Below, one piece after another: positions 1 through 64,000 of a DNA stretch of 64,000 nucleotides; positions within the stretch are counted from its first letter, which is position 1, and every line of letters starts with the position of its first letter. The position numbers and the translations under genes were made by a program. The notes beneath the pieces were generated by a model. The model had not been told where the DNA came from and made no database searches. It saw only the letters and a list, made by a program, of their open reading frames with translations. The DNA comes from Gammaproteobacteria bacterium (GTDB taxonomy: Bacteria; Pseudomonadota; Gammaproteobacteria; Pseudomonadales; Pseudohongiellaceae), in contig PCCP01000101.1 in the NCBI GenBank assembly GCA_002731775.1, forward strand, positions 1 to 64,000. Direction: 5' to 3'.

Positions 1-121
1 GAAGCAATTAATAATCCCAACAAAAAAACATTTTGCATTGTTAATACATATGGATGATCAAATAAAGGATTCATATATAATTCCCGTAAGGCTTAGAACC
101 TACCTAATTTACTGTTGTAAA
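1..121. other. AT-rich gap downstream of glmS; likely attTn7 region
   Basis: No gene is visible in this AT-rich stretch. It follows the 3' end of glmS, whose last residues (NLAKSVTVE) match the conserved end of the gene that Tn7-family transposons recognise through TnsD. In known cases the insertion point lies about 25 bp past the stop codon, which would be near position 97 here. No Tn7 end or transposase gene is visible, so the site looks empty as far as the window shows. Confidence 0.35.
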
Positions 122-1957
122 CTACTCCACAGTGACTGATTTAGCGAGATTTCGCGGATGGTCGATATCCGTGCCCTTGATGATTGCCACGTGATAAGAC
201 AATAACTGCAGCGGAATGGTAAATACGATGGGATCGAGGATGTCAGGGCAATTAGGCAGATTAATTACTTCGCAACTGCTGTCGCTCTTGTACTGAATAC
301 TTTCGTCAGCAAACACGTAAAGCTTGCCACCCCTGGCGCTGACTTCCGCAAGATTTGCCTTCAGTTTTCCTAGCAAATCATTGTTGGGCGCTACGGCAAT
401 TACCGGCATATCGCTATCTACCAGGGCCAAGGGTCCATGCTTTAGTTCGCCGGCTGGATAGGCTTCGGCATGAATATAAGATATCTCCTTAAGCTTTAGC
501 GCGCCCTCTTTCGCCACCGGATACTGAATGCCTCTACCGAGGAATAAACTGTGATTCTTGTCGGAAAATTGTTTGGATACTTTCTTGATTCCCTTGCCTA
601 ATTTGAGAGCCTTTTCAACCAGAGCCGGGAGTTTTGCCAGTTCCTTTATCAGCTTCGACTCCTGTTTCGGTTGCAGTCCAGTGCGACGTGCTAGCACGAT
701 AGACAGGATTAGCAGGAGGCTAAGCTGTGTGGTAAATGCCTTGGTGGAAGCTACACCGATTTCCTGCCCCGCCATGGTCAGCAGGCAGAAGTCCGTTTCC
801 CTGACCAGGGAGCTGGTGGCTACATTACAGATTGCGAGACTTGCGATATAGGGTTTGTTCTTCGCGTATCGAAGCGCCGCCAGAGTGTCGGCGGTTTCGC
901 CTGATTGAGAAACCGCCACGAACAAAGTGCTAGGTTGCACAATTATATCTCGATATCTATAGTCGCTCGCGATGTCTACCTGGCATGAAATTTTAGCGAT
1001 GGATTCGAGCCAGTATTTCGTCACCTGCCCGGCATGGAAGCTGGTGCCGCAAGCGACTATCTGTACATTTTTTACTCTGTCGAAGATGGCCCCTGCCTTT
1101 ATGCCGAAGGCCTCCTCCAGAACGCGGGTAGAACTTATTCTGCCATCGAGGGTGTCCTGAATTACCTGTGGCTGCTCATATATTTCTTTGAGCATGAAGT
1201 GTTTGTATTCCCCCTTCTCCGCGGCCTTGGCTTTGTTCTGAATGGTCGTGACCGGCCTTCTTGCTTTTTTCCCTCCGTGCCACACTTCTATGGAGTTCAG
1301 ACTAACTTTGGCTGTATCGTCTTCTTCGAGATAAATAAATCTGTCGGTTACTTGTCCAAGTGCAAGCGGGTCTGACGCAACAAAGTTTTCCCCGATGCCG
1401 ACGCCAATCACCAGGGGGCTTCCGCTTCTTGCGACTATTATCTGGTCCGGCTGCGTGCTGTCGATAACGCATAGCCCATAGGCGCCATGTAGCTTTTTTA
1501 TAGCTCTTTGCACTGCCACCAGCAACGAGACTCTACCGCCTTTTCTGGCCTGCCGAATTAGATGGGCTATTATTTCGGTATCGGTCTCGGTCTTAAAGAC
1601 ATAGCCCTGGGCCAAAAGTTTCTCTCTGAGTATTTCATAATTCTCGATGATGCCATTGTGAACGATGAAAATTTCATTACCAGAATTATGGGGGTGGGCG
1701 TTAGCGACTGTAGGCCGGCCGTGGGTGGCCCACCGTGTATGGGCTATGCCGAGTTTGCCTCTAATATTTGATTTTCTGGCGGCGCCTAACAGCTTCTTAA
1801 CCTTGCCGACAGTCTTGACTATGTGTGACTTGTTTTTTGGGCCGCCAATCAGCGCCACGCCGGCCGAGTCATAACCTCGATATTCCAGCCTTTTAAGGCC
1901 CTCCAGCAGAATGCCGGTGACTTCTCTTTCTGCAATTGCACCTACAATGCCGCACAT
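122..1957 (-). CDS. glmS: glutamine--fructose-6-phosphate aminotransferase (isomerizing)
   Basis: GlmS converts fructose-6-phosphate and glutamine to glucosamine-6-phosphate, the first committed step toward UDP-GlcNAc for peptidoglycan and LPS. The 611-residue protein begins MCGIVGA, so Cys2 becomes the N-terminal nucleophile of the class II glutaminase domain (about 1-240). Two SIS sugar-isomerase domains follow (about 285-420 and 455-600), and the end is the conserved KSVTVE. Length is normal for the family. It lies 33 bp downstream of glmU on the same strand, which suggests cotranscription of two steps of the same pathway, as in many gammaproteobacteria. No glmS ribozyme is visible upstream. 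Confidence 0.98.
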   Translation of the reverse strand: MCGIVGAIAEREVTGILLEGLKRLEYRGYDSAGVALIGGPKNKSHIVKTVGKVKKLLGAARKSNIRGKLGIAHTRWATHGRPTVANAHPHNSGNEIFIVHNGIIENYEILREKLLAQGYVFKTETDTEIIAHLIRQARKGGRVSLLVAVQRAIKKLHGAYGLCVIDSTQPDQIIVARSGSPLVIGVGIGENFVASDPLALGQVTDRFIYLEEDDTAKVSLNSIEVWHGGKKARRPVTTIQNKAKAAEKGEYKHFMLKEIYEQPQVIQDTLDGRISSTRVLEEAFGIKAGAIFDRVKNVQIVACGTSFHAGQVTKYWLESIAKISCQVDIASDYRYRDIIVQPSTLFVAVSQSGETADTLAALRYAKNKPYIASLAICNVATSSLVRETDFCLLTMAGQEIGVASTKAFTTQLSLLLILSIVLARRTGLQPKQESKLIKELAKLPALVEKALKLGKGIKKVSKQFSDKNHSLFLGRGIQYPVAKEGALKLKEISYIHAEAYPAGELKHGPLALVDSDMPVIAVAPNNDLLGKLKANLAEVSARGGKLYVFADESIQYKSDSSCEVINLPNCPDILDPIVFTIPLQLLSYHVAIIKGTDIDHPRNLAKSVTVE

Positions 1958-1990
1958 TTTCGATACTCTGTATTGGCGTGGCCGGCGAGT

Positions 1991-3373
1991 CTATTTTTTG
2001 ACTGGCCGCTTCCAGCCCGGGATGTTACGTTGCTTGCCTCTGCCGATTGCCAGATTGTCGGCCGGCACATCGCGATTGATGGTGGAGCCCGCCGCTATAA
2101 ATGTATTGTCCGCCAGTTCTACTGGCGCCACCAGGACGCTGTTTGAGCCAACGAAGACATTACTCCCAATGCTGGTCTTGTGCTTGTTGACTCCGTCGTA
2201 ATTACAAACTATAGCGCCAGCCCCGATATTCACATTCTTTCCGAGTTCGGCGTCACCGATGTAGGCTAAATGGCTGGCCTTGGAACCCTTGCCTATAATC
2301 GCATTTTTCGTTTCCACAAAATTGCCAATCTTTACATCGTCTTTAAGAACGGTGCCAGGTCTAATTCTAGCGTATGGCCCGATACTTACATTTCTTCCAA
2401 TGACGCCACCATCGATGTTTGAGCCGGGGAGAATAACTGATCCGTCCCCAATTACGGAGCTTTTTATAATTACGTTGGCTCCGACAACGACACCGTTGCC
2501 CAAAACTACCTCTCCTTCAAAGATTGCGTTTATGTCGATCTCTACGTCTTTACCAACTTCCAGTTCGCCCCTAATGTCGACCCGCGCCGGATCACGCAGT
2601 GTCACGCCAGCGGCCAATAAGTCGTCGACTTTATTCATTTGATAGTGCCTCTCCAGGCTGGCCAGCTGAGATTTATAATTCACCCCCTGAATTTCAAAAC
2701 CATCTTCGATGACTGCCGCAACGATCTTGCAATTTTCTCTCGCCGCCATGGCTACGATGTCGGTAAGATAATACTCCCCTTGTGCATTGTGGTTTTCAAT
2801 CTCGCCCAACCATCGCACCAGCTTAACGGTTGGAATCGCCATGATGCCACTATTGATCTCTTTTATCTGTTTTTGTTCCACGCTCGCATCTTTTTCTTCG
2901 ACGATTGCGGTGATGGCGTTGTCATCACCACGAATGATTCTGCCAAATCCGGTTGGCTCATCCGTGATCAGTGTCAATAGCGAGAGGGTTTCGGCATTCG
3001 CCTGGCCGAGTAGTTTTTCCAGGGTTATGGTCTTGATCAGGGGCACATCACCATACAGAACCAAAACCAGGTTGTTCTTATTATCTGAATTCAGAGCACT
3101 CGTTGTTTGCTGAACAGCATGACCGGTACCTAGCTGCGGCTCCTGGATTGCCCAGTTAATACTGCCTCCATTTGACAGGGAAGCAATATGCTGTTTGATT
3201 TGTTCGCCGCCGTAACCAATGACGAGATGAAGACAGGTATTTCCTAATTTTTCGGCAGCGTTAATGACATGCTCGAGCATAGAGCAACCACCGATTCGAT
3301 GCAGTACCTTCGGCAGGTTTGAGTTCATTCTGGTGCCTTTGCCTGCGGCCAGAATTACGACATCCAATTTCAT
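1991..3373 (-). CDS. glmU: bifunctional GlmU: N-acetylglucosamine-1-P uridyltransferase / glucosamine-1-P acetyltransferase
   Basis: GlmU acetylates glucosamine-1-phosphate and then transfers UMP to make UDP-GlcNAc. The N-terminal half carries the nucleotidyltransferase motif LAAGKGTRM at residues 8-16. From about residue 250 the protein is a left-handed beta helix of hexapeptide repeats (for example the runs around VVLGNGVVVGANVII and KIGNFVETKNAIIGKG) that carries the acetyltransferase site. Its 460 residues are normal. It is the gene after atpC but is separated from it by a strong intrinsic terminator (3470..3503), so it probably has its own promoter. That promoter region is occupied by a dispersed repeat (3403..3452). 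Confidence 0.98.
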   Translation of the reverse strand: MKLDVVILAAGKGTRMNSNLPKVLHRIGGCSMLEHVINAAEKLGNTCLHLVIGYGGEQIKQHIASLSNGGSINWAIQEPQLGTGHAVQQTTSALNSDNKNNLVLVLYGDVPLIKTITLEKLLGQANAETLSLLTLITDEPTGFGRIIRGDDNAITAIVEEKDASVEQKQIKEINSGIMAIPTVKLVRWLGEIENHNAQGEYYLTDIVAMAARENCKIVAAVIEDGFEIQGVNYKSQLASLERHYQMNKVDDLLAAGVTLRDPARVDIRGELEVGKDVEIDINAIFEGEVVLGNGVVVGANVIIKSSVIGDGSVILPGSNIDGGVIGRNVSIGPYARIRPGTVLKDDVKIGNFVETKNAIIGKGSKASHLAYIGDAELGKNVNIGAGAIVCNYDGVNKHKTSIGSNVFVGSNSVLVAPVELADNTFIAAGSTINRDVPADNLAIGRGKQRNIPGWKRPVKK

Positions 3374-3402
3374 ATCAATGTTCTACTGTTTTGCTTGGGC
3401 AA

Positions 3403-3452
3403 CTGTGTGCTTCAGGGCGCGCAGAGACCATATGCCATTAATCACAGGTGCC
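3403..3452 (-). repeat. dispersed repeat unit, copy 1 (upstream of glmU)
   Basis: Read on the minus strand, these 50 bases begin GGCACC, contain AATGGCATATG and end in CTGAAGCACACAG. They match the plus-strand bases 59246..59295 at 38 of 50 positions with no gaps by my count. Both copies are intergenic. This copy lacks the inverted second arm found in the copy at 59 kb. It sits between the atp terminator and the glmU start. Confidence 0.55.
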
Positions 3453-3469
3453 CTTGTTTGGAGAATATC

Positions 3470-3503
3470 AAAAAAAAAAGGTAGCACTCGCTACCTTTTT
3501 TTT
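3470..3503. terminator. bidirectional intrinsic terminator between atpC and glmU
   Basis: A perfect 6-bp stem (GGTAGC / GCTACC, 3480-3485 and 3490-3495) with loop ACTC is flanked by an A-run on the left and eight T residues on the right. The A and T runs can extend the stem. On the minus strand it ends transcription of the atp operon before glmU. Confidence 0.85.
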
Positions 3504-3535
3504 GCAATCCCTGGGGTCGATCGAAGTGGCCTGTG

Positions 3536-3949
3536 CTACTTCCGCATTTGCCGCAGTGCTCGCAGTTGTGCCGCCGCCTCGGCCAGTTGGGCCGCAGCGA
3601 TAGAATACTCAAATTCAGCAGTCTGATTGGCGATAGCCTTCTCTGCGTCATCCATCGCCGAAATCGCCGAAGCCTCATCGAGATCATCGGCGCGCAGCGC
3701 AGTGTCTGCCAACAAGGTAACGACGCCTCTTTGTACTTCCAGAAAACCACCGGAGACATAAAACACCTCTTCCTCGCCACCACTTAGCACCAGCTTTACC
3801 GGGCCAGGAATCAAGGCTGTTAGCAGCGGCGCATGCCCAGGGGCGATGCCAAGATCCCCCAGGGACCCCGCCGCAACGACCATCTCAACCAGGCCAGAGA
3901 AAATACTCTTCTCCGCGCTTACGATGTCACAATGCATTGTCATATCCAT
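3536..3949 (-). CDS. atpC: F1Fo ATP synthase epsilon subunit
   Basis: AtpC is a central-stalk subunit of F1 that contacts gamma and the c-ring and can inhibit ATP hydrolysis. The 137-residue protein has the N-terminal beta-sandwich ([15 protein letters not shown], then the conserved [14 protein letters not shown] segment at about 31-44) and a C-terminal alpha-helical hairpin rich in Ala and Glu. It is the last gene of atpIBEFHAGDC and is followed by a strong terminator. Length and motifs are normal. Confidence 0.97.
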
Positions 3950-4019
3950 AATCAGTCTCTCTGCTGTGCGTCTGCGCTTGCTCTCTTATCTGCGCTCTAA
4001 CACTTCATGCTCTTCGGTC

Positions 4020-5423
<1,404 letters not shown>

Positions 5424-5501
5424 TTAATCTGTAACACTTTGTCTAAAAATCCTAAACAAGATAATATGGAATCCGATAGACTCCGGTTCTGTGATTGGCG
5501 T

Positions 5502-6362
5502 TCAAACCGCTGCCGCACCACTTACAATTTCTGATAATTCCTGGGTAATCGCCGCCTGTCTGGCCTTGTTGTAAACCAGTTGCAAACCCTCGATGAGGTC
5601 CCCGGCATTGTCGGTTGCGCTCTTCATGGCGATCATCCTTGCCGCCTGCTCACAGGCATTATTTTCAACTACCGCCTGGTAAACCTGGGATTCTATGTAT
5701 CGGTCCAGCAAGCCATCCAGCAACTCCTTGGCTTCGGGCTCATACAGATAGTCCCAGTGATGCTTTAAATCTTCTTCTTCCGATGGCAGCAGGGGTAAGA
5801 GCTGTTCAATCACTGGCTGCTGGGTCATGGTATTGATAAAACTATTGCTCACGATCTGCAGCTGGTCAATTTCATGGCCATCAAATTTGTTTAACATCAC
5901 CTTGACCACGCCAACCACATCGGCAACCGTCGGCGCATCGCCGATGTTGCGTACAGATGCGATTACGTTGCCACCGTAGTTGTTAAAAAAGGCCGTGGCC
6001 CTGGCACCAATCAAACACAGATCAATTTCTACATTGCGCTCGTGCCAGGCCTTCATGGAAACCACTGCCGCCTTGAAGGCATTAACATTCAAGCCGCCAC
6101 AAAGACCGCGGTCCGTTGAAACCACGATGTATCCAATCCGCTTCACCGGGCGCGTATCAAAATAAATATGTCGATACTCGGGGGTAGAATTCGCGATATG
6201 CCCGATCACGGAGCGAATACGATGGGCATAGGGCTTACCCAGCTGCATGCGGTCCTGTGCCTTGCGCATTTTGCTGGCGGCAACCATTTCCATCGCGCTG
6301 GTGATCTTCTGAGTGTTCTCAATACTCGCGATCTTGGATCGTATTTCTTTTCCGCTGGCCAT
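5502..6362 (-). CDS. atpG: F1Fo ATP synthase gamma subunit
   Basis: AtpG is the rotating shaft of F1. The 286-residue protein begins with the conserved [17 protein letters not shown] helix and the KMRKAQ segment; the central domain has the [11 protein letters not shown] motif (about residues 84-94), and the C-terminal helix ends with the family signature [19 protein letters not shown]. It lies between atpA and atpD. Length is normal. Confidence 0.98.
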
Positions 6363-6404
6363 TGTTCTTGCCTGTTCTCTTGCCGTTAACGCGCCGCTGC
6401 CGGC

Positions 6405-7949
6405 TTACCAGGATTGTGTTGCTTTAAACTGCTCCAGTGCCACCTTGAACTGGGCCTCGATATCATCATTGTAATTGCCGCTGTTGTTGATCTTGTCCAT
6501 CAGCTCGGCATTCTCGCTGTTCATGTAAGACAGCAAGGATTCTTCAAAATCCAGCACCTTGTTCAGTTCGATGTCCTCAAGATAGCCTTCATTTGCCGCG
6601 TAGAGGGAAACCCCCATCTCGGCGACGGACAGAGGCGAGTACTGTTTTTGTTTCATCAGCTCAGTCACCCGCTGACCATGTTCCAGCTGCGCTCGAGTAG
6701 CATCATCGAGGTCAGAGGCGAAGGCAGCAAAGGCGGCCAGTTCCCGGTACTGGGCCAGGGCGATACGAATGCCACCACCCAACTTCTTGATAATCTTGGT
6801 CTGCGCCGCACCACCGACACGAGAGACCGAAATTCCCGGGTTCATGGCGGGTCGAATGCCGGCATTAAACAGGTCTGTTTCCAGGAAAATCTGGCCGTCG
6901 GTAATGGAAATCACGTTGGTGGGTACAAAAGCAGAAATATCGCCTGCCTGGGTTTCAATAATTGGCAATGCCGTCAGCGAGCCGGTCTTTCCCTTCACTT
7001 CACCATTGGTTATTTTCTCAACGTAGTCAGCGCTCACTCTCGCCGCACGCTCCAGCAAACGTGAGTGTAGATAGAATACGTCTCCAGGATAGGCTTCTCG
7101 TCCCGGCGGCCGGCGCAACAATAGCGATATCTGTCGATAGGCCCATGCCTGCTTGGTCAGATCATCATAAATGATCAGCGCATCCTCACCCCGGTCGCGG
7201 TAATACTCGCCCATGGAGCATCCTGCATATGGCGCAATAAACTGCATGGATGCAGGGTCCGATGCGGTGGCCGCGACCACGATGGTGTATTCCATGGCGC
7301 CGTGCTCTTCCAGTTTGTTTACCACGTTGGCAACCGAAGAGGCTTTCTGGCCAACCGCGACATAGACGCATTTAATGCCCTTGCCTTTCTGGTTGATGAT
7401 GGTGTCGATCGCAACCGCGGTTTTTCCGACCTGGCGGTCACCAATAATCAGTTCCCGCTGTCCCCGTCCGATGGGGGTCATGGAATCGATAGATTTGAGG
7501 CCCGTCTGCACCGGTTGCGATACCGATTGCCTGGCGATGACGCCCGGCGCGACTTTTTCAACGGCTGCCGACAATTTTGCCTCTATCGGGCCCTTGCCAT
7601 CGATTGGTTTACCCAGGGCGTCGACCACCCGTCCTTCGAGTTCCGGCCCAATGGGTACTTCCAGAATCCGCTGCGTGCAACGACAGGTTTGACCTTCTTT
7701 CAGGCTCAAGTAATCGCCCAGGACTACCGCCCCTACTGAGTCGCGCTCCAGGTTCAGAGCCATGCCATATAGCCCGCCCTCAAACTCGATCATTTCCCCA
7801 TACATCACATCAGCCAGGCCGTGAATGCGAATAATACCGTCAGATACGCTGACGATTGTGCCTTCATTCTTCGCCTGAACGGAGACATCGAGATTATCGA
7901 TGCGCTGCTTGATGATTTCGCTGATTTCTGATGGATTCAGTTGTTGCAT
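6405..7949 (-). CDS. atpA: F1Fo ATP synthase alpha subunit
   Basis: AtpA is the non-catalytic nucleotide-binding partner of beta in the F1 hexamer. Walker A reads GDRQVGKT at residues 170-177. The family signature [22 protein letters not shown] and the SVSRVGG segment are present. The 514-residue length is standard. It is cotranscribed with atpH upstream (25 bp gap) and atpG downstream. Confidence 0.99.
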
Positions 7950-7974
7950 TCTTTTTCCCTTGTTCCTGAGCTGT

Positions 7975-8511
7975 TCAGGAATTCATTAATTCTGCTAGTT
8001 TGGACAATTTACCGCGAACGGAGTTATCGATGACCGTATCTCCTGCCCGGATCACTGCGCCACCAATCAAGCTCTGGTTCACGCGAGTCGACAAGTTTAT
8101 TTCTCGTTGTAATCGCGTCTTCAGCGCCTGTGCCAACTGGTCTGAAACATCTACACTGATTTCAAATGCCGTGGTAATTTCCACATCGACTGATTTCTCC
8201 TGATCGGCCTTGAGGATTTCAAACAATATGGAAATCTCTGGCAACAGGCTCAACCGCTTGTTCTCGGAAAGCAGGCGAATAAAATTCTGGCCCTTGTCGT
8301 CGAGCTCTTTATCACAGACTTCGATCAGGGACTGTGCCACCTGCTCCGCCGCCAACGCCGGCGAAGACAGCATCGATGCGACAGCATCGTTTTCGGTAAC
8401 AGCTGCCACCACTGCCAGCATATTTGACCAGTTCTCCAGGCCACTATCAGCCATGGCGACTTCAAAGGCCGCCTTGGCGTAGGGTCTTGCTAATGTGACT
8501 AATTCTGCCAT
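7975..8511 (-). CDS. atpH: F1Fo ATP synthase delta subunit
   Basis: AtpH (OSCP-like) caps F1 and joins it to the peripheral stalk formed by the b subunits. The protein starts with the family pattern [12 protein letters not shown] (about residues 6-17) and ends with the [20 protein letters not shown] segment typical of delta subunits. At 178 residues it is normal. It sits between atpF and atpA. Confidence 0.97.
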
Positions 8512-8546
8512 TTCGGGTTTTTCGCGGTTCTGGACATTCCAGTGAG

Positions 8547-9017
8547 TTAGAGTTCCGCCGCCAATTTACTCAGCATTTCTTCATTCGCTGCCTGGTCTAT
8601 GGATGACTCCAATATTTTTTCGGCACCGGCTATGGCAATCGCTGACACCTGTTCCCGCAAGGATTCCTTGGCCCGATTAACCTCTTGTTCAATCTCGGCT
8701 TTGGCGCCAGCAATAATGCGCTGGCCTTCTTCCCTAGCCTGGTCCTTGGCCTCATCCACAATCTGGGAGCCGCGTTTGTTGGCCTGATCAATAATGGTGG
8801 CGGCTTGAGCTTTCACCTCTTTGAGCTGCTTAATAACCCTCGCCTGTGCCAGCTCGAGGTCTTTTTCACCACGCGCGCCTGCCTCCAGTCCATCCGCAAT
8901 CTTCTGTTTGCGTTGTTCCAGGATGTTGGCAAAAAGAGGCCAGACCTTGGCCTGGCAAAACCACCAGAACACAAAGAAGGCTATGGACTGTCCAATGAAG
9001 GTTAAATTAAAACTCAC
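8547..9017 (-). CDS. atpF: F1Fo ATP synthase b subunit
   Basis: AtpF forms the dimeric peripheral stalk. Residues about 6-28 are the single membrane helix (IGQSIAFFVFWWFC), followed by a long charged, Ala-, Glu- and Lys-rich helix to the end, suited to a right-handed coiled coil. The 156 residues equal the E. coli length. There is one copy of the b gene and no b' gene. Confidence 0.97.
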   Translation of the reverse strand: MSFNLTFIGQSIAFFVFWWFCQAKVWPLFANILEQRKQKIADGLEAGARGEKDLELAQARVIKQLKEVKAQAATIIDQANKRGSQIVDEAKDQAREEGQRIIAGAKAEIEQEVNRAKESLREQVSAIAIAGAEKILESSIDQAANEEMLSKLAAEL

Positions 9018-9057
9018 GGCACAACTCCCTCTATTCAGGTTGACAAATCAGACGGCG

Positions 9058-9354
<297 letters not shown>

Positions 9355-9363
9355 TTAGTTCAA

Positions 9364-10260
<897 letters not shown>

Positions 10261-10293
10261 CTAAATAGTGAACTGCGGGAGCCTGCCGGACTC

Positions 10294-10713
10294 CTAGCTT
10301 TTGTTGCTGGAAGGACTATAACTGATAAGCCCGGACATCATTACGCCCACAAAATGGGTTGCTATGAACCCAAGTATCAGGGCTAATTCATGTAAACTGG
10401 TTATCAGTGTGAAACTGAGCGCAAAAAGCACCACGGTGATCACTATTTTACCAAGTTCGCCCCTGATAAATCCCCTGACAATTTTATCCGCATTGCGCGC
10501 TCCGGAATATTTGAAAGCGTGCAAGGCGAAATAGCTGTTAGGCAATGCGCTGATCAGCCCCCCCAACAGTACAGAAAAGGCTGTCGTGGCGCCTGAAAAC
10601 AACAGAGAAATTACCGATATAAAGCCCGTCATCGCAAGCTGCGCGAGTATCACTTTATATACCGGGGGGGCTTTTAAATTAGACACACTACGGCTATTTT
10701 GCTTGACTGACAT
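10294..10713 (-). CDS. atpI: ATP synthase assembly protein I
   Basis: AtpI is a small membrane protein that assists c-ring assembly. The protein shows four hydrophobic segments and the family pattern LPNSYFALHAFKYSGAR in the first half. I chose the ATG at 10713 (MSVKQNSR, 139 residues) because it gives the usual family length. An in-frame TTG at 10755 adds 14 residues and has AGGAG ten bases upstream, so it is a real alternative. It is the first gene of the atp operon, just downstream of a strong sigma70-type promoter. Confidence 0.88.
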   Translation of the reverse strand: MSVKQNSRSVSNLKAPPVYKVILAQLAMTGFISVISLLFSGATTAFSVLLGGLISALPNSYFALHAFKYSGARNADKIVRGFIRGELGKIVITVVLFALSFTLITSLHELALILGFIATHFVGVMMSGLISYSPSSNKS

Positions 10714-10796
10714 GCCAGCCCACACCCCAAAAACACCTGCAACAATCGCCCGCAAAAATCGCCGACTCCTGTAGCGGCGATCACCAAAGCACGCGC

Positions 10797-10825
10797 ATTA
10801 TAGGGATTTTGGAGGGCCTTATCAA
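10797..10825 (-). promoter_or_regulatory. sigma70-type promoter of the atp operon
   Basis: On the minus strand, TTGATA (complement of 10820-10825) is followed by exactly 17 bases and then a consensus TATAAT (complement of 10797-10802). It lies between the parB stop and atpI and points into the atp genes. It predicts a leader of about 35 bases before the TTG or about 75 before the ATG of atpI. Confidence 0.7.
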
Positions 10826-10838
10826 CTACGTGAGATTA

Positions 10839-11738
10839 TCATTTTATGTGAGACAGGATGCCGTCCAGCTCATCCAGAGAGTTGTATTTTAGAACAAGTC
10901 TCCCCTTCCCTTTTGCGGTGTGCTGTATCATTACCTGGGCACCCAATTTTTCGGCTAGATTTTCTTCCAGGTTCTTGATATCTGGGTCGACCAGTTTGCT
11001 GGCTCTGGCCTCACCGCCCCCAGCAATAAGGCGTCTTACCAGGGATTCGGTTTGTCGCACCGACAGGCCTCGGCCAACAACAGCACGAGCTGCTTCTGAT
11101 TGTTGCATGTCGGGCAACGAGAGCAACGCCCGGGCATGACCCATCTCCAGGTCGCCATGTTCCAGCATGCGCCGCACATCGATACTCAAGCCGATCAGTC
11201 GAATCAGGTTAGTCACGCTGGTGCGAGACTTGCCAACCGCGTCTGCTACCTCTTGTTGGGTAAGCTCAAATTCATCCTGTAGTCGTTTTAGTGCCATCCC
11301 TTCTTCGATGGGGTTGAGGTTCTCCCGCTGGATATTCTCGATAAGAGACATGGCGATGGCAGCCTCATCTCCGACCGGTTTTATAATGGCGGGGATGGTG
11401 TCGAGCCCAACGATCTGGCTTGCCTTCCAGCGCCGCTCGCCGGCGATAATCTCATATTTATCGGAAGAAATAGGGCGGATTATGATGGGCTGCATAACCC
11501 CTTGAGCCTTGATGGAATTGGCCAATTCCTGCAGCGCTTCTTCGTGCATGTCGGTTCTGGGTTGATATTTTCCACGCTGAACCCGGTCAACAGGGACATG
11601 CATCAGGGCTCCGTCTTGGTTCGCTGACACCGATACTGGCCGATTTTGGGGCCCGCCCAAGAGGCTGGCCATGGTTTCTGTGCTGCCTGCTGATAACAGC
11701 GCATCGAGGCCTTTTCCAAGCTTCTTTTTCTCTTTCAT
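10839..11738 (-). CDS. parB: chromosome partitioning protein ParB
   Basis: ParB binds parS sites, spreads as a CTP-dependent clamp and works with ParA to segregate the origin. The start MKEKKKLGKGLDALL is the usual family N-terminus. An upstream in-frame ATG at 11810 would overlap parA and adds residues without family likeness, so 11738 was chosen (299 residues). The CTP-binding box GERRW is at 100-104, a helix-turn-helix (LTQQEVADAVGKSRTSV) is near 165-182, and a C-terminal dimer domain follows. Two candidate parS sites lie 11-12 kb away inside recF. Confidence 0.97.
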   Translation of the reverse strand: MKEKKKLGKGLDALLSAGSTETMASLLGGPQNRPVSVSANQDGALMHVPVDRVQRGKYQPRTDMHEEALQELANSIKAQGVMQPIIIRPISSDKYEIIAGERRWKASQIVGLDTIPAIIKPVGDEAAIAMSLIENIQRENLNPIEEGMALKRLQDEFELTQQEVADAVGKSRTSVTNLIRLIGLSIDVRRMLEHGDLEMGHARALLSLPDMQQSEAARAVVGRGLSVRQTESLVRRLIAGGGEARASKLVDPDIKNLEENLAEKLGAQVMIQHTAKGKGRLVLKYNSLDELDGILSHIK

Positions 11739-11778
11739 CTCACACCTAAGCTCCAGCGCATTCGGGATTTGCGCCGGG

Positions 11779-12576
11779 TTATCCGGAAATACCGGCGGCG
11801 GCCTCATCATTTCGCCGTAACAGTTCGCCGGCGAGAGCTAAATAAGCGAGGGCTCCTCTCGAGTGCCGGTCGTATTTAATCACAGGGATGCCATAGCTGG
11901 GTGCTTCAGCCAGTCTGACATTTCGCGGCACAACTGTTCTGTATACGGTATCACCGAAATAACTAAATAACTGACTGCTGACTTCGGTTGTCAGTTTGTT
12001 CCTCGGGTCATACATGGTTCGCAATATGCCTTCAATTTTGAGATCCGGATTCAAGCGGTCGCGAATGGTGCCTATCGTTTCCATCAGTGCGGACAGCCCT
12101 TCCAGTGCGTAGTATTCGCATTGCATCGGGATCACCACACCATCGGCTGCTACCAGCGCATTCACCGTGAGCATGTTCAACGATGGCGGACAATCGATAA
12201 CGATATAGTCATAGTTATGTTTAACCCTGTCGAGGATTTTTCGCAGTCTCAATTCGCGGTCGTCAATATTTAGTAATTCAATCTCGGCGGCTACCAAATC
12301 CGTATTTGATGGCAACAGATCATAACCGGCCTCATGCGGGTGCGCTACGACCTGATCAAATTCCTTGTCACCACAGAGCATATCGTATACAGACAAGCTC
12401 AAGCCGGCCTTGTCGATGCCGCTTCCCGTGGTGGCATTACCCTGGGGATCGAGGTCGATAAGGAGTACTCTCTTTTTGGTGATTTTTAACGACGCGGCCA
12501 GATTAACCGAGGTGGTGGTTTTTCCCACACCTCCCTTCTGGTTTGTGATTGCTAAAACTTTACCCACTTGGCTCAC
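11779..12576 (-). CDS. parA: chromosome partitioning ATPase ParA (Soj family)
   Basis: ParA is the ATPase that moves ParB-parS complexes along the nucleoid. The deviant Walker A motif KGGVGKT with its signature lysine lies at residues 14-20, the Walker A' DLDPQGN follows at about 43-49, and IVIDCPPSL is the Walker B region. There is no long N-terminal helix-turn-helix domain, so it is the chromosomal rather than the plasmid type. Its first 17 bases overlap the end of rsmG, which points to cotranscription. Confidence 0.98.
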   Translation of the reverse strand: MSQVGKVLAITNQKGGVGKTTTSVNLAASLKITKKRVLLIDLDPQGNATTGSGIDKAGLSLSVYDMLCGDKEFDQVVAHPHEAGYDLLPSNTDLVAAEIELLNIDDRELRLRKILDRVKHNYDYIVIDCPPSLNMLTVNALVAADGVVIPMQCEYYALEGLSALMETIGTIRDRLNPDLKIEGILRTMYDPRNKLTTEVSSQLFSYFGDTVYRTVVPRNVRLAEAPSYGIPVIKYDRHSRGALAYLALAGELLRRNDEAAAGISG

Positions 12577-13246
12577 TCCAAAATTCGTTGCGAATCACTT
12601 CGGCGAAATGTCGGTGGGTTTCACTCCCGGGTATTTCCAATTTAATAACCCTGCTTACTTCAAATCCCTTGGGCAGCTCGCGTAACTCTTGCTCCGGGTA
12701 GCGTCCTTTCATGGCTAGCAGTTTGGTTTCTTTGCCAAATAAGTGCTGTGATTTGGTGACCATCTCCTCTAGGGTAGAGAAGGCACGGCACATCACCATA
12801 TCAATTTGCTGCTGATTTTGATAGTGCTCGATCCGAGTATTTACGACGCTGATGTTCTCAAGTTGCAAGGCTATTTTGACCTGGAATAGAAACCGTGTCT
12901 TCTTGCCGTTGCTATCGATAAGCAGGAAATTCTTTTCCGGATTCATGATCGCAAGCGGTATTCCTGGCAAGCCGGCACCGGTGCCGACATCAACGATTCT
13001 GCTTCCATGCAAATAGGGATTTAGAGACAAACTATCCAACAGGTGCATAGACACCATGGCATCGATGTCATCGATACCAGACAGGTTAAAATGGTGGTTC
13101 CATTTTTTTAAAAGCAGGAGATAGGTAATTAGAGACATCACCTGGCTGTCATCTGCCACCAACCCTAGTTGCTTCAGCCCCTGTCTCAATTCCTGCTGCA
13201 GGGCCTGAGATACTACCGCTTGACCCTGTCGATGAATTACAGCCAT
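12560..13246 (-). CDS. rsmG: 16S rRNA (guanine527-N7)-methyltransferase
   Basis: RsmG (GidB) methylates G527 in the 530 loop of 16S rRNA using S-adenosylmethionine. The SAM-binding glycine loop VGTGAGLPG is at residues 87-95, and MCRAFSTLEEM matches the later conserved segment. The 228-residue length is slightly above the E. coli protein. Its ATG shares one base with the TAA stop of mnmG (TAATG), suggesting translational coupling. Confidence 0.96.
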   Translation of the reverse strand: MAVIHRQGQAVVSQALQQELRQGLKQLGLVADDSQVMSLITYLLLLKKWNHHFNLSGIDDIDAMVSMHLLDSLSLNPYLHGSRIVDVGTGAGLPGIPLAIMNPEKNFLLIDSNGKKTRFLFQVKIALQLENISVVNTRIEHYQNQQQIDMVMCRAFSTLEEMVTKSQHLFGKETKLLAMKGRYPEQELRELPKGFEVSRVIKLEIPGSETHRHFAEVIRNEFWSEPSG

Positions 13247-15156
13247 TAGCTGGCTTTGCGGTCGGGTGTCTTGAACTTCTTTAGGTAAACCAGGAGTATG
13301 GAAATAGCCGCCGGGGTCATGCCTGATATTCGACTAGCCCTGCCGATATTTTCCGGCCTCGCCACGATCAGCTTTTCTTTCAATTCGTTAGACAGCCCCT
13401 GCAGCTGTTGATAGTCAAAATCGGCGGGCAGCACGGTGTTTTCCTGTCGCTTCAGGCGATCGATTTCGAGCTCTTGTCGATTGATATAACCCTGGTATTT
13501 TAATTGGATTTCTACCTGTTGGGAGACCTGTTGATCCATCCCCTCCAGCTCGCCTAAGCCGGCACCCGCATCGTCCACTGCCTGGCACAGGGCAACATAA
13601 TCGACGTGTGGCCGAGCCAGGAGATCCGCCAGAGAATATTCCCGTGCTATAGGTTTCTCCAGTAACAAATCCACCTTCGCCGCTTCTGCTGTGCGTGGTT
13701 GCACCCAGCGATGGCGCAAGCGGTCCAACTCGCACTCAATTTTCTCGCGCTTCTCATTAAAGAATCGCCAACGCTGCTCATCGACCAGCCCCAACTCTCT
13801 TCCCGTTTCTGTGAGTCGCAAATCGGCATTGTCTTCGCGCAGGGTTAATCGATATTCCGCGCGACTGGTAAACATGCGGTAGGGCTCATTGGTACCAAGA
13901 GTAATCAGGTCATCGACTAGGACCCCAAGATAGGCCTGATCCCTCCTTGGGCACCAATAGTCTTTGCCACTAGCAGCCCTGGCTGCATTCAATCCTGCCA
14001 GTAAACCCTGCGCGGCCGCCTCTTCGTAGCCAGTTGTGCCGTTGATCTGACCGGCGAAATACAGACCTTTGATGCAGCGTGTTTCCAGTGAATAGTGTAA
14101 ATCTCTTGGATCAAAAAAATCATACTCTATGGCATAACCGGGCCGGGTTATATGCGCATTCTCAAATCCCTTGATTTGCCGAACCATGTCCACCTGGATA
14201 TCGAACGGCAGGCTGGTAGAAATACCATTTGGGTATAGTTCGTTGGTAGTGAGGCCTTCGGGCTCTACGAAAATCTGATGGGATGTTTTGTCGGCGAATC
14301 GCATTACCTTGTCTTCGATGGAAGGGCAATAACGAGGCCCTGTCCCTTCAATGACGCCCGTATACATGGGCGACCTATCCAGGCCGCTACGAATCACTTC
14401 ATGGCAGCGCTCGTTGGTTGTGGTGATAAAACAATTCACCTGTCGCGGGTGCTGTGATTGCTTTCCCAGGTAGGACATGACCGGCAAGGGGGTGTCGCCT
14501 TCCTGCACCTGCATTGCGGAAAAATTGACGGTCCTGGCATCTATCCTCGGCGGAGTCCCCGTCTTCAATCTATCCACACGCAGGGGTAATTGCCGAAGCG
14601 TGTTAGCGAGGGCAGTCGATGGCGGATCCCCCGCCCTGCCACCGGCGTTATTTTTCATTCCAATATGGATCTTGCCGCCCAGAAATGTCCCGGTGGTTAA
14701 AACCACTTTCGGTGCCCTGAACACCAGGCCCATCTGGGTAATTACTCCCTGTATCTCATCAGACTCGATGAGGAGATCATCCACTCCTTGCTGGAACAGA
14801 TCGAGGTTTTCCTGTTGCTCCAGAATCTGGCGAATTGCCGCTTTATAGAGAACTCTGTCCGCCTGGGCCCGGGTGGCTCGAACCGCTGGGCCTTTGCTGG
14901 CGTTGAGCACGCGGAACTGAATACCCGCCAGATCCACGGCTTTCGCCATGGCACCACCGAGGGCATCCACTTCCTTCACCAGGTGGCTTTTACCAATTCC
15001 GCCGATCGCTGGATTACAGGACATTTGCCCCAGCGTCTCGATGCTGTGAGTAACCAGCAAGGTGGCCACACCTTGCCGCGCCGACGCCAGTGCGGCCTCG
15101 GTACCAGCGTGGCCACCACCGATGACAATAACTTGATAGTGCTTGGAATATTCCAT
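13246..15156 (-). CDS. mnmG: tRNA uridine-5-carboxymethylaminomethyl modification enzyme, FAD subunit
   Basis: MnmG (GidA) works with MnmE to install the cmnm5 group on the wobble uridine of several tRNAs. The FAD-binding motif [10 protein letters not shown] is at residues 13-22, and the conserved [10 protein letters not shown] and KTGTPPRID segments follow. The tail [19 protein letters not shown] is the MnmE- and tRNA-binding C-terminal region. At 636 residues it is normal. It is separated from mnmE by a 363-base gap, so it probably has its own promoter. Confidence 0.98.
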
Positions 15157-15254
15157 ATCGCTGGGTCTGCAGATTAGCTGAGGGTACCGGCAACAGGCTC
15201 GATTTTCACAAACCTATTTCCAGTTACTCACATCAATAACAATAACTACTACAA

Positions 15255-15270
15255 ACCTATTATAGTAGGT
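15255..15270 (-). promoter_or_regulatory. palindromic element with TATAAT, possible mnmG promoter/operator
   Basis: ACCTATTATAGTAGGT is a near-perfect 16-base inverted repeat. Its minus strand contains TATAAT (complement of 15259-15264), about 100 bases upstream of mnmG. No good -35 hexamer sits at the right distance, so the promoter reading is weak. The symmetry could be an operator. Confidence 0.3.
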
Positions 15271-15416
15271 ATGTAGTTAAAGGTATTAATGTTGATATTG
15301 ATACTTCGGCGGTTTTCTGTTGAAAAGCCACAAAACTCTTTAAATAATAGAGGCTTAGACTAAGCCCAAAGTACTTAAAAACCACTTGGGAAGCTAGACA
15401 TAAGGCTTGGACTGAT

Positions 15417-15425
15417 TGTGAATAA
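15417..15425 (-). other. DnaA-box-like 9-mer (TTATTCACA)
   Basis: TGTGAATAA on the plus strand is TTATTCACA on the minus strand, an exact match to the relaxed box TTATNCACA. A second 8/9 match, TTATTCACC, lies in the opposite orientation at 15464-15472. Two such boxes in one gap may be chance in AT-rich DNA. Confidence 0.35.
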
Positions 15426-15519
15426 ATTTCATCCGCTTCCGCGTTGAGGTGATTATATTTGATTTATTCACCTGATTTTAACCTTTAGGGCTTACTTACA
15501 CACAGGCTATAGCGTCGGG

Positions 15520-16938
15520 CTATTTTCCCACGCAGAATGTGGAAAATATCTCTCCCAGCAAATCGTCGCTGGTGAACTCACCGGTGATCGCCCCGAGTTC
15601 CTTTTGTGCGAGCCTCAGATCTTCCGCAAGCAATTCAAGCGGTGACTTGGCGTCCATATTCTGGATCGCGGATTTGACTAATTCCGCAGCAGCTTCAAGA
15701 GCAATAAGGTGTCTCTGTCGCGCCACAAAAACATCCTCGGTGCCTGGGTTGTAACCGGCACGGCATTTTAAGTGCTCCCTCACCAATTCGACGCCAGACC
15801 CAGTCTTCGCAGAGATGTTTATGACAGTAATCTTGATGCCACCGCAATCCACACTATCAAGACCGGTCTTGCCGTCTTTGACCAGGTCGGTCTTGTTGAA
15901 AACCAGGGTGGTTCGGTTCAGTAAAGAACCAATCCCTGCCGATGCGTCACCAATTAATCCCAGTGATGCCAACAGCTTTTCCACAGTATCTGCGCTGACC
16001 GTATCCTGCGCATGGGTGAGTTGGTCCACTATCAGCAGAATCTGGTCCGCCTGATCGATGGCCAGTTTCGCGCGCTTCACACCCTCGCGCTCCACGATAT
16101 GACTGCTGTCCCTGAGTCCCGCGGTGTCGACGATGTTCAGTGGCAGCCCATCGAGTGTAATTGGTTCGGTAAGGACATCGCGTGTAGTCCCGGGCACCGG
16201 CGTAACAATCGCGCTATCAATTCCGGACAGGGCATTAAGTAGACTGGATTTGCCGGCATTGGGTTTGCCGGCCAGGACGACATTCATGCCTTGTTTAAGG
16301 ATCGCACCCTGTTGCGCTCCTTCGAAGATTTTATCTAAGTCCTCAAGAATATCAGCAAGTGACTGCTCGACTCTGGTGTTGGAGATCACGCTAATGTCTT
16401 CATCCGAGAAATCTATCGCAGCCTCTATATCCACGCGGGTGGCAATCAATTTTTCTATTACCAGGGATATCTGTCGGGAAAAATGTCCCCGCAGCGTTCT
16501 CAGCGCAGACCTGACTGCCTGTTGTGAACTGGAATCAATCAGGTCGGCAATTGCCTCGGCCTGGACCAGGTCTATCTTGTTATTGAGGAATGCGCGTTCT
16601 GAGAATTCGCCGGGTCTTGCCAGCCGCGCACCGAGTGAAAGTATCCTGTCACGCAAGCTTGCAAGCACGTGGCTGTTACCATGACCCTGTAGTTCGAAAA
16701 CATCCTCTCCAGTGAACGACTCGGGCTGGCGGAAGAAAAGCCCAATACCCTGATCCAGTACTTCACCATCTGCGCCGGTAAAATCTGAATAATGGGCATA
16801 GCGGGGTGTCGGGTCCAGCCCAAGAATATTTTTTGCAATAGATGCGGCCAGGGGCCCGGAAACACGGACTATGCCGACGCCGCTCCGACCAGGGGGAGTC
16901 GCGATTGCGCAGATTGTGTCATTATCGATATGAGGCAT
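15520..16938 (-). CDS. mnmE: tRNA modification GTPase MnmE
   Basis: MnmE is the GTPase and folate-binding partner of MnmG in wobble-uridine modification. The N-terminal folate domain begins with DTICAIATPPGRSGVGIVRVSG. The G domain has G1 GKPNAGKS (about 224-231), GTTRD, DTAGLR and NKTDL. The C-terminal FCVGK is the conserved C(I/L/V)GK motif with the catalytic Cys. At 472 residues it is normal. It lies 53 bp downstream of yidC on the same strand, in the usual order. Confidence 0.98.
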   Translation of the reverse strand: MPHIDNDTICAIATPPGRSGVGIVRVSGPLAASIAKNILGLDPTPRYAHYSDFTGADGEVLDQGIGLFFRQPESFTGEDVFELQGHGNSHVLASLRDRILSLGARLARPGEFSERAFLNNKIDLVQAEAIADLIDSSSQQAVRSALRTLRGHFSRQISLVIEKLIATRVDIEAAIDFSDEDISVISNTRVEQSLADILEDLDKIFEGAQQGAILKQGMNVVLAGKPNAGKSSLLNALSGIDSAIVTPVPGTTRDVLTEPITLDGLPLNIVDTAGLRDSSHIVEREGVKRAKLAIDQADQILLIVDQLTHAQDTVSADTVEKLLASLGLIGDASAGIGSLLNRTTLVFNKTDLVKDGKTGLDSVDCGGIKITVINISAKTGSGVELVREHLKCRAGYNPGTEDVFVARQRHLIALEAAAELVKSAIQNMDAKSPLELLAEDLRLAQKELGAITGEFTSDDLLGEIFSTFCVGK

Positions 16939-16991
16939 TGGAGGTTTGGTGCCGCCGGGTGGATCAGAGGCGCCCTGGAGAAGCCGCTATT

Positions 16992-18698
16992 TTAGCTGGC
17001 TTTTTTAGCCTCGTAGGCGGCCTCGATCTTTCGGGTGATGTACCACTGCTGCAAGATACCCAGCGCTGCATTGGTAAACCAGTAAAGCACAAGGCCAGCC
17101 GGGAACCAGAGAAAGATCACAGTCATCATCACCGGCATGAGCTTCATCACCTTCGCTTGCATCGGGTCTGCGGGAGCCGGACTGAGAGATGTCTGCAGAA
17201 ACATTGTCGCCCCCATTAGTAATGGCAACACGAAGAATGGGTCCCGCACGGAAAGATCATTAAGCCAAAAAATGAAGGGTGCATGTCGCAGCTCAACGCT
17301 TTCAAGTAAAACCCAATAAAGGGCAATGAATACCGGCATTTGCACGAGCATGGGCAGACAACCACCGAAGGGGTTGATCTTCTCTTTCTTGTACAGATCC
17401 ATGGTGGCTTTTTGCAGCTTCATTTTGTCATCTGCATAGCTTTCTTTGAGTTGCTGCATCTTTGGCATTAATCGCCGCATGCCGGCCATAGACCGGTATT
17501 GAGTTTCCGACAGCTTGTAGAAAGCGGCCTTCACACAGAGGGTGAGAAGAATAATGGAGAGCCCATAGTTGCCAATTACGGAATTGATGCGTGACAGTAA
17601 CCAGTATATTGGAGATGCAATAGGCCAAAGGAAGCTATAGTCAATGGTGAGGTCAAGGCTCGGTGAAATTTCGGCCAGGGCATACTGATCCTTGGGTCCG
17701 GCGTAATACTGTATGGTATGACTGCCACTGCTACGGGGTTCAACCACAAAGGCGGAGCTGGTGAATTCTCCCAAATACTGATTAATCTGGTTTTTTCGAG
17801 TGGTAAATCGATTCGTTGAATCTACATGAGGAATCCAGGCGGAGAGGAAGTAGTGCTGACTAAAAGCTATCCAGCCGCCATTTATTTCCGTGCTGGTGGT
17901 GCCATCATCGACATCATCGAAGTCTATTTCTATGTAGGGGTCATCCTCGTTGGTGCCGACAAAACCAAGATAAGTTCGTCCAAAGCCGCCCGCATTACTG
18001 GGATCATCGAAGCTGTCTCGCTTGATCTGTCCGAAGGCATTTGCCTGCCAGCTTTCGCCGGTCAGATTGTCGACGATAAAAGTGATATCAATCAAGTAGC
18101 TATCTCGAGCAAAGCCGAAACGCTTTGTGATTTGAACACCCTCGTCGCTGCGCATCTTTAAATCCACAGTCAACGAATTATCAGATTCTGTCATGTGGTA
18201 AGAAGTTGCGCTTGCCTGATAGTCAGCCCTGCCCACATTGTCGATGCCGTCTCTACCTATCAACCCGCTCTGCGCCACATAAACCCTGCCAGGCAGTGTA
18301 TCGAGCATTACAAAGGGGTCACTTGTCACATCCAGCTCTTTCAGGAATTTCGGTAGCGACAGGCTAACAATATCACCGCCATCAAGATCAATCTGGAGTT
18401 CAAATGTATCGGTGGACACTGCTACAGATCTGATATCCGTTGGCTTTGATGTCACCTGCTGCACGATTGTAGGTGTGTCCTGCCCGGCGGGAGTGTTTTG
18501 CTTGGGTAGATCGCTGGGGACATCGGTGGCAGGAGCGGCATCAATGCCCTGAGGGATCAGCGGTACTTCGGCAATTGCCTCGCTGCTTAGGGCACTACCG
18601 TCATCTACTAGCGGAGGATAGTCTTGCTGCCACGCGAGCAATAACAAATAGGTGACGATGGCCAGGGATGTGTAAAGGAAAAAGCGATTAAAATCCAT
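16992..18698 (-). CDS. yidC: membrane protein insertase YidC
   Basis: YidC inserts and folds inner-membrane proteins with or without SecYEG. The 568-residue protein has an N-terminal membrane segment (about 7-22), a large periplasmic beta domain (about 60-340) and a C-terminal core of five membrane helices. That core includes the conserved segment KMQQLKESYADDKMK-like cytoplasmic hairpin and the NPFGGCLPMLVQMPVFIALY stretch. This is the Gram-negative form. The rnpA-yidD-yidC order matches other gammaproteobacteria. Confidence 0.98.
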   Translation of the reverse strand: MDFNRFFLYTSLAIVTYLLLLAWQQDYPPLVDDGSALSSEAIAEVPLIPQGIDAAPATDVPSDLPKQNTPAGQDTPTIVQQVTSKPTDIRSVAVSTDTFELQIDLDGGDIVSLSLPKFLKELDVTSDPFVMLDTLPGRVYVAQSGLIGRDGIDNVGRADYQASATSYHMTESDNSLTVDLKMRSDEGVQITKRFGFARDSYLIDITFIVDNLTGESWQANAFGQIKRDSFDDPSNAGGFGRTYLGFVGTNEDDPYIEIDFDDVDDGTTSTEINGGWIAFSQHYFLSAWIPHVDSTNRFTTRKNQINQYLGEFTSSAFVVEPRSSGSHTIQYYAGPKDQYALAEISPSLDLTIDYSFLWPIASPIYWLLSRINSVIGNYGLSIILLTLCVKAAFYKLSETQYRSMAGMRRLMPKMQQLKESYADDKMKLQKATMDLYKKEKINPFGGCLPMLVQMPVFIALYWVLLESVELRHAPFIFWLNDLSVRDPFFVLPLLMGATMFLQTSLSPAPADPMQAKVMKLMPVMMTVIFLWFPAGLVLYWFTNAALGILQQWYITRKIEAAYEAKKAS

Positions 18699-18704
18699 AC
18701 TGTG

Positions 18705-18953
18705 TTACTTGATTGTAAGGCGACCCGCGACGGGCTCAACATTCGGAACAGGATCATAGCCGCCGGCGTGCCAGGGATGGCATTTACTTATGCGACGCAT
18801 TCCTAACCACGAGCCTTTAACTGAACCATGTATCTCGATAGATTCCTTGGTGTATTGAGAACAAGTCGGGTAGAAACGGCACTGGTTTCCGATCAGCAAA
18901 CTCAAGCTCAGCTGATAAAAAGTGATTAGTCGAATTAGTATTTTCTTTAGCAT
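18705..18953 (-). CDS. yidD: membrane protein insertion efficiency factor YidD
   Basis: YidD is a small membrane-associated protein that helps YidC-dependent insertion. The 82-residue product has an amphipathic N-terminus and the three conserved cysteines of the family in CRFYPTCSQYT and SKCHPW, followed by GGYDPVP. It ends 6 bp before yidC and begins 22 bp after rnpA, so these genes form one transcription unit. Confidence 0.95.
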   Translation of the reverse strand: MLKKILIRLITFYQLSLSLLIGNQCRFYPTCSQYTKESIEIHGSVKGSWLGMRRISKCHPWHAGGYDPVPNVEPVAGRLTIK

Positions 18954-18975
18954 GGGTTGTTGGGTCGAAACGCCA

Positions 18976-19347
18976 TTAGGAGCGGTCAGTGTTGTTAAGT
19001 TTACTATTTAGGTCTTCAAACAACGAGGCTATCTGCTGTGATAGCTGAGAGTTGTTCAGTTTATCAGCATCCTTTCGCACGAGTACAACTAAATCCAAAG
19101 GGCTCGCCAGACCCGGGCCGCGGCGAAATGATTCCCTGAGATGACGCTTGATCCGATTGCGTTGAACAGCGCCAGGGATATTTTTCTTGGCGAGAACCAG
19201 CCCAAGTCGCGATTTTGAAAATTTATTGCTAACGGCAAGAATAAGAAAGCAGCGGCAGGAAACATTAAACTGGGCGCCGTCAAAGACAGCCTTGTATTCT
19301 GCAGCCTTTAGTAACCGGGAGTTTTTGGAAAAGCCGCTAGCAGGCAC
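18976..19347 (-). CDS. rnpA: ribonuclease P protein component
   Basis: RnpA is the protein cofactor of RNase P, which matures tRNA 5' ends. The 123-residue basic protein carries the conserved RNRIKRHLRESFR helix (RNR at residues 63-65) and the N-terminal LLKAAEYKAVFD segment. The start is GTG at 19347. The Shine-Dalgarno region upstream is weak, but no better start exists before rpmH. The catalytic RNA gene (rnpB) is not in the window. Confidence 0.96.
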   Translation of the reverse strand: MPASGFSKNSRLLKAAEYKAVFDGAQFNVSCRCFLILAVSNKFSKSRLGLVLAKKNIPGAVQRNRIKRHLRESFRRGPGLASPLDLVVLVRKDADKLNNSQLSQQIASLFEDLNSKLNNTDRS

Positions 19348-19390
19348 TTAGGATTCTCTATTCAACCCGATGGGGATCGAAAAGCCGGAC

Positions 19391-19525
19391 TCAGGCTGAA
19401 AGCTTGGCGCGTCCTCGTCCGCGTCGTCTCTTTAGTACCAGACGACCGCCCTTGGTTGCCATTCGAGCTCTAAAGCCGTGGGTGCGGGCGCGCTTAATCA
19501 GACTGGGTTGAAATGTTCTTTTCAT
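19391..19525 (-). CDS. rpmH: 50S ribosomal protein L34
   Basis: A 44-residue, very basic protein reads MKRTFQPS at its start and [11 protein letters not shown] in the middle, matching L34 of other gammaproteobacteria. It is preceded on the minus strand by a good sigma70-type promoter (19588..19616) and followed by rnpA 43 bp later. It forms the last leftward gene before the probable origin. Confidence 0.97.
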
Positions 19526-19587
19526 AATGGTAAAACCAGGTTTTCAATCAAGAATCCGCCCAAGAGACGGTTGCAAAAAGAGCGCGA

Positions 19588-19616
19588 ATTCTAGAGGTTT
19601 TGACCCGCTGATGCAA
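19588..19616 (-). promoter_or_regulatory. sigma70-type promoter of rpmH
   Basis: On the minus strand TTGCAT (complement of 19611-19616) is followed by 17 bases and then TAGAAT (complement of 19588-19593). It points into rpmH with a leader of roughly 55-60 bases. Confidence 0.5.
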
Positions 19617-19726
19617 TCAATTTCGATTTTTGCAGAAGGGCCAATGTCGTATCAGCCTAGAGAGTTTTTTGTGCACTGATTTGGCTAGCAGGCCGATATT
19701 TTTTATACTCCCCACTTAATAACATC

Positions 19727-19735
19727 TTATCCACA
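19727..19735 (+). other. DnaA box (TTATCCACA)
   Basis: This is an exact match to the strong E. coli-type DnaA box, 222 bases upstream of the dnaA start, inside the probable oriC. A second box follows seven bases later. Confidence 0.7.
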
Positions 19736-19741
19736 GTTTGT

Positions 19742-19750
19742 TTATCAACA
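19742..19750 (+). other. DnaA box, one mismatch (TTATCAACA)
   Basis: It matches TTATCCACA at 8 of 9 positions and has the same orientation as the consensus box at 19727. The two start 15 bases apart. Confidence 0.45.
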
Positions 19751-19807
19751 GCCTTGCCGCCAATTCACAGAAACAACGTTTTTCTTGCCTCGGTATTTAT
19801 CAGCAGT

Positions 19808-19837
19808 TTGATTCTAACTTATTGAAAATACTATAAA
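19808..19837 (+). promoter_or_regulatory. possible dnaA promoter
   Basis: TTGATT at 19808-19813 is followed by 18 bases and TATAAA at 19832-19837. It points toward dnaA with a leader of about 105 bases. That leader would contain the DnaA box at 19877, which would allow self-repression by DnaA. Confidence 0.35.
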
Positions 19838-19876
19838 TAAAACAAGCTCAAAAAACCGATTTTTAGTGCTTGCCGC

Positions 19877-19885
19877 AGTGGATAA
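19877..19885 (-). other. DnaA box, one mismatch (TTATCCACT)
   Basis: The plus strand reads AGTGGATAA, so the minus strand is TTATCCACT, 8 of 9 bases of the consensus. It lies in the dnaA leader, a typical place for autoregulation. Confidence 0.45.
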
Positions 19886-19948
19886 CTCTAATTCTTGTGG
19901 TTAGAATTGACACCAGATTCCAATAATAAATGAGCGGGCAAGTGTAAA

Positions 19949-21388
19949 GTGGTAGTCACATATTGGCAAAAATGTATCGATTGTTTGAAAGTAGAAATTC
20001 CTTCGCAGCAATTTAACACCTGGATCAGACCCCTGCAGGCAAAAATGGATGGCGACACGTTGCGCTTGTTTGCGCCCAATAGATTCATCCAGGATTGGGT
20101 AAAGGGGAAATTTCTGGGAAGAATAAGCGAGATCGTTAAAGAACTTGCTGATGATAATCTTCAGGTAATGCTGGAAGTGACACCCGTGGAAAGATCCGCC
20201 ACAGTTGGCGCGGCAATTACGAATGATTCCCAGAGGAGCGTTACAGCGCCGACACCGGTGAAACCCTTGACAGCTCCACTCCACATTCAAGGCCAATTCA
20301 GCCTTGGCCCTGAATCGCTTGTCCACCGCCGTAATATGGATACCATAATAGAAGGCAAACTAAGACATCGGGGTGCTCTCAACAGTCTCAACACCTTCGA
20401 TAATTTTATCGAAGGGAAATCAAACCAATTGGCCAGGGCGGCATCGATACAGGTAGCTGAAAATCCGGGCTATGCTTATAACCCCCTCTTTATTTACGGG
20501 GGTGTGGGGTTAGGAAAGACTCACTTAATGCACGCTATCGGAAACTATCTGGTGGCAAAAAAGCCAGATGCGAAGGTGGTCTATCTGCATTCGGAGACAT
20601 TTGTTGCAACCATGGTGACTGCGCTGCAGTTGAATGCGATCAATGAATTCAAACGCTTCTATCGGTCAGTCGATGCCCTCCTGATCGATGATATTCAATT
20701 TTTTGCCGGCAAGGAGCGATCCCAGGAAGAATTTTTCCATACCTTTAATGCCCTGCTGGAGGGAGGTAAGCAGATAATCCTCACCTGTGACCGCTTTCAT
20801 AGAGAGATCAATGGGCTTGAAGAGAGGTTGAAATCACGATTTGGTTGGGGGCTCACAGTGGCAGTTGAGCCGCCTGAGTTGGAAACCAGGGCCGCGATCC
20901 TGATCAACAAGGCTGCACAGTGCGACATCGACTTGCCAAATGAGGCCGCCCTGTTTATTGCGCAACGGCTGAGATCTAATGTTCGTGAGTTGGAAGGTGC
21001 CTTGAAGCGTGTTATCGCCCATGCAAACTTCGTCGGCGAGAAAATTGATCTGGACCTGATAAAAGAGGCCTTGCGGGACTTGTTTGCGCTGCAGGACAAG
21101 CTCGTTACCATCGATAATATTCAACGCTCTGTGGCCGAATACTACAAGATCAAAATGGCGGATATGTTATCCAAGCGTCGGAACAGGTCGATTGCGAGGC
21201 CCAGGCAGGTGGCCATGAGCCTGTCAAAGGAGCTTACTAATCATAGTTTGCCAGAAATTGGGGATGCTTTCGGGGGCAGAGACCACACCACGGTGATACA
21301 TGCCTGCAAACAGGTAAATAAATTGCGTCACAGCTCCATCGATATTAAAGAAGATTACAACAATTTACTTAGATCGCTATCTAGCTAG
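19949..21388 (+). CDS. dnaA: chromosomal replication initiator protein DnaA
   Basis: DnaA opens oriC and loads DnaB. Domain I begins [25 protein letters not shown]; a variable linker spans about 85-125. The AAA+ domain has Walker A GGVGLGKT (184-191) and Walker [10 protein letters not shown], and the C-terminal DNA-binding domain carries the signature [11 protein letters not shown] (about 446-456). The start is GTG at 19949 and the length is 479 residues. It heads the dnaA-dnaN-recF-gyrB cluster (27 bp before dnaN). Confidence 0.98.
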
Positions 21389-21415
21389 ATCCATAGAATA
21401 AGGGAAAGAAACGCC

Positions 21416-22519
21416 ATGCATTTCGTGATATCACGTGAAGCCCTGTTAAAGCCACTGCAAACAGTCTGCGGTGTCGTTGAGCGACGGCAAACCCTGCCGG
21501 TTTTATCGAATGTGCTCATGGCGCTAAAAGATAGTGAGCTATCACTTACCGGGACAGACCTGGAAGTAGAACTGGTTGCTCGGGTGACTGTTGATGAGGC
21601 GATACAGCCCGGAGAAATAACGGTTCCAGCCAGGAAGCTCCTCGACATCTGTAAATCTCTGGCTGACCAGTCCGCGGTAGAGCTGAAGTTGGCGGACGAA
21701 AGGCTCACCCTTAAATCTGGCAGGAGCAGATTCACGCTAGCTACGCTGCCGGCGACAGAGTTCCCGAATATAGAGGAAGAGCCCGATACATTTTCTCTCG
21801 GCCTGGCACAGTCAAAATTGAGAGAATTGCTGGAGAATACCAGCTTTGCCATGGCACAACAGGACGTTCGCTACTACCTTAATGGTATGCTTTTTGAAGT
21901 TGCGTCAGAGTCCCTGCGGGTAGTCGCTACTGATGGCCACCGCCTGGCAATGGAAACACTGCCGATCGAAAATGGCGCCGACGAAGTTCAACAACTGATT
22001 CTGCCACGGAAAGGCATTATGGAATTGGCCCGACTGTTGGCCGACGATGGCGGGGATATCGATCTCACCTTCGGGCAAAACCATATTCGGGCCAGGGTGC
22101 CTGCCATCACCTTTACTTCAAAGCTGGTAGACGGAAAGTTTCCGGATTACAACCGAGTCCTTCCCAAAGGGGGCAATAAGATTGTGATCGGGAATTGCCA
22201 GGAGCTACGCGATGCCTTCGCCAGGGCTTCCATATTATCTAACGAAAAACACAGGGGAGTGAAGGTGTTGCTATCTAATGGGGAGTTAAAGATTTTGGCC
22301 AACAACCCTGAGCAAGAGGAGGCAGAGGAAATTGTATCGGTTGACTATGAAGGCGAGGCGCTCGAAATAGGCTTTAATGTAAGTTATCTGATTGATGTCC
22401 TGTCTACATTGACGAGCAATCGCGTGCGTATCACGCTTTCCGACCCGAATAGCAGTGCTTTGCTGGAGGCTGAGGAAGGCAGCGAAGCCCTCTATGTAGT
22501 GATGCCAATGCGCCTGTAG
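21416..22519 (+). CDS. dnaN: DNA polymerase III beta sliding clamp
   Basis: DnaN is the ring clamp that tethers polymerase III and other partners to DNA. The 367-residue protein has the three repeated clamp domains, starts MHFVISREALLKPLQ and ends with the family tail YVVMPMRL, which contributes to the partner-binding cleft. It matches the E. coli length closely and lies between dnaA and recF. Confidence 0.98.
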   Translation: MHFVISREALLKPLQTVCGVVERRQTLPVLSNVLMALKDSELSLTGTDLEVELVARVTVDEAIQPGEITVPARKLLDICKSLADQSAVELKLADERLTLKSGRSRFTLATLPATEFPNIEEEPDTFSLGLAQSKLRELLENTSFAMAQQDVRYYLNGMLFEVASESLRVVATDGHRLAMETLPIENGADEVQQLILPRKGIMELARLLADDGGDIDLTFGQNHIRARVPAITFTSKLVDGKFPDYNRVLPKGGNKIVIGNCQELRDAFARASILSNEKHRGVKVLLSNGELKILANNPEQEEAEEIVSVDYEGEALEIGFNVSYLIDVLSTLTSNRVRITLSDPNSSALLEAEEGSEALYVVMPMRL

Positions 22520-22559
22520 TGCCACAGGATTTCGGCTTTTTCACTTTCCAGGCAGCACC

Positions 22560-23639
22560 ATGAGCGAAATAACCCGGCTCAATATTACATCTATCAGGAA
22601 TATAGAAACCGCTACTCTCGCCCCCTGCCCCAGGTTGAATTTGTTCCGGGGCGAAAACGGGAGCGGCAAGACCAGTATGTTGGAGGCCATCCACTTGTTG
22701 GCGACGGGCCGTTCGTTCAGAAGCGGCAGGCCGCAAACACTTATTGGCGAGGATTCCTCCGAAGCCATCGTTTATGTGGAGTTGGCGGATGGAGGCCGCA
22801 TAGGCCTCAGTAGGCGGCGAAGACAAGCCAACCAACTCAAGTTTCAGGACCAAAAACAGAAAAACTGGGAGAATGTGGCCCGGGCGATTCCGGTGCAGGT
22901 GTTGGATTCGAATTCTTTTCGCCTGTTGGAGGGAGGGCCGAAGGCACGCAGGAGGTTTTTGGACTGGGGTGTGTTTCACGTGGAACCTTCCTTCCTGGGG
23001 AATTGGAGAACAGTTAACAGATGCGTGGCAAACAGGAATACGCTCCTCAGGCAAAGCCGGCTGGACAAAAACCAGATCCATGCATGGGACGCTGAGCTGA
23101 TTCGGGCAGCTGTAGCTATGGACGCGGCTAGAGCAGCTTATTTTGCTCGACTCCTTCCTGTCTTCCAGAGTGTTTATTCATCTCTTCGGGGCGAGGCGAT
23201 TGATAAGCTTACATTGCGTTATGATCCGGGATGGGATTCTGCCCTGGATTTTGCTGCGGTGCTCTCTTCAGGGCTGGAAGCGGATCTGCGCTACGGCGCC
23301 ACGCAGAACGGCCCCCATAGAGCAGATATCAAAGTCCAAATTGCCAAAAATCTAGCCATAGAATATCTCTCCAGAGGCCAACAGAAAATATTGGTAAGCG
23401 CTCTAAAGATAGCCCAGGCCCGACTCCTTGCTGAATCCTCCGGTCGTCAGTGCGTTTATTTGGCAGACGATCTCCCATCGGAACTGGATAAGGGGAATCG
23501 TTTGGCGGTGCTCAAGATGTTGATGCAACTTGGCGGCCAATTGTTCGTTACATGTATCGATCTGGGTGCGATTGAGGCAGAACTGGGCCAGATAGATAAG
23601 GCGGTGTTCCACGTGGAACGTGGTACAATAACGACTTGA
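22560..23639 (+). CDS. recF: DNA replication and repair protein RecF
   Basis: RecF is an SMC-like ATPase of the RecFOR pathway that guides RecA to single-strand gaps. Walker A GENGSGKT lies at residues 31-38; the signature LSRGQQKILVSALKIAQ and Walker B YLADDLPSELD follow near 280-310. The 359-residue length is normal. The gene carries two parS-like sites, one internal (22972..22987) and one at its 3' end (23605..23620). Confidence 0.97.
   Translation: MSEITRLNITSIRNIETATLAPCPRLNLFRGENGSGKTSMLEAIHLLATGRSFRSGRPQTLIGEDSSEAIVYVELADGGRIGLSRRRRQANQLKFQDQKQKNWENVARAIPVQVLDSNSFRLLEGGPKARRRFLDWGVFHVEPSFLGNWRTVNRCVANRNTLLRQSRLDKNQIHAWDAELIRAAVAMDAARAAYFARLLPVFQSVYSSLRGEAIDKLTLRYDPGWDSALDFAAVLSSGLEADLRYGATQNGPHRADIKVQIAKNLAIEYLSRGQQKILVSALKIAQARLLAESSGRQCVYLADDLPSELDKGNRLAVLKMLMQLGGQLFVTCIDLGAIEAELGQIDKAVFHVERGTITT
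22972..22987. other. parS-like ParB binding site 1, inside recF
   Basis: TGTTTCACGTGGAACC matches the parS consensus TGTTTCACGTGAAACA at 14 of 16 positions, including the central CACGTG. It lies about 3 kb from dnaA, within recF codons that read FHVEP. Confidence 0.7.
23605..23620. other. parS-like ParB binding site 2, 3' end of recF
   Basis: TGTTCCACGTGGAACG matches the fully palindromic parS form TGTTCCACGTGGAACA at 15 of 16 positions. It is 617 bp from the first site and encodes the VFHVER segment near the end of recF. Confidence 0.8.
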
Positions 23640-23689
23640 TATTCAATTGTTTTATCCGCTATGGGTAGTGAGGCTAATTTAATTTTTGA

Positions 23690-26143
<2,454 letters not shown>

Positions 26144-26219
26144 GGGCGTTTTAAGGGGCCGGGAGACGAAGGGGAAAACGCAGCGCCGGCCCTTGGGCAA
26201 GGATCCAATTACACCAGCC

Positions 26220-26774
26220 TCAGCGAACTTCCTCCTTGCTCAGAATCTGTCGGGCAGCACTGGCAAGAGTATCAAACACCGGCACCTCTTCGAAATCCAG
26301 GTTCTGCAACATCCTTTCGGTTTCAAGTCCTTTCCCGGTGCGAACCAACAGCGGCTTACAACCAAAGGCAAGCGCAGCTTCCACATCTTTCAGAGCGTCT
26401 CCGACAAAACTGGCACCGGCCAATTTACAACTAAACTCCGCTTCCATCTGGCGCAGCAAACCGACCCCGGGTTTGCGACATTCACAGTGATCAGTTGGCA
26501 AATGGGGGCAGTAGAAAATACCGTCTACGGTACCACCGCTGTCTTCAACCAGGCCGCAGAGTTTAAGGTGCATGGCCGACAATGCGATTTCGTCAAAAAT
26601 CTTTCTGCCGATGCCGGATTGATTGGTGGCAATTAAGATGGTGTATCCAGCCTTGCTAAGAGAGGCTATGGCTTCGATACTCCCGTCTATGGGAATCCAC
26701 TCATCGACGGACTTGATGTAGGCGTCGGAGTCTTCATTGATCACACCATCTCTATCGAGTATGACTAACTTCAT
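26220..26774 (-). CDS. gmhB: D-glycero-beta-D-manno-heptose 1,7-bisphosphate 7-phosphatase
   Basis: GmhB removes the 7-phosphate in ADP-heptose synthesis for the LPS inner core. The HAD motif LDRDGVINED places the nucleophile and acid at Asp7 and Asp9. The zinc-binding loop CPHLPTDHCECRKP (about 105-118) is the mark of this family. Length is 184 residues. It lies between gyrB and glyS, the same place as in Pseudomonas. The acyltransferase gene that precedes it in P. aeruginosa is absent here. Confidence 0.94.
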   Translation of the reverse strand: MKLVILDRDGVINEDSDAYIKSVDEWIPIDGSIEAIASLSKAGYTILIATNQSGIGRKIFDEIALSAMHLKLCGLVEDSGGTVDGIFYCPHLPTDHCECRKPGVGLLRQMEAEFSCKLAGASFVGDALKDVEAALAFGCKPLLVRTGKGLETERMLQNLDFEEVPVFDTLASAARQILSKEEVR

Positions 26775-26802
26775 AGTGTGGGTTCTATTTATCCAGGTGG
26801 TA

Positions 26803-28881
26803 TCAGGATTTATGTAAGAATGAGATATCGGCTACCCGAAGAAACAAACTACGGAGTTGCTGTAGCAGGGCAATACGATTATTACGCAGGCCCTGGTCTT
26901 CACTCATAACCAGTACCGAGTCGAAAAAAGTATCGACACTATCTCTTAGGCTCGCCAACTGTTGCAGCCCATCCCTGTACTGGCCTTCGTCGAACAAAGG
27001 CGCCACATCCCCCATTTTGCCAGTCAAGGCTTCATACAGGTTCTTTTCGGCAGGCTCTACTAGTAGGGATTCATCGATTACTGAGTCTGCAAGCTCACCG
27101 TCAAATTTGGATAGCAGGTTTGAAACCCTCTTATTTGCGGCAGATAGGGACTGCGCCTGCTGCAATTTACTAAAGTGGTGGACCGCCAAAATTCGCTCAT
27201 GGAAATCGAGTGGACGTTGCGGCTTGAGTGCCATCACCGACTGAAACACATCGATGGGAATGCCCTGATCTGTATACCAGCTGCGAAATCGATCCAGCAA
27301 AAATTCGAACACGTCCATACAGGCCTGTTGCTCAATGTTGACGGCGTCAAATCCGGACGCGGCTTGCTCAATGGTCGTCAGAATATTGAGATCCAGTTTA
27401 TTCTCAACCAGGATTCTCAAAATACCAATAGCCGACCGCCTCAAGGCAAAAGGATCTCTCGATCCGGTAGGTGGATGACCTACGGCAAACATACCAAGCA
27501 TGGAATCGAGCTTGTCTGCTACCGCCAGCACGCTTCCTGTAAGTGATGCGGGAATACTGTCGCCTGCGAAACGGGGCATATACTGCTCGTTAATGGCCAC
27601 CGCAACCGCTGGATCCTCGCCATCATTGAGAGCATAGTAGTAACCCATCCGCCCCTGTAGATCAGCAAATTCTCCCACCATCGAGGTCACCAGGTCGCAC
27701 TTGGATAACAGGGCAGCACGTTTGCATTGTGCGGGGTCGGCACCGAGTTGTTGAGCAAGATAGCCGGCAAGACTGGCCACCCGTTGGGATTTGTCAAACA
27801 CTGTTCCAAGTTGTTTCTGGAATACAATGTGCTTGAGTTGTTCGAGGTGAGACTCGAGCGAAGACTTCTTGTCCAGTTCATAAAAAAATCGCGCGTCGGC
27901 TAATCTTGGCCGGATGACCCGCTCGTTGCCTGTAATCACCTGAGCCGGATCGGTGCTGCGAATATTGCTCACGGTGATAAAGTAGGGAATCAAATTAGAG
28001 TCGCCATCGAGCAGATAGAAATACCGTTGATGGGACTTCATCGCTATTATCAGCGCTTCTGCCGGCACTTCCAGAAAATGTTCGTCAAATTTCCCGGTCA
28101 GAGCCACAGGGAATTCAACGAGCCCCGTGACTTCATCCAACAGGGCGTCATCAACAACCGCGGTCGCACCGACTTTGTTGCCTTCTTCTGTGACCAAGTT
28201 GCGGATGCATTCCTTGCGCTTTTCAAAATCAGCAATGACGCTGCCGGTTTCCTCTAACAAAGATTCATATTCAGCAGGGAGAGGCACTTCGATTTTTTGG
28301 TTATAAAGGAAGCGATGGCCCCGGGTTGTAGCACCGGTAGTAACACCTAGGATCGTAGTGTCGATGCATTCGCTGCCGTATAGCATTAGCACCCAATGAA
28401 CCGGACGCACGAACTCTTCCCTGGAACTGCCCCAGCGCATAGGTTTTGGAATGGGAAGTTTGCCAAGCGCGGCAGATACGATTTCTGGCAGGAGATGCTG
28501 TGCCGATGCACCGGCCAGGGAAGTTGAGAAGCTGAGTTTTTCTACACCACCCTTGCTGGCCCTGGCGAGCTTAGATACTTCGACTCCGCAGGAGCGGGCA
28601 AAGCCCAATGCCGCGAGAGTTGGATTGCCATCAGCATCGAACGCAGCGTTAACGGCGGGGCCCATGCGCTCGATCTTTTTCTCCGGCTGCTCCCCCAAAA
28701 GCTCGCTAACCATGACCGCGAGTCTACGTGGGGTCGCATAACTATGAATGGCGGAGAAACTGAGGCAGGCCTGTTCCAGGCCCGTTTTCATATTATTCTC
28801 AAAGGCCTTCGACAATGCACCAAGAGCTTTCGGGGGCAGCTCTTCTGTGCCAATTTCAACTAAAAAATCTTGCTCCGACAT
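26803..28881 (-). CDS. glyS: glycine--tRNA ligase beta subunit
   Basis: GlyS is the large subunit of the heterotetrameric bacterial glycyl-tRNA synthetase; it binds tRNA. The protein starts with the family pattern FLVEIGTEELPPKAL, has an HD-like region in the middle and a C-terminal anticodon-binding helical domain. At 692 residues it is normal. It begins 5 bp after the end of glyQ on the same strand. Confidence 0.98.
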   Translation of the reverse strand: MSEQDFLVEIGTEELPPKALGALSKAFENNMKTGLEQACLSFSAIHSYATPRRLAVMVSELLGEQPEKKIERMGPAVNAAFDADGNPTLAALGFARSCGVEVSKLARASKGGVEKLSFSTSLAGASAQHLLPEIVSAALGKLPIPKPMRWGSSREEFVRPVHWVLMLYGSECIDTTILGVTTGATTRGHRFLYNQKIEVPLPAEYESLLEETGSVIADFEKRKECIRNLVTEEGNKVGATAVVDDALLDEVTGLVEFPVALTGKFDEHFLEVPAEALIIAMKSHQRYFYLLDGDSNLIPYFITVSNIRSTDPAQVITGNERVIRPRLADARFFYELDKKSSLESHLEQLKHIVFQKQLGTVFDKSQRVASLAGYLAQQLGADPAQCKRAALLSKCDLVTSMVGEFADLQGRMGYYYALNDGEDPAVAVAINEQYMPRFAGDSIPASLTGSVLAVADKLDSMLGMFAVGHPPTGSRDPFALRRSAIGILRILVENKLDLNILTTIEQAASGFDAVNIEQQACMDVFEFLLDRFRSWYTDQGIPIDVFQSVMALKPQRPLDFHERILAVHHFSKLQQAQSLSAANKRVSNLLSKFDGELADSVIDESLLVEPAEKNLYEALTGKMGDVAPLFDEGQYRDGLQQLASLRDSVDTFFDSVLVMSEDQGLRNNRIALLQQLRSLFLRVADISFLHKS

Positions 28882-28886
28882 CGCCG

Positions 28887-29816
28887 CTACGATTCCAGGT
28901 ATTGTTTGCGTAATTCTTCGGGGGCGAGAGGAAAGCCGAGTGCTTTGCGACTGGCTAGATAGCTCTCAGCAACACTGCGAGCGAGGGACCGTACCCGCAG
29001 GATAAAACGCTGGCGCTCGGTGACCGAGATAGCATTTCTGGCATCGAGCAGATTGAAATAATGGGACGCCTTTAGCACCTGCTCATAGGCAGGCAGCGTC
29101 AGATTGTTTTCGATAAGACTCTGACATTGCGCCTCGCAATCATCGAAATAGCCAAACAGTAAGTCCACGGGTGCGTGCTCGAAGTTGTACGCAGACATTT
29201 CAACTTCGTTTTGCATGAATACATCGCCGTAGGTGACGACGCCATTGGCGCCGTCGGTCCAGATGATATCGTAAATCGAGTCGACACCTTGGAGGTACAT
29301 GGCGATGCGTTCGATGCCGTAGGTAATCTCGCCGCTAACGGGGTGGCATTCGAGTCCTCCGACTTGTTGAAAGTAGGTAAACTGGGTGATTTCCATGCCG
29401 TTAAGCCATACTTCCCATCCCATCCCCCAGGCACCAAGGGTTGGGGATTCCCAATTATCCTCTACAAATCGAATGTCATGAACGGCCATATCAATTCCCA
29501 GATTTTCCAGCGAGGCGAGGTAGAGTTCCTGAATATCTATCGGAGAGGGTTTCAGAATGACCTGAAACTGATAGTAGTGTTGCAGGCGATTCGGATTCTC
29601 GCCATAGCGACCATCACTTGGCCTCCTACATGGCTGTACATAGGCTGCATTCCAGTTTTCCGGACCAATCGCACGTAAAAATGTGGCAGGATGAAAAGTC
29701 CCAGCGCCGACTTCCAGGTCCAGCGGTTGGAGTACGACACAACCCTGTGCGGCCCAGAATTGTTGTAAGCTCAGAATGAGTCCCTGGAAGGTATTCAGAT
29801 CAGTAGCTGTGTTCAC
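28887..29816 (-). CDS. glyQ: glycine--tRNA ligase alpha subunit
   Basis: GlyQ is the catalytic class II subunit that activates glycine. The sequence contains [39 protein letters not shown] and [13 protein letters not shown], all highly conserved. I chose the GTG at 29816 (309 residues) because it gives the usual number of residues before FQGLIL. A longer form from TTG at 29864 adds 16 residues without family likeness. Neither has a strong Shine-Dalgarno sequence, so the start is uncertain. Confidence 0.96.
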
Positions 29817-30067
29817 GGTAATGCCGAATAGTGCGGAGACTGCCCAGATATCGAAGGACTGCAATTATCCTTGATTCTCCGTCACTTATCCATAGCCGGC
29901 CAGCGTAGAGTCGGTTGCTGGTTGCTTTGGCGGATTGTTTCTAAAGCCAAATTGTGCTTCCATTTTATGGTCGCGGGAAGGTTCCCCTTTTTTAACAAAA
30001 GTGAGATGCCGTTATTCAGAGTTTCTACTATTTTCTACTCAGGAGTTTCCTAACAATACTCGCGTGG

Positions 30068-30913
30068 TTGCCGCTTGGGGTTCTGCACGCCATTGCTTTG
30101 GTGTGGGGTGGTCTGCTGTATAGGATTCCTAATCGTGCGCGGAACACCACATTCAGAAATCTCCAGGCGTGCTTTCCACGGAAAAGCGAAGAAGATATAC
30201 GGGTTCTGGCGCGAGCGAGTCTTAAAAATACCGCATGCACGGCGCTGGAAATGGGCAAGGCGTGGCTGCTACCGGTGGGGAAAACACTCGCCCTGGTAAC
30301 CGAAACCGAGGGGCTGGATGAACTAAAGCAGGCTCTCGATTCGGGAGAGGGCGTGATCTTGTTGGCGCCCCATCAAGGTAATTGGGAGATCTTCGGCATT
30401 TTTATTTGCGATCACATGCCGGCGACATTTCTCTATCAACCGCCAAAAATTCCAGCGTTCGACAGACTGTTAAAAAAGGCAAGATCGAGAAATGGCATGT
30501 CCCTGGCGCCTACCAATCGAAAGGGTGTGGCCCAACTCCTCAAGGCGCTGCAACAGGGGGAGTTAGCGGGCATTCTCCCCGACCAGGTACCCAGCACCGA
30601 GGGTGGGATCTATGCCCCGTTTTTTGGCGAGTCTGCATTCACCATGACGCTCATCAGCAAATTAATCCAGCGCCGGCGAGTGAAGGTCTTCTGCGGATTT
30701 GCCCAGCGACTCCCTGGCGCGAAGGGGTTCAAGGCAATCGTCAAAGTGGCGCATGAGGATATTTACGCTGCAGATCTGCAAACTTCGGTACGGGGTCTCA
30801 ATCGAACCGTTGAGCACAGTGTGGGATTGGCCGTCACCCAGTACCAGTGGGAATACAAGCGGTTTCGCCGCCGAGCAGATGGTGAAAAGTTTTACCAGGG
30901 TGCCTCTGATTGA
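30068..30913 (+). CDS. lysophospholipid/lipid A lauroyl-type acyltransferase (LpxL/HtrB family)
   Basis: This family transfers a secondary acyl chain to lipid A at the inner membrane. The catalytic motif reads LLAPHQGNWEIF (H-x4-E type variant), preceded by RIPNRARNTTFRNLQACFP and followed by ILPDQVPSTEGGIYAPFFG, all typical. The position matches PA0011 of P. aeruginosa. The only usual start codon is TTG at 30068, giving 281 residues. The frame stays open to 30005 and upstream codons read as a normal family N-terminus (FYYFLLRSFLTILAWLPLG), so the true start is probably further upstream, perhaps ATT at 30014 or ATG at 30006 after a frameshift. Confidence 0.88.
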   Translation: MPLGVLHAIALVWGGLLYRIPNRARNTTFRNLQACFPRKSEEDIRVLARASLKNTACTALEMGKAWLLPVGKTLALVTETEGLDELKQALDSGEGVILLAPHQGNWEIFGIFICDHMPATFLYQPPKIPAFDRLLKKARSRNGMSLAPTNRKGVAQLLKALQQGELAGILPDQVPSTEGGIYAPFFGESAFTMTLISKLIQRRRVKVFCGFAQRLPGAKGFKAIVKVAHEDIYAADLQTSVRGLNRTVEHSVGLAVTQYQWEYKRFRRRADGEKFYQGASD

Positions 30914-30929
30914 TTAATCAGAGGCACCC
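30898..30929. terminator. strong hairpin between convergent acyltransferase gene and trkH
   Basis: A perfect 14-bp inverted repeat (30898-30911 and 30916-30929) with loop GATT overlaps the stop codon of the acyltransferase gene. The 10-base palindrome AGCCCGGGCT follows at once (30931-30940). There is no T-run, so it may act as an RNA-stabilising or Rho-linked end. Confidence 0.5.
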
Positions 30930-30939
30930 CAGCCCGGGC

Positions 30940-32394
30940 TCACCGCTTCCAGAACATTGGCGTGAACAGCACCAGCAGGGTAAACACCTCGAGACGGCCC
31001 AGCAGCATGGCGAAGCAGAGAATCCATTTTGCGGCTGCCGGCAGGTGGCCATAGGTTTCTGTGATCGTTGCCAGGCCCGGTCCGAGATTGTTAATGCAGG
31101 CGCCTACAGCGCTGAATGCAGTGATGATATCAAGGCCAGTGGCCAGCAATGCCAGCAGCATGACCATGTATGCCATCACATAGACGGCAAAGAATCCCCA
31201 TACCGATTCAATAATCCGGTCCGATACCGGATTGCGGCCCAGCTTAATTGGAATAACCGCCCTCGGGTGAATTAGCCGTTGCACTTCCCTGAAGCCCGAC
31301 TTGAAGATCAACAGGATGCGTATAACCTTCATGCCGCCGCCGGTTGAGCCAGCGCAGGCCCCTACAATTGCTGCATAGAACAACAGGAAGGGCAGGAATA
31401 GCGGCCAGGCGCTAAAATCGGCAGTCGTGAATCCAGTGGTTGTTGCCACCGACACAACCTGGAATACGCCCTTGATGACTGACTCGGAAATGTTGCTGTA
31501 GATATCTGAAAAATACAGGACCATCACCGTAACAATCGACAGAGATACCAGGATAAAGCTGTAGAAGAGGAATTCAGGATCGGCGAGGTAGTGTTTGGCG
31601 TCGCGGCGGCGCCAGGCGGTGAAATGCAGAGCGAAGTTAATGCCGGCAATGAACATAAAGACAATGGCAACCAGGTCGACGGCGACGCTATTGAAGTAAC
31701 CCATACTGGCGTCATGGGTCGAGAAACCGCCAATGGCAACGGTAGTGAAACTGTGACTAATCGCATCGAATAGGTTCATGCCAACGGCCCAGTAAGCCAG
31801 GGCACAGGCTACGGTCAGGGTTAGATAGATGTACCACAGCGCTTTCGCTGTCTCGGCAAGGCGGGGTACCAGCTTGTTGTCCTTCACCGGCCCCGGGCTT
31901 TCGGCGCGATAGAGCTGCATGCCACCGATGCCGAGCATAGGTAACAGCGCCACCGCCAGTATGATGATGCCCATACCGCCCAGCCATTGCAGTTGCTGTC
32001 GATAGAATAGGATAGATTTCGGCAGCTCATCCAGGCCCGAGATCACGGTAGCACCGGTGGTTGTTATGCCGGAAAAGGCTTCGAACATGGCATCGGTTAC
32101 GGAGAGATCGAGCGCCGGTGACAGGATAAAGGGCAGGCATGCCGCCGTACCCAACACCGCCCAAAACAGGGTGACGACCAGAAACCCATCTCTATTGCTG
32201 AGTTCCTGACGGGACCGAGCCGTCGCCAGCCACAGCACGAACCCGCTCGCGAAAATAATCAGGAAAGAAATGAAGAAGGCGGAAGCCGAGCCGTCGTCAT
32301 AGAGCCAGGAAACCACGATGGGTGGGAGATTGCCCAGTGCACCAAAAAACATGAGCAAAATGCCGAGGATCTTGATGATGATGGAGGCATGCAT
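30940..32394 (-). CDS. trkH: Trk potassium uptake system membrane subunit TrkH
   Basis: TrkH is the channel-like subunit of the Trk potassium importer. The 484-residue protein is strongly hydrophobic, with repeated M-P-M units. Filter-region motifs are visible as SGITTTGATVI (first), ATTTGFTTADFSAWP (third) and GSTGGGMKVIR after it. It starts 3 bp after the trkA stop, so the gating and channel subunits are cotranscribed. Confidence 0.97.
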   Translation of the reverse strand: MHASIIIKILGILLMFFGALGNLPPIVVSWLYDDGSASAFFISFLIIFASGFVLWLATARSRQELSNRDGFLVVTLFWAVLGTAACLPFILSPALDLSVTDAMFEAFSGITTTGATVISGLDELPKSILFYRQQLQWLGGMGIIILAVALLPMLGIGGMQLYRAESPGPVKDNKLVPRLAETAKALWYIYLTLTVACALAYWAVGMNLFDAISHSFTTVAIGGFSTHDASMGYFNSVAVDLVAIVFMFIAGINFALHFTAWRRRDAKHYLADPEFLFYSFILVSLSIVTVMVLYFSDIYSNISESVIKGVFQVVSVATTTGFTTADFSAWPLFLPFLLFYAAIVGACAGSTGGGMKVIRILLIFKSGFREVQRLIHPRAVIPIKLGRNPVSDRIIESVWGFFAVYVMAYMVMLLALLATGLDIITAFSAVGACINNLGPGLATITETYGHLPAAAKWILCFAMLLGRLEVFTLLVLFTPMFWKR

Positions 32395-32397
32395 TTT

Positions 32398-33771
32398 CTA
32401 GAAAAAAGTAAATCCGACCTGGAATAAGTGTTCGACTTTCTGAATTTCCCTGCGGTCTATAAGAAACAGAATCACGTGGTCGTTCGTCTCGATGACGATG
32501 TCATCATGAGCGATCAGCACCTCATCATTGCGGACAATGGCGCCAATCGTCGTGCCTTCGGGCAATTCAATCGTTTCTATCGCGCGACCTACTACTTTTG
32601 AAGAGGCTTGATCGCCATGGGCGACTGCCTCGATCGCTTCCGCTGCGCCTCGGCGCAGGGAATGAACTTTCACCACATCGCCGCGGCGGACATGCGTGAG
32701 CAAACTGCCAATGGTTGCTTGCTGCGGGGAAATGGCAATGTCGATCTCACCCCCCTGGACCAGATCGACATAGGCAGGATTATTGATAATCGCCATCACC
32801 TTCTTGGCGCCGAGTCTTTTCGCCAGCAGCGAAGACATGATGTTCGCTTCGTCGTCGTTGGTCAGGGCGAGGAACACATCGGTGTCCTCAATATTTTCTT
32901 CGATTAACAGATCCTGCTGTGAAGCCTCACCATTGAGCACAATCGCGTGATCGAGATGCTGGGCCAGGTAGTCACAGCGCTCTGGCTTGCTTTCGATTAT
33001 CTTCACCTGGTAGCGATGCTCGATATCTTCTGCCAGGCGTAGCCCAATATTGCCACCTCCGGCGATCATGATGCGTTTGTAGGGGCGATCGAGACGGCGC
33101 AATTCGCTCATGCAGGCACGGATATCATTCTGCGGGGCAATAAAAAATACTTCGTCATCAGCCTCAATTACCGTCGAACCTTCAGGCATGATAGGTCGAT
33201 CTTTCCTGAAGATGGCGGCGACCCTGGTATCCACCGAGGGCATATGCTGCCGCAACAGGCGAATCTCCTGTCCCACCAGCGGCCCACCGTAGAAAGCCTT
33301 CACCGCCACCAGCTGAACTTTGCCGTCGGCAAAATCCAGCACCTGCAATGCGCCGGGCAGATCCAGCAAGCGGCTAATGTAGCTCGAAATTATCAGCTCG
33401 GGACTGATAACAACGTCCACGGCGATACCGTTTTTGCCAAATAGGCGGTCACTAACCAGATAAGAAGAGGAGCGAATGCGGCAAATCTTTTTCGGCGTTT
33501 GAAACAGGGAGTAGGCAACCCGGCAGGCTACCATATTGATTTCATCGCTCTCGGTGACGGCGATGATCATATCGGCATCCTCACCGCCGGCTTTTTCCAG
33601 TATATCCGGGTGCGACGCCTCACCGACAATGGTGCCGATGTCTATGTGGTCTTTTAGTTCTTGCAGTTTCTCGGCGTCGTTATCGACAACGGTGATGTCA
33701 TTGGCTTCACTAGCCAGGGTTTCGGCAAGAGCGCTACCCACTTGATTGGCACCGAGGATAATTATTTTCAT
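32398..33771 (-). CDS. trkA: Trk potassium uptake regulatory subunit TrkA
   Basis: TrkA is the cytoplasmic NAD-binding ring that gates TrkH. The 457-residue protein has two repeats of RCK-N plus RCK-C domains. The first Rossmann motif is [11 protein letters not shown] (residues 5-15) and the second is [13 protein letters not shown] (about 237). It precedes trkH by 3 bp and follows rsmB by 67 bp on the same strand. Length is normal. Confidence 0.98.
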
Positions 33772-33811
33772 GCGAGCCGGTCTCTGTCAGTACTGCCAGA
33801 CAAAGGTTTAA

Positions 33812-33833
33812 GGGTACTTGAGCAGAGGTACCC
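33812..33833 (-). terminator. possible hairpin between rsmB and trkA
   Basis: A 6-bp stem GGGTAC / GTACCC (33812-33817 and 33828-33833) with a 10-base loop lies in the 67-base gap. There is no clear T-run on the minus strand. It may be a weak terminator or a chance structure. Confidence 0.25.
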
Positions 33834-33838
33834 CGGCA

Positions 33839-35143
33839 TTAACAAACCTTTTCTAGCACACAGTAGAAGAATCCATCGGGGCCATTGTTTTTGCCAGACA
33901 GGAGCTGTCTTCCGAGGGAACATTCTACTCCCCAATCGGCCGTGATGCCCCGATATTTAGCGTTAGCAACGGATTGAAGGAATTGGTTAACACTGTCTTC
34001 GTTTTCCTGCCTGAGGATGGAACAAGTGGTGTAGAGGAGTAGCCCTCCCGGTTTTAGGGTGGGCCACAGTGTTCGCAAAAGTTGTTGTTGGCTGCTTACC
34101 AAGGATCCTATGTCATGTTCCGATCGCAGCAGCTTGATATCCGGATGTCTGCGTATCACACCGGTCGCGGAGCAGGGCGCGTCTAACAGGACCCGGTCAA
34201 ATTGCTCCCGATTCCACCAATCCCCAATTTGGGTGGCATCTGCCACGTATAGATCTGCCGTTAAGCCCAGCCTCAGCAGATTTTCTTCAATTCTCTCTAG
34301 TCTTTGGGCGCTTATATCCAGCGCCACACAGGATGCAAGTGCAGGCTCACTTTCGAGAATATGGCAGGTCTTTCCACCTGGCGCCGCACAGGCGTCCAGC
34401 ACCCGCATGCCGGGCGCCAACTGCAGCAGGCCAGGCACCAGTTGGGAGGCTTCGTCCTGCACGCTGAGCCAACCATCCTGCCACCCCGGCAGTTCGCCGA
34501 TGGACACTGGTGCGGCAAGATAAATCGCCGATTCGGCCAGGTTTCCCGCGGTGGCTTGAATTTTCGCCTCCGCCAACAGTCCAAGCATTTCATTTCTGGA
34601 TTTTTTTGCCAGATTTACCCGCAGAGTCATGGGTGGGCGTAAGTTATTGTTAGCTAGAATTTGCAGCGCCTGCCCGGGCCATTGTTGACTGACGGCCTTT
34701 AGCAGCCAGGCGGGATGGGACAGCAAGGCCAATTTATCGCTATCAGTTAGCGTTTGCTCTATCTCCTCTCTACGCCGGAGATAGTTTCTGAGCACAGCAT
34801 TTACCAGAGCCTTCGCCCAGGGCTTGCCCAGGCTCCGGGTCGCCGCTACCGCTTCATTGATGACCGCGTAATCTGGTACCGATAGTTCTCGAAGCTGGTA
34901 TAGCCCAACCAGCAGCAGGCATTTTAAGTCAGTTTCCTTCTTCTTGAGGGCTTTACTGAGCAGCGAATCGAGTATTATCTCGAGTAGGTGAAACCATCGG
35001 CAGCTGCCAAAGCAGGTTTCCTGAAGTAGAGTGTAGTCCGTTAGGTCCTTGTAATTGCTGAGCTGGGTTGTGAGGGAGCCCTTACCAGCAACAAGCTTGG
35101 AGAGGATGTTTGCCGCGATGGCACGACTGTTTGAGGCGCTCAT
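33839..35143 (-). CDS. rsmB: 16S rRNA (cytosine967-C5)-methyltransferase
   Basis: RsmB (Sun, Fmu) methylates C967 of 16S rRNA. An N-terminal NusB-like domain (about 1-140) is followed by a SAM-dependent methyltransferase domain. The SAM loop is DACAAPGGKTCHIL, and the two cysteines typical of m5C methyltransferases lie in DAPCSATGVIRRHPD and YTTCSILRQEN. At 434 residues it is normal. Its ATG overlaps the fmt stop (ATGA, 35140-35143), a sign of coupled translation. Confidence 0.97.
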   Translation of the reverse strand: MSASNSRAIAANILSKLVAGKGSLTTQLSNYKDLTDYTLLQETCFGSCRWFHLLEIILDSLLSKALKKKETDLKCLLLVGLYQLRELSVPDYAVINEAVAATRSLGKPWAKALVNAVLRNYLRRREEIEQTLTDSDKLALLSHPAWLLKAVSQQWPGQALQILANNNLRPPMTLRVNLAKKSRNEMLGLLAEAKIQATAGNLAESAIYLAAPVSIGELPGWQDGWLSVQDEASQLVPGLLQLAPGMRVLDACAAPGGKTCHILESEPALASCVALDISAQRLERIEENLLRLGLTADLYVADATQIGDWWNREQFDRVLLDAPCSATGVIRRHPDIKLLRSEHDIGSLVSSQQQLLRTLWPTLKPGGLLLYTTCSILRQENEDSVNQFLQSVANAKYRGITADWGVECSLGRQLLSGKNNGPDGFFYCVLEKVC

Positions 35144-36105
35144 GAACTGGTCGGCATCTCGGTGCCAAAAACATTTCCGGGGGCAAACAGCATAGGCCTG
35201 GAATTGAGTACGTTGGCGACGGCAGTTGCGCTTTTACCGGGTAATTGAATTCTAAAAATTTGAAGTAAGGATTCACTACAGGCGACGGTAAAAGAATCCT
35301 TTTGCGTCTCGACGATGGTGCCTGGTAGTGTCTCGCTGGTCCCTGCCAGTGGCTGTGCTTCCAGTATCCGCAGTCGCTGCCGCTCGAGAAAGGAATAGGC
35401 CGGACTCCTGCCGATGCCGACCCGCACCTGCCGGTCAATGGCGGTGGCCGTCGCAGACCAGTCTATCAACGCCTCAGACTTATGCAACTTGTCGGCATAA
35501 GTACTGCAGGCATTGTCCTGTGCCCGGGCCTGTTGCTGAAACCCCTCAATATCATCCACCACGCGAATCAGGGCGGTAGTTCCCGTATGCTCAAGCCTCG
35601 CTTCGACATCGAGCCGGGTATCGGCGGTCGCTATGCTGACTTTTTCCGTCAATAGTATGTCGCCGCTATCCAGGCCTGCATCCATCTGCATAATAGTGAT
35701 GCCGGTTTCCTCGTCGCCCGCCAGGATCGCGCGCTCGATCGGCGCTGCTCCTCGCCACCGGGGTAGCAGGGAAGCATGCACGTTGATGCAGCCATATTTC
35801 GGGATCTGCAAAATTAGCTCAGGAAGAATGAGCCCGTAAGCCACAACAATCAAAAGATCGGGGCGGAGCGACCGTAGCAGTTGCTGCTGCTCATCAGATT
35901 TCAGGCTCGGTGGTTGCAGCACCGGGATTTCGTGCTGCTCAGCCAGTTGCTTTACCGGGCTGGGCTGTAATTGTCTGCCACGACCGGAGGGGCGGTCCGG
36001 CTGTGTGTAGGCCGCTACTAATTCGTGTCGGGTTTCCAGCAGTGCCCTCAGGTGCGCGGCAGCGAAGGCAGGAGTTCCTGCAAAACAGAGGCGCATTTTT
36101 TGCAT
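35140..36105 (-). CDS. fmt: methionyl-tRNA formyltransferase
   Basis: Fmt formylates initiator Met-tRNA from 10-formyl-THF. The protein has RLCFAGTPAFAAAHL near the start, the catalytic-region segments NVHASLLPRWRGAAPIERAI and MDAGLDSGDIL, and a C-terminal tRNA-binding domain. I chose ATG 36105 (321 residues), which lies 13 bp after def; an upstream in-frame ATG at 36147 would overlap def and adds basic residues not seen in the family. The def-fmt-rsmB order is conserved. Confidence 0.97.
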   Translation of the reverse strand: MQKMRLCFAGTPAFAAAHLRALLETRHELVAAYTQPDRPSGRGRQLQPSPVKQLAEQHEIPVLQPPSLKSDEQQQLLRSLRPDLLIVVAYGLILPELILQIPKYGCINVHASLLPRWRGAAPIERAILAGDEETGITIMQMDAGLDSGDILLTEKVSIATADTRLDVEARLEHTGTTALIRVVDDIEGFQQQARAQDNACSTYADKLHKSEALIDWSATATAIDRQVRVGIGRSPAYSFLERQRLRILEAQPLAGTSETLPGTIVETQKDSFTVACSESLLQIFRIQLPGKSATAVANVLNSRPMLFAPGNVFGTEMPTSS

Positions 36106-36118
36106 CGAATTGGATTCC

Positions 36119-36625
36119 CTAAGCAGTTTTTTTGTGTTCTTTTTCAAGCTTGGCGCGAATACGCTGGCGCTTGAGAGTGCTCAAGTAATCTACGAAGAGC
36201 TTGCCATTGAGATGGTCAATCTCATGCTGGACGCAAATAGAAAGAATGCCATCTGCGGTGAGCTCGAATTCCTCTCCCTGACAGTCCTGGGCCCGGGCGC
36301 GGATAGTCTGGGGCCTGGACACGGTTTCGTAATATCCGGGTACGGACAAACAGCCCTCGTCATAATCGAATAGTTCCTCATTTATTACTTCAAAACCTGG
36401 ATTAATAAATACTTGAGGACTATCCTTATTCTCCGATACGTCTAATACCATAAGCCGCTTATGGATATTTACTTGAGTCGCAGCAAGGCCTATACCCTGG
36501 GCTGCGTACATTGTTTCAAGCATATCCGCGATCAAGACTTCGAGCCTGGCGTCGAAAACACTAACGGGGACTGCTATTTTCCTTAGCCTGGGGTCGGGAA
36601 ATTCCAGGATTTGTAGAATTGCCAT
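36119..36625 (-). CDS. def: peptide deformylase
   Basis: Def removes the N-formyl group from new proteins using a metal ion, usually iron. The three family motifs are GIGLAATQ (44-51), GCLSVPG (91-97, metal ligand Cys92) and QHEIDHLNG (133-141, metal ligands His134 and His138 with catalytic Glu135). Length is 168 residues. It is divergent from the LysM gene, with a 113-bp shared promoter gap. Confidence 0.98.
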
Positions 36626-36738
36626 AGTCTCGAATAACCTTTTGGTCCTGAAGATGTAAAGCCACAGACTGTGAGCTGCGCCTAGTGATAATTATACCGT
36701 ATTGCTACCATGTGCAGGCGCCTGAGTACGGAATTTTA

Positions 36739-37839
36739 ATGATGAAGAATGTGGGATCGAAGCGACTCCTGACCCTGATAAGCTTATGTGCAAGCATTTT
36801 GCTCGGGGCTGCGCCTGTCTATGGCCAGGACAAGCTCTTACACGACGAGTATGCGGACAGTTACACCGTGGCCGAAGGCGACACCCTGTGGAACATTGCC
36901 GGCCAGTTCTTGCAAGACCCCCAACGCTGGGAAGAGGTCTGGCAAGCGGACCCTTATCTGGATAACCCGGGCCTTATATATCCCGGAGATATTCTTAGAA
37001 TTGGCTTGGTAGGAGGCAATCCGCGAATTCTGGTACAGCGGGGCGACCGGTCGGAGGTGCGGCTGGGTCCTGAAATCCGGGTGCTTCCACTGGTGAGTGC
37101 GGTTCCCAAGATTCCACTGGAAGACATCGAAAACAGTTTCACCCAGAACCGTATCGTCGATCCAGCGATGATTGATGCGGCGCCCTATATCGTCAAGAAC
37201 CTTGGCAATAATCTTCTAATTGGCACCGGCGATGAGGTATATGCGCGTGGCCTTTGGCCGGATGGAACCGGCTCATTCGAAGTCTACAGGGAAGGTCGCA
37301 TGTTTTTTGATGACTCCGGGAAGGAGCAATTGGGCCAGGAGCTAGAGTATTTGGGCTTTGCGACCATCGTCGAAGACGCAGGACCGGGGTTGAGGCGGAT
37401 ATTGATAAACAGTAGCAGCAAGGAAATTCAAGCGGGTGACCGCTTACTGGTCAGGGCAGAGTCAAGTATAGGTTCCACCATTTTCCCATCCGAGCCGGAA
37501 ACACCGGTGAGCGGAATGATCATAGCTTTTCTTGGGGCATCATCCCTCGCCTCGCAGTTGGATACCGTCGTCATCGATCTGGGATTGGAGGATCAGCTGG
37601 AAGTTGGTAATATCTTGTCAATACAGCAGCCGGGCCCTCGAATCGTAGATGAAGTCGAGCGCAGACAGTTTAGCTTCAGGCAGCGAATCGCCACCATTTT
37701 CAATCAGGAACAATTACAACTACCCGGCAAGGTCATCGGCACCGTGCTGGTCTATAAAACCTTCGAGCTACTGAGCTACGCCCTCATTCTGAGCTCCCTG
37801 GAGCCGGCCCAACTCTATAACCCGGTAGTAAATCCCTGA
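36739..37839 (+). CDS. LysM-domain cell envelope protein
   Basis: The function is not known; family members lie between def and dprA in many gammaproteobacteria (as PA0020). I chose ATG 36739 because it gives a clean signal peptide (MMKNVGSKRLLTLISL, cleavage probably after APVYG near residue 29); an upstream ATG at 36685 would bury it. One LysM domain spans about 41-88 (SYTVAEGDTLWNIA to YPGDILRIG), which binds peptidoglycan. The remaining 270 or so residues are a conserved region of unknown role. Length is 366 residues. Confidence 0.88.
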   Translation: MMKNVGSKRLLTLISLCASILLGAAPVYGQDKLLHDEYADSYTVAEGDTLWNIAGQFLQDPQRWEEVWQADPYLDNPGLIYPGDILRIGLVGGNPRILVQRGDRSEVRLGPEIRVLPLVSAVPKIPLEDIENSFTQNRIVDPAMIDAAPYIVKNLGNNLLIGTGDEVYARGLWPDGTGSFEVYREGRMFFDDSGKEQLGQELEYLGFATIVEDAGPGLRRILINSSSKEIQAGDRLLVRAESSIGSTIFPSEPETPVSGMIIAFLGASSLASQLDTVVIDLGLEDQLEVGNILSIQQPGPRIVDEVERRQFSFRQRIATIFNQEQLQLPGKVIGTVLVYKTFELLSYALILSSLEPAQLYNPVVNP

Positions 37840-37884
37840 TCTGATTTTTTACCGTCACCAGATTCCATTGCTCAAGGACGAACT

Positions 37885-39024
37885 ATGGAAGCAACGATCA
37901 CCGCAGCCTATCTGCGGCTTTACCACTGTAAAGGCATTGGCCAGCTGCAGTTTTCCCGCCTGCTCAAGCAGGCAGGAAATATTAGCGCATTACTCGATTC
38001 CAGCGATGAATGGCTGCAGTCATTGGGCATGAACCCGGGCCAGATATCGCTGTTGCGACGCAGCCAGGGCTCTGCATCGATGGAGTCCAAACTCGAGGAA
38101 GATCTGTGCTGGCAACAGTCTCAGGGTAACGCCATCGTCGGCTACGAATCCGCAGACTACCCACCGCTGCTGAGAACTACAGACTTCCCGCCACCGCTGC
38201 TTTTTGCCGTTGGCGACGCCTCAGTTCTATCCGCCGCGGCCCTGGGAATTGTTGGCAGCCGTAAAGCCAGCGAATATGGAGGCCGTAATGCCTATTGGAT
38301 GGCGCACGAATTAAGCCACGCTGGCTTGCTGATCTGCAGCGGCATGGCAAAAGGCATAGATACCCAGGCGCATAAAGGGGCATTGGCGGCAAGCGGAGTA
38401 ACCGTCGCCGTGATGGGAACCGGAATAGATATTTGCTATCCGTCAGCCAATCGGAAACTGGCGGAGCAGATCGCCGTCAACGGGGTATTGATATCAGAAT
38501 TTCCCCTGGGGTCTCCGCCGCGTGCGAGCAAATTCCCGCAACGTAATCGAATAATCAGTGGCATGAGCCTGGGCACCCTGGTGGTAGAAGCCACGGCCCA
38601 CAGTGGTTCGCTAATTACTGCGCGGTTGGCAATGGAGGAGAATCGGGACGTGTTTGCCTTCCCCGGGTGCATATCCAGTCAGCTATCCCGCGGTTGTCAC
38701 CGGCTTATAAAAGAAGGGGCGAAATTGGTGGAGGAACCGGCAGACATACTTGAAGAACTGGGAATGAAAAGCAAGGCGGGAGAAAGCCGGGAGGCCACCA
38801 CTAATTCCACCGGGAAAAACCCTGACGCCGAAGCGCCATCGTTGAATGAGGACGAGGCCAGCATTATGCGTTTAATCGGCGGCAACAACTGCCTGATGCA
38901 GACCCTGCTCGATGGTTCGGGATTTAGCTTGCAGCAATTGAATGCACTGCTATTACACCTGGAGATGCTGGGACTGGTGAGGGCTGAAGGCGGCAGATTC
39001 AGCTGCACTAATCCAGCGCTATAA
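37885..39024 (+). CDS. dprA: DNA processing protein DprA
   Basis: DprA loads RecA on incoming single-stranded DNA during natural transformation, though it occurs widely in bacteria that are not known to be competent. The N-terminal SAM-like domain is followed by a Rossmann-like domain with [42 protein letters not shown] and [12 protein letters not shown] motifs. A C-terminal winged-helix domain covers about 315-379. At 379 residues it is normal. Confidence 0.97.
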
Positions 39025-39091
39025 GCCTTGCATAGCCGGTCGGACTGAGGTAGTTTCCCCGTTTTGCGAATTTACGCGGGACCTGATTGCC

Positions 39092-39592
39092 ATGACAAAA
39101 CCATTCGTCGCGATTCTTATGGGCTCTGAATCTGATCTCAGCACCATGCAGGCAGCGGGCGAGATATTCAAGCGACTGCAAATCGTCTATGAAATAAAAA
39201 TCACCTCGGCGCATCGCACGCCGGCTGCCACCGCGCAGTATGTAAGCGATGCCGAGTTCCGCGGCTGCCAGGTGTTTATAGCCGGCGCTGGATTGGCAGC
39301 ACATTTGGCAGGAGCTGTCGCCGCCCATACGCTAAAACCGGTGATTGGGGTTCCGATTGATTCTGGCCCGCTTAACGGCCTCGATGCCCTGCTATCGACA
39401 GTGCAAATGCCGGCCGGGATTCCCGTCGCAACTGTCGCTATCGGAAAAACCGGCGCAAAGAATGCAGCCTACCTGGCAGCCCAGATACTCTCTCTGGGCG
39501 ATACGGAACTGGCAACAAGAGTTGCCGCAGATCGAGTTGCCAGCGCAGAAAAAGTTCAATCCCAGGACCAGGCCTTAGAGGCAGGGCTCTGA
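39092..39592 (+). CDS. purE: N5-carboxyaminoimidazole ribonucleotide mutase (class I PurE)
   Basis: PurE rearranges N5-CAIR to CAIR in purine synthesis. The class I motifs [12 protein letters not shown] (about 9-20), SAHRTP (about 41-46) and [17 protein letters not shown] are present. Its 166 residues are normal. The partner purK usually follows purE, but here tsaC follows 14 bp later, so purK must be elsewhere if present. Confidence 0.97.
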
Positions 39593-39606
39593 TTTCCAGG
39601 ATAATC

Positions 39607-40161
39607 GTGAACCGGCAGATCCTCCAGCAGGCTTGTGAAACCCTGGAAGCGGGAGGGCTGATTGCCTATCCCACCGAAGCGGTTTGGGGCTTGGGTTGTG
39701 ACCCCCAGAGCTATTCCGCGGTCAAACGAATTCTAGCCTTGAAAGGCAGATCCCAGGACAAAGGCCTGATACTTGTCGCCGCCGGAGTCCACCAATTGGG
39801 CAAACTCCTGGCTGGGCTCACGGCCCAACAACTCGGTCTTATTGAAGCAAGCTGGCCAGGACCGACAACATGGCTGATACCCGATCCGGCTAATCTGTTC
39901 CCGGACTGGATCAAGGGCAAACATCAATCCATCGCCATTCGAGTCAGCGCTCACCCATTGGTGCATGCCTTATGCGAGCATTTCGGAAGGCCCATCGTGT
40001 CGACGTCAGCAAATGCGGCAGGAAAGACGGCGATTCGAAGTAGGTCTGAACTTGAGGCCCAATTTGGGAGTAGTATTGACTATGTGGTTGCCGGCGATCT
40101 GGGCGTCGAGGCCCTACCCTCGGAAATTAGAGATTTGCTTAGCGGGTCTTTGATTCGATGA
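39607..40161 (+). CDS. tsaC: threonylcarbamoyl-AMP synthase
   Basis: TsaC (YrdC, RimN) makes threonylcarbamoyl-AMP for t6A37 modification of ANN-decoding tRNAs. The 184-residue single YrdC domain has the KR-S-T pattern in YPTEAVWGLGCDP, KRILALKGRSQDKGLILVAA and ISTSANAAG-type segments (PIVSTSANAAGK). It starts at GTG 39607. There is no SUA5 extension. It lies between purE and hemF, as part of a dprA-to-aroE cluster common in the group. Confidence 0.96.
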   Translation: MNRQILQQACETLEAGGLIAYPTEAVWGLGCDPQSYSAVKRILALKGRSQDKGLILVAAGVHQLGKLLAGLTAQQLGLIEASWPGPTTWLIPDPANLFPDWIKGKHQSIAIRVSAHPLVHALCEHFGRPIVSTSANAAGKTAIRSRSELEAQFGSSIDYVVAGDLGVEALPSEIRDLLSGSLIR

Positions 40162-40169
40162 ACAAATGA

Positions 40170-41120
<951 letters not shown>

Positions 41121-41150
41121 GCACCACAGCCGCACGAGGGATTCAAAGTC

Positions 41151-41960
41151 ATGTCTCAATATGCCGTTGTCGGCAACCCGGTCAAGCACAGCAAATCACC
41201 CCGTATTCACAGCCTGTTTGCCAGCCAAACCGGGATGGAGCTCGCATACACCGCTATCCAGCTAAAACCAGAAAACTTTGAGGCGGGGGTGCGAAAATTT
41301 TTTGCAGATGGCGGGGCCGGACTTAATGTCACTGTGCCGTTTAAAGAGAAGGCCTTCTTATTGGCAGATTCCTGTTCCGAAAGAGCACGCTTGGCGCAAG
41401 CAGTAAATACCCTCTGCGTCGATGGCGACGGCGCCCTGATTGGTGACAACACCGACGGCGTTGGCCTGGTGAGAGACATCAAGGGTAATCATCAGTTCGA
41501 AATTCGGCAGCGGCGGATTCTGCTGTTGGGTGCAGGCGGTGCGGTTCGTGGCGCACTCTCAGCCCTGGTGGCTGAAGACCCAGCCGAGATCACAATCGCG
41601 AACCGAACCCCTGGCAAGGCCCTGCAGTTAAAAGCCGAGTTTGGGCATCTGGCGGATCTCACCGCTGTTGGCTTTGGGGAGCTGGATGCTACGGCCTTCG
41701 ATCTGGTGATCAATGGCACTTCCTTAGGCCTGGAAGGCAAACTCCCGCCTATCAGCAAGGCGGTGATCTCATCTGCCTGCTGTTGCTATGACATGGTGTA
41801 TGCGGACAGTGATACCGTGTTTGTCAGATGGGCCAGGGACAATGGCGCCGTGCTTGCCCTCGATGGCCTTGGCATGCTGGTAGAACAAGCTGCCGAATCA
41901 TTCGCAATCTGGCATGGGCTGCGGCCACAGACGCTATCGGTAATCTCGCAACTCAGATAG
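41151..41960 (+). CDS. aroE: shikimate dehydrogenase (NADP+)
   Basis: AroE reduces 3-dehydroshikimate in the aromatic amino acid pathway. The catalytic Lys lies in NVTVPFKEKAF (about residue 65), the matching Asp in GDNTDGVGLV (about 102), and the NADP loop is GAGGAVRGALSAL with NRTPGKA after it. The 269-residue length is standard. It is the last gene of the rightward dprA-aroE run and converges on the cox cluster. Confidence 0.98.
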   Translation: MSQYAVVGNPVKHSKSPRIHSLFASQTGMELAYTAIQLKPENFEAGVRKFFADGGAGLNVTVPFKEKAFLLADSCSERARLAQAVNTLCVDGDGALIGDNTDGVGLVRDIKGNHQFEIRQRRILLLGAGGAVRGALSALVAEDPAEITIANRTPGKALQLKAEFGHLADLTAVGFGELDATAFDLVINGTSLGLEGKLPPISKAVISSACCCYDMVYADSDTVFVRWARDNGAVLALDGLGMLVEQAAESFAIWHGLRPQTLSVISQLR

Positions 41961-42070
41961 AACCGCGGTAGCCCTTGGCTGTGGGAATATTGCTGCAAAC
42001 CCTTCCCAGTATCAGCATAGTGCCTTATTTACAGCCAAAATTCTGGCAGTAAGCACGTACTTACGAGCGT

Positions 42071-42098
42071 AAAAAAAGGCTATCGTTACCAATAGCCC
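42071..42098 (-). terminator. intrinsic terminator of the cox operon
   Basis: On the minus strand a 6-bp stem GGCTAT / ATAGCC (42078-42083 and 42092-42097) with an 8-base loop is followed by seven T residues. It lies 22 bases past the stop of the last cox gene. Confidence 0.75.
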
Positions 42099-42119
42099 TT
42101 ACAATTTGCCAGAAGAAAC

Positions 42120-42503
42120 TCAGTGCTCTTCTTCTTCGTGTTCCGCTCCATGAATATCATCTGGCGAGAGAGCGACCGCGTTAGGGTCGTGCCCCATATA
42201 AAGGTACCTGGTGCCGCTGGTGTAATTGCCCTCGACCGCCATAAACACAATAAGCAGGAGCAAGACGGTTGGGGGGCCAAGAATAGTAAAGGCCAGCGCC
42301 AGGCGCTCCCAGAATACATGCATGAAGATAGCGATAATAAAGCCTGCCTTGAGGAACATAAAGAGGAGCACGAGGAACCAGCGCATGCCGCCCTGCACGT
42401 TGAAAAAATCAACCGCATAGGAACAGGCGCTGAGCACGAAAAGCAGAACCCAAATTTTGTAATATATCCCAAGAGGATGTTGTTGACCGGTATCAGATGA
42501 CAT
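42120..42503 (-). CDS. cytochrome c oxidase subunit IV-type protein
   Basis: The 127-residue protein has three hydrophobic helices (about 13-33, 41-62 and 70-92) and the segment FLVLLFMFLKAGFIIAIFMHVFWER, typical of the bacterial subunit IV (CoxD/CyoD-like) family that supports oxidase assembly. The tail is acidic and His-rich (GAEHEEEEH). It is the last gene of the cox cluster, 12 bp after the second subunit III gene, and is followed by an intrinsic terminator. Confidence 0.88.
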   Translation of the reverse strand: MSSDTGQQHPLGIYYKIWVLLFVLSACSYAVDFFNVQGGMRWFLVLLFMFLKAGFIIAIFMHVFWERLALAFTILGPPTVLLLLIVFMAVEGNYTSGTRYLYMGHDPNAVALSPDDIHGAEHEEEEH

Positions 42504-42515
42504 CTCTGTCTCCTC

Positions 42516-43196
42516 TTACAATAAGTAAAAAAATGCGAAAATGAATACCCAGACGAGATCCACGAAGTGCCAGTATAGACCGACGATTTCGACTATCTCG
42601 TAACCCTTCTCGTCGTAGTGACCTCGTTTCACCCTGAAGGCAACCCACAACAGGTAAATGACGCCAATGGAAACGTGGGCGCCGTGAAACCCCGTTATCA
42701 TGAAGAACACCGACCCGAATTGAGGTGCACCGAAGGGGTTGCCCCATGGCCGCACGCCTTCCTCGAGGATGAGTTTGCTCCACTCGAATGCCTGCATGCC
42801 CACAAACGAGGCACCGAATGCAGCAGTGACGCATATAAGCCAGAAGGTTTTCGCCTTGTCTTTCCTGTAGCCGAAGTTAACTGCAAGCGCCATGGTGCCG
42901 GAACTCGAAATCAGGATGAACGTCATGATTGCAATCAATATCAGCGGAATCGGATCGCCGCCAAATGACAGCGCAAAGATCTCACTCTGAACCGGCCAGG
43001 GCTCAGTCGTCGTCAGGCGGACATGGAGGTAGCCGGTGAGGAAGCAAGTGAAGATGAAGGTATCACTCACCAGAAATATCCACATCATCGCCTTGCCCCA
43101 GGGCACGTGATAGGTTTGCTTATCCGCAGACCAGTCGTCGGCGAGGCCGTCGAGACCGCCGTGTCTGACTAAATTATCTACTGCTGTTTCACTCAT
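42516..43196 (-). CDS. cytochrome c oxidase subunit III, second copy
   Basis: The 226-residue protein belongs to the heme-copper oxidase subunit III family. It has five or six membrane helices, including MMWIFLVSDTFIFTCFLTGY and the conserved FFMITGFHGAHVSIGVIYLLW and VGLYWHFVDLVWVFIF segments. It is shorter than the seven-helix mitochondrial type. It lies downstream of another subunit III gene in the same operon, with which it shares the fold but little visible sequence, so the two are not recent duplicates. Confidence 0.93.
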   Translation of the reverse strand: MSETAVDNLVRHGGLDGLADDWSADKQTYHVPWGKAMMWIFLVSDTFIFTCFLTGYLHVRLTTTEPWPVQSEIFALSFGGDPIPLILIAIMTFILISSSGTMALAVNFGYRKDKAKTFWLICVTAAFGASFVGMQAFEWSKLILEEGVRPWGNPFGAPQFGSVFFMITGFHGAHVSIGVIYLLWVAFRVKRGHYDEKGYEIVEIVGLYWHFVDLVWVFIFAFFYLL

Positions 43197-43288
43197 TCTT
43201 GTTTCCCGTAATTTCTAAAATTTTTCATAGGACCCTGGCTTTGATTTCCGAAGCTTGGCGACCAAACCCCCGCTCCGGTTTGAAAGCG

Positions 43289-43903
43289 TCAGGTATTAGA
43301 CAAGATTGCAAACATCACTAGCCAGACGATAAGCAAAAAGTGCCAATACAATGTACAAAGCGCAATGCTAAGACGCACGTCCTGAGGTTCGCCAAGAGAC
43401 AGCAATCGAATCAAACTCTTGCTCCAGACCCACAGCCCGCCGAGCAGATGCAGGGCGTGTAAGCCGGTCAGTAAGTAGAAGAAAGAATTCGCAGGATTGG
43501 AGGCGACGAAATAGCCCGCCGACTGCAGGCTATTCCAGGCCACAAGTTGCCCGGCGATAAACAGCACGGCGAATACCCCGGCGCCAACGAGCGCAGCCAT
43601 GAGGTACTTGCCCTGACCATTGCTGACAAGATTTCTTGCCCACTGAAACAAGATGCTACTGACAACCAGCAGGCCGGTATTCAGCCATAGCTGCGCCGGG
43701 TCAGACAGAGGGGTCCAATCCGGGAGTTCCATGCGCACGTAATAACTGACTGTCAACATGGAAAAAATAACCGACGCAACCACCAGGAAAATCACCAGCG
43801 CCACTTTTTCAGGGGCGGCATCGAACGATCCCTCGGGATTAAGTCCGCCAATTACACCCTTGGTCTCCCAGGGCTTTTCTGTGATGCGCTTGAACAGGCT
43901 CAC
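43289..43903 (-). CDS. cytochrome c oxidase subunit III family protein, first copy
   Basis: The 204-residue protein has about five membrane helices and the family segments FFYLLTGLHALHLLGGLWVW and CTLYWHFLLIVWLVMFAIL near its end, which mark subunit III. It begins at GTG 43903, which overlaps the ctaD stop by four bases (GTGA), so translation is coupled to subunit I. A second subunit III gene follows. It may replace the assembly gene ctaG, which usually stands in this position. Confidence 0.9.
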   Translation of the reverse strand: MSLFKRITEKPWETKGVIGGLNPEGSFDAAPEKVALVIFLVVASVIFSMLTVSYYVRMELPDWTPLSDPAQLWLNTGLLVVSSILFQWARNLVSNGQGKYLMAALVGAGVFAVLFIAGQLVAWNSLQSAGYFVASNPANSFFYLLTGLHALHLLGGLWVWSKSLIRLLSLGEPQDVRLSIALCTLYWHFLLIVWLVMFAILSNT

Positions 43904-45684
43904 AGGTCAGCCATAGATGGGTCGTGGTCGGGATCGAAATGCTGCTCGTCAACCGTTGGTTCTTCGCTCTCGGGAGTGTTCTGAGGGATGAAGTCTTCAT
44001 GGGCACCAGGCACGCTGTAGTCATAAGGCCAGCGGTAAACGACGGGTAATTCATCTCCCCAGTTGCCATGGGCTGGCGGCGTATCCGGAGTTTGCCATTC
44101 CAGTGATGCCGAGCCCCAGGGGTTTGGGCCAGCTTCTTTGCCGTACTTCAGACTCCAGAAGATATTGATGAAGAACAACAGCTGGGCCGCGCCCACAAAC
44201 AGGGCAGCGATGGTGATTGTTGCATTTAAATCCTGGGCCGATGCCGGAATAAAGTCTGTAGAACCCAGGGCATAATATCTTCGTGGCACTCCCAGGAAGC
44301 CCAGGTAGTGCATGGGCAAGTAGATGGCATAAGTGCCGAGGAAGGTACACCAGAAGTGAGCCTTGGCCAGGCCTTCGTGATACATCCGGCCGCTCATCTT
44401 GGGATACCAGTGATAAATAGCAGCAAATAAAACCAGCACCGGAGACACACCCATCACCATGTGAAAGTGGGCTACCACGAAGTAAGTATCGGATAGCGGC
44501 ATATCGATAACTACGTTGCCGAGGAACAGGCCGGTCAGACCGCCGTGAATAAAAGTGAAGATGAAACCGATGGCAAAATACATCGGCACATTCATGCGGA
44601 TGTCACCTTCCCACAGGGTCAGCACCCAGTTGTAGACTTTCAGCGCGGTGGGTACCGCAATAATCAGCGTGGTGGTGGCGAAGAAGAAGCCAAAGTAGGG
44701 ATTCATACCGCTTACGTACATGTGATGGGCCCAGACGATAAAGCTTAGACCACCAATGGCAATGATCGCCCACACCATCATGCGATAGCCAAAAATATTC
44801 TTGCGAGCATGGGTGCTCAGCACATCAGACACCAGGCCGAAGGCAGGGAGCGCCACGATGTAAACCTCGGGATGACCGAAAAACCAGAATAGATGCTGGA
44901 ACAGAATCGGACTACCGCCGTTGTAGTCAAGCGGGCTCCCCGATTCGATGATCGCCGGCATAAAGAAGCTGGTACCCAGCAGCGTATCGAAAGTCATCAT
45001 GATGGCGGAAACCAACAGGGCCGGGAATGCGAACAGACCGAGGATGGTGGCGATGAAGATTCCCCAGACAGTCAGCGGCAGGCGCATCATGGTCAGGCCA
45101 CGGCAGCGGGCTTGCAATACCGTGGTTACGTAGTTCAGGCCGCCCATGGTGAAGGCAACGATGAACACTGTCAGGGACACCAGCATCAGCACGATGCCCC
45201 AGTCGGAACCGGGGGTGCCCGCCATGCTCGCCTGCGGTGGATATAGGGTCCAACCAGCGCCGGTAGGCCCGCCGGGAACAAAAAAGCTGGCCATCAGAAT
45301 CAGCACAGACAGCAGGTAGATCCAGTAACTCAACATATTCAGGAACGGGAAGACCATGTCTCTGGCACCGCACATAAGCGGGATCAGGTAATTGCCGAAG
45401 CCGCCGAGAAATAACGCGGTCAGCAAGTAGATCACCATGATCATGCCGTGCATGGTCACCGCCTGGTAGTACGAACTCGGATCGATTAAGTCAAATGCTC
45501 CCGGAAACCCCAGTTGCATACGCATTAGCAGCGACAAGACCAGTGCCACAACCCCGACAAAGATTGCGGTGCCACCATACTGGATGGCGATTACCTTGTG
45601 GTCCTGGCTCCAAATGTATTTGCTGACCCAGCTATGCGGATGATGGAGCTCCTGCTCCTGATCAGCCAGTGGTACGTAAGACAT
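43900..45684 (-). CDS. ctaD: cytochrome c oxidase subunit I (aa3 type)
   Basis: CtaD is the catalytic subunit with heme a and the heme a3-CuB centre. The twelve-helix core has the heme ligand region MHGMIMV, the CuB and Tyr motif GHPEVY with the proton-channel Glu, WAHHMYVSGM with two CuB His, and AHFHMVMG with the two heme His. Asp in GARDMVFP fits the D-channel. The C-terminal 50 or so residues are hydrophilic and acidic. At 594 residues it is at the long end for the family. Confidence 0.97.
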   Translation of the reverse strand: MSYVPLADQEQELHHPHSWVSKYIWSQDHKVIAIQYGGTAIFVGVVALVLSLLMRMQLGFPGAFDLIDPSSYYQAVTMHGMIMVIYLLTALFLGGFGNYLIPLMCGARDMVFPFLNMLSYWIYLLSVLILMASFFVPGGPTGAGWTLYPPQASMAGTPGSDWGIVLMLVSLTVFIVAFTMGGLNYVTTVLQARCRGLTMMRLPLTVWGIFIATILGLFAFPALLVSAIMMTFDTLLGTSFFMPAIIESGSPLDYNGGSPILFQHLFWFFGHPEVYIVALPAFGLVSDVLSTHARKNIFGYRMMVWAIIAIGGLSFIVWAHHMYVSGMNPYFGFFFATTTLIIAVPTALKVYNWVLTLWEGDIRMNVPMYFAIGFIFTFIHGGLTGLFLGNVVIDMPLSDTYFVVAHFHMVMGVSPVLVLFAAIYHWYPKMSGRMYHEGLAKAHFWCTFLGTYAIYLPMHYLGFLGVPRRYYALGSTDFIPASAQDLNATITIAALFVGAAQLLFFINIFWSLKYGKEAGPNPWGSASLEWQTPDTPPAHGNWGDELPVVYRWPYDYSVPGAHEDFIPQNTPESEEPTVDEQHFDPDHDPSMADL

Positions 45685-45772
45685 TCAATCCTCCTAACTC
45701 TCAATTCTTTGAGTCCAGCCAAAGCGCTAAACTAGCTAATTCAATCAATGCCGATATGATTATTGCGGCTGG

Positions 45773-47128
45773 TTACCTCAAGCTATTGATGTAGGTAGCC
45801 ACGTCTTCAATCTCTTCGAGACCGGACATGGCGGCTGCCATCCCAACCATCTGCTCGCCATAGTAGTCGTCCGCGTGGAGTCCCCGAATGCCGGACTTGA
45901 AATTGTTAACTTGGGTGACGAAATACCAGTCACTCATTCCGGCAAGCGTGGGCGCATCGGTATACCAGGTACCGCTGCCGTCTTCCAGATGACAGGCTGC
46001 GCAGTTGCGGGAATAGATGTCCTCACCATTTTCGATGTCGCCACTTACGGTGGTCTGGGCAGCGTTATCGGGCAGCGTGGCAATATAGGCTGCCATGTTG
46101 CGAATGGCATCATCGTTCGCCAGTGTTCGCGCCATCGGCGCCATCGCCTGACCGCCACTGTCGCCTTCACCGCCACGGACGCCGGTTTTGAAGTACTTGA
46201 GTTGCCGCTCAATGTACCAGGCCTGCTGTCCCGCCAACTTGGGACCATTCAGCGCCTGATTGCCCTCACCCTGGGCGCCATGACAAGTGGCGCAGAGGGC
46301 GAATTGCGCCTGCCCAGCGGCTACGCTCGGGGCGGCGAGGGCCTGAGTCTCGGCGAAAGTGGGCTGCGCGGCTAACCAGCTGTCAAAGTCGTCCTGGGTG
46401 TCAATCACAACGGCGCCGCGCATGACAAAGTGACCAATGCCACAAAGTTCTTCGCAGAGAATGTCATAGCGACCGGTTTCGGTGGGCTCGAACCAGATAT
46501 AGGAAATCAAGCCGGGAACCAGATCCATTTTCACGCGGAACTGGGGGACGGTGTAATTGTGTAGCGTGTCATTCGACCGCAACAGCGCCTTGACAGGCCT
46601 GCCAACGGGCAGATGCATCTCCGGGCCCATTACGATTATGTCGTCCTGGCCATTGGGATCTTCTTCATTAATGCCGTAGGGATTGCTCTCGGTAACCAGG
46701 GCAGTTTCTGCGATGCCAAGCACGCCATCGGCGCCGGGATAACGGTAGGCCCACTGCCACTGCTGTCCCATGACTTCAAACTCCGTTGCGTCATCCGGAA
46801 CCGTGACGATGGTTGCCCACACAAACAGGCCCGGGGCCAGCATAAGCACCACGCCGACAGTCGTCACGGCGGCCAGGATCACTTCCAGCTTGGTATTTTC
46901 CGGCTCGTAAACAGCCTTATGGCCTTCCTTCTGTCTGAATTTGTAAATGCAGTAGGCCAGGAACAGGTTGATGGCAATGAAGACGAATCCGGTAACCCAG
47001 AAAGTCACATTAATCGTAAAATCGATCGGTCCCCAGTCGGCTGCAATATCTGTGAACCACCATGGGCTGGCAAAATGGAAAATGACAGATCCAATAACCA
47101 GCAGGAAAATAACGACTGATAAAGTCAT
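45773..47128 (-). CDS. coxB: cytochrome c oxidase subunit II fused to two cytochrome c domains
   Basis: The 451-residue protein takes electrons from cytochrome c to the CuA centre. ATG 47128 was chosen because AAGGA lies ten bases upstream. Membrane helices lie at about 5-25 and 46-66. The CuA motif is CEELCGIGHFVM (about 220-231). Unusually for a subunit II, two c-type heme motifs follow: CATCH (about 279) and CAACH (about 374), each in its own cytochrome c domain. Such caa3-type fusions occur in several gammaproteobacteria. It heads the leftward cox operon. Confidence 0.95.
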   Translation of the reverse strand: MTLSVVIFLLVIGSVIFHFASPWWFTDIAADWGPIDFTINVTFWVTGFVFIAINLFLAYCIYKFRQKEGHKAVYEPENTKLEVILAAVTTVGVVLMLAPGLFVWATIVTVPDDATEFEVMGQQWQWAYRYPGADGVLGIAETALVTESNPYGINEEDPNGQDDIIVMGPEMHLPVGRPVKALLRSNDTLHNYTVPQFRVKMDLVPGLISYIWFEPTETGRYDILCEELCGIGHFVMRGAVVIDTQDDFDSWLAAQPTFAETQALAAPSVAAGQAQFALCATCHGAQGEGNQALNGPKLAGQQAWYIERQLKYFKTGVRGGEGDSGGQAMAPMARTLANDDAIRNMAAYIATLPDNAAQTTVSGDIENGEDIYSRNCAACHLEDGSGTWYTDAPTLAGMSDWYFVTQVNNFKSGIRGLHADDYYGEQMVGMAAAMSGLEEIEDVATYINSLR

Positions 47129-47141
47129 AAACCAGGTTTCC

Positions 47142-47156
47142 TTGTAAAATTTACAA
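47142..47156. promoter_or_regulatory. perfect palindrome TTGTAAAATTTACAA upstream of coxB
   Basis: The sequence is two 7-base arms around a central A. It overlaps the Shine-Dalgarno region of coxB on the minus strand, so it could be an operator or a structure that hides the ribosome site. It does not match an FNR/ANR box. Confidence 0.35.
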
Positions 47157-47169
47157 ACGACTATCAGCG

Positions 47170-47197
47170 GGCACGGCAACATCTGGACTGCCGTGCC
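47170..47197 (-). promoter_or_regulatory. 9-bp hairpin in the coxB leader
   Basis: GGCACGGCA (47170-47178) pairs perfectly with TGCCGTGCC (47189-47197) across a 10-base loop. On the minus strand it lies about 40-70 bases before coxB. It may be a leader structure; no T-run follows in that direction. Confidence 0.35.
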
Positions 47198-47730
47198 TGT
47201 TGCTGAAGAATTAGTTTTTTCAGTTCTTATTCAGGCTGGGGTAATTCGATAAAACAACCACAATGTTAGTTGAGCGAGCTGGAAATAAAGCGGCACAGCA
47301 TCTATTTTTCCTGCCCAGTACCCACCTAATTATTCAAAACCGGGTGGGCTAGTTCACTGCTTTCATAGCTTCGAAAACGGAGGATTTTTACCCCACTTCA
47401 CGCGCACCGGCATGCTATAGAAAAATGTGCTTTATCGCAAGGGATTTTGGCCGCAGAATCGCTGAAAACTTGCGCCAAATCAGGGATTTTTGACAGTTTC
47501 CTGTCACCCACAGATTTGGCTATCTGTATTCAGTAAGGGGGGTCTCGAATTTCAGATTAGCCTGATAGAAATCGCCGGCATTCATCTTGAGATTGCGCGT
47601 GAAACATGGTTGAATGCCCGCGCCCAAAACGGGGTGATACCGGAATGGCGAATATTAACTCCGAGAAGGAAATCGGGAGTATAATCCGAGTCAAATTCCA
47701 GGCCCAATTCAAGCAACTATTCTACAGCGT

Positions 47731-48624
47731 GTGTCCGTGACCGATATCACTTCAAATTCGATGACTAGCAGTTGGCGCGATTTTTACGAAATGTGCAAAC
47801 CGCGGGTTGTCATGCTCATGCTCCTGACCTCCCTGGTGGGGATGTTTCTGGCTGTGCCGGGGATGGTGCCGCTGGATATTCTGATCCTGGGCAATTTGGG
47901 AATTGCGCTTGTGGCCAGCGCCGGCGCGGTGGTAAACCACGTCATCGATCGCAAGATCGATGTGCTGATGAAGAGAACTCACAACAGACCTCTGGCTCAG
48001 GGCCGTGTCGACCTCAGGCACGCCACCGTGTTTGCGATCGTAATCGGTGTGATGGGGATGACTATCCTGATGGTTTGGGTAAATCCATTGTGTGCATGGT
48101 TAACCCTGGGCTCCTTCGTCGGCTATGCAATTATCTACACCGGTTACTTGAAGCATGCCACCCCGCAGAATATTGTGATCGGCGGCCTGTCCGGGGCGAT
48201 GCCACCGCTGCTGGGATGGTCTGCAGTGTCGGCCAGCATTGAAGCCGACGCGCTGATTCTGCTGCTCATCATATTTGCCTGGACGCCGCCTCATTTCTGG
48301 GCCCTGGCGATTCACCGCAAGGAAGAATACGCAAAAAGCGGCGTACCCATGTTGCCGGTCACCCACGGCGAATACGTGACCAAAGTCCATATCATTGTCT
48401 ACACTATCATTTTGTTCATGGCCAGCATCCTGCCATTCATTACCGGGATGAGCGGTGTTCTTTATCTGGGGGCAGCAGTTGTTCTCGGTAGTGGTTTCCT
48501 GTACTGGTCCGCAGTATTAATGCTGAAGCCAACAACCACCACAGCGATGGATACTTTTCGCTATTCAATTCTCTATCTTGCCCTGCTCTTCGTCGCTCTG
48601 TTGATCGATCACTATCTGTTCTAG
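47731..48624 (+). CDS. cyoE: protoheme IX farnesyltransferase (heme O synthase)
   Basis: CyoE (CtaB) attaches a farnesyl group to heme B to form heme O, the precursor of heme A. The UbiA-family motif NHVIDRKIDVLMKRTHNRPL lies at about 71-90, and WTPPHFWALAIHRKEEY and GVPMLPVTHG follow. Eight or nine membrane helices are visible in 297 residues. The start is GTG 47731 with no clear Shine-Dalgarno sequence; ATG 47761 is an alternative. It is cotranscribed with sco (16 bp gap). Confidence 0.95.
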   Translation: MSVTDITSNSMTSSWRDFYEMCKPRVVMLMLLTSLVGMFLAVPGMVPLDILILGNLGIALVASAGAVVNHVIDRKIDVLMKRTHNRPLAQGRVDLRHATVFAIVIGVMGMTILMVWVNPLCAWLTLGSFVGYAIIYTGYLKHATPQNIVIGGLSGAMPPLLGWSAVSASIEADALILLLIIFAWTPPHFWALAIHRKEEYAKSGVPMLPVTHGEYVTKVHIIVYTIILFMASILPFITGMSGVLYLGAAVVLGSGFLYWSAVLMLKPTTTTAMDTFRYSILYLALLFVALLIDHYLF

Positions 48625-48640
48625 TCTGCCAGGGATCTCT

Positions 48641-49312
48641 ATGACTCTCAGCCAGAATGCCAAGATTGGACTTGTCGTCTTTGTGGTTTTCGACGCTTTA
48701 CTGGCAATCGCACTGGTTTCCCTGTATCTGGCTCGCTCAGAACGGGAGCTGCTGACAGAATTACGTGAAATTGGCGTGACCGTTTATCCGCAGCCGATGC
48801 AGCTCAGTGAATTTGAGCTGACCGACCAGTTCGGGAATCCGTTTACCGAGGAAAACCTTAGCGGCTACTGGAGCATTCTGTTCCTCGGCTACACCAATTG
48901 CCCCGATATCTGCCCGTTGACAATGGCAGAGCTAAAACAATTCTACCAGCGGCTCGATGATCCAGAAATCAAGGACGATTTGAGAATCGTGTTGGTATCT
49001 GTCGATGCCGAAAGAGATACGCCGGAGACCATGGCCAATTATGTGAATTCGTTTAACCGGGAATTCATTGGATTAAGTGGAGATTACGATTCAATTTCAA
49101 AACTGGCTAGCCAGGTCTTCGTTGCACATTCTGTAGCCGGGAAAATGCCCGATCACTCAGAACACGCCGATGACGCGGACGCTGGGTATTTGATTGAGCA
49201 CAGCAGCCATTTGACCATTTTTAACGAGGCAGGGCAGCTGCAGGCAATAGTCCGCCAGCCGGTTCGAGACCGGGATCTCCTTAGGGCATACCGGCTCCTT
49301 CGAGAAAAATAG
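48641..49312 (+). CDS. SCO1/SenC family copper chaperone for cytochrome c oxidase
   Basis: SCO proteins deliver copper to the CuA centre of subunit II. The 223-residue protein has one N-terminal membrane anchor (about 8-28), a thioredoxin-like fold with the copper motif GYTNCPDICPLTM (C-x3-C, about 87-92) and the distal His in YLIEHSSHLTIF. It lies next to cyoE and the divergent cox operon, which fits its role. Confidence 0.94.
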   Translation: MTLSQNAKIGLVVFVVFDALLAIALVSLYLARSERELLTELREIGVTVYPQPMQLSEFELTDQFGNPFTEENLSGYWSILFLGYTNCPDICPLTMAELKQFYQRLDDPEIKDDLRIVLVSVDAERDTPETMANYVNSFNREFIGLSGDYDSISKLASQVFVAHSVAGKMPDHSEHADDADAGYLIEHSSHLTIFNEAGQLQAIVRQPVRDRDLLRAYRLLREK

Positions 49313-49318
49313 TTTGGG

Positions 49319-49336
49319 CGGTGGTAATGACCACCG
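49319..49336. terminator. hairpin between convergent sco and znuB
   Basis: CGGTGGT (49319-49325) pairs with ACCACCG (49330-49336) across loop AATG, in the 35-base gap between two converging genes. There is no clear T-run, so it is a weak or bidirectional terminator. Confidence 0.45.
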
Positions 49337-49347
49337 TTCCTGCCTGG

Positions 49348-50166
49348 CTATACTTTGTGAACGCCGGGATAGAAATAGAGCGCCAGAAAAATAGCGCTGG
49401 CTGCGACTACGATCGCTGGCCCTACCGGCACATCCAGGAAAAACGCAACAGTCAATCCGGTTACAATCGAGAGGCTGCCGATGCAACTCGCCTTGATCGC
49501 CATCTGTTCAGGTGTCTGCGCCAACCCTCTCGCTGCCGCCGGAGGAATGATCAAAAGAGATGTGATCAACAACACCCCGACAATCTTCATCGAAACCGAC
49601 ACTACCAGGGCGATTAACAACACCAGGATCAAGTTTAATCGTCTTACATTAGTGCCTTCAATTTCGGCTATTTCAGCATGCACGGTAGCCGATAACAGGT
49701 CATTCCAGAATAGATAGAGAATCAGCGAAATAAAGGCAGCAATGGCAACAACCCACAGCAATTCAGAGCTGCTGATGGTAAGAAGAGCACCAAACAGATA
49801 GGCTTCAAGATTCACCCGGATAGAATCAGAAAGCGCCAGCACCACCACGCCCATAGCAAGCGAGCTATGGGCGATGATGCCGAGCAATGTGTCAGTCGAC
49901 ACACCGGGCCGTCGTTCTAACAGGGTTAATAACACAGCAAAAAACAGGCAACTGATGATGATGCTGAGCTGCGGGTTGCTGTTGGTAAGCAAACCTATGG
50001 CGATGCCCAATAGCGCCGAGTGAGCCAGGGTGTCACCAAAGTATGACATCCGGCGCCATACGATAAAAGACCCAAGGGGACCGGCAACCAGGGCCAGACT
50101 TATGCCTGCTGCGAGGGCATAAAGCACGAAATCCGTAGTGTATAATTGTATCAAGGACTCAATCAT
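49348..50166 (-). CDS. znuB: zinc ABC transporter permease ZnuB
   Basis: ZnuB is the membrane channel of the ZnuABC zinc importer. The 272-residue protein has seven or more hydrophobic helices and the family segments GPLGSFIVWRRMSYFGDTLAHSALLG (about 29-54) and LLGIIAHSSLAMG. Its start overlaps the znuC stop by eight bases. Length is normal. Confidence 0.95.
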   Translation of the reverse strand: MIESLIQLYTTDFVLYALAAGISLALVAGPLGSFIVWRRMSYFGDTLAHSALLGIAIGLLTNSNPQLSIIISCLFFAVLLTLLERRPGVSTDTLLGIIAHSSLAMGVVVLALSDSIRVNLEAYLFGALLTISSSELLWVVAIAAFISLILYLFWNDLLSATVHAEIAEIEGTNVRRLNLILVLLIALVVSVSMKIVGVLLITSLLIIPPAAARGLAQTPEQMAIKASCIGSLSIVTGLTVAFFLDVPVGPAIVVAASAIFLALYFYPGVHKV

Positions 50167-50926
50167 CGTGGCTGTGGGTGATCTTCCCGGTTAAGTCGTG
50201 CTCGTGGTTGTGGTGGTGTGTATATACTGCAATATCCTGTGAGGCTCTGGCGCCGAACAGATCGAGATAAGCAGGGTCGTTGCTGACGTGCTCCGGTTTG
50301 CCGTGACAGCAAATATGCTGATTGAGACAGATAACTTCATCTGTGGCCGACATGACCAGGTGCAGATCATGAGAAATCATCAATACACCGCAGCCCTGAG
50401 TGCTGCTGATTTCACTAATCAGCGCATAGAGTTCGGCCTGACCGGCGAGGTCGACGCCCTGCGCGGGTTCGTCGAGGATCAACAAGCCTGGCTTGCGCAT
50501 TAGTGCCCGGGCCAGCAACACCCGCTGTAACTCGCCGCCGGATACTGCAGCCAACTGCCGGCGCTTCAGGTGCAGGATATGCAGCAGGGTTAAGGTTTTC
50601 TCCACCGTCGCCTCGTCATGCACCCCGGAAAGCTGCAGAAACCGAAACACATTCAGTGGCATGGTGGATTCGACCTGCATCTTCTGTGGCATGTAGCCAA
50701 TCTGCAGAGAAGCCTGGCGAAAAATTTCTCCCGAATCGGCCTGTAGTAAACCCAGCACTATTCTGACCAGAGTGGTCTTGCCAGCACCGTTCGGCCCGAT
50801 CAACGTGACTATCTGTCCCGGTTCAATCGACAGCTTGATATCTTCCAATACCCTGCGGCCAGCAAAACTTTTGAAGATCGACCTGGCTGATATCAGTGCG
50901 CTGTTGTTTGGCGATGTTGATTGCAT
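50159..50926 (-). CDS. znuC: zinc ABC transporter ATP-binding protein ZnuC
   Basis: ZnuC powers the ZnuABC importer. Walker A GPNGAGKT lies at 44-51, the ABC signature VSGGELQRVLLARAL near 138-152 and Walker B LLILDEPAQGVD follows. The last 23 residues (233-255) are His-rich, with seven His in THHHNHEHD and ITHSHDD, which may sense or hold zinc in the cytoplasm. The gene is divergent from znuA; zur, which lies between znuA and znuC in Pseudomonas, is absent. Confidence 0.96.
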   Translation of the reverse strand: MQSTSPNNSALISARSIFKSFAGRRVLEDIKLSIEPGQIVTLIGPNGAGKTTLVRIVLGLLQADSGEIFRQASLQIGYMPQKMQVESTMPLNVFRFLQLSGVHDEATVEKTLTLLHILHLKRRQLAAVSGGELQRVLLARALMRKPGLLILDEPAQGVDLAGQAELYALISEISSTQGCGVLMISHDLHLVMSATDEVICLNQHICCHGKPEHVSNDPAYLDLFGARASQDIAVYTHHHNHEHDLTGKITHSHDD

Positions 50927-51073
50927 AAAGAAGGTGCTTGTATAGGAACTTCAGAGTCGCTTGCGGACAATCGGCTCAAAGCCATTCCTGCATTGCCCTA
51001 ATCTAGGGCATAGAAGATTAGCGGCTTGCCGAGAGAATATGAGCAAGGTGGACAATGGGTTATCATAGCATCG

Positions 51074-51967
51074 ATGTCAAATGCCCTGTTCCCATCGAAA
51101 TTCCTGAAGACTTCCTTGCCGTCTTTGCTGTTGCTGGCACTGCTTATTGTCGAGCCTGCAAAGGCAAAAGCGGAGATTTCAATAGTCACAACTATCCGGC
51201 CACTGCAGCTAATCGCCGAGGCCATAGTGCAGGAATATGGAATGGTGACCTCAATCGTTAGCGGGCAACAGTCTCCACATCAATTCACCATGTCTCCCTC
51301 CGATCGCAGGGCGTTGGGTGAGGCTAGTATGCTTATCTGGGTCGGGTCCGATTTTGAAATCTACCTGGCGGATTTTTTCGAGCAGGAAAACAGGGCCGAC
51401 ATAACCCTCGAGACACTGCAGTTATCCGGCCTGACTCTGTATGATGCCGCTGCCGATCAACTCGATGCCCATCTCTGGTTAGATACCAGCAATGCATTGA
51501 AAATTGCAGAGGCGATAACTGAGCGATTGCGGCAACTGGATGAGGTCAACGCCAGTCACTATCGGCAAAACCTTGCGCGTTTCCGCCGTAGTGTGGAAAG
51601 CGCCAACAGGGAAATCTCCGAACTGTTGCAGCGTAGCCCGGAGTATAACTACATCGTATTTCACAATGCCTATCAATATTTCGAAAAACAGTTCGGTTTG
51701 CAACACCAATTTGCCCTGCTCAAGGACCCCGAAACCGAACCCGGTATTCGGGAGATACTTAACACCAGAAAGCAGATTAAAGCGAAGCGGCCTGATTGCC
51801 TGTTGCATGAAACTAGCTCCAGTATAGAACTCATCGATACCATGCTCGACGGATATGAATTGAAAACAGTGTCCGTTGATTTGCTGGGAGAGAAGCTGTC
51901 AGCAGCGGACGGCTATATTGGCTTGATCAGCACTGTGGCGGCAAGATTCTCAAGTTGTCTGTACTGA
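51074..51967 (+). CDS. znuA: zinc ABC transporter substrate-binding protein ZnuA
   Basis: ZnuA captures zinc in the periplasm for ZnuB. The ATG at 51074 gives a signal peptide (FLKTSLPSLLLLALLIVEPAKA) and 297 residues; an upstream TTG at 51026 is less likely. Zinc ligand candidates are His in GQQSPHQF, DAHLWLD and VFHNAYQYF. The His-rich acidic loop common in ZnuA proteins between the first two ligands is missing. The gene lies 147 bp from the divergent znuC. Confidence 0.94.
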   Translation: MSNALFPSKFLKTSLPSLLLLALLIVEPAKAKAEISIVTTIRPLQLIAEAIVQEYGMVTSIVSGQQSPHQFTMSPSDRRALGEASMLIWVGSDFEIYLADFFEQENRADITLETLQLSGLTLYDAAADQLDAHLWLDTSNALKIAEAITERLRQLDEVNASHYRQNLARFRRSVESANREISELLQRSPEYNYIVFHNAYQYFEKQFGLQHQFALLKDPETEPGIREILNTRKQIKAKRPDCLLHETSSSIELIDTMLDGYELKTVSVDLLGEKLSAADGYIGLISTVAARFSSCLY

Positions 51968-52015
51968 TTAACACAGCTATTCATCCGTTAGCCCTTGCGG
52001 GGAAAGGAAGGTCGC

Positions 52016-54760
52016 TTGGCTGAATTAAAAAAACTAATCCTGGTTGATGGATCATCCTATTTGTTCCGGGCATTCCATGCTCTGCCGCCACTGGTCAGTA
52101 GTCAGGGCCAGCCCACCGGCGCCGTTAAAGGCGTGATCAATATGATCAGGAGCCTGATCAGGAATAATCCTCATAGCAACATTGCCATCGTCTTCGATGC
52201 CAAGGGCAAAACCTTTCGTAGCGATATCTACAAAGAATACAAGGCGCATCGGCCACCGATGCCGGACGAATTACGAACCCAGATCGCGCCAATTCACAAG
52301 ATCATAACAGCGATGGGATTGCCACTGTTGGTGGTCGAGAAAGTCGAGGCCGATGACGTCATCGGCACGCTCTCAAAACGGGCAACGGCGTTGGGTATAG
52401 ATACATTGATCTCAACCGGAGACAAGGACCTGGCACAACTTGTCAATGAACATGTCACGCTGATGAACACCATGACCAACGAGTTGTTGAACAGCGAAGC
52501 TGTGGAGGAAAAATTTGGTGTTGGGCCTCAGCGCATTGTGGATTACCTGGCGCTAATGGGAGATAAATCGGACAACATACCCGGCGTGCCATCGGTGGGG
52601 CCGAAGACTGCGGTAAAGTGGTTGCTGGAATACGATTCCATGGAAGGGGTTATCTCCAATGCAGAAAAAATTGGCGGCAAGGTTGGCGAGCGCCTGCGGG
52701 AAAACATCGACCTACTCAGGCTCTCATACGAGCTCGCAACCATAAAACTGGATGTAGAGCTGGATTTCGAGATCTCCGATCTCGTACAAATCGAAGCCAG
52801 TGAGCAGGATCTGATTGACCTGTTTGCGGAATTGGAATTTAAGAGCTGGGTTAGCGAACTGGAAAAAAGCGGAATAAATGCGGCTCCCCCAATTCGAGCA
52901 GATGCGGTCCCCGACGATTGCATAGAGGAGGCGATACACGCAGTACCGGATAGCGTGGAGTACAGTTGTATCACTACCCTCGATGGGCTCGAATCGCTAC
53001 TGCAAGCGATGGGCTCAGAGCGGCGCATCAGTATTAGTATCGAAACAATGGGAAGCCACTTTCTGAATGCCCGGATTCTGGGAGTAGCCCTCAGCGTCGA
53101 GCCGGGCAAGGCATTTTATATCCCGGTCAGCCACCAGGCCGAAAAGTGCCCGCAACAGCTGCAGGTCGATGAACTTTTAGCGGCGCTGCGGCCAATGCTT
53201 GAAGACGCGGCTATTGTAAAAACGGCTTATGACCTTAAACATATTAACCATGTATTACAGAACTATGGCATTGAATTTCAAGGGATCAAGTCGGATGTCC
53301 TGCTGGCCTCCTATGCCCTCAATTCCGTTGCCACCCGCCATAAGCTGCCAGACATCGCCCGTTACTATCTCAATATTTCGGTCCAGGACCTGGGTGACTT
53401 ACTCGGCAAGGGCAAGAACAAGCTTTCCCCCGATGCCGTAGAGCTGGAAAAATTTACCAGTTATGCCGCCGAAAAAGCGGACCTGGTATTACGATTATCC
53501 CGGTTGCTCGAGCGTGAGCTGGCTGCCAATGGACATCTGCACGGGCTGTACAAATACTACGAACTGCCGCTGGTGAAAGTGTTGCAGACGATGGAGCGCA
53601 ACGGCATTCGTGTTGACGAGAAATCGCTGGCGGCGCAAAGCGAGGAACTGGGAGGGCAACTGGAAAAACTACAGGGTAGTGTGTATGCGCTTGCCGGAGA
53701 GGAATTTAATGTGGGATCTCCCAAACAGCTGCAGAGTATTCTCTACGAAAAACTTGATTTACCCATACTGAAAAAAACGAAAACAGGGCAGGCTTCTACG
53801 GCTGAACCGGTGTTGCAGGAGTTAGCCGAAGACTATGAATTGCCCCGGTTGATTCTCGAATACCGATCCCTGAGCAAGTTGAAGTCGACCTATACTGACA
53901 AGTTGCCCGTGGAAATCAATGCCACCAGCGGGCGCATCCATTCTTCATTTCAACAGGCGGTGGCGGCGACCGGAAGACTGTCATCGACCGATCCCAATTT
54001 ACAAAATATTCCTATCCGTACCGCAGCGGGCCGACGGGTACGCCAGGCCTTCATCTGTGATCCGGGATACAAGCTGGTTGCCGCCGATTATTCCCAGGTT
54101 GAATTACGCATCATGGCCCATCTGTCACAGGACCAGGGCTTGCTAAGTGCATTTTCCGATGCTCTGGACGTGCATAAGGCCACGGCCGCCGAAGTCTTCA
54201 ATGTGCCATTGGATCAGGTGAGTCCCGAGCAACGGCGTAGTGCCAAGGCAATCAATTTTGGCCTGATCTACGGCATGTCTGCTTTCGGCCTCGCCAATCA
54301 ACTCAAAATTAGCAGACACAATGCCCAACATTATGTTGACCGATATTTTGAAAGGTACCCGGGTGTACGCAAGTATATGGATGAGACCCAGGCACTTGCC
54401 GATGAAAAAGGTTTCGTCGAGACGATTTTCGGCAGACGTCTGTATCTGCCCGATATCCACGCCGGCAATGCCATGATCCGGAAGGCGGCGCAACGAACCG
54501 CGATCAATGCACCGATGCAGGGTTCGGCGGCGGACATCATCAAGCGTGCGATGATCGATATCGATCATTGGTTGGCCATGGGTGACCTGGATGCGAGGAT
54601 GTTATTGCAGGTTCACGACGAATTGGTGTTCGAGGTGCGGCCGGCAGATCTGGAGTTGCTGACGGCGGGCGTAAAATTTCGAATGATTTCGGCGGCCTCG
54701 CTGGCTGTGCCGCTGGTAGTGGATATCGGCGTGGGTGACAACTGGGATCAGGCGCATTAA
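52016..54760 (+). CDS. polA: DNA polymerase I with degenerate proofreading domain
   Basis: PolA fills gaps and removes RNA primers. TTG 52016 has AAGGAAG five bases upstream and gives 914 residues. The 5'-nuclease domain (about 1-290) is intact (FDAKGKTFRSDIYKEYK, EADDVIGTL, GDKSDNIPGVPSVGPK). The polymerase domain is intact (DYSQVELRIMAHLS, RRSAKAINFGLIYG, QVHDELVFEV). In the 3'-5' exonuclease domain the E. coli catalytic residues Asp355, Asp424 and Asp501 align with Ser341, Ile410 and Lys487; only Glu357 (Glu343) and Tyr497 (Tyr483) remain. Proofreading is therefore very probably lost. Confidence 0.97.
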   Translation: MAELKKLILVDGSSYLFRAFHALPPLVSSQGQPTGAVKGVINMIRSLIRNNPHSNIAIVFDAKGKTFRSDIYKEYKAHRPPMPDELRTQIAPIHKIITAMGLPLLVVEKVEADDVIGTLSKRATALGIDTLISTGDKDLAQLVNEHVTLMNTMTNELLNSEAVEEKFGVGPQRIVDYLALMGDKSDNIPGVPSVGPKTAVKWLLEYDSMEGVISNAEKIGGKVGERLRENIDLLRLSYELATIKLDVELDFEISDLVQIEASEQDLIDLFAELEFKSWVSELEKSGINAAPPIRADAVPDDCIEEAIHAVPDSVEYSCITTLDGLESLLQAMGSERRISISIETMGSHFLNARILGVALSVEPGKAFYIPVSHQAEKCPQQLQVDELLAALRPMLEDAAIVKTAYDLKHINHVLQNYGIEFQGIKSDVLLASYALNSVATRHKLPDIARYYLNISVQDLGDLLGKGKNKLSPDAVELEKFTSYAAEKADLVLRLSRLLERELAANGHLHGLYKYYELPLVKVLQTMERNGIRVDEKSLAAQSEELGGQLEKLQGSVYALAGEEFNVGSPKQLQSILYEKLDLPILKKTKTGQASTAEPVLQELAEDYELPRLILEYRSLSKLKSTYTDKLPVEINATSGRIHSSFQQAVAATGRLSSTDPNLQNIPIRTAAGRRVRQAFICDPGYKLVAADYSQVELRIMAHLSQDQGLLSAFSDALDVHKATAAEVFNVPLDQVSPEQRRSAKAINFGLIYGMSAFGLANQLKISRHNAQHYVDRYFERYPGVRKYMDETQALADEKGFVETIFGRRLYLPDIHAGNAMIRKAAQRTAINAPMQGSAADIIKRAMIDIDHWLAMGDLDARMLLQVHDELVFEVRPADLELLTAGVKFRMISAASLAVPLVVDIGVGDNWDQAH

Positions 54761-55224
54761 ATAGCAAACTCTGGGATATCTCCACAAAATTCAATCCATC
54801 TTGCTGGGTTCATAGAGTCCGTACCTTACTAATCCGCTAAGCCGAAGGGGACTACCCAGCCCAACTCCGCTCAACCAAGTGAAAGTTGCTAGTTATTACA
54901 GTTCGATAAAGATCAAATCCATAAATCTTGCTTAATGATTGGTAGTTCTTACAATAAAACTTAGTGTAGAAACGAATTCATTAGCCATACACTGAATTGA
55001 GGCACCTACCATCTACCCCTTCTTGATTGCAATCAGGACACGTATTAGCGCTTCTATTTTTTCAGGTCAAGCGAGGACTGTCTGCGTCGAAGGCGAGTTC
55101 CGCAGCGCTGAAAAAATAGAAGCGCGTGTGGTCGCAAGTAAGAAGGGGTAGCTGGCAGGTGCCGGAAAGTTTAGCCTATGAGATACATCACAGATACTGC
55201 GTCCTGGGAGATCGCCACACAGGG
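54761..55224. other. 464-base gap between convergent polA and engB
   Basis: No protein gene is visible. The gap holds a large nested palindrome (55001..55163). In E. coli the Spot 42 RNA gene (spf) lies at this locus; I do not recognise a Spot 42 sequence here. The first 240 bases are AT-rich and show no clear structure. Confidence 0.5.
55001..55163. repeat. 163-bp nested palindromic (MITE-like) element
   Basis: The outer arms are 24 bases (55001-55024 and 55140-55163) and match at 22 of 24 positions. Inside them an 18-base inverted repeat is perfect (55048-55065 and 55108-55125). The centre of 42 bases has a smaller CTGCG / CGCAG pair. No coding potential is visible. It could be a small mobile palindrome or a structured RNA at the meeting point of two genes. 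Confidence 0.6.
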
Positions 55225-55863
55225 TTAAGCTCCAGAGCCCCGGCTTGTCGTAGTGCTATTGCCGGGCGTTGTATCCGGCAGCGAAAGCCAGCTCGTGAGT
55301 TTGTCTCGCGCCACATCAATACCCGTACGCTTCATTGCAGAAAACAGCTGCACCGATATTTCGTCAAAATCTTTAAGCTGGGTTTGTACTTTTAACAAGA
55401 CGTTCTGGGAGGCGCCTCTTTTCAGTTTGTCGGCTTTGGTGAGCAGAATGTGCATGGGCAGCTTTGATTGGACCGACCAGTCGATCATCATGCGGTCAAA
55501 TTCTTTCAGTGGGTGTCGGATATCGCTTAACAGGATTAGTCCGACCAGTGCCTGCCGCTGTCGGAGGTAGCGCTCCAGTTCCCGCTGCCATTTATCCTTC
55601 ACTGCCAGCGGCACCTTGGCGTAGCCATAGCCGGGCAAATCTACCAGGTAGGCGCCGCTTTCGAGACTGAAAAAATTAATTAACTGGGTGCGACCGGGGG
55701 TCTTGCTGATGCGAGCGAGTCGTGAGTGACCGGTGATTGCATTGATGGCGCTGGATTTGCCGGCATTTGAACGGCCGGCAAAGGCAACCTCCGTGGTCGA
55801 GTCCTGGGGACAACCGTCCAGGGTTGCGGCGCTGGTGGTGAAGTGAGCCAGATTGAAGTTCAT
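55225..55863 (-). CDS. engB: ribosome biogenesis GTP-binding protein EngB (YsxC/YihA)
   Basis: EngB is an essential GTPase of 50S subunit assembly. G1 is GRSNAGKSS, then [20 protein letters not shown] (G3), TKADKL (G4) and an SAMKRTG segment (G5). I chose ATG 55863 (212 residues, MNFNLAHF) because it matches the family N-terminus; the frame is open to 55929 with further Met codons that add unrelated residues. It faces polA across the palindrome-bearing gap. Confidence 0.96.
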
Positions 55864-55974
55864 TGGCGAAATAGGTCCAGGGATCATTGCTGCGGCGTGC
55901 ATGCTATCGAAAGCCGCCGGTACACACACGCTTTTTTGAAAATAGATTCAATAGAGTCGACTGGGGAATTGGGC

Positions 55975-55980
55975 TATAAT
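55975..55980 (+). promoter_or_regulatory. possible -10 element upstream of cytochrome c4
   Basis: A consensus TATAAT lies 104 bases upstream of the cytochrome c4 start. No good -35 hexamer is visible at 16-18 bases, so it is a weak call. Confidence 0.3.
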
Positions 55981-56083
55981 GCGCGGCCCGGAATTAGGCT
56001 TAACGGATCTGGTCGACGTGGTAATTGATAGATTGTCTACTGGGTTGGCCTAATGTGTTGTTGCCGTAAATCCAGGAATCTCA

Positions 56084-56695
56084 ATGAATAAATTTGTAGT
56101 TGCTCTTGTTTTCACACTTGTGAACGCCGCGGCGCCAAGTCTCCTGCTGGCCCAGGCCGATGCCGCAGCCGGTCAGGCAAAGTCGGCCCTGTGTGCTAGC
56201 TGTCATGGCAATGACGGTAATAGTGCGCTGGCCATCAACCCGAAATTGGCAGGTCAAAACGCCGCGTATATCGTCAAGCAGTTGATGGACTTCAAGTCCG
56301 GTGTTCGCGCCGACCCAATCATGGCAGCCATGGTGCTGAGTCTGTCTGAGCAAGATATGCAGGATATTGCGGCCTGGTATTCCTCCCAGACCGTCAGCCT
56401 GCAGGGCGAGAATCCGGATTCTTTGGAACTGGGAGAAACGCTGTACCGTGCCGGCAATCAGGAAATAGCAGTGGCTGCCTGTAGCGCCTGCCATTCTCCG
56501 ACTGGGCAGGGCAATGCCCCAGCGGGATTTCCAAGCCTGAGTGGTCAACATGCCGAATACACCCTCAAGCAGTTAAAGAGTTTTCGCACCGGCGAGCGTG
56601 CAAATGATAGTAATGCCATGATGCGTACCATCGTCGAGCGCTTCACCGATAAAGAGCTGGAAGCACTTGCCAGCTATGTTTCCGGTCTACATTAG
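56084..56695 (+). CDS. cytochrome c4 (diheme)
   Basis: Cytochrome c4 is a periplasmic diheme protein that carries electrons to terminal oxidases. The 203-residue precursor has a signal peptide (about 1-23, ending SLLLAQA) and two similar halves with CASCH (Cys37, Cys40, His41) and CSACH (about 133-137). Methionine ligands are likely in each half. It is separated from dsbA by 133 bp. It may feed the caa3-type oxidase encoded at 42-47 kb. Confidence 0.95.
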   Translation: MNKFVVALVFTLVNAAAPSLLLAQADAAAGQAKSALCASCHGNDGNSALAINPKLAGQNAAYIVKQLMDFKSGVRADPIMAAMVLSLSEQDMQDIAAWYSSQTVSLQGENPDSLELGETLYRAGNQEIAVAACSACHSPTGQGNAPAGFPSLSGQHAEYTLKQLKSFRTGERANDSNAMMRTIVERFTDKELEALASYVSGLH

Positions 56696-56828
56696 CCGGG
56701 AGGTCCGCGAGAAGAGTCGTTTTTGCGGGCAGCCGGTCTTCTGCAGCAATCAGCGAATTGGAAACAGCCGGTTCGCTGTGATAGTGTTTTTGTGATCAGT
56801 TCCACCTGAAAAATGACGGAGTAGGACG

Positions 56829-57485
56829 ATGATTAAGCAAACCATTCAATTGCTGGCGGTGCTGGCCCTCTTGCCCCTCGCGGTTTCCAGTTTTGCCCAG
56901 GTCGAGAAATACCTGGCGGGTACCCACTATACCGAGCTGAAAGCGCCGGTGAATACCAGGGATTCATCCAGGGTCGAAGTGATAGAGGCCTTTTGGTACG
57001 GCTGCTCTCACTGTTTTCGATTCGAACCGCTGATAGAGAATTGGCAAGCAAATGCAGCAGCTGATGTCGATTTCCAGCGTTTCCCCGCCATGTGGAATGG
57101 CTTAATGAAGATTCACGCCCAGATATACTATGCAGCAGATGCCCTCGATGCCCTCGAAATACTACATGAGCCTGTGTTCAGAGCGATTAATCTCGAAGGT
57201 AACCGGCTGCAGAATGAGCGCCAAATTGGTGAGTTATTCGCCGAGCACGGAGTCTCCCAAGCTGACTTCGAATCGGCCTTTAATTCTTTTTCCGTGAGGA
57301 CCAAGGTAAACCAGGCTGAAAAACGCATGCAGGATTACGAGATCCGCAGCACTCCCAATATGATCGTCAATGGCAAATACCTCATCACTACCGGAGAGAA
57401 TGTTACAACCCAGGTAGAAATGCTGGAAGTCGTTGATTTTCTTGTAGAAAAAGAGCGTGCAAGCCTGCGGTCATCCGGCGAGTAG
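56829..57485 (+). CDS. dsbA: thiol:disulfide interchange protein DsbA, CSHC active site
   Basis: DsbA introduces disulfide bonds into periplasmic proteins. The 218-residue precursor has a signal peptide (about 1-23) and a thioredoxin fold with an inserted helical domain. The active site reads YGCSHCF (Cys59, Cys62), where CPHC is the family norm. The cis-proline loop is RSTPNMIVNGKYL with Thr before Pro, where E. coli has Val. The cytochrome c4-dsbA neighbourhood is the same in Pseudomonas. Confidence 0.95.
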   Translation: MIKQTIQLLAVLALLPLAVSSFAQVEKYLAGTHYTELKAPVNTRDSSRVEVIEAFWYGCSHCFRFEPLIENWQANAAADVDFQRFPAMWNGLMKIHAQIYYAADALDALEILHEPVFRAINLEGNRLQNERQIGELFAEHGVSQADFESAFNSFSVRTKVNQAEKRMQDYEIRSTPNMIVNGKYLITTGENVTTQVEMLEVVDFLVEKERASLRSSGE

Positions 57486-57958
57486 CCCCCGCTACCGGGC
57501 TGCCAAGCGCACCTAAGGCAGCTCGATTTCTTCTGCAACGAAGAAGCTGCGCCTGCTCGCCAGGACCGCAGAGTAGTTGGCACAGCGCCGGTGCGCCGAT
57601 CTGAGTTGCCGTCAGCGGGTCTTGTTCCGAGGCCCCATGCCTACATCCAAAGTAATCCAACCAGACCGAGGTCCCCGGGTCCATTGATTCCGAGTCTCGC
57701 TGCTGTCAGTGGCGCCCTGGTCAACATCACTCCCCCAAGGCGCTGCTGGCGGGCAACATATTGGCTCACACTCGGGGTCGTATCGATTAGCCGCAGTAGT
57801 AAAAAAGCACGGAATTTCCGACATTTAGCGGTGCCGGATCAAACTATTTTGCCGATAATCCAGTCTTAGTGCAGAGACGTAAATAACTATCAATACTGGC
57901 TCGACGACAATCCTGTAGACGGGATTTGCTGTCGACAACCGCCAGGCGATGACTCGGT
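57486..57958. other. 473-base gap between dsbA and the secretion operon
   Basis: No convincing gene is seen; the open frames here lack recognisable domains. A bulged hairpin lies just after dsbA: GCAGCT and TTCTTC (57518-57533) pair with GAAGAAGCTGC (57540-57550) around loop TGCAAC, a possible dsbA end. The promoter of the secretion operon is presumably near 57800-57950 but no clear hexamers stand out. Confidence 0.45.
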
Positions 57959-59245
57959 ATGGCGCAACTACAGCAACAGATTCTGGGCTTCCTGCCTGCA
58001 GCAATTCGACAATTGCTGGAAGGCGGACCCAGGCGTGCCTTGCTTGAGAAGGTAGACGCCACCATCCTCGTGCGCGACGGCTGTGTAGTGCATCTTCAGA
58101 GCCGCAAGCTTACGAGTCTTGAGGATTCTGAAAACGGGCAGGCAAGTGACGCAGATCTAATCGCGATCGCCAGCAAGGCCCTTCTCGGCTCCGAAAAAAA
58201 AGACCATTCAATTCTGCTGTTACTGCCCGCATCTGAATTTGTAGCAACTACTCTGGAACTGCCGGGGGTCTCGAAGGAGAACCTGATCTCTGCGCTAAAA
58301 TTGCAGGCCGATTCATTACTGCCTGCTTATGAGGGGGGTGTATCTCTGGCTGTAAACCCGGCATCGGTGGCCAACGCCGACGGCCATATCGCCTTATGGA
58401 TGGCGAGTTCGAGAATCGCGGAATTCTTCGATGCTTTTGCGCGCCAGGGTCTATTTCTCGCTGCCGTTAAACCGCGGGCACTGGCTGCGCGGGAGTCAGA
58501 TAATGACACCCTGTTAATCGACTCCGACGAGGAGAGTAAAACCGCAGTCTTGCTCAAGGCTGGTATCGTCAAACGCTGGTTACATGTCAACAATATAGAT
58601 TTCGAACAACAGGATTTTACCGAGCAGTGGCAACAGCTTATTGGTTCTATTCAGGCTGAGAAAATTCGGCAACTGGATAAGCTTGAAGATTTTTTTGAAC
58701 TAACGGATAAAAAAAGCCATCAGCACTACAGCCTCTTTCCCCTGGGCGCGCTGCAAGCAAGGAAACGCATAGAAAAAGGCAAACAGCTGCTGCTGGCTGC
58801 CGCCATCATCGGCTTCGCAGTGTTGTTATCGGCGACGCCGTTTATATTGCAAGCATTCGAGCTGCGAAGTTTCACTGCAAGGCTCGATATACAACGGGAA
58901 ATGTCTGCCCAGCCAAGACAAGATCAGGCCATAGTCGTCAATTTTGAAAATGAATGGGGGGCGATCAACGACTTCCCGGACCAGGGTGTTAGAGAGGCAA
59001 TGTTTTCACTACAAGGCGTTTTAAGCCCCGAGCGTCTGTCTTCCCTGGAGATCAGCGATGGACTAATCAAGATTCAGGGTACCAGCACAGAGCCCCAGGC
59101 GTTACTGGAAAGCTTGGAACAGAACCCCTCGTTTACCGAAGTAGTTTTTTCCCGAGCCACCAATAACAGCAGATACTACATAGATCTGCGTCTCGGCGCA
59201 GTGAACTTTGAGGCGTACATGGTGCGTTACTTTCCAAATGATTAA
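57959..59245 (+). CDS. GspL-like / PilM-PilN-like secretion protein
   Basis: The 428-residue protein has a cytoplasmic half of the actin-like PilM/GspL type (about 30-250; for example SILLLLPASEFVATTLELPG and SALKLQADSLLPAYEGG). A membrane helix lies at about 280-297 and a periplasmic ferredoxin-like half follows. This matches GspL of type II secretion, which joins the ATPase to the periplasmic parts. It precedes a GspM-like gene, gspE and gspF. Sequence divergence leaves GspL and a PilM-PilN fusion as alternatives. Confidence 0.8.
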   Translation: MAQLQQQILGFLPAAIRQLLEGGPRRALLEKVDATILVRDGCVVHLQSRKLTSLEDSENGQASDADLIAIASKALLGSEKKDHSILLLLPASEFVATTLELPGVSKENLISALKLQADSLLPAYEGGVSLAVNPASVANADGHIALWMASSRIAEFFDAFARQGLFLAAVKPRALAARESDNDTLLIDSDEESKTAVLLKAGIVKRWLHVNNIDFEQQDFTEQWQQLIGSIQAEKIRQLDKLEDFFELTDKKSHQHYSLFPLGALQARKRIEKGKQLLLAAAIIGFAVLLSATPFILQAFELRSFTARLDIQREMSAQPRQDQAIVVNFENEWGAINDFPDQGVREAMFSLQGVLSPERLSSLEISDGLIKIQGTSTEPQALLESLEQNPSFTEVVFSRATNNSRYYIDLRLGAVNFEAYMVRYFPND

Positions 59246-59321
59246 GGCACCGCTGAACAATGGCATATGCTCCCTGCGTGAGCTGAAGGCCAGAGACTGT
59301 ATGCCATTGTTCAGCGGGGCC
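59246..59321. repeat. dispersed repeat copy 2 with inverted partner (hairpin, BIME-like)
   Basis: A 50-base unit (59246-59295) matches the unit at 3403-3452 at 38 of 50 positions by eye. It is followed by an inverted copy of its first 22 bases (59300-59321, 21 of 22 paired), so the whole can fold as a long hairpin with 18 contiguous perfect pairs. It lies in the 112-base gap between the GspL-like and GspM-like genes. Confidence 0.65.
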
Positions 59322-59357
59322 CCCAATTGAGACGGACAGGAAGCCTTAGCTAAAGCC

Positions 59358-59930
59358 ATGGAAATTTCCGCCAGAGAGAAAAACATTCTGATTTTGGCTG
59401 CGGCGGTTGCAGTTATCTTCGCTGCCAGCAGTGGTTTTCCCGCGCTTCGCGATCTCTACCAACAGCGTCAGGGAAATATTGAAGGTGTGCAGCTCGATAT
59501 CTCGAGGGAGCAGCGCCTGATTGAAGACATGTTGCTATGGCGTGAGCGACGCCTCGAAGTTGAAACCATGGCGCAACAACTGGAAGCCCAAATATTTAGC
59601 GGCGGCACCGTTGCTATTATCGAAGCAAACATCCAGCGCGTGATATCCCAGCACGCCCGAGACTCCGGAATTACCGTGAGCTCGACTCGGTTGGCAGATC
59701 GGCTGGATACGGAGGGATGGCTGTTGATAAGCCAGGAGATGTCATTCCGAACCTCGGAAGATGGCAACACCATAGATTTCCTGAAAAAACTTGAAACTTC
59801 CGTGCCCCAGTTATGGGTTACCGACTTCAGTTTGAATCGAAGTCGAAATCAATACAATGGATCGATTACGGTCGTCGGTTTTGCCCGCAACGAGGGCCTG
59901 GGAGCCTCCGATGTTGCTGGCTCACGGTAG
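59358..59930 (+). CDS. GspM-like / PilO-like secretion protein
   Basis: The 190-residue protein has one N-terminal membrane helix (about 8-27), a coiled-coil-like stretch (about 30-75) and a C-terminal domain consistent with the ferredoxin-like fold of GspM and PilO. It would pair with the GspL-like protein upstream. Assignment rests on size, topology and position; no catalytic motif exists in the family. Confidence 0.72.
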   Translation: MEISAREKNILILAAAVAVIFAASSGFPALRDLYQQRQGNIEGVQLDISREQRLIEDMLLWRERRLEVETMAQQLEAQIFSGGTVAIIEANIQRVISQHARDSGITVSSTRLADRLDTEGWLLISQEMSFRTSEDGNTIDFLKKLETSVPQLWVTDFSLNRSRNQYNGSITVVGFARNEGLGASDVAGSR

Positions 59931-59960
59931 TTTAGGCGAACCCTCGGAGATGAAAACCTG

Positions 59961-61424
59961 ATGTCTTATCAGTCAATGACACTGCCATTATTCAGTCAGC
60001 TACTGGAACCTGAGGGAATTGCTCCGGCCCGGGATTTTATGGACAGTGGGAAACTCATTTGCCAGCAGCTCCCTGCCATCGAGCTGAGGGCAAAGATCAG
60101 ATTTATTAGCAGAGAACTGCTGCGGTTTAATCTGGCCAGCGACGACGAAGTCAGACGCATGATGAAACATTGGCGCGCGGAATTATCGCCACAGATGGAA
60201 GCCACGGAAGATGAAATATTCGTATCGGGATTTGAAGATGATGAGGAGCTGAAAGATCTCGCCTCCGAAGCGCCTATCATTCGCCTGGTGAACCACTTGT
60301 TCGCGCGAGCGGTAGATTTGAATGCCAGCGATATTCATTTTGAGCCCAATGAGACGCATCTGGATATCAGATGCCGGGTCGATGGCATCATGGCCCGCAT
60401 AGAGCGCATGCCGATAAGGATCCACACTGCCGTAGCCTCGAGGTTAAAACTCATGGCGAGGATGGATATTGGTGAGAAGAGATTGCCTCAGGATGGCCGC
60501 ATTAATTATCAGATTGGCAGCAAGCACCTGGACATGCGGGTGTCCACATTACCTGGCGTACATGGTGAATCCGTAGTACTTAGAATCCTGGACCGCGGTG
60601 ACACCACGGTGAGTCTGCAGCAACTGGGGATGCCCGCGTCTCTGCTGCGACACTACCTCGGCCTGATCAATCAACCCCACGGCATGATCCTGATAACGGG
60701 TCCTACTGGTAGCGGCAAAACCACGACCCTGTACGCCACATTAGAGAAGATTAATAACGAGAAACAAAAAATAATTACGGTAGAAGACCCGGTCGAATAT
60801 CAGCTCGATGGCATTACCCAGATCCAGGCCAACTCCAGCATCGGCTTAAATTTCGCCACCGGGCTGCGCTCGATCGTCAGACAGGATCCGGATGTGCTGA
60901 TGGTGGGTGAGATTCGTGACCACGAGACCGCGGAAATCGCGATCGAGTCGGCGCTTACCGGCCACCTGGTATTTTCAACTCTCCACACCAACGACGCCGC
61001 AGGGGCGGTCACCCGCTTACAGGATATGGGGGTGGAAGGCTACTTGATCAGTTCCAGCCTGTTGGCAATCCAGGCCCAGCGCCTGGTGCGTCGAATTTGC
61101 CCCGATTGTGCGCAACAGCATGAATTGAGTGACGATGAAGCCACGGTTCTGGAAATAGAAAAGGCCTTCTGCCCGCATATCACTCGCGGCAGTGGTTGTG
61201 ATCTCTGTGGCAATACCGGCTACCGGGGGCGGGTCGGTCTCTACGAATTGCTGTTAATGAGCGACGCCATCCGCCACCACATAGCGTCCGGGGCCGACGC
61301 CAACATCATCCGCGAACAGGCTATCGAGGAAGGCATGACCACGTTGCGGCAGGATGCGTTGGAGAAACTCAGGGCGGGCATGACGACACCGGAAGAGGTG
61401 GTGCGGGTTACCAGAGCGCTATGA
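59961..61424 (+). CDS. gspE: type II secretion system ATPase GspE
   Basis: GspE powers pseudopilus assembly at the inner membrane. The 487-residue protein has an N-terminal GspE/MshE domain, Walker A GPTGSGKTT (about 247-255), the Asp box VEDPVEYQ, Walker B LMVGEIRD and the His box STLHTNDA. A four-cysteine zinc motif is present: CPDC near 376-379 and CDLC near 412-415. It overlaps gspF by four bases (ATGA). It is closer in length to GspE than to PilB. Confidence 0.94.
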   Translation: MSYQSMTLPLFSQLLEPEGIAPARDFMDSGKLICQQLPAIELRAKIRFISRELLRFNLASDDEVRRMMKHWRAELSPQMEATEDEIFVSGFEDDEELKDLASEAPIIRLVNHLFARAVDLNASDIHFEPNETHLDIRCRVDGIMARIERMPIRIHTAVASRLKLMARMDIGEKRLPQDGRINYQIGSKHLDMRVSTLPGVHGESVVLRILDRGDTTVSLQQLGMPASLLRHYLGLINQPHGMILITGPTGSGKTTTLYATLEKINNEKQKIITVEDPVEYQLDGITQIQANSSIGLNFATGLRSIVRQDPDVLMVGEIRDHETAEIAIESALTGHLVFSTLHTNDAAGAVTRLQDMGVEGYLISSSLLAIQAQRLVRRICPDCAQQHELSDDEATVLEIEKAFCPHITRGSGCDLCGNTGYRGRVGLYELLLMSDAIRHHIASGADANIIREQAIEEGMTTLRQDALEKLRAGMTTPEEVVRVTRAL

Positions 61425-62626
61425 GCACAATGTACTACAAGTACCAGGCATTCGATGTCGCCGGCAAGGTTAAAAGTGGCCAGTTAAGTGCGGACTCCGA
61501 GCGTGAAGCCATCAGGATTCTGCAAGGGAAAAACCTCACACCGGTAAAGATTCAGCAAACCCGGGCCGGCACCAGCTGGCGCGCCAGGAAAAAAATCTCC
61601 CACGCCGACCTGCTGGATTTTACCAATGGTCTGTGTACCCTGGTTGAAGCCAGAGTCCCTCTCGACAAAGCCTTACGACTGCTGGAAGGCATCACCGAAG
61701 CGCCATCGATGCAGGAGTTGGTGCTGAGCCTGCTGCGTGATGTGAAAGAGGGCAAGAGCCTGGCTGACGCCATGGATAGCCATCCGACGGTGTTCTCCAG
61801 GATGTACATCAATATCGTCAGAGCGGGTGAAGAAGGCGGCATACTGCATGAGTTACTGCCAGATCTGGCTGAATTTCTGGAAACCAGCGCCAAGACCCGA
61901 CAAGATATAATTTCTGCGATGATTTACCCCATCGTGTTACTGGTTACGGGTGTGGTATCGGTGGTGCTGCTGCTGGTTTTCGTGATCCCCCAGTTCGCCG
62001 CAATGTTCGAAGACGCCGGCACGGAGATTCCCCCGGCAGCGGCCTTTCTGCTGTCGCTTAGCGGCTTTATCCAGAGCTATGGATTGTTTTTCATCCTCCT
62101 TGTGGTGTTTGTTGTTTTCTTGTGGAAACGGATGGACAGGGAGGCGGCCACCAAACTACAAAAAGACGGATTTCTTCTTTCCCTGCCGATGATGGGCACC
62201 CTGATTCTCTACCAAGACTGCGCCGTTTTTGCACGAACCCTGGGCGCCCTGCTGGGAGCCGGCATCCCGTTGATCAGGGCGCTCAGGGTAGCGAGAGAAG
62301 TCATCTCCAATTCCGTAATTACCAGGCACCTGCTGCAAGTTGAAGAAGATGTTCGTGGCGGGGCGGGGCTGGGAATTTCCCTGGAGAAAACTGGCCAGTT
62401 TCCTACCTTGCTGCACCAACTGATTGCGGTGGGTGAAGAATCGGGAAGAACGGCGAGCATCCTGCTCAAATTAGCAGGGACCTTTGATAATTATGTCCGT
62501 AATCAGATGGCGGCACTGGTATCTGCCCTGCAACCTGCATTGATTCTTTTTCTGGCCATCGCTGTTGGTGGCATAACAATTACTATGTTGTCCGCCGTAT
62601 TCAGTATGAATGCGGTGGAATTTTAG
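61421..62626 (+). CDS. gspF: type II secretion system inner membrane protein GspF
   Basis: GspF is the inner-membrane platform protein. The 401-residue sequence has two repeated cytoplasmic helical domains (about 70-170 and 270-370) and three membrane helices (about 170-190, 215-235 and 370-395). The pattern GEEGGILHELLPDLAEFLE and the repeat GEESGRTASILLKLAGTFD are family hallmarks. It overlaps gspE and is followed by gspD 61 bp later. Confidence 0.94.
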   Translation: MSTMYYKYQAFDVAGKVKSGQLSADSEREAIRILQGKNLTPVKIQQTRAGTSWRARKKISHADLLDFTNGLCTLVEARVPLDKALRLLEGITEAPSMQELVLSLLRDVKEGKSLADAMDSHPTVFSRMYINIVRAGEEGGILHELLPDLAEFLETSAKTRQDIISAMIYPIVLLVTGVVSVVLLLVFVIPQFAAMFEDAGTEIPPAAAFLLSLSGFIQSYGLFFILLVVFVVFLWKRMDREAATKLQKDGFLLSLPMMGTLILYQDCAVFARTLGALLGAGIPLIRALRVAREVISNSVITRHLLQVEEDVRGGAGLGISLEKTGQFPTLLHQLIAVGEESGRTASILLKLAGTFDNYVRNQMAALVSALQPALILFLAIAVGGITITMLSAVFSMNAVEF

Positions 62627-62687
62627 GCAGCCACTGACTCAGGTCATCGACCTGAACAGAGGCTCCTGCTCAATCGGAGAGACTATT

Positions 62688-64000
62688 GTGAACTCAAGGA
62701 TTACCAGGCACGTGCTAAAGAAGTCACTGGCCCTGCCCACTATCATGCTGGCGCTGTCTTCTTGTGCGGTCCTGGAAACCCAGCGTCCGGCAGCGGCCGC
62801 AGCGGTTTCAACAGCACCGGTGGTGACAACCCGGGTAACGGTTGGGGGCAATCGGCTAGAGCCAACCAGCATCCCGGTACTCGCTGGTGTCGATGCGTCA
62901 GTACAACAGGCGCTTATCGATGAGATCGACAGAAACGGCCAGGCCATTGAATTCCCCGGTTTCCGGGAACAGGTTCCAGAACCTGTGGTAGTAGCAGGCG
63001 ATAACGTCGTTGAATTGAACTATGAACAGGTGGAGCTGCAACTGGTACTGGAAGAGCTGGCGAATGCACTGGATATCTCCATTGTCATGGACCCCAGCAT
63101 CGCCGACAAAATCAGCATTCGTACGGCCCAGGACCGACCCCTGGCAAGGGAAGATATCTGGCCTCTCATTCGCCTGCTCACTGCAGACGCAGGCATTGTC
63201 CTGCAACGAATCGGTAACATCTATAATGCCAGAAAGCTGGCTTCGGGGCTGCCTGCCGAAATTGTCACTGCCCAGACTCTGGGTGATGGCAGTGCCGCCC
63301 GGATAATGCAGATCACCCCCCTTGTCCATGTTTCAAGCCAGGCCGCCATCGATGTGTTAAGCCCGATGCTGGAACCCGATGGTGCCGTCACGCGGCTGAC
63401 CAACACCAATATACTGGCGATATCCGGTAGCGAATCGCAGTTGCTACGGCTTAATCAATTATTGTTGCTGATCGATGCCGACCCGTTTGCAAACCAGGGC
63501 ATTCAATTGTTCCAGCTGATCAATGCCAATGCCGAAGAGGTGGCAACGGAATTGACGGAAATACTTGTCCTCATCGAGGGGCCGAATCCTTCCTATCAAG
63601 TCAAAGGCATCGAACGCATCAATGCAATCCTGGTAACCGCACCGGCAACCCGGGGCTTCGATGAGATCAATCGCTGGATAAATATTCTCGACGCCGATAG
63701 CCAGGAACAGGTTGAACAATTGTTTCGCTACGGGGTCAGGAATCTGGATGCTATCAGCCTGGCAGAGACCCTCTCCAGCGTGTTTGAGGAGGGCGACGAG
63801 CTGACTCCTCAACTGGCGGCTGCAGAGGATGGTATCCGCGGAGAAGCTGACGCTGGCGCGCCGACTGAATTCATTCCCTCAGGTCCTGCAGCGGTGTCGG
63901 CAAACCTGTCGGTTAAAATCGTGGCAGATGAGGCCACCAACAGTTTACTGATCAGGGGTACGGCCCGGGAATACCGACAATTGCTGACGATTATCAGTCA
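62688..64000 (+). CDS. gspD: type II secretion system secretin GspD (lipoprotein), 3' end outside window
   Basis: GspD forms the outer-membrane secretin ring. GTG 62688 has GGAG eight bases upstream. The N-terminus is a lipoprotein signal with lipobox LSSC (Cys26), so the secretin could pilot itself to the outer membrane, as HxcQ does in Pseudomonas. A proline-rich linker is followed by the N0 domain (about 105-185, from VELNYEQVELQLVLEELA) and N1-type repeats from about 190. The frame stays open through 437 codons to the window end; the gate and barrel lie beyond. Confidence 0.9.
   Translation, partial: MNSRITRHVLKKSLALPTIMLALSSCAVLETQRPAAAAAVSTAPVVTTRVTVGGNRLEPTSIPVLAGVDASVQQALIDEIDRNGQAIEFPGFREQVPEPVVVAGDNVVELNYEQVELQLVLEELANALDISIVMDPSIADKISIRTAQDRPLAREDIWPLIRLLTADAGIVLQRIGNIYNARKLASGLPAEIVTAQTLGDGSAARIMQITPLVHVSSQAAIDVLSPMLEPDGAVTRLTNTNILAISGSESQLLRLNQLLLLIDADPFANQGIQLFQLINANAEEVATELTEILVLIEGPNPSYQVKGIERINAILVTAPATRGFDEINRWINILDADSQEQVEQLFRYGVRNLDAISLAETLSSVFEEGDELTPQLAAAEDGIRGEADAGAPTEFIPSGPAAVSANLSVKIVADEATNSLLIRGTAREYRQLLTIIS

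Follow-up and report, generated by a model that had tools for sequence, protein, structure and literature searches.

The polA gene of the window, by which we mean the whole 64,000-nucleotide stretch of Pseudohongiellaceae DNA analyzed here, encodes an ordinary cellular DNA polymerase I (Pol I) that in all probability couples an intact 5'-flap nuclease and polymerase to a 3'-5' exonuclease domain which is dead in catalysis, has been kept folded and goes back to one old loss. The matches to five Pfam families follow one another in the order 5_3_exonuc_N, 5_3_exonuc, DNA_polI_exo1 / DNA_pol_A_exo1 and DNA_pol_A (Table 1), with 5'-nuclease, 3'-5' exonuclease-like and family-A polymerase domains on a single chain, as in PolA1. 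The protein is not of the PolA2 (APEX) type, which the available part of PMC12926913 defines by absence of the 5'-nuclease domain and a QxxLF clamp-binding motif in the exonuclease domain: PF02739 and PF01367 both match, and no QxxLF motif was found in the 914 residues. Residue 1 is the TTG at 52016, which is preceded by an AAGGAAG-like stretch, and its TTG-GCT start recurs in loci L003, L004, L033 and L037. Downstream of polA, on the opposite strand (window 55225-55929, -), lies a gene for a protein that by eye resembles the GTP-binding protein YihA/EngB; yihA is also found downstream of polA in E. coli, in agreement with orthology of the window polA.

Table 1. Position of polA, its domains and the residues discussed in the text (window coordinates)
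Feature	Position	Strand	Evidence
polA, DNA polymerase I, 914 aa + stop, TTG start	52016..54760	+	NCBIfam NF004397 1157.5 bits, TIGR00593 932.3 bits, both above cut-off
5'-nuclease domain, residues 6-257	52031..52786	+	PF02739 and PF01367 matches
3'-5' exonuclease-like domain, residues 317-502, active site lost	52964..53521	+	PF01612 52.5 bits, PF22619 59.9 bits
Ser341 (AGT), at E. coli Asp355	53036..53038	+	Sequence alignment
Glu343 = E. coli Glu357, kept	53042..53044	+	Sequence alignment
Asp406, at E. coli Asn420	53231..53233	+	Sequence alignment; Asp in 122/127 family, 0/157 intact
Ile410 (ATT), at E. coli Asp424	53243..53245	+	Sequence alignment
His412, at E. coli Gly426	53249..53251	+	Sequence alignment; His in 127/127 family, 28/157 intact
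Tyr483 = E. coli Tyr497, kept	53462..53464	+	Sequence alignment
Lys487 (AAA), at E. coli Asp501	53474..53476	+	Sequence alignment
Polymerase domain, residues 536-911	53621..54748	+	PF00476 533.5 bits

E. coli Pol I is an orthologue over its full length, and the two enzymes differ in that the exonuclease domain of Klenow carries the catalytic aspartates and that of the window protein does not. Using E. coli K-12 polA (L381) as the reference for residue numbering in a wide alignment, the DEDDy positions D355, E357, D424, Y497 and D501 read S, E, I, Y and K in the window Pol I, which is not an active set. The first-pass annotation had arrived at the same coordinates and residue numbers for the three lost aspartates and the same retained Glu and Tyr, and its register was confirmed by phmmer, which aligned Klenow with residues 338-914 with zero gaps. 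Three further residues of the domain, E. coli L361, Y423 and F473, which touch the primer terminus once it is melted, are replaced by S347, H409 and L459. The other two activities were annotated as having intact motifs, and this holds for the catalytic residues checked, all of which are identical to E. coli: D13, D63, E113, D115, D116, D138, D140, D185 and D188 of the 5'-nuclease and D705, E710, R754, K758, F762, Y766, H881 and D882 of the polymerase (E. coli numbering). The only differences among the positions checked in these domains were E. coli E72, presumably not one of the catalytic acids, which is Asp70, and Q868, which is Ala854. Identity to E. coli Pol I is 62% in the polymerase, 57% in the 5'-nuclease and 35% in the exonuclease domain.

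An AlphaFold2 model built from a 42-sequence alignment (mean pLDDT 88.5; block means 80-96 over residues 311-500) predicts that the exonuclease domain is still folded. The top Foldseek match of the model was Klenow (1kfs, E 1.1e-59). Structural alignment with Klenow, which had been proposed as a check on the register, paired residues 314..914 of the model with 328..928 of 1kfd (VIA-align 2; Z 41.2, rmsd 2.9 over 555 residues), so that each end is displaced by 14 positions, as the sequence predicts; VIA-align 2 yields range ends only, and the individual residue pairs rest on the sequence alignment. Bst fragments gave structural scores equal to or slightly above those of Klenow, and Bst and Taq Pol I, both known to lack 3'-5' exonuclease activity, are the closest solved folds besides Klenow. 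The exonuclease domain of Taq is shortened, unlike that of the window protein, which is full length and gap-free against E. coli.

We infer from these replacements that exonuclease activity is absent. Two metal-site aspartates have given way to uncharged residues (S341 and I410), and the positive charge of K487, in place of the third, would occupy the position of a metal; L361, Y423 and F473, by which the 3' terminus of the primer is held and melted, are altered too. Such an enzyme would still remove RNA primers and fill gaps, and would extend a mispaired 3' end rather than excise it, with the exonuclease domain probably retained as a folded part in a scaffold role.

A survey of close relatives, also suggested at first pass, revealed the same positions to be lost well beyond this genome. 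Of 80 named loci, 29 lack the site, all of them >=60% identical to the window protein and including Pseudohongiella, SAR86 cluster NORP66 and uncultured Gammaproteobacteria, while the 51 that keep DEDYD are all <=55% identical to it. Within the family, 137 genomes were searched and the exonuclease region was obtained from 128 (nine had no usable region). All three positions were readable and without Asp in 124 of these 128; two genomes keep a single Asp, one at D355 and one at D424, and the other two, both truncated, show no Asp as far as they can be read. That the loss is shared by the 29 named loci and the family shows that it is not a sequencing slip. D501 is kept in no family member, its position being occupied by Lys in 57 and Arg in 39 of 127 (96/127 together), whereas Glu persists at the E343 position in 105/127 and Tyr at the Y483 position in 75/127; E357 is likewise gone in some genera. 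In one relative of the same genus group (L202, G033:C6:33303-36091), whose genome is 99% complete, the exonuclease domain of polA is open and the polymerase part contains frameshifts and stops, so that either the gene has decayed or its assembly is faulty.

Outside the family, we aligned 185 Pol I proteins from samples of the order, the class and the named loci, among which 157 were DEDYD, 22 changed and 6 gapped; 14 of the named intact loci may duplicate genomes in the G-labelled set. At the level of the order, the site was changed in 5/5 genomes of family f6, 2/2 of the neighbouring family f7, 1/5 of f36 and 4/8 of f40 and unchanged in the remaining families with a readable site, each represented by few genomes; in family f12 three of the five positions could be read (DED--), and in f3 and f45 none. 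In the class sample 68/81 were DEDYD. None of these fractions is an unbiased rate, since the class sample was deliberately weighted to low-scoring Pol I (60/80 fetched stretches) and the order sample both to low scorers and to a single genome from each family.

In a tree of 292 tips built from the 5'-nuclease and polymerase domains, with the exonuclease domain excluded, the family groups with f7 in a single clade (support 0.997, 114/292 tips) whose members are all changed, and f6 is placed among intact enzymes. All-changed clades number 15 in total, and the distribution of the loss requires 15 Fitch changes compared with at least 88 in 50 label shuffles. Some of the single-tip losses rest on one substitution (DECYD, DEDCD, DEVYS) in draft genomes. 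The clade formed by the family and f7 and the small number of Fitch changes indicate that the loss in the window was inherited and that similar losses recur. The loss seen in the window dates to a single event, shared with f7, at the base of the family or earlier. Several exonuclease residues are also lost in each of three single gammaproteobacterial Pol I (L267 from G171, L341 from G491 and L287 from G211), apparently independently of the window's family. The first-pass annotation had inferred an organism without Pol I proofreading. Judging by the sequence, its conservation and the precedent of H. pylori, that loss of proofreading is very likely; it is not peculiar to the organism, being an old loss of the family and f7.

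We compared the evolution of the dead domain with that of its intact counterparts. Among pairs with a polymerase identity of 0.75-0.80, mean exonuclease identity was 0.435 in the family (1749 pairs); for two sets of intact enzymes the means were higher, at 0.707 (127 pairs) and 0.676 (18 pairs). Median dN/dS over 109 family pairs was 0.162 for the exonuclease domain, 0.062 for the polymerase and 0.138 for the 5'-nuclease, and the first of these values shows that the domain is not neutral. The dead exonuclease domain therefore evolves faster than intact ones and is relaxed, yet constrained. A dN/dS control in intact enzymes (584 pairs, same dS range) was dropped because its medians (exonuclease 0.377, polymerase 0.308) were implausible, as in saturated distant pairs, and was replaced by the comparison at matched polymerase identity.

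Some exonuclease positions do not vary within the family, among them G356, Y368, K408 (127/127) and D427, which suggests that the domain has some duty beyond filling space. Around the former D424, K408 joins His412 and Asp406 (Table 1) in a motif, [HYF]DxKxxxH (residues 405-412), that is a conserved signature of the dead site and is mildly new; it could reflect either a new function or packing of the empty cleft. A salt bridge between K487 and D406 was considered, but D406 is near-constant and position 487 variable (K, R, N, Q, C). A new job for this helix, for instance in binding DNA or another protein, would add to the loss of proofreading rather than replace it, and we regard it as rather unlikely. 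It would account for the conservation of H412 and D406 within a fast-evolving domain and for the occurrence of Asp406, found in none of the intact enzymes, in 8 of the 23 changed enzymes outside the family (from f6, f40, G496 and G503), which fall in four other lineages on the tree. The conserved columns may, however, merely stabilise the empty cleft; position 406 is not Asp in the other 15 of those 23, and H412 occurs in intact enzymes as well as in 11/23 of the changed ones outside the family. There is accordingly only a small chance that the domain gained a function on this helix after the loss, with the change of N420 to Asp marking re-used dead domains and reached independently in several gammaproteobacterial lineages.

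Three observations run counter to this reading of a dead domain: E343 and Y483 are kept more often in the family than free decay would leave them, the new acidic D406 is a single turn of the helix away from the lost D424, and other positions of the domain, named above, are invariant. Asp406 and Asp489 had been named at first pass as acids that might rescue the metal sites, and a rebuilt site, in which E343 and D406, perhaps with D489, bind metal and support weak exonuclease activity, would fit the near-constancy of Asp406 and the frequent retention of Glu343. We nevertheless consider it highly improbable. D489 is not new, corresponding as it does to E. coli D503, which is Asp in 140/157 intact enzymes, and D406 is retained in relatives that lack E343 (for example, L156, L165 and L167), so the pair does not behave as one site; a Lys or Arg stands at 487 in most of the family, and the positions of L361, Y423 and F473 are unconserved. 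As for misassembly, an error of register or another intact Pol I encoded at a different site, a missed gene is conceivable in a draft of 126 contigs and 90.31% completeness, but the prospect is negligible given that the PF00476 search of the assembly returned a single family-A polymerase match (52016-54757, +) and no second Pol I, that relatives from separate assemblies share the loss, and that the register is ungapped in sequence and its ends match in the model.

A Pol I with a folded, catalytically dead exonuclease domain, the reading we prefer, has a close parallel in H. pylori. According to the available part of PMC3121766, H. pylori Pol I (HP1470) has none of the aspartates equivalent to Asp355, Asp424 and Asp501 of E. 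coli and keeps the 5' nuclease, with the overall exonuclease domain thought to be preserved; the purified enzyme leaves 3' mismatches in place under conditions in which Klenow removes them, extends from mismatches and bypasses lesions, and its intrinsic fidelity is fairly high (0.15% lacZ mutants compared with 0.57% quoted for Klenow). The same three aspartates are gone from the window Pol I, and its exonuclease fold is likewise kept in the predicted model. H. pylori differs in belonging to another bacterial class and in having a Pol I that has been assayed; moreover, H. pylori is described in that part of the source as having no translesion polymerases, in contrast to three matches to the Y-family model PF00817 in the window's genome.

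More broadly, the accessible text of PMC12926913 reports substituted DEDDy motifs in about half of bacterial PolA1, largely in a phylum-specific manner and most commonly in Firmicutes, Tenericutes and Actinobacteria, and its authors suggest that Pol I proofreading may often be dispensable. Like the window Pol I, these enzymes retain all the domains of Pol I, the DnaQ-like one in an inactivated form; those named in that text come from other phyla, whereas ours is the case of a gammaproteobacterial family, which may already have been counted there. The window Pol I is thus a further case of a known proofreading-less type, and its family-wide spread in Gammaproteobacteria is of modest interest; a literature search of partial coverage retrieved nothing joining Pseudohongiella and polymerase I, and nothing that describes such a loss in Gammaproteobacteria in its title or the opening of its abstract. 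Following E. coli, Pol I proofreading is usually taken as part of gammaproteobacterial replication and repair, and here a whole family very likely does without it. Together with the intact neighbours, the tree that locates the loss offers a natural comparison that bears on the benefit of Pol I proofreading to the cell and on how a domain of an essential enzyme evolves once it is dead. If the domain were annotated only by the name of its family (DNA_pol_A_exo1, 3'-5' exonuclease), proofreading would be falsely predicted.

In order to place the loss in the context of replication fidelity, we searched the window's genome for other exonucleases and polymerases. PF00929 gave four matches, three of which were scanned and correspond to Pol III epsilon, oligoribonuclease and RNase T, while the fourth resembles exonuclease I by eye; MutL is also encoded. 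With Pol III epsilon and MutL present, replicative proofreading is probably intact, and any effect on mutation would be expected in primer gaps and repair patches. The effect on repair fidelity that was expected at first pass is a weaker part of that reading, given these two proteins and the fairly high intrinsic fidelity of the exonuclease-less H. pylori enzyme. Pol II was considered as a stand-in proofreader and rejected, as its presence does not track the loss: PF00136 has no match in the window's genome and is found in 51/137 family genomes, in only one of eight genera, the window's own genus group (within G001-G083). Among the relatives of the window's genome, the 92%-identical G071 does have Pol II. 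Outside the window, the same genome contains a stand-alone 5'-nuclease (G000:C78:5815-6612; open frame of 322 aa), 34% identical to the N-terminal domain of Pol I and of a type present in many relatives.
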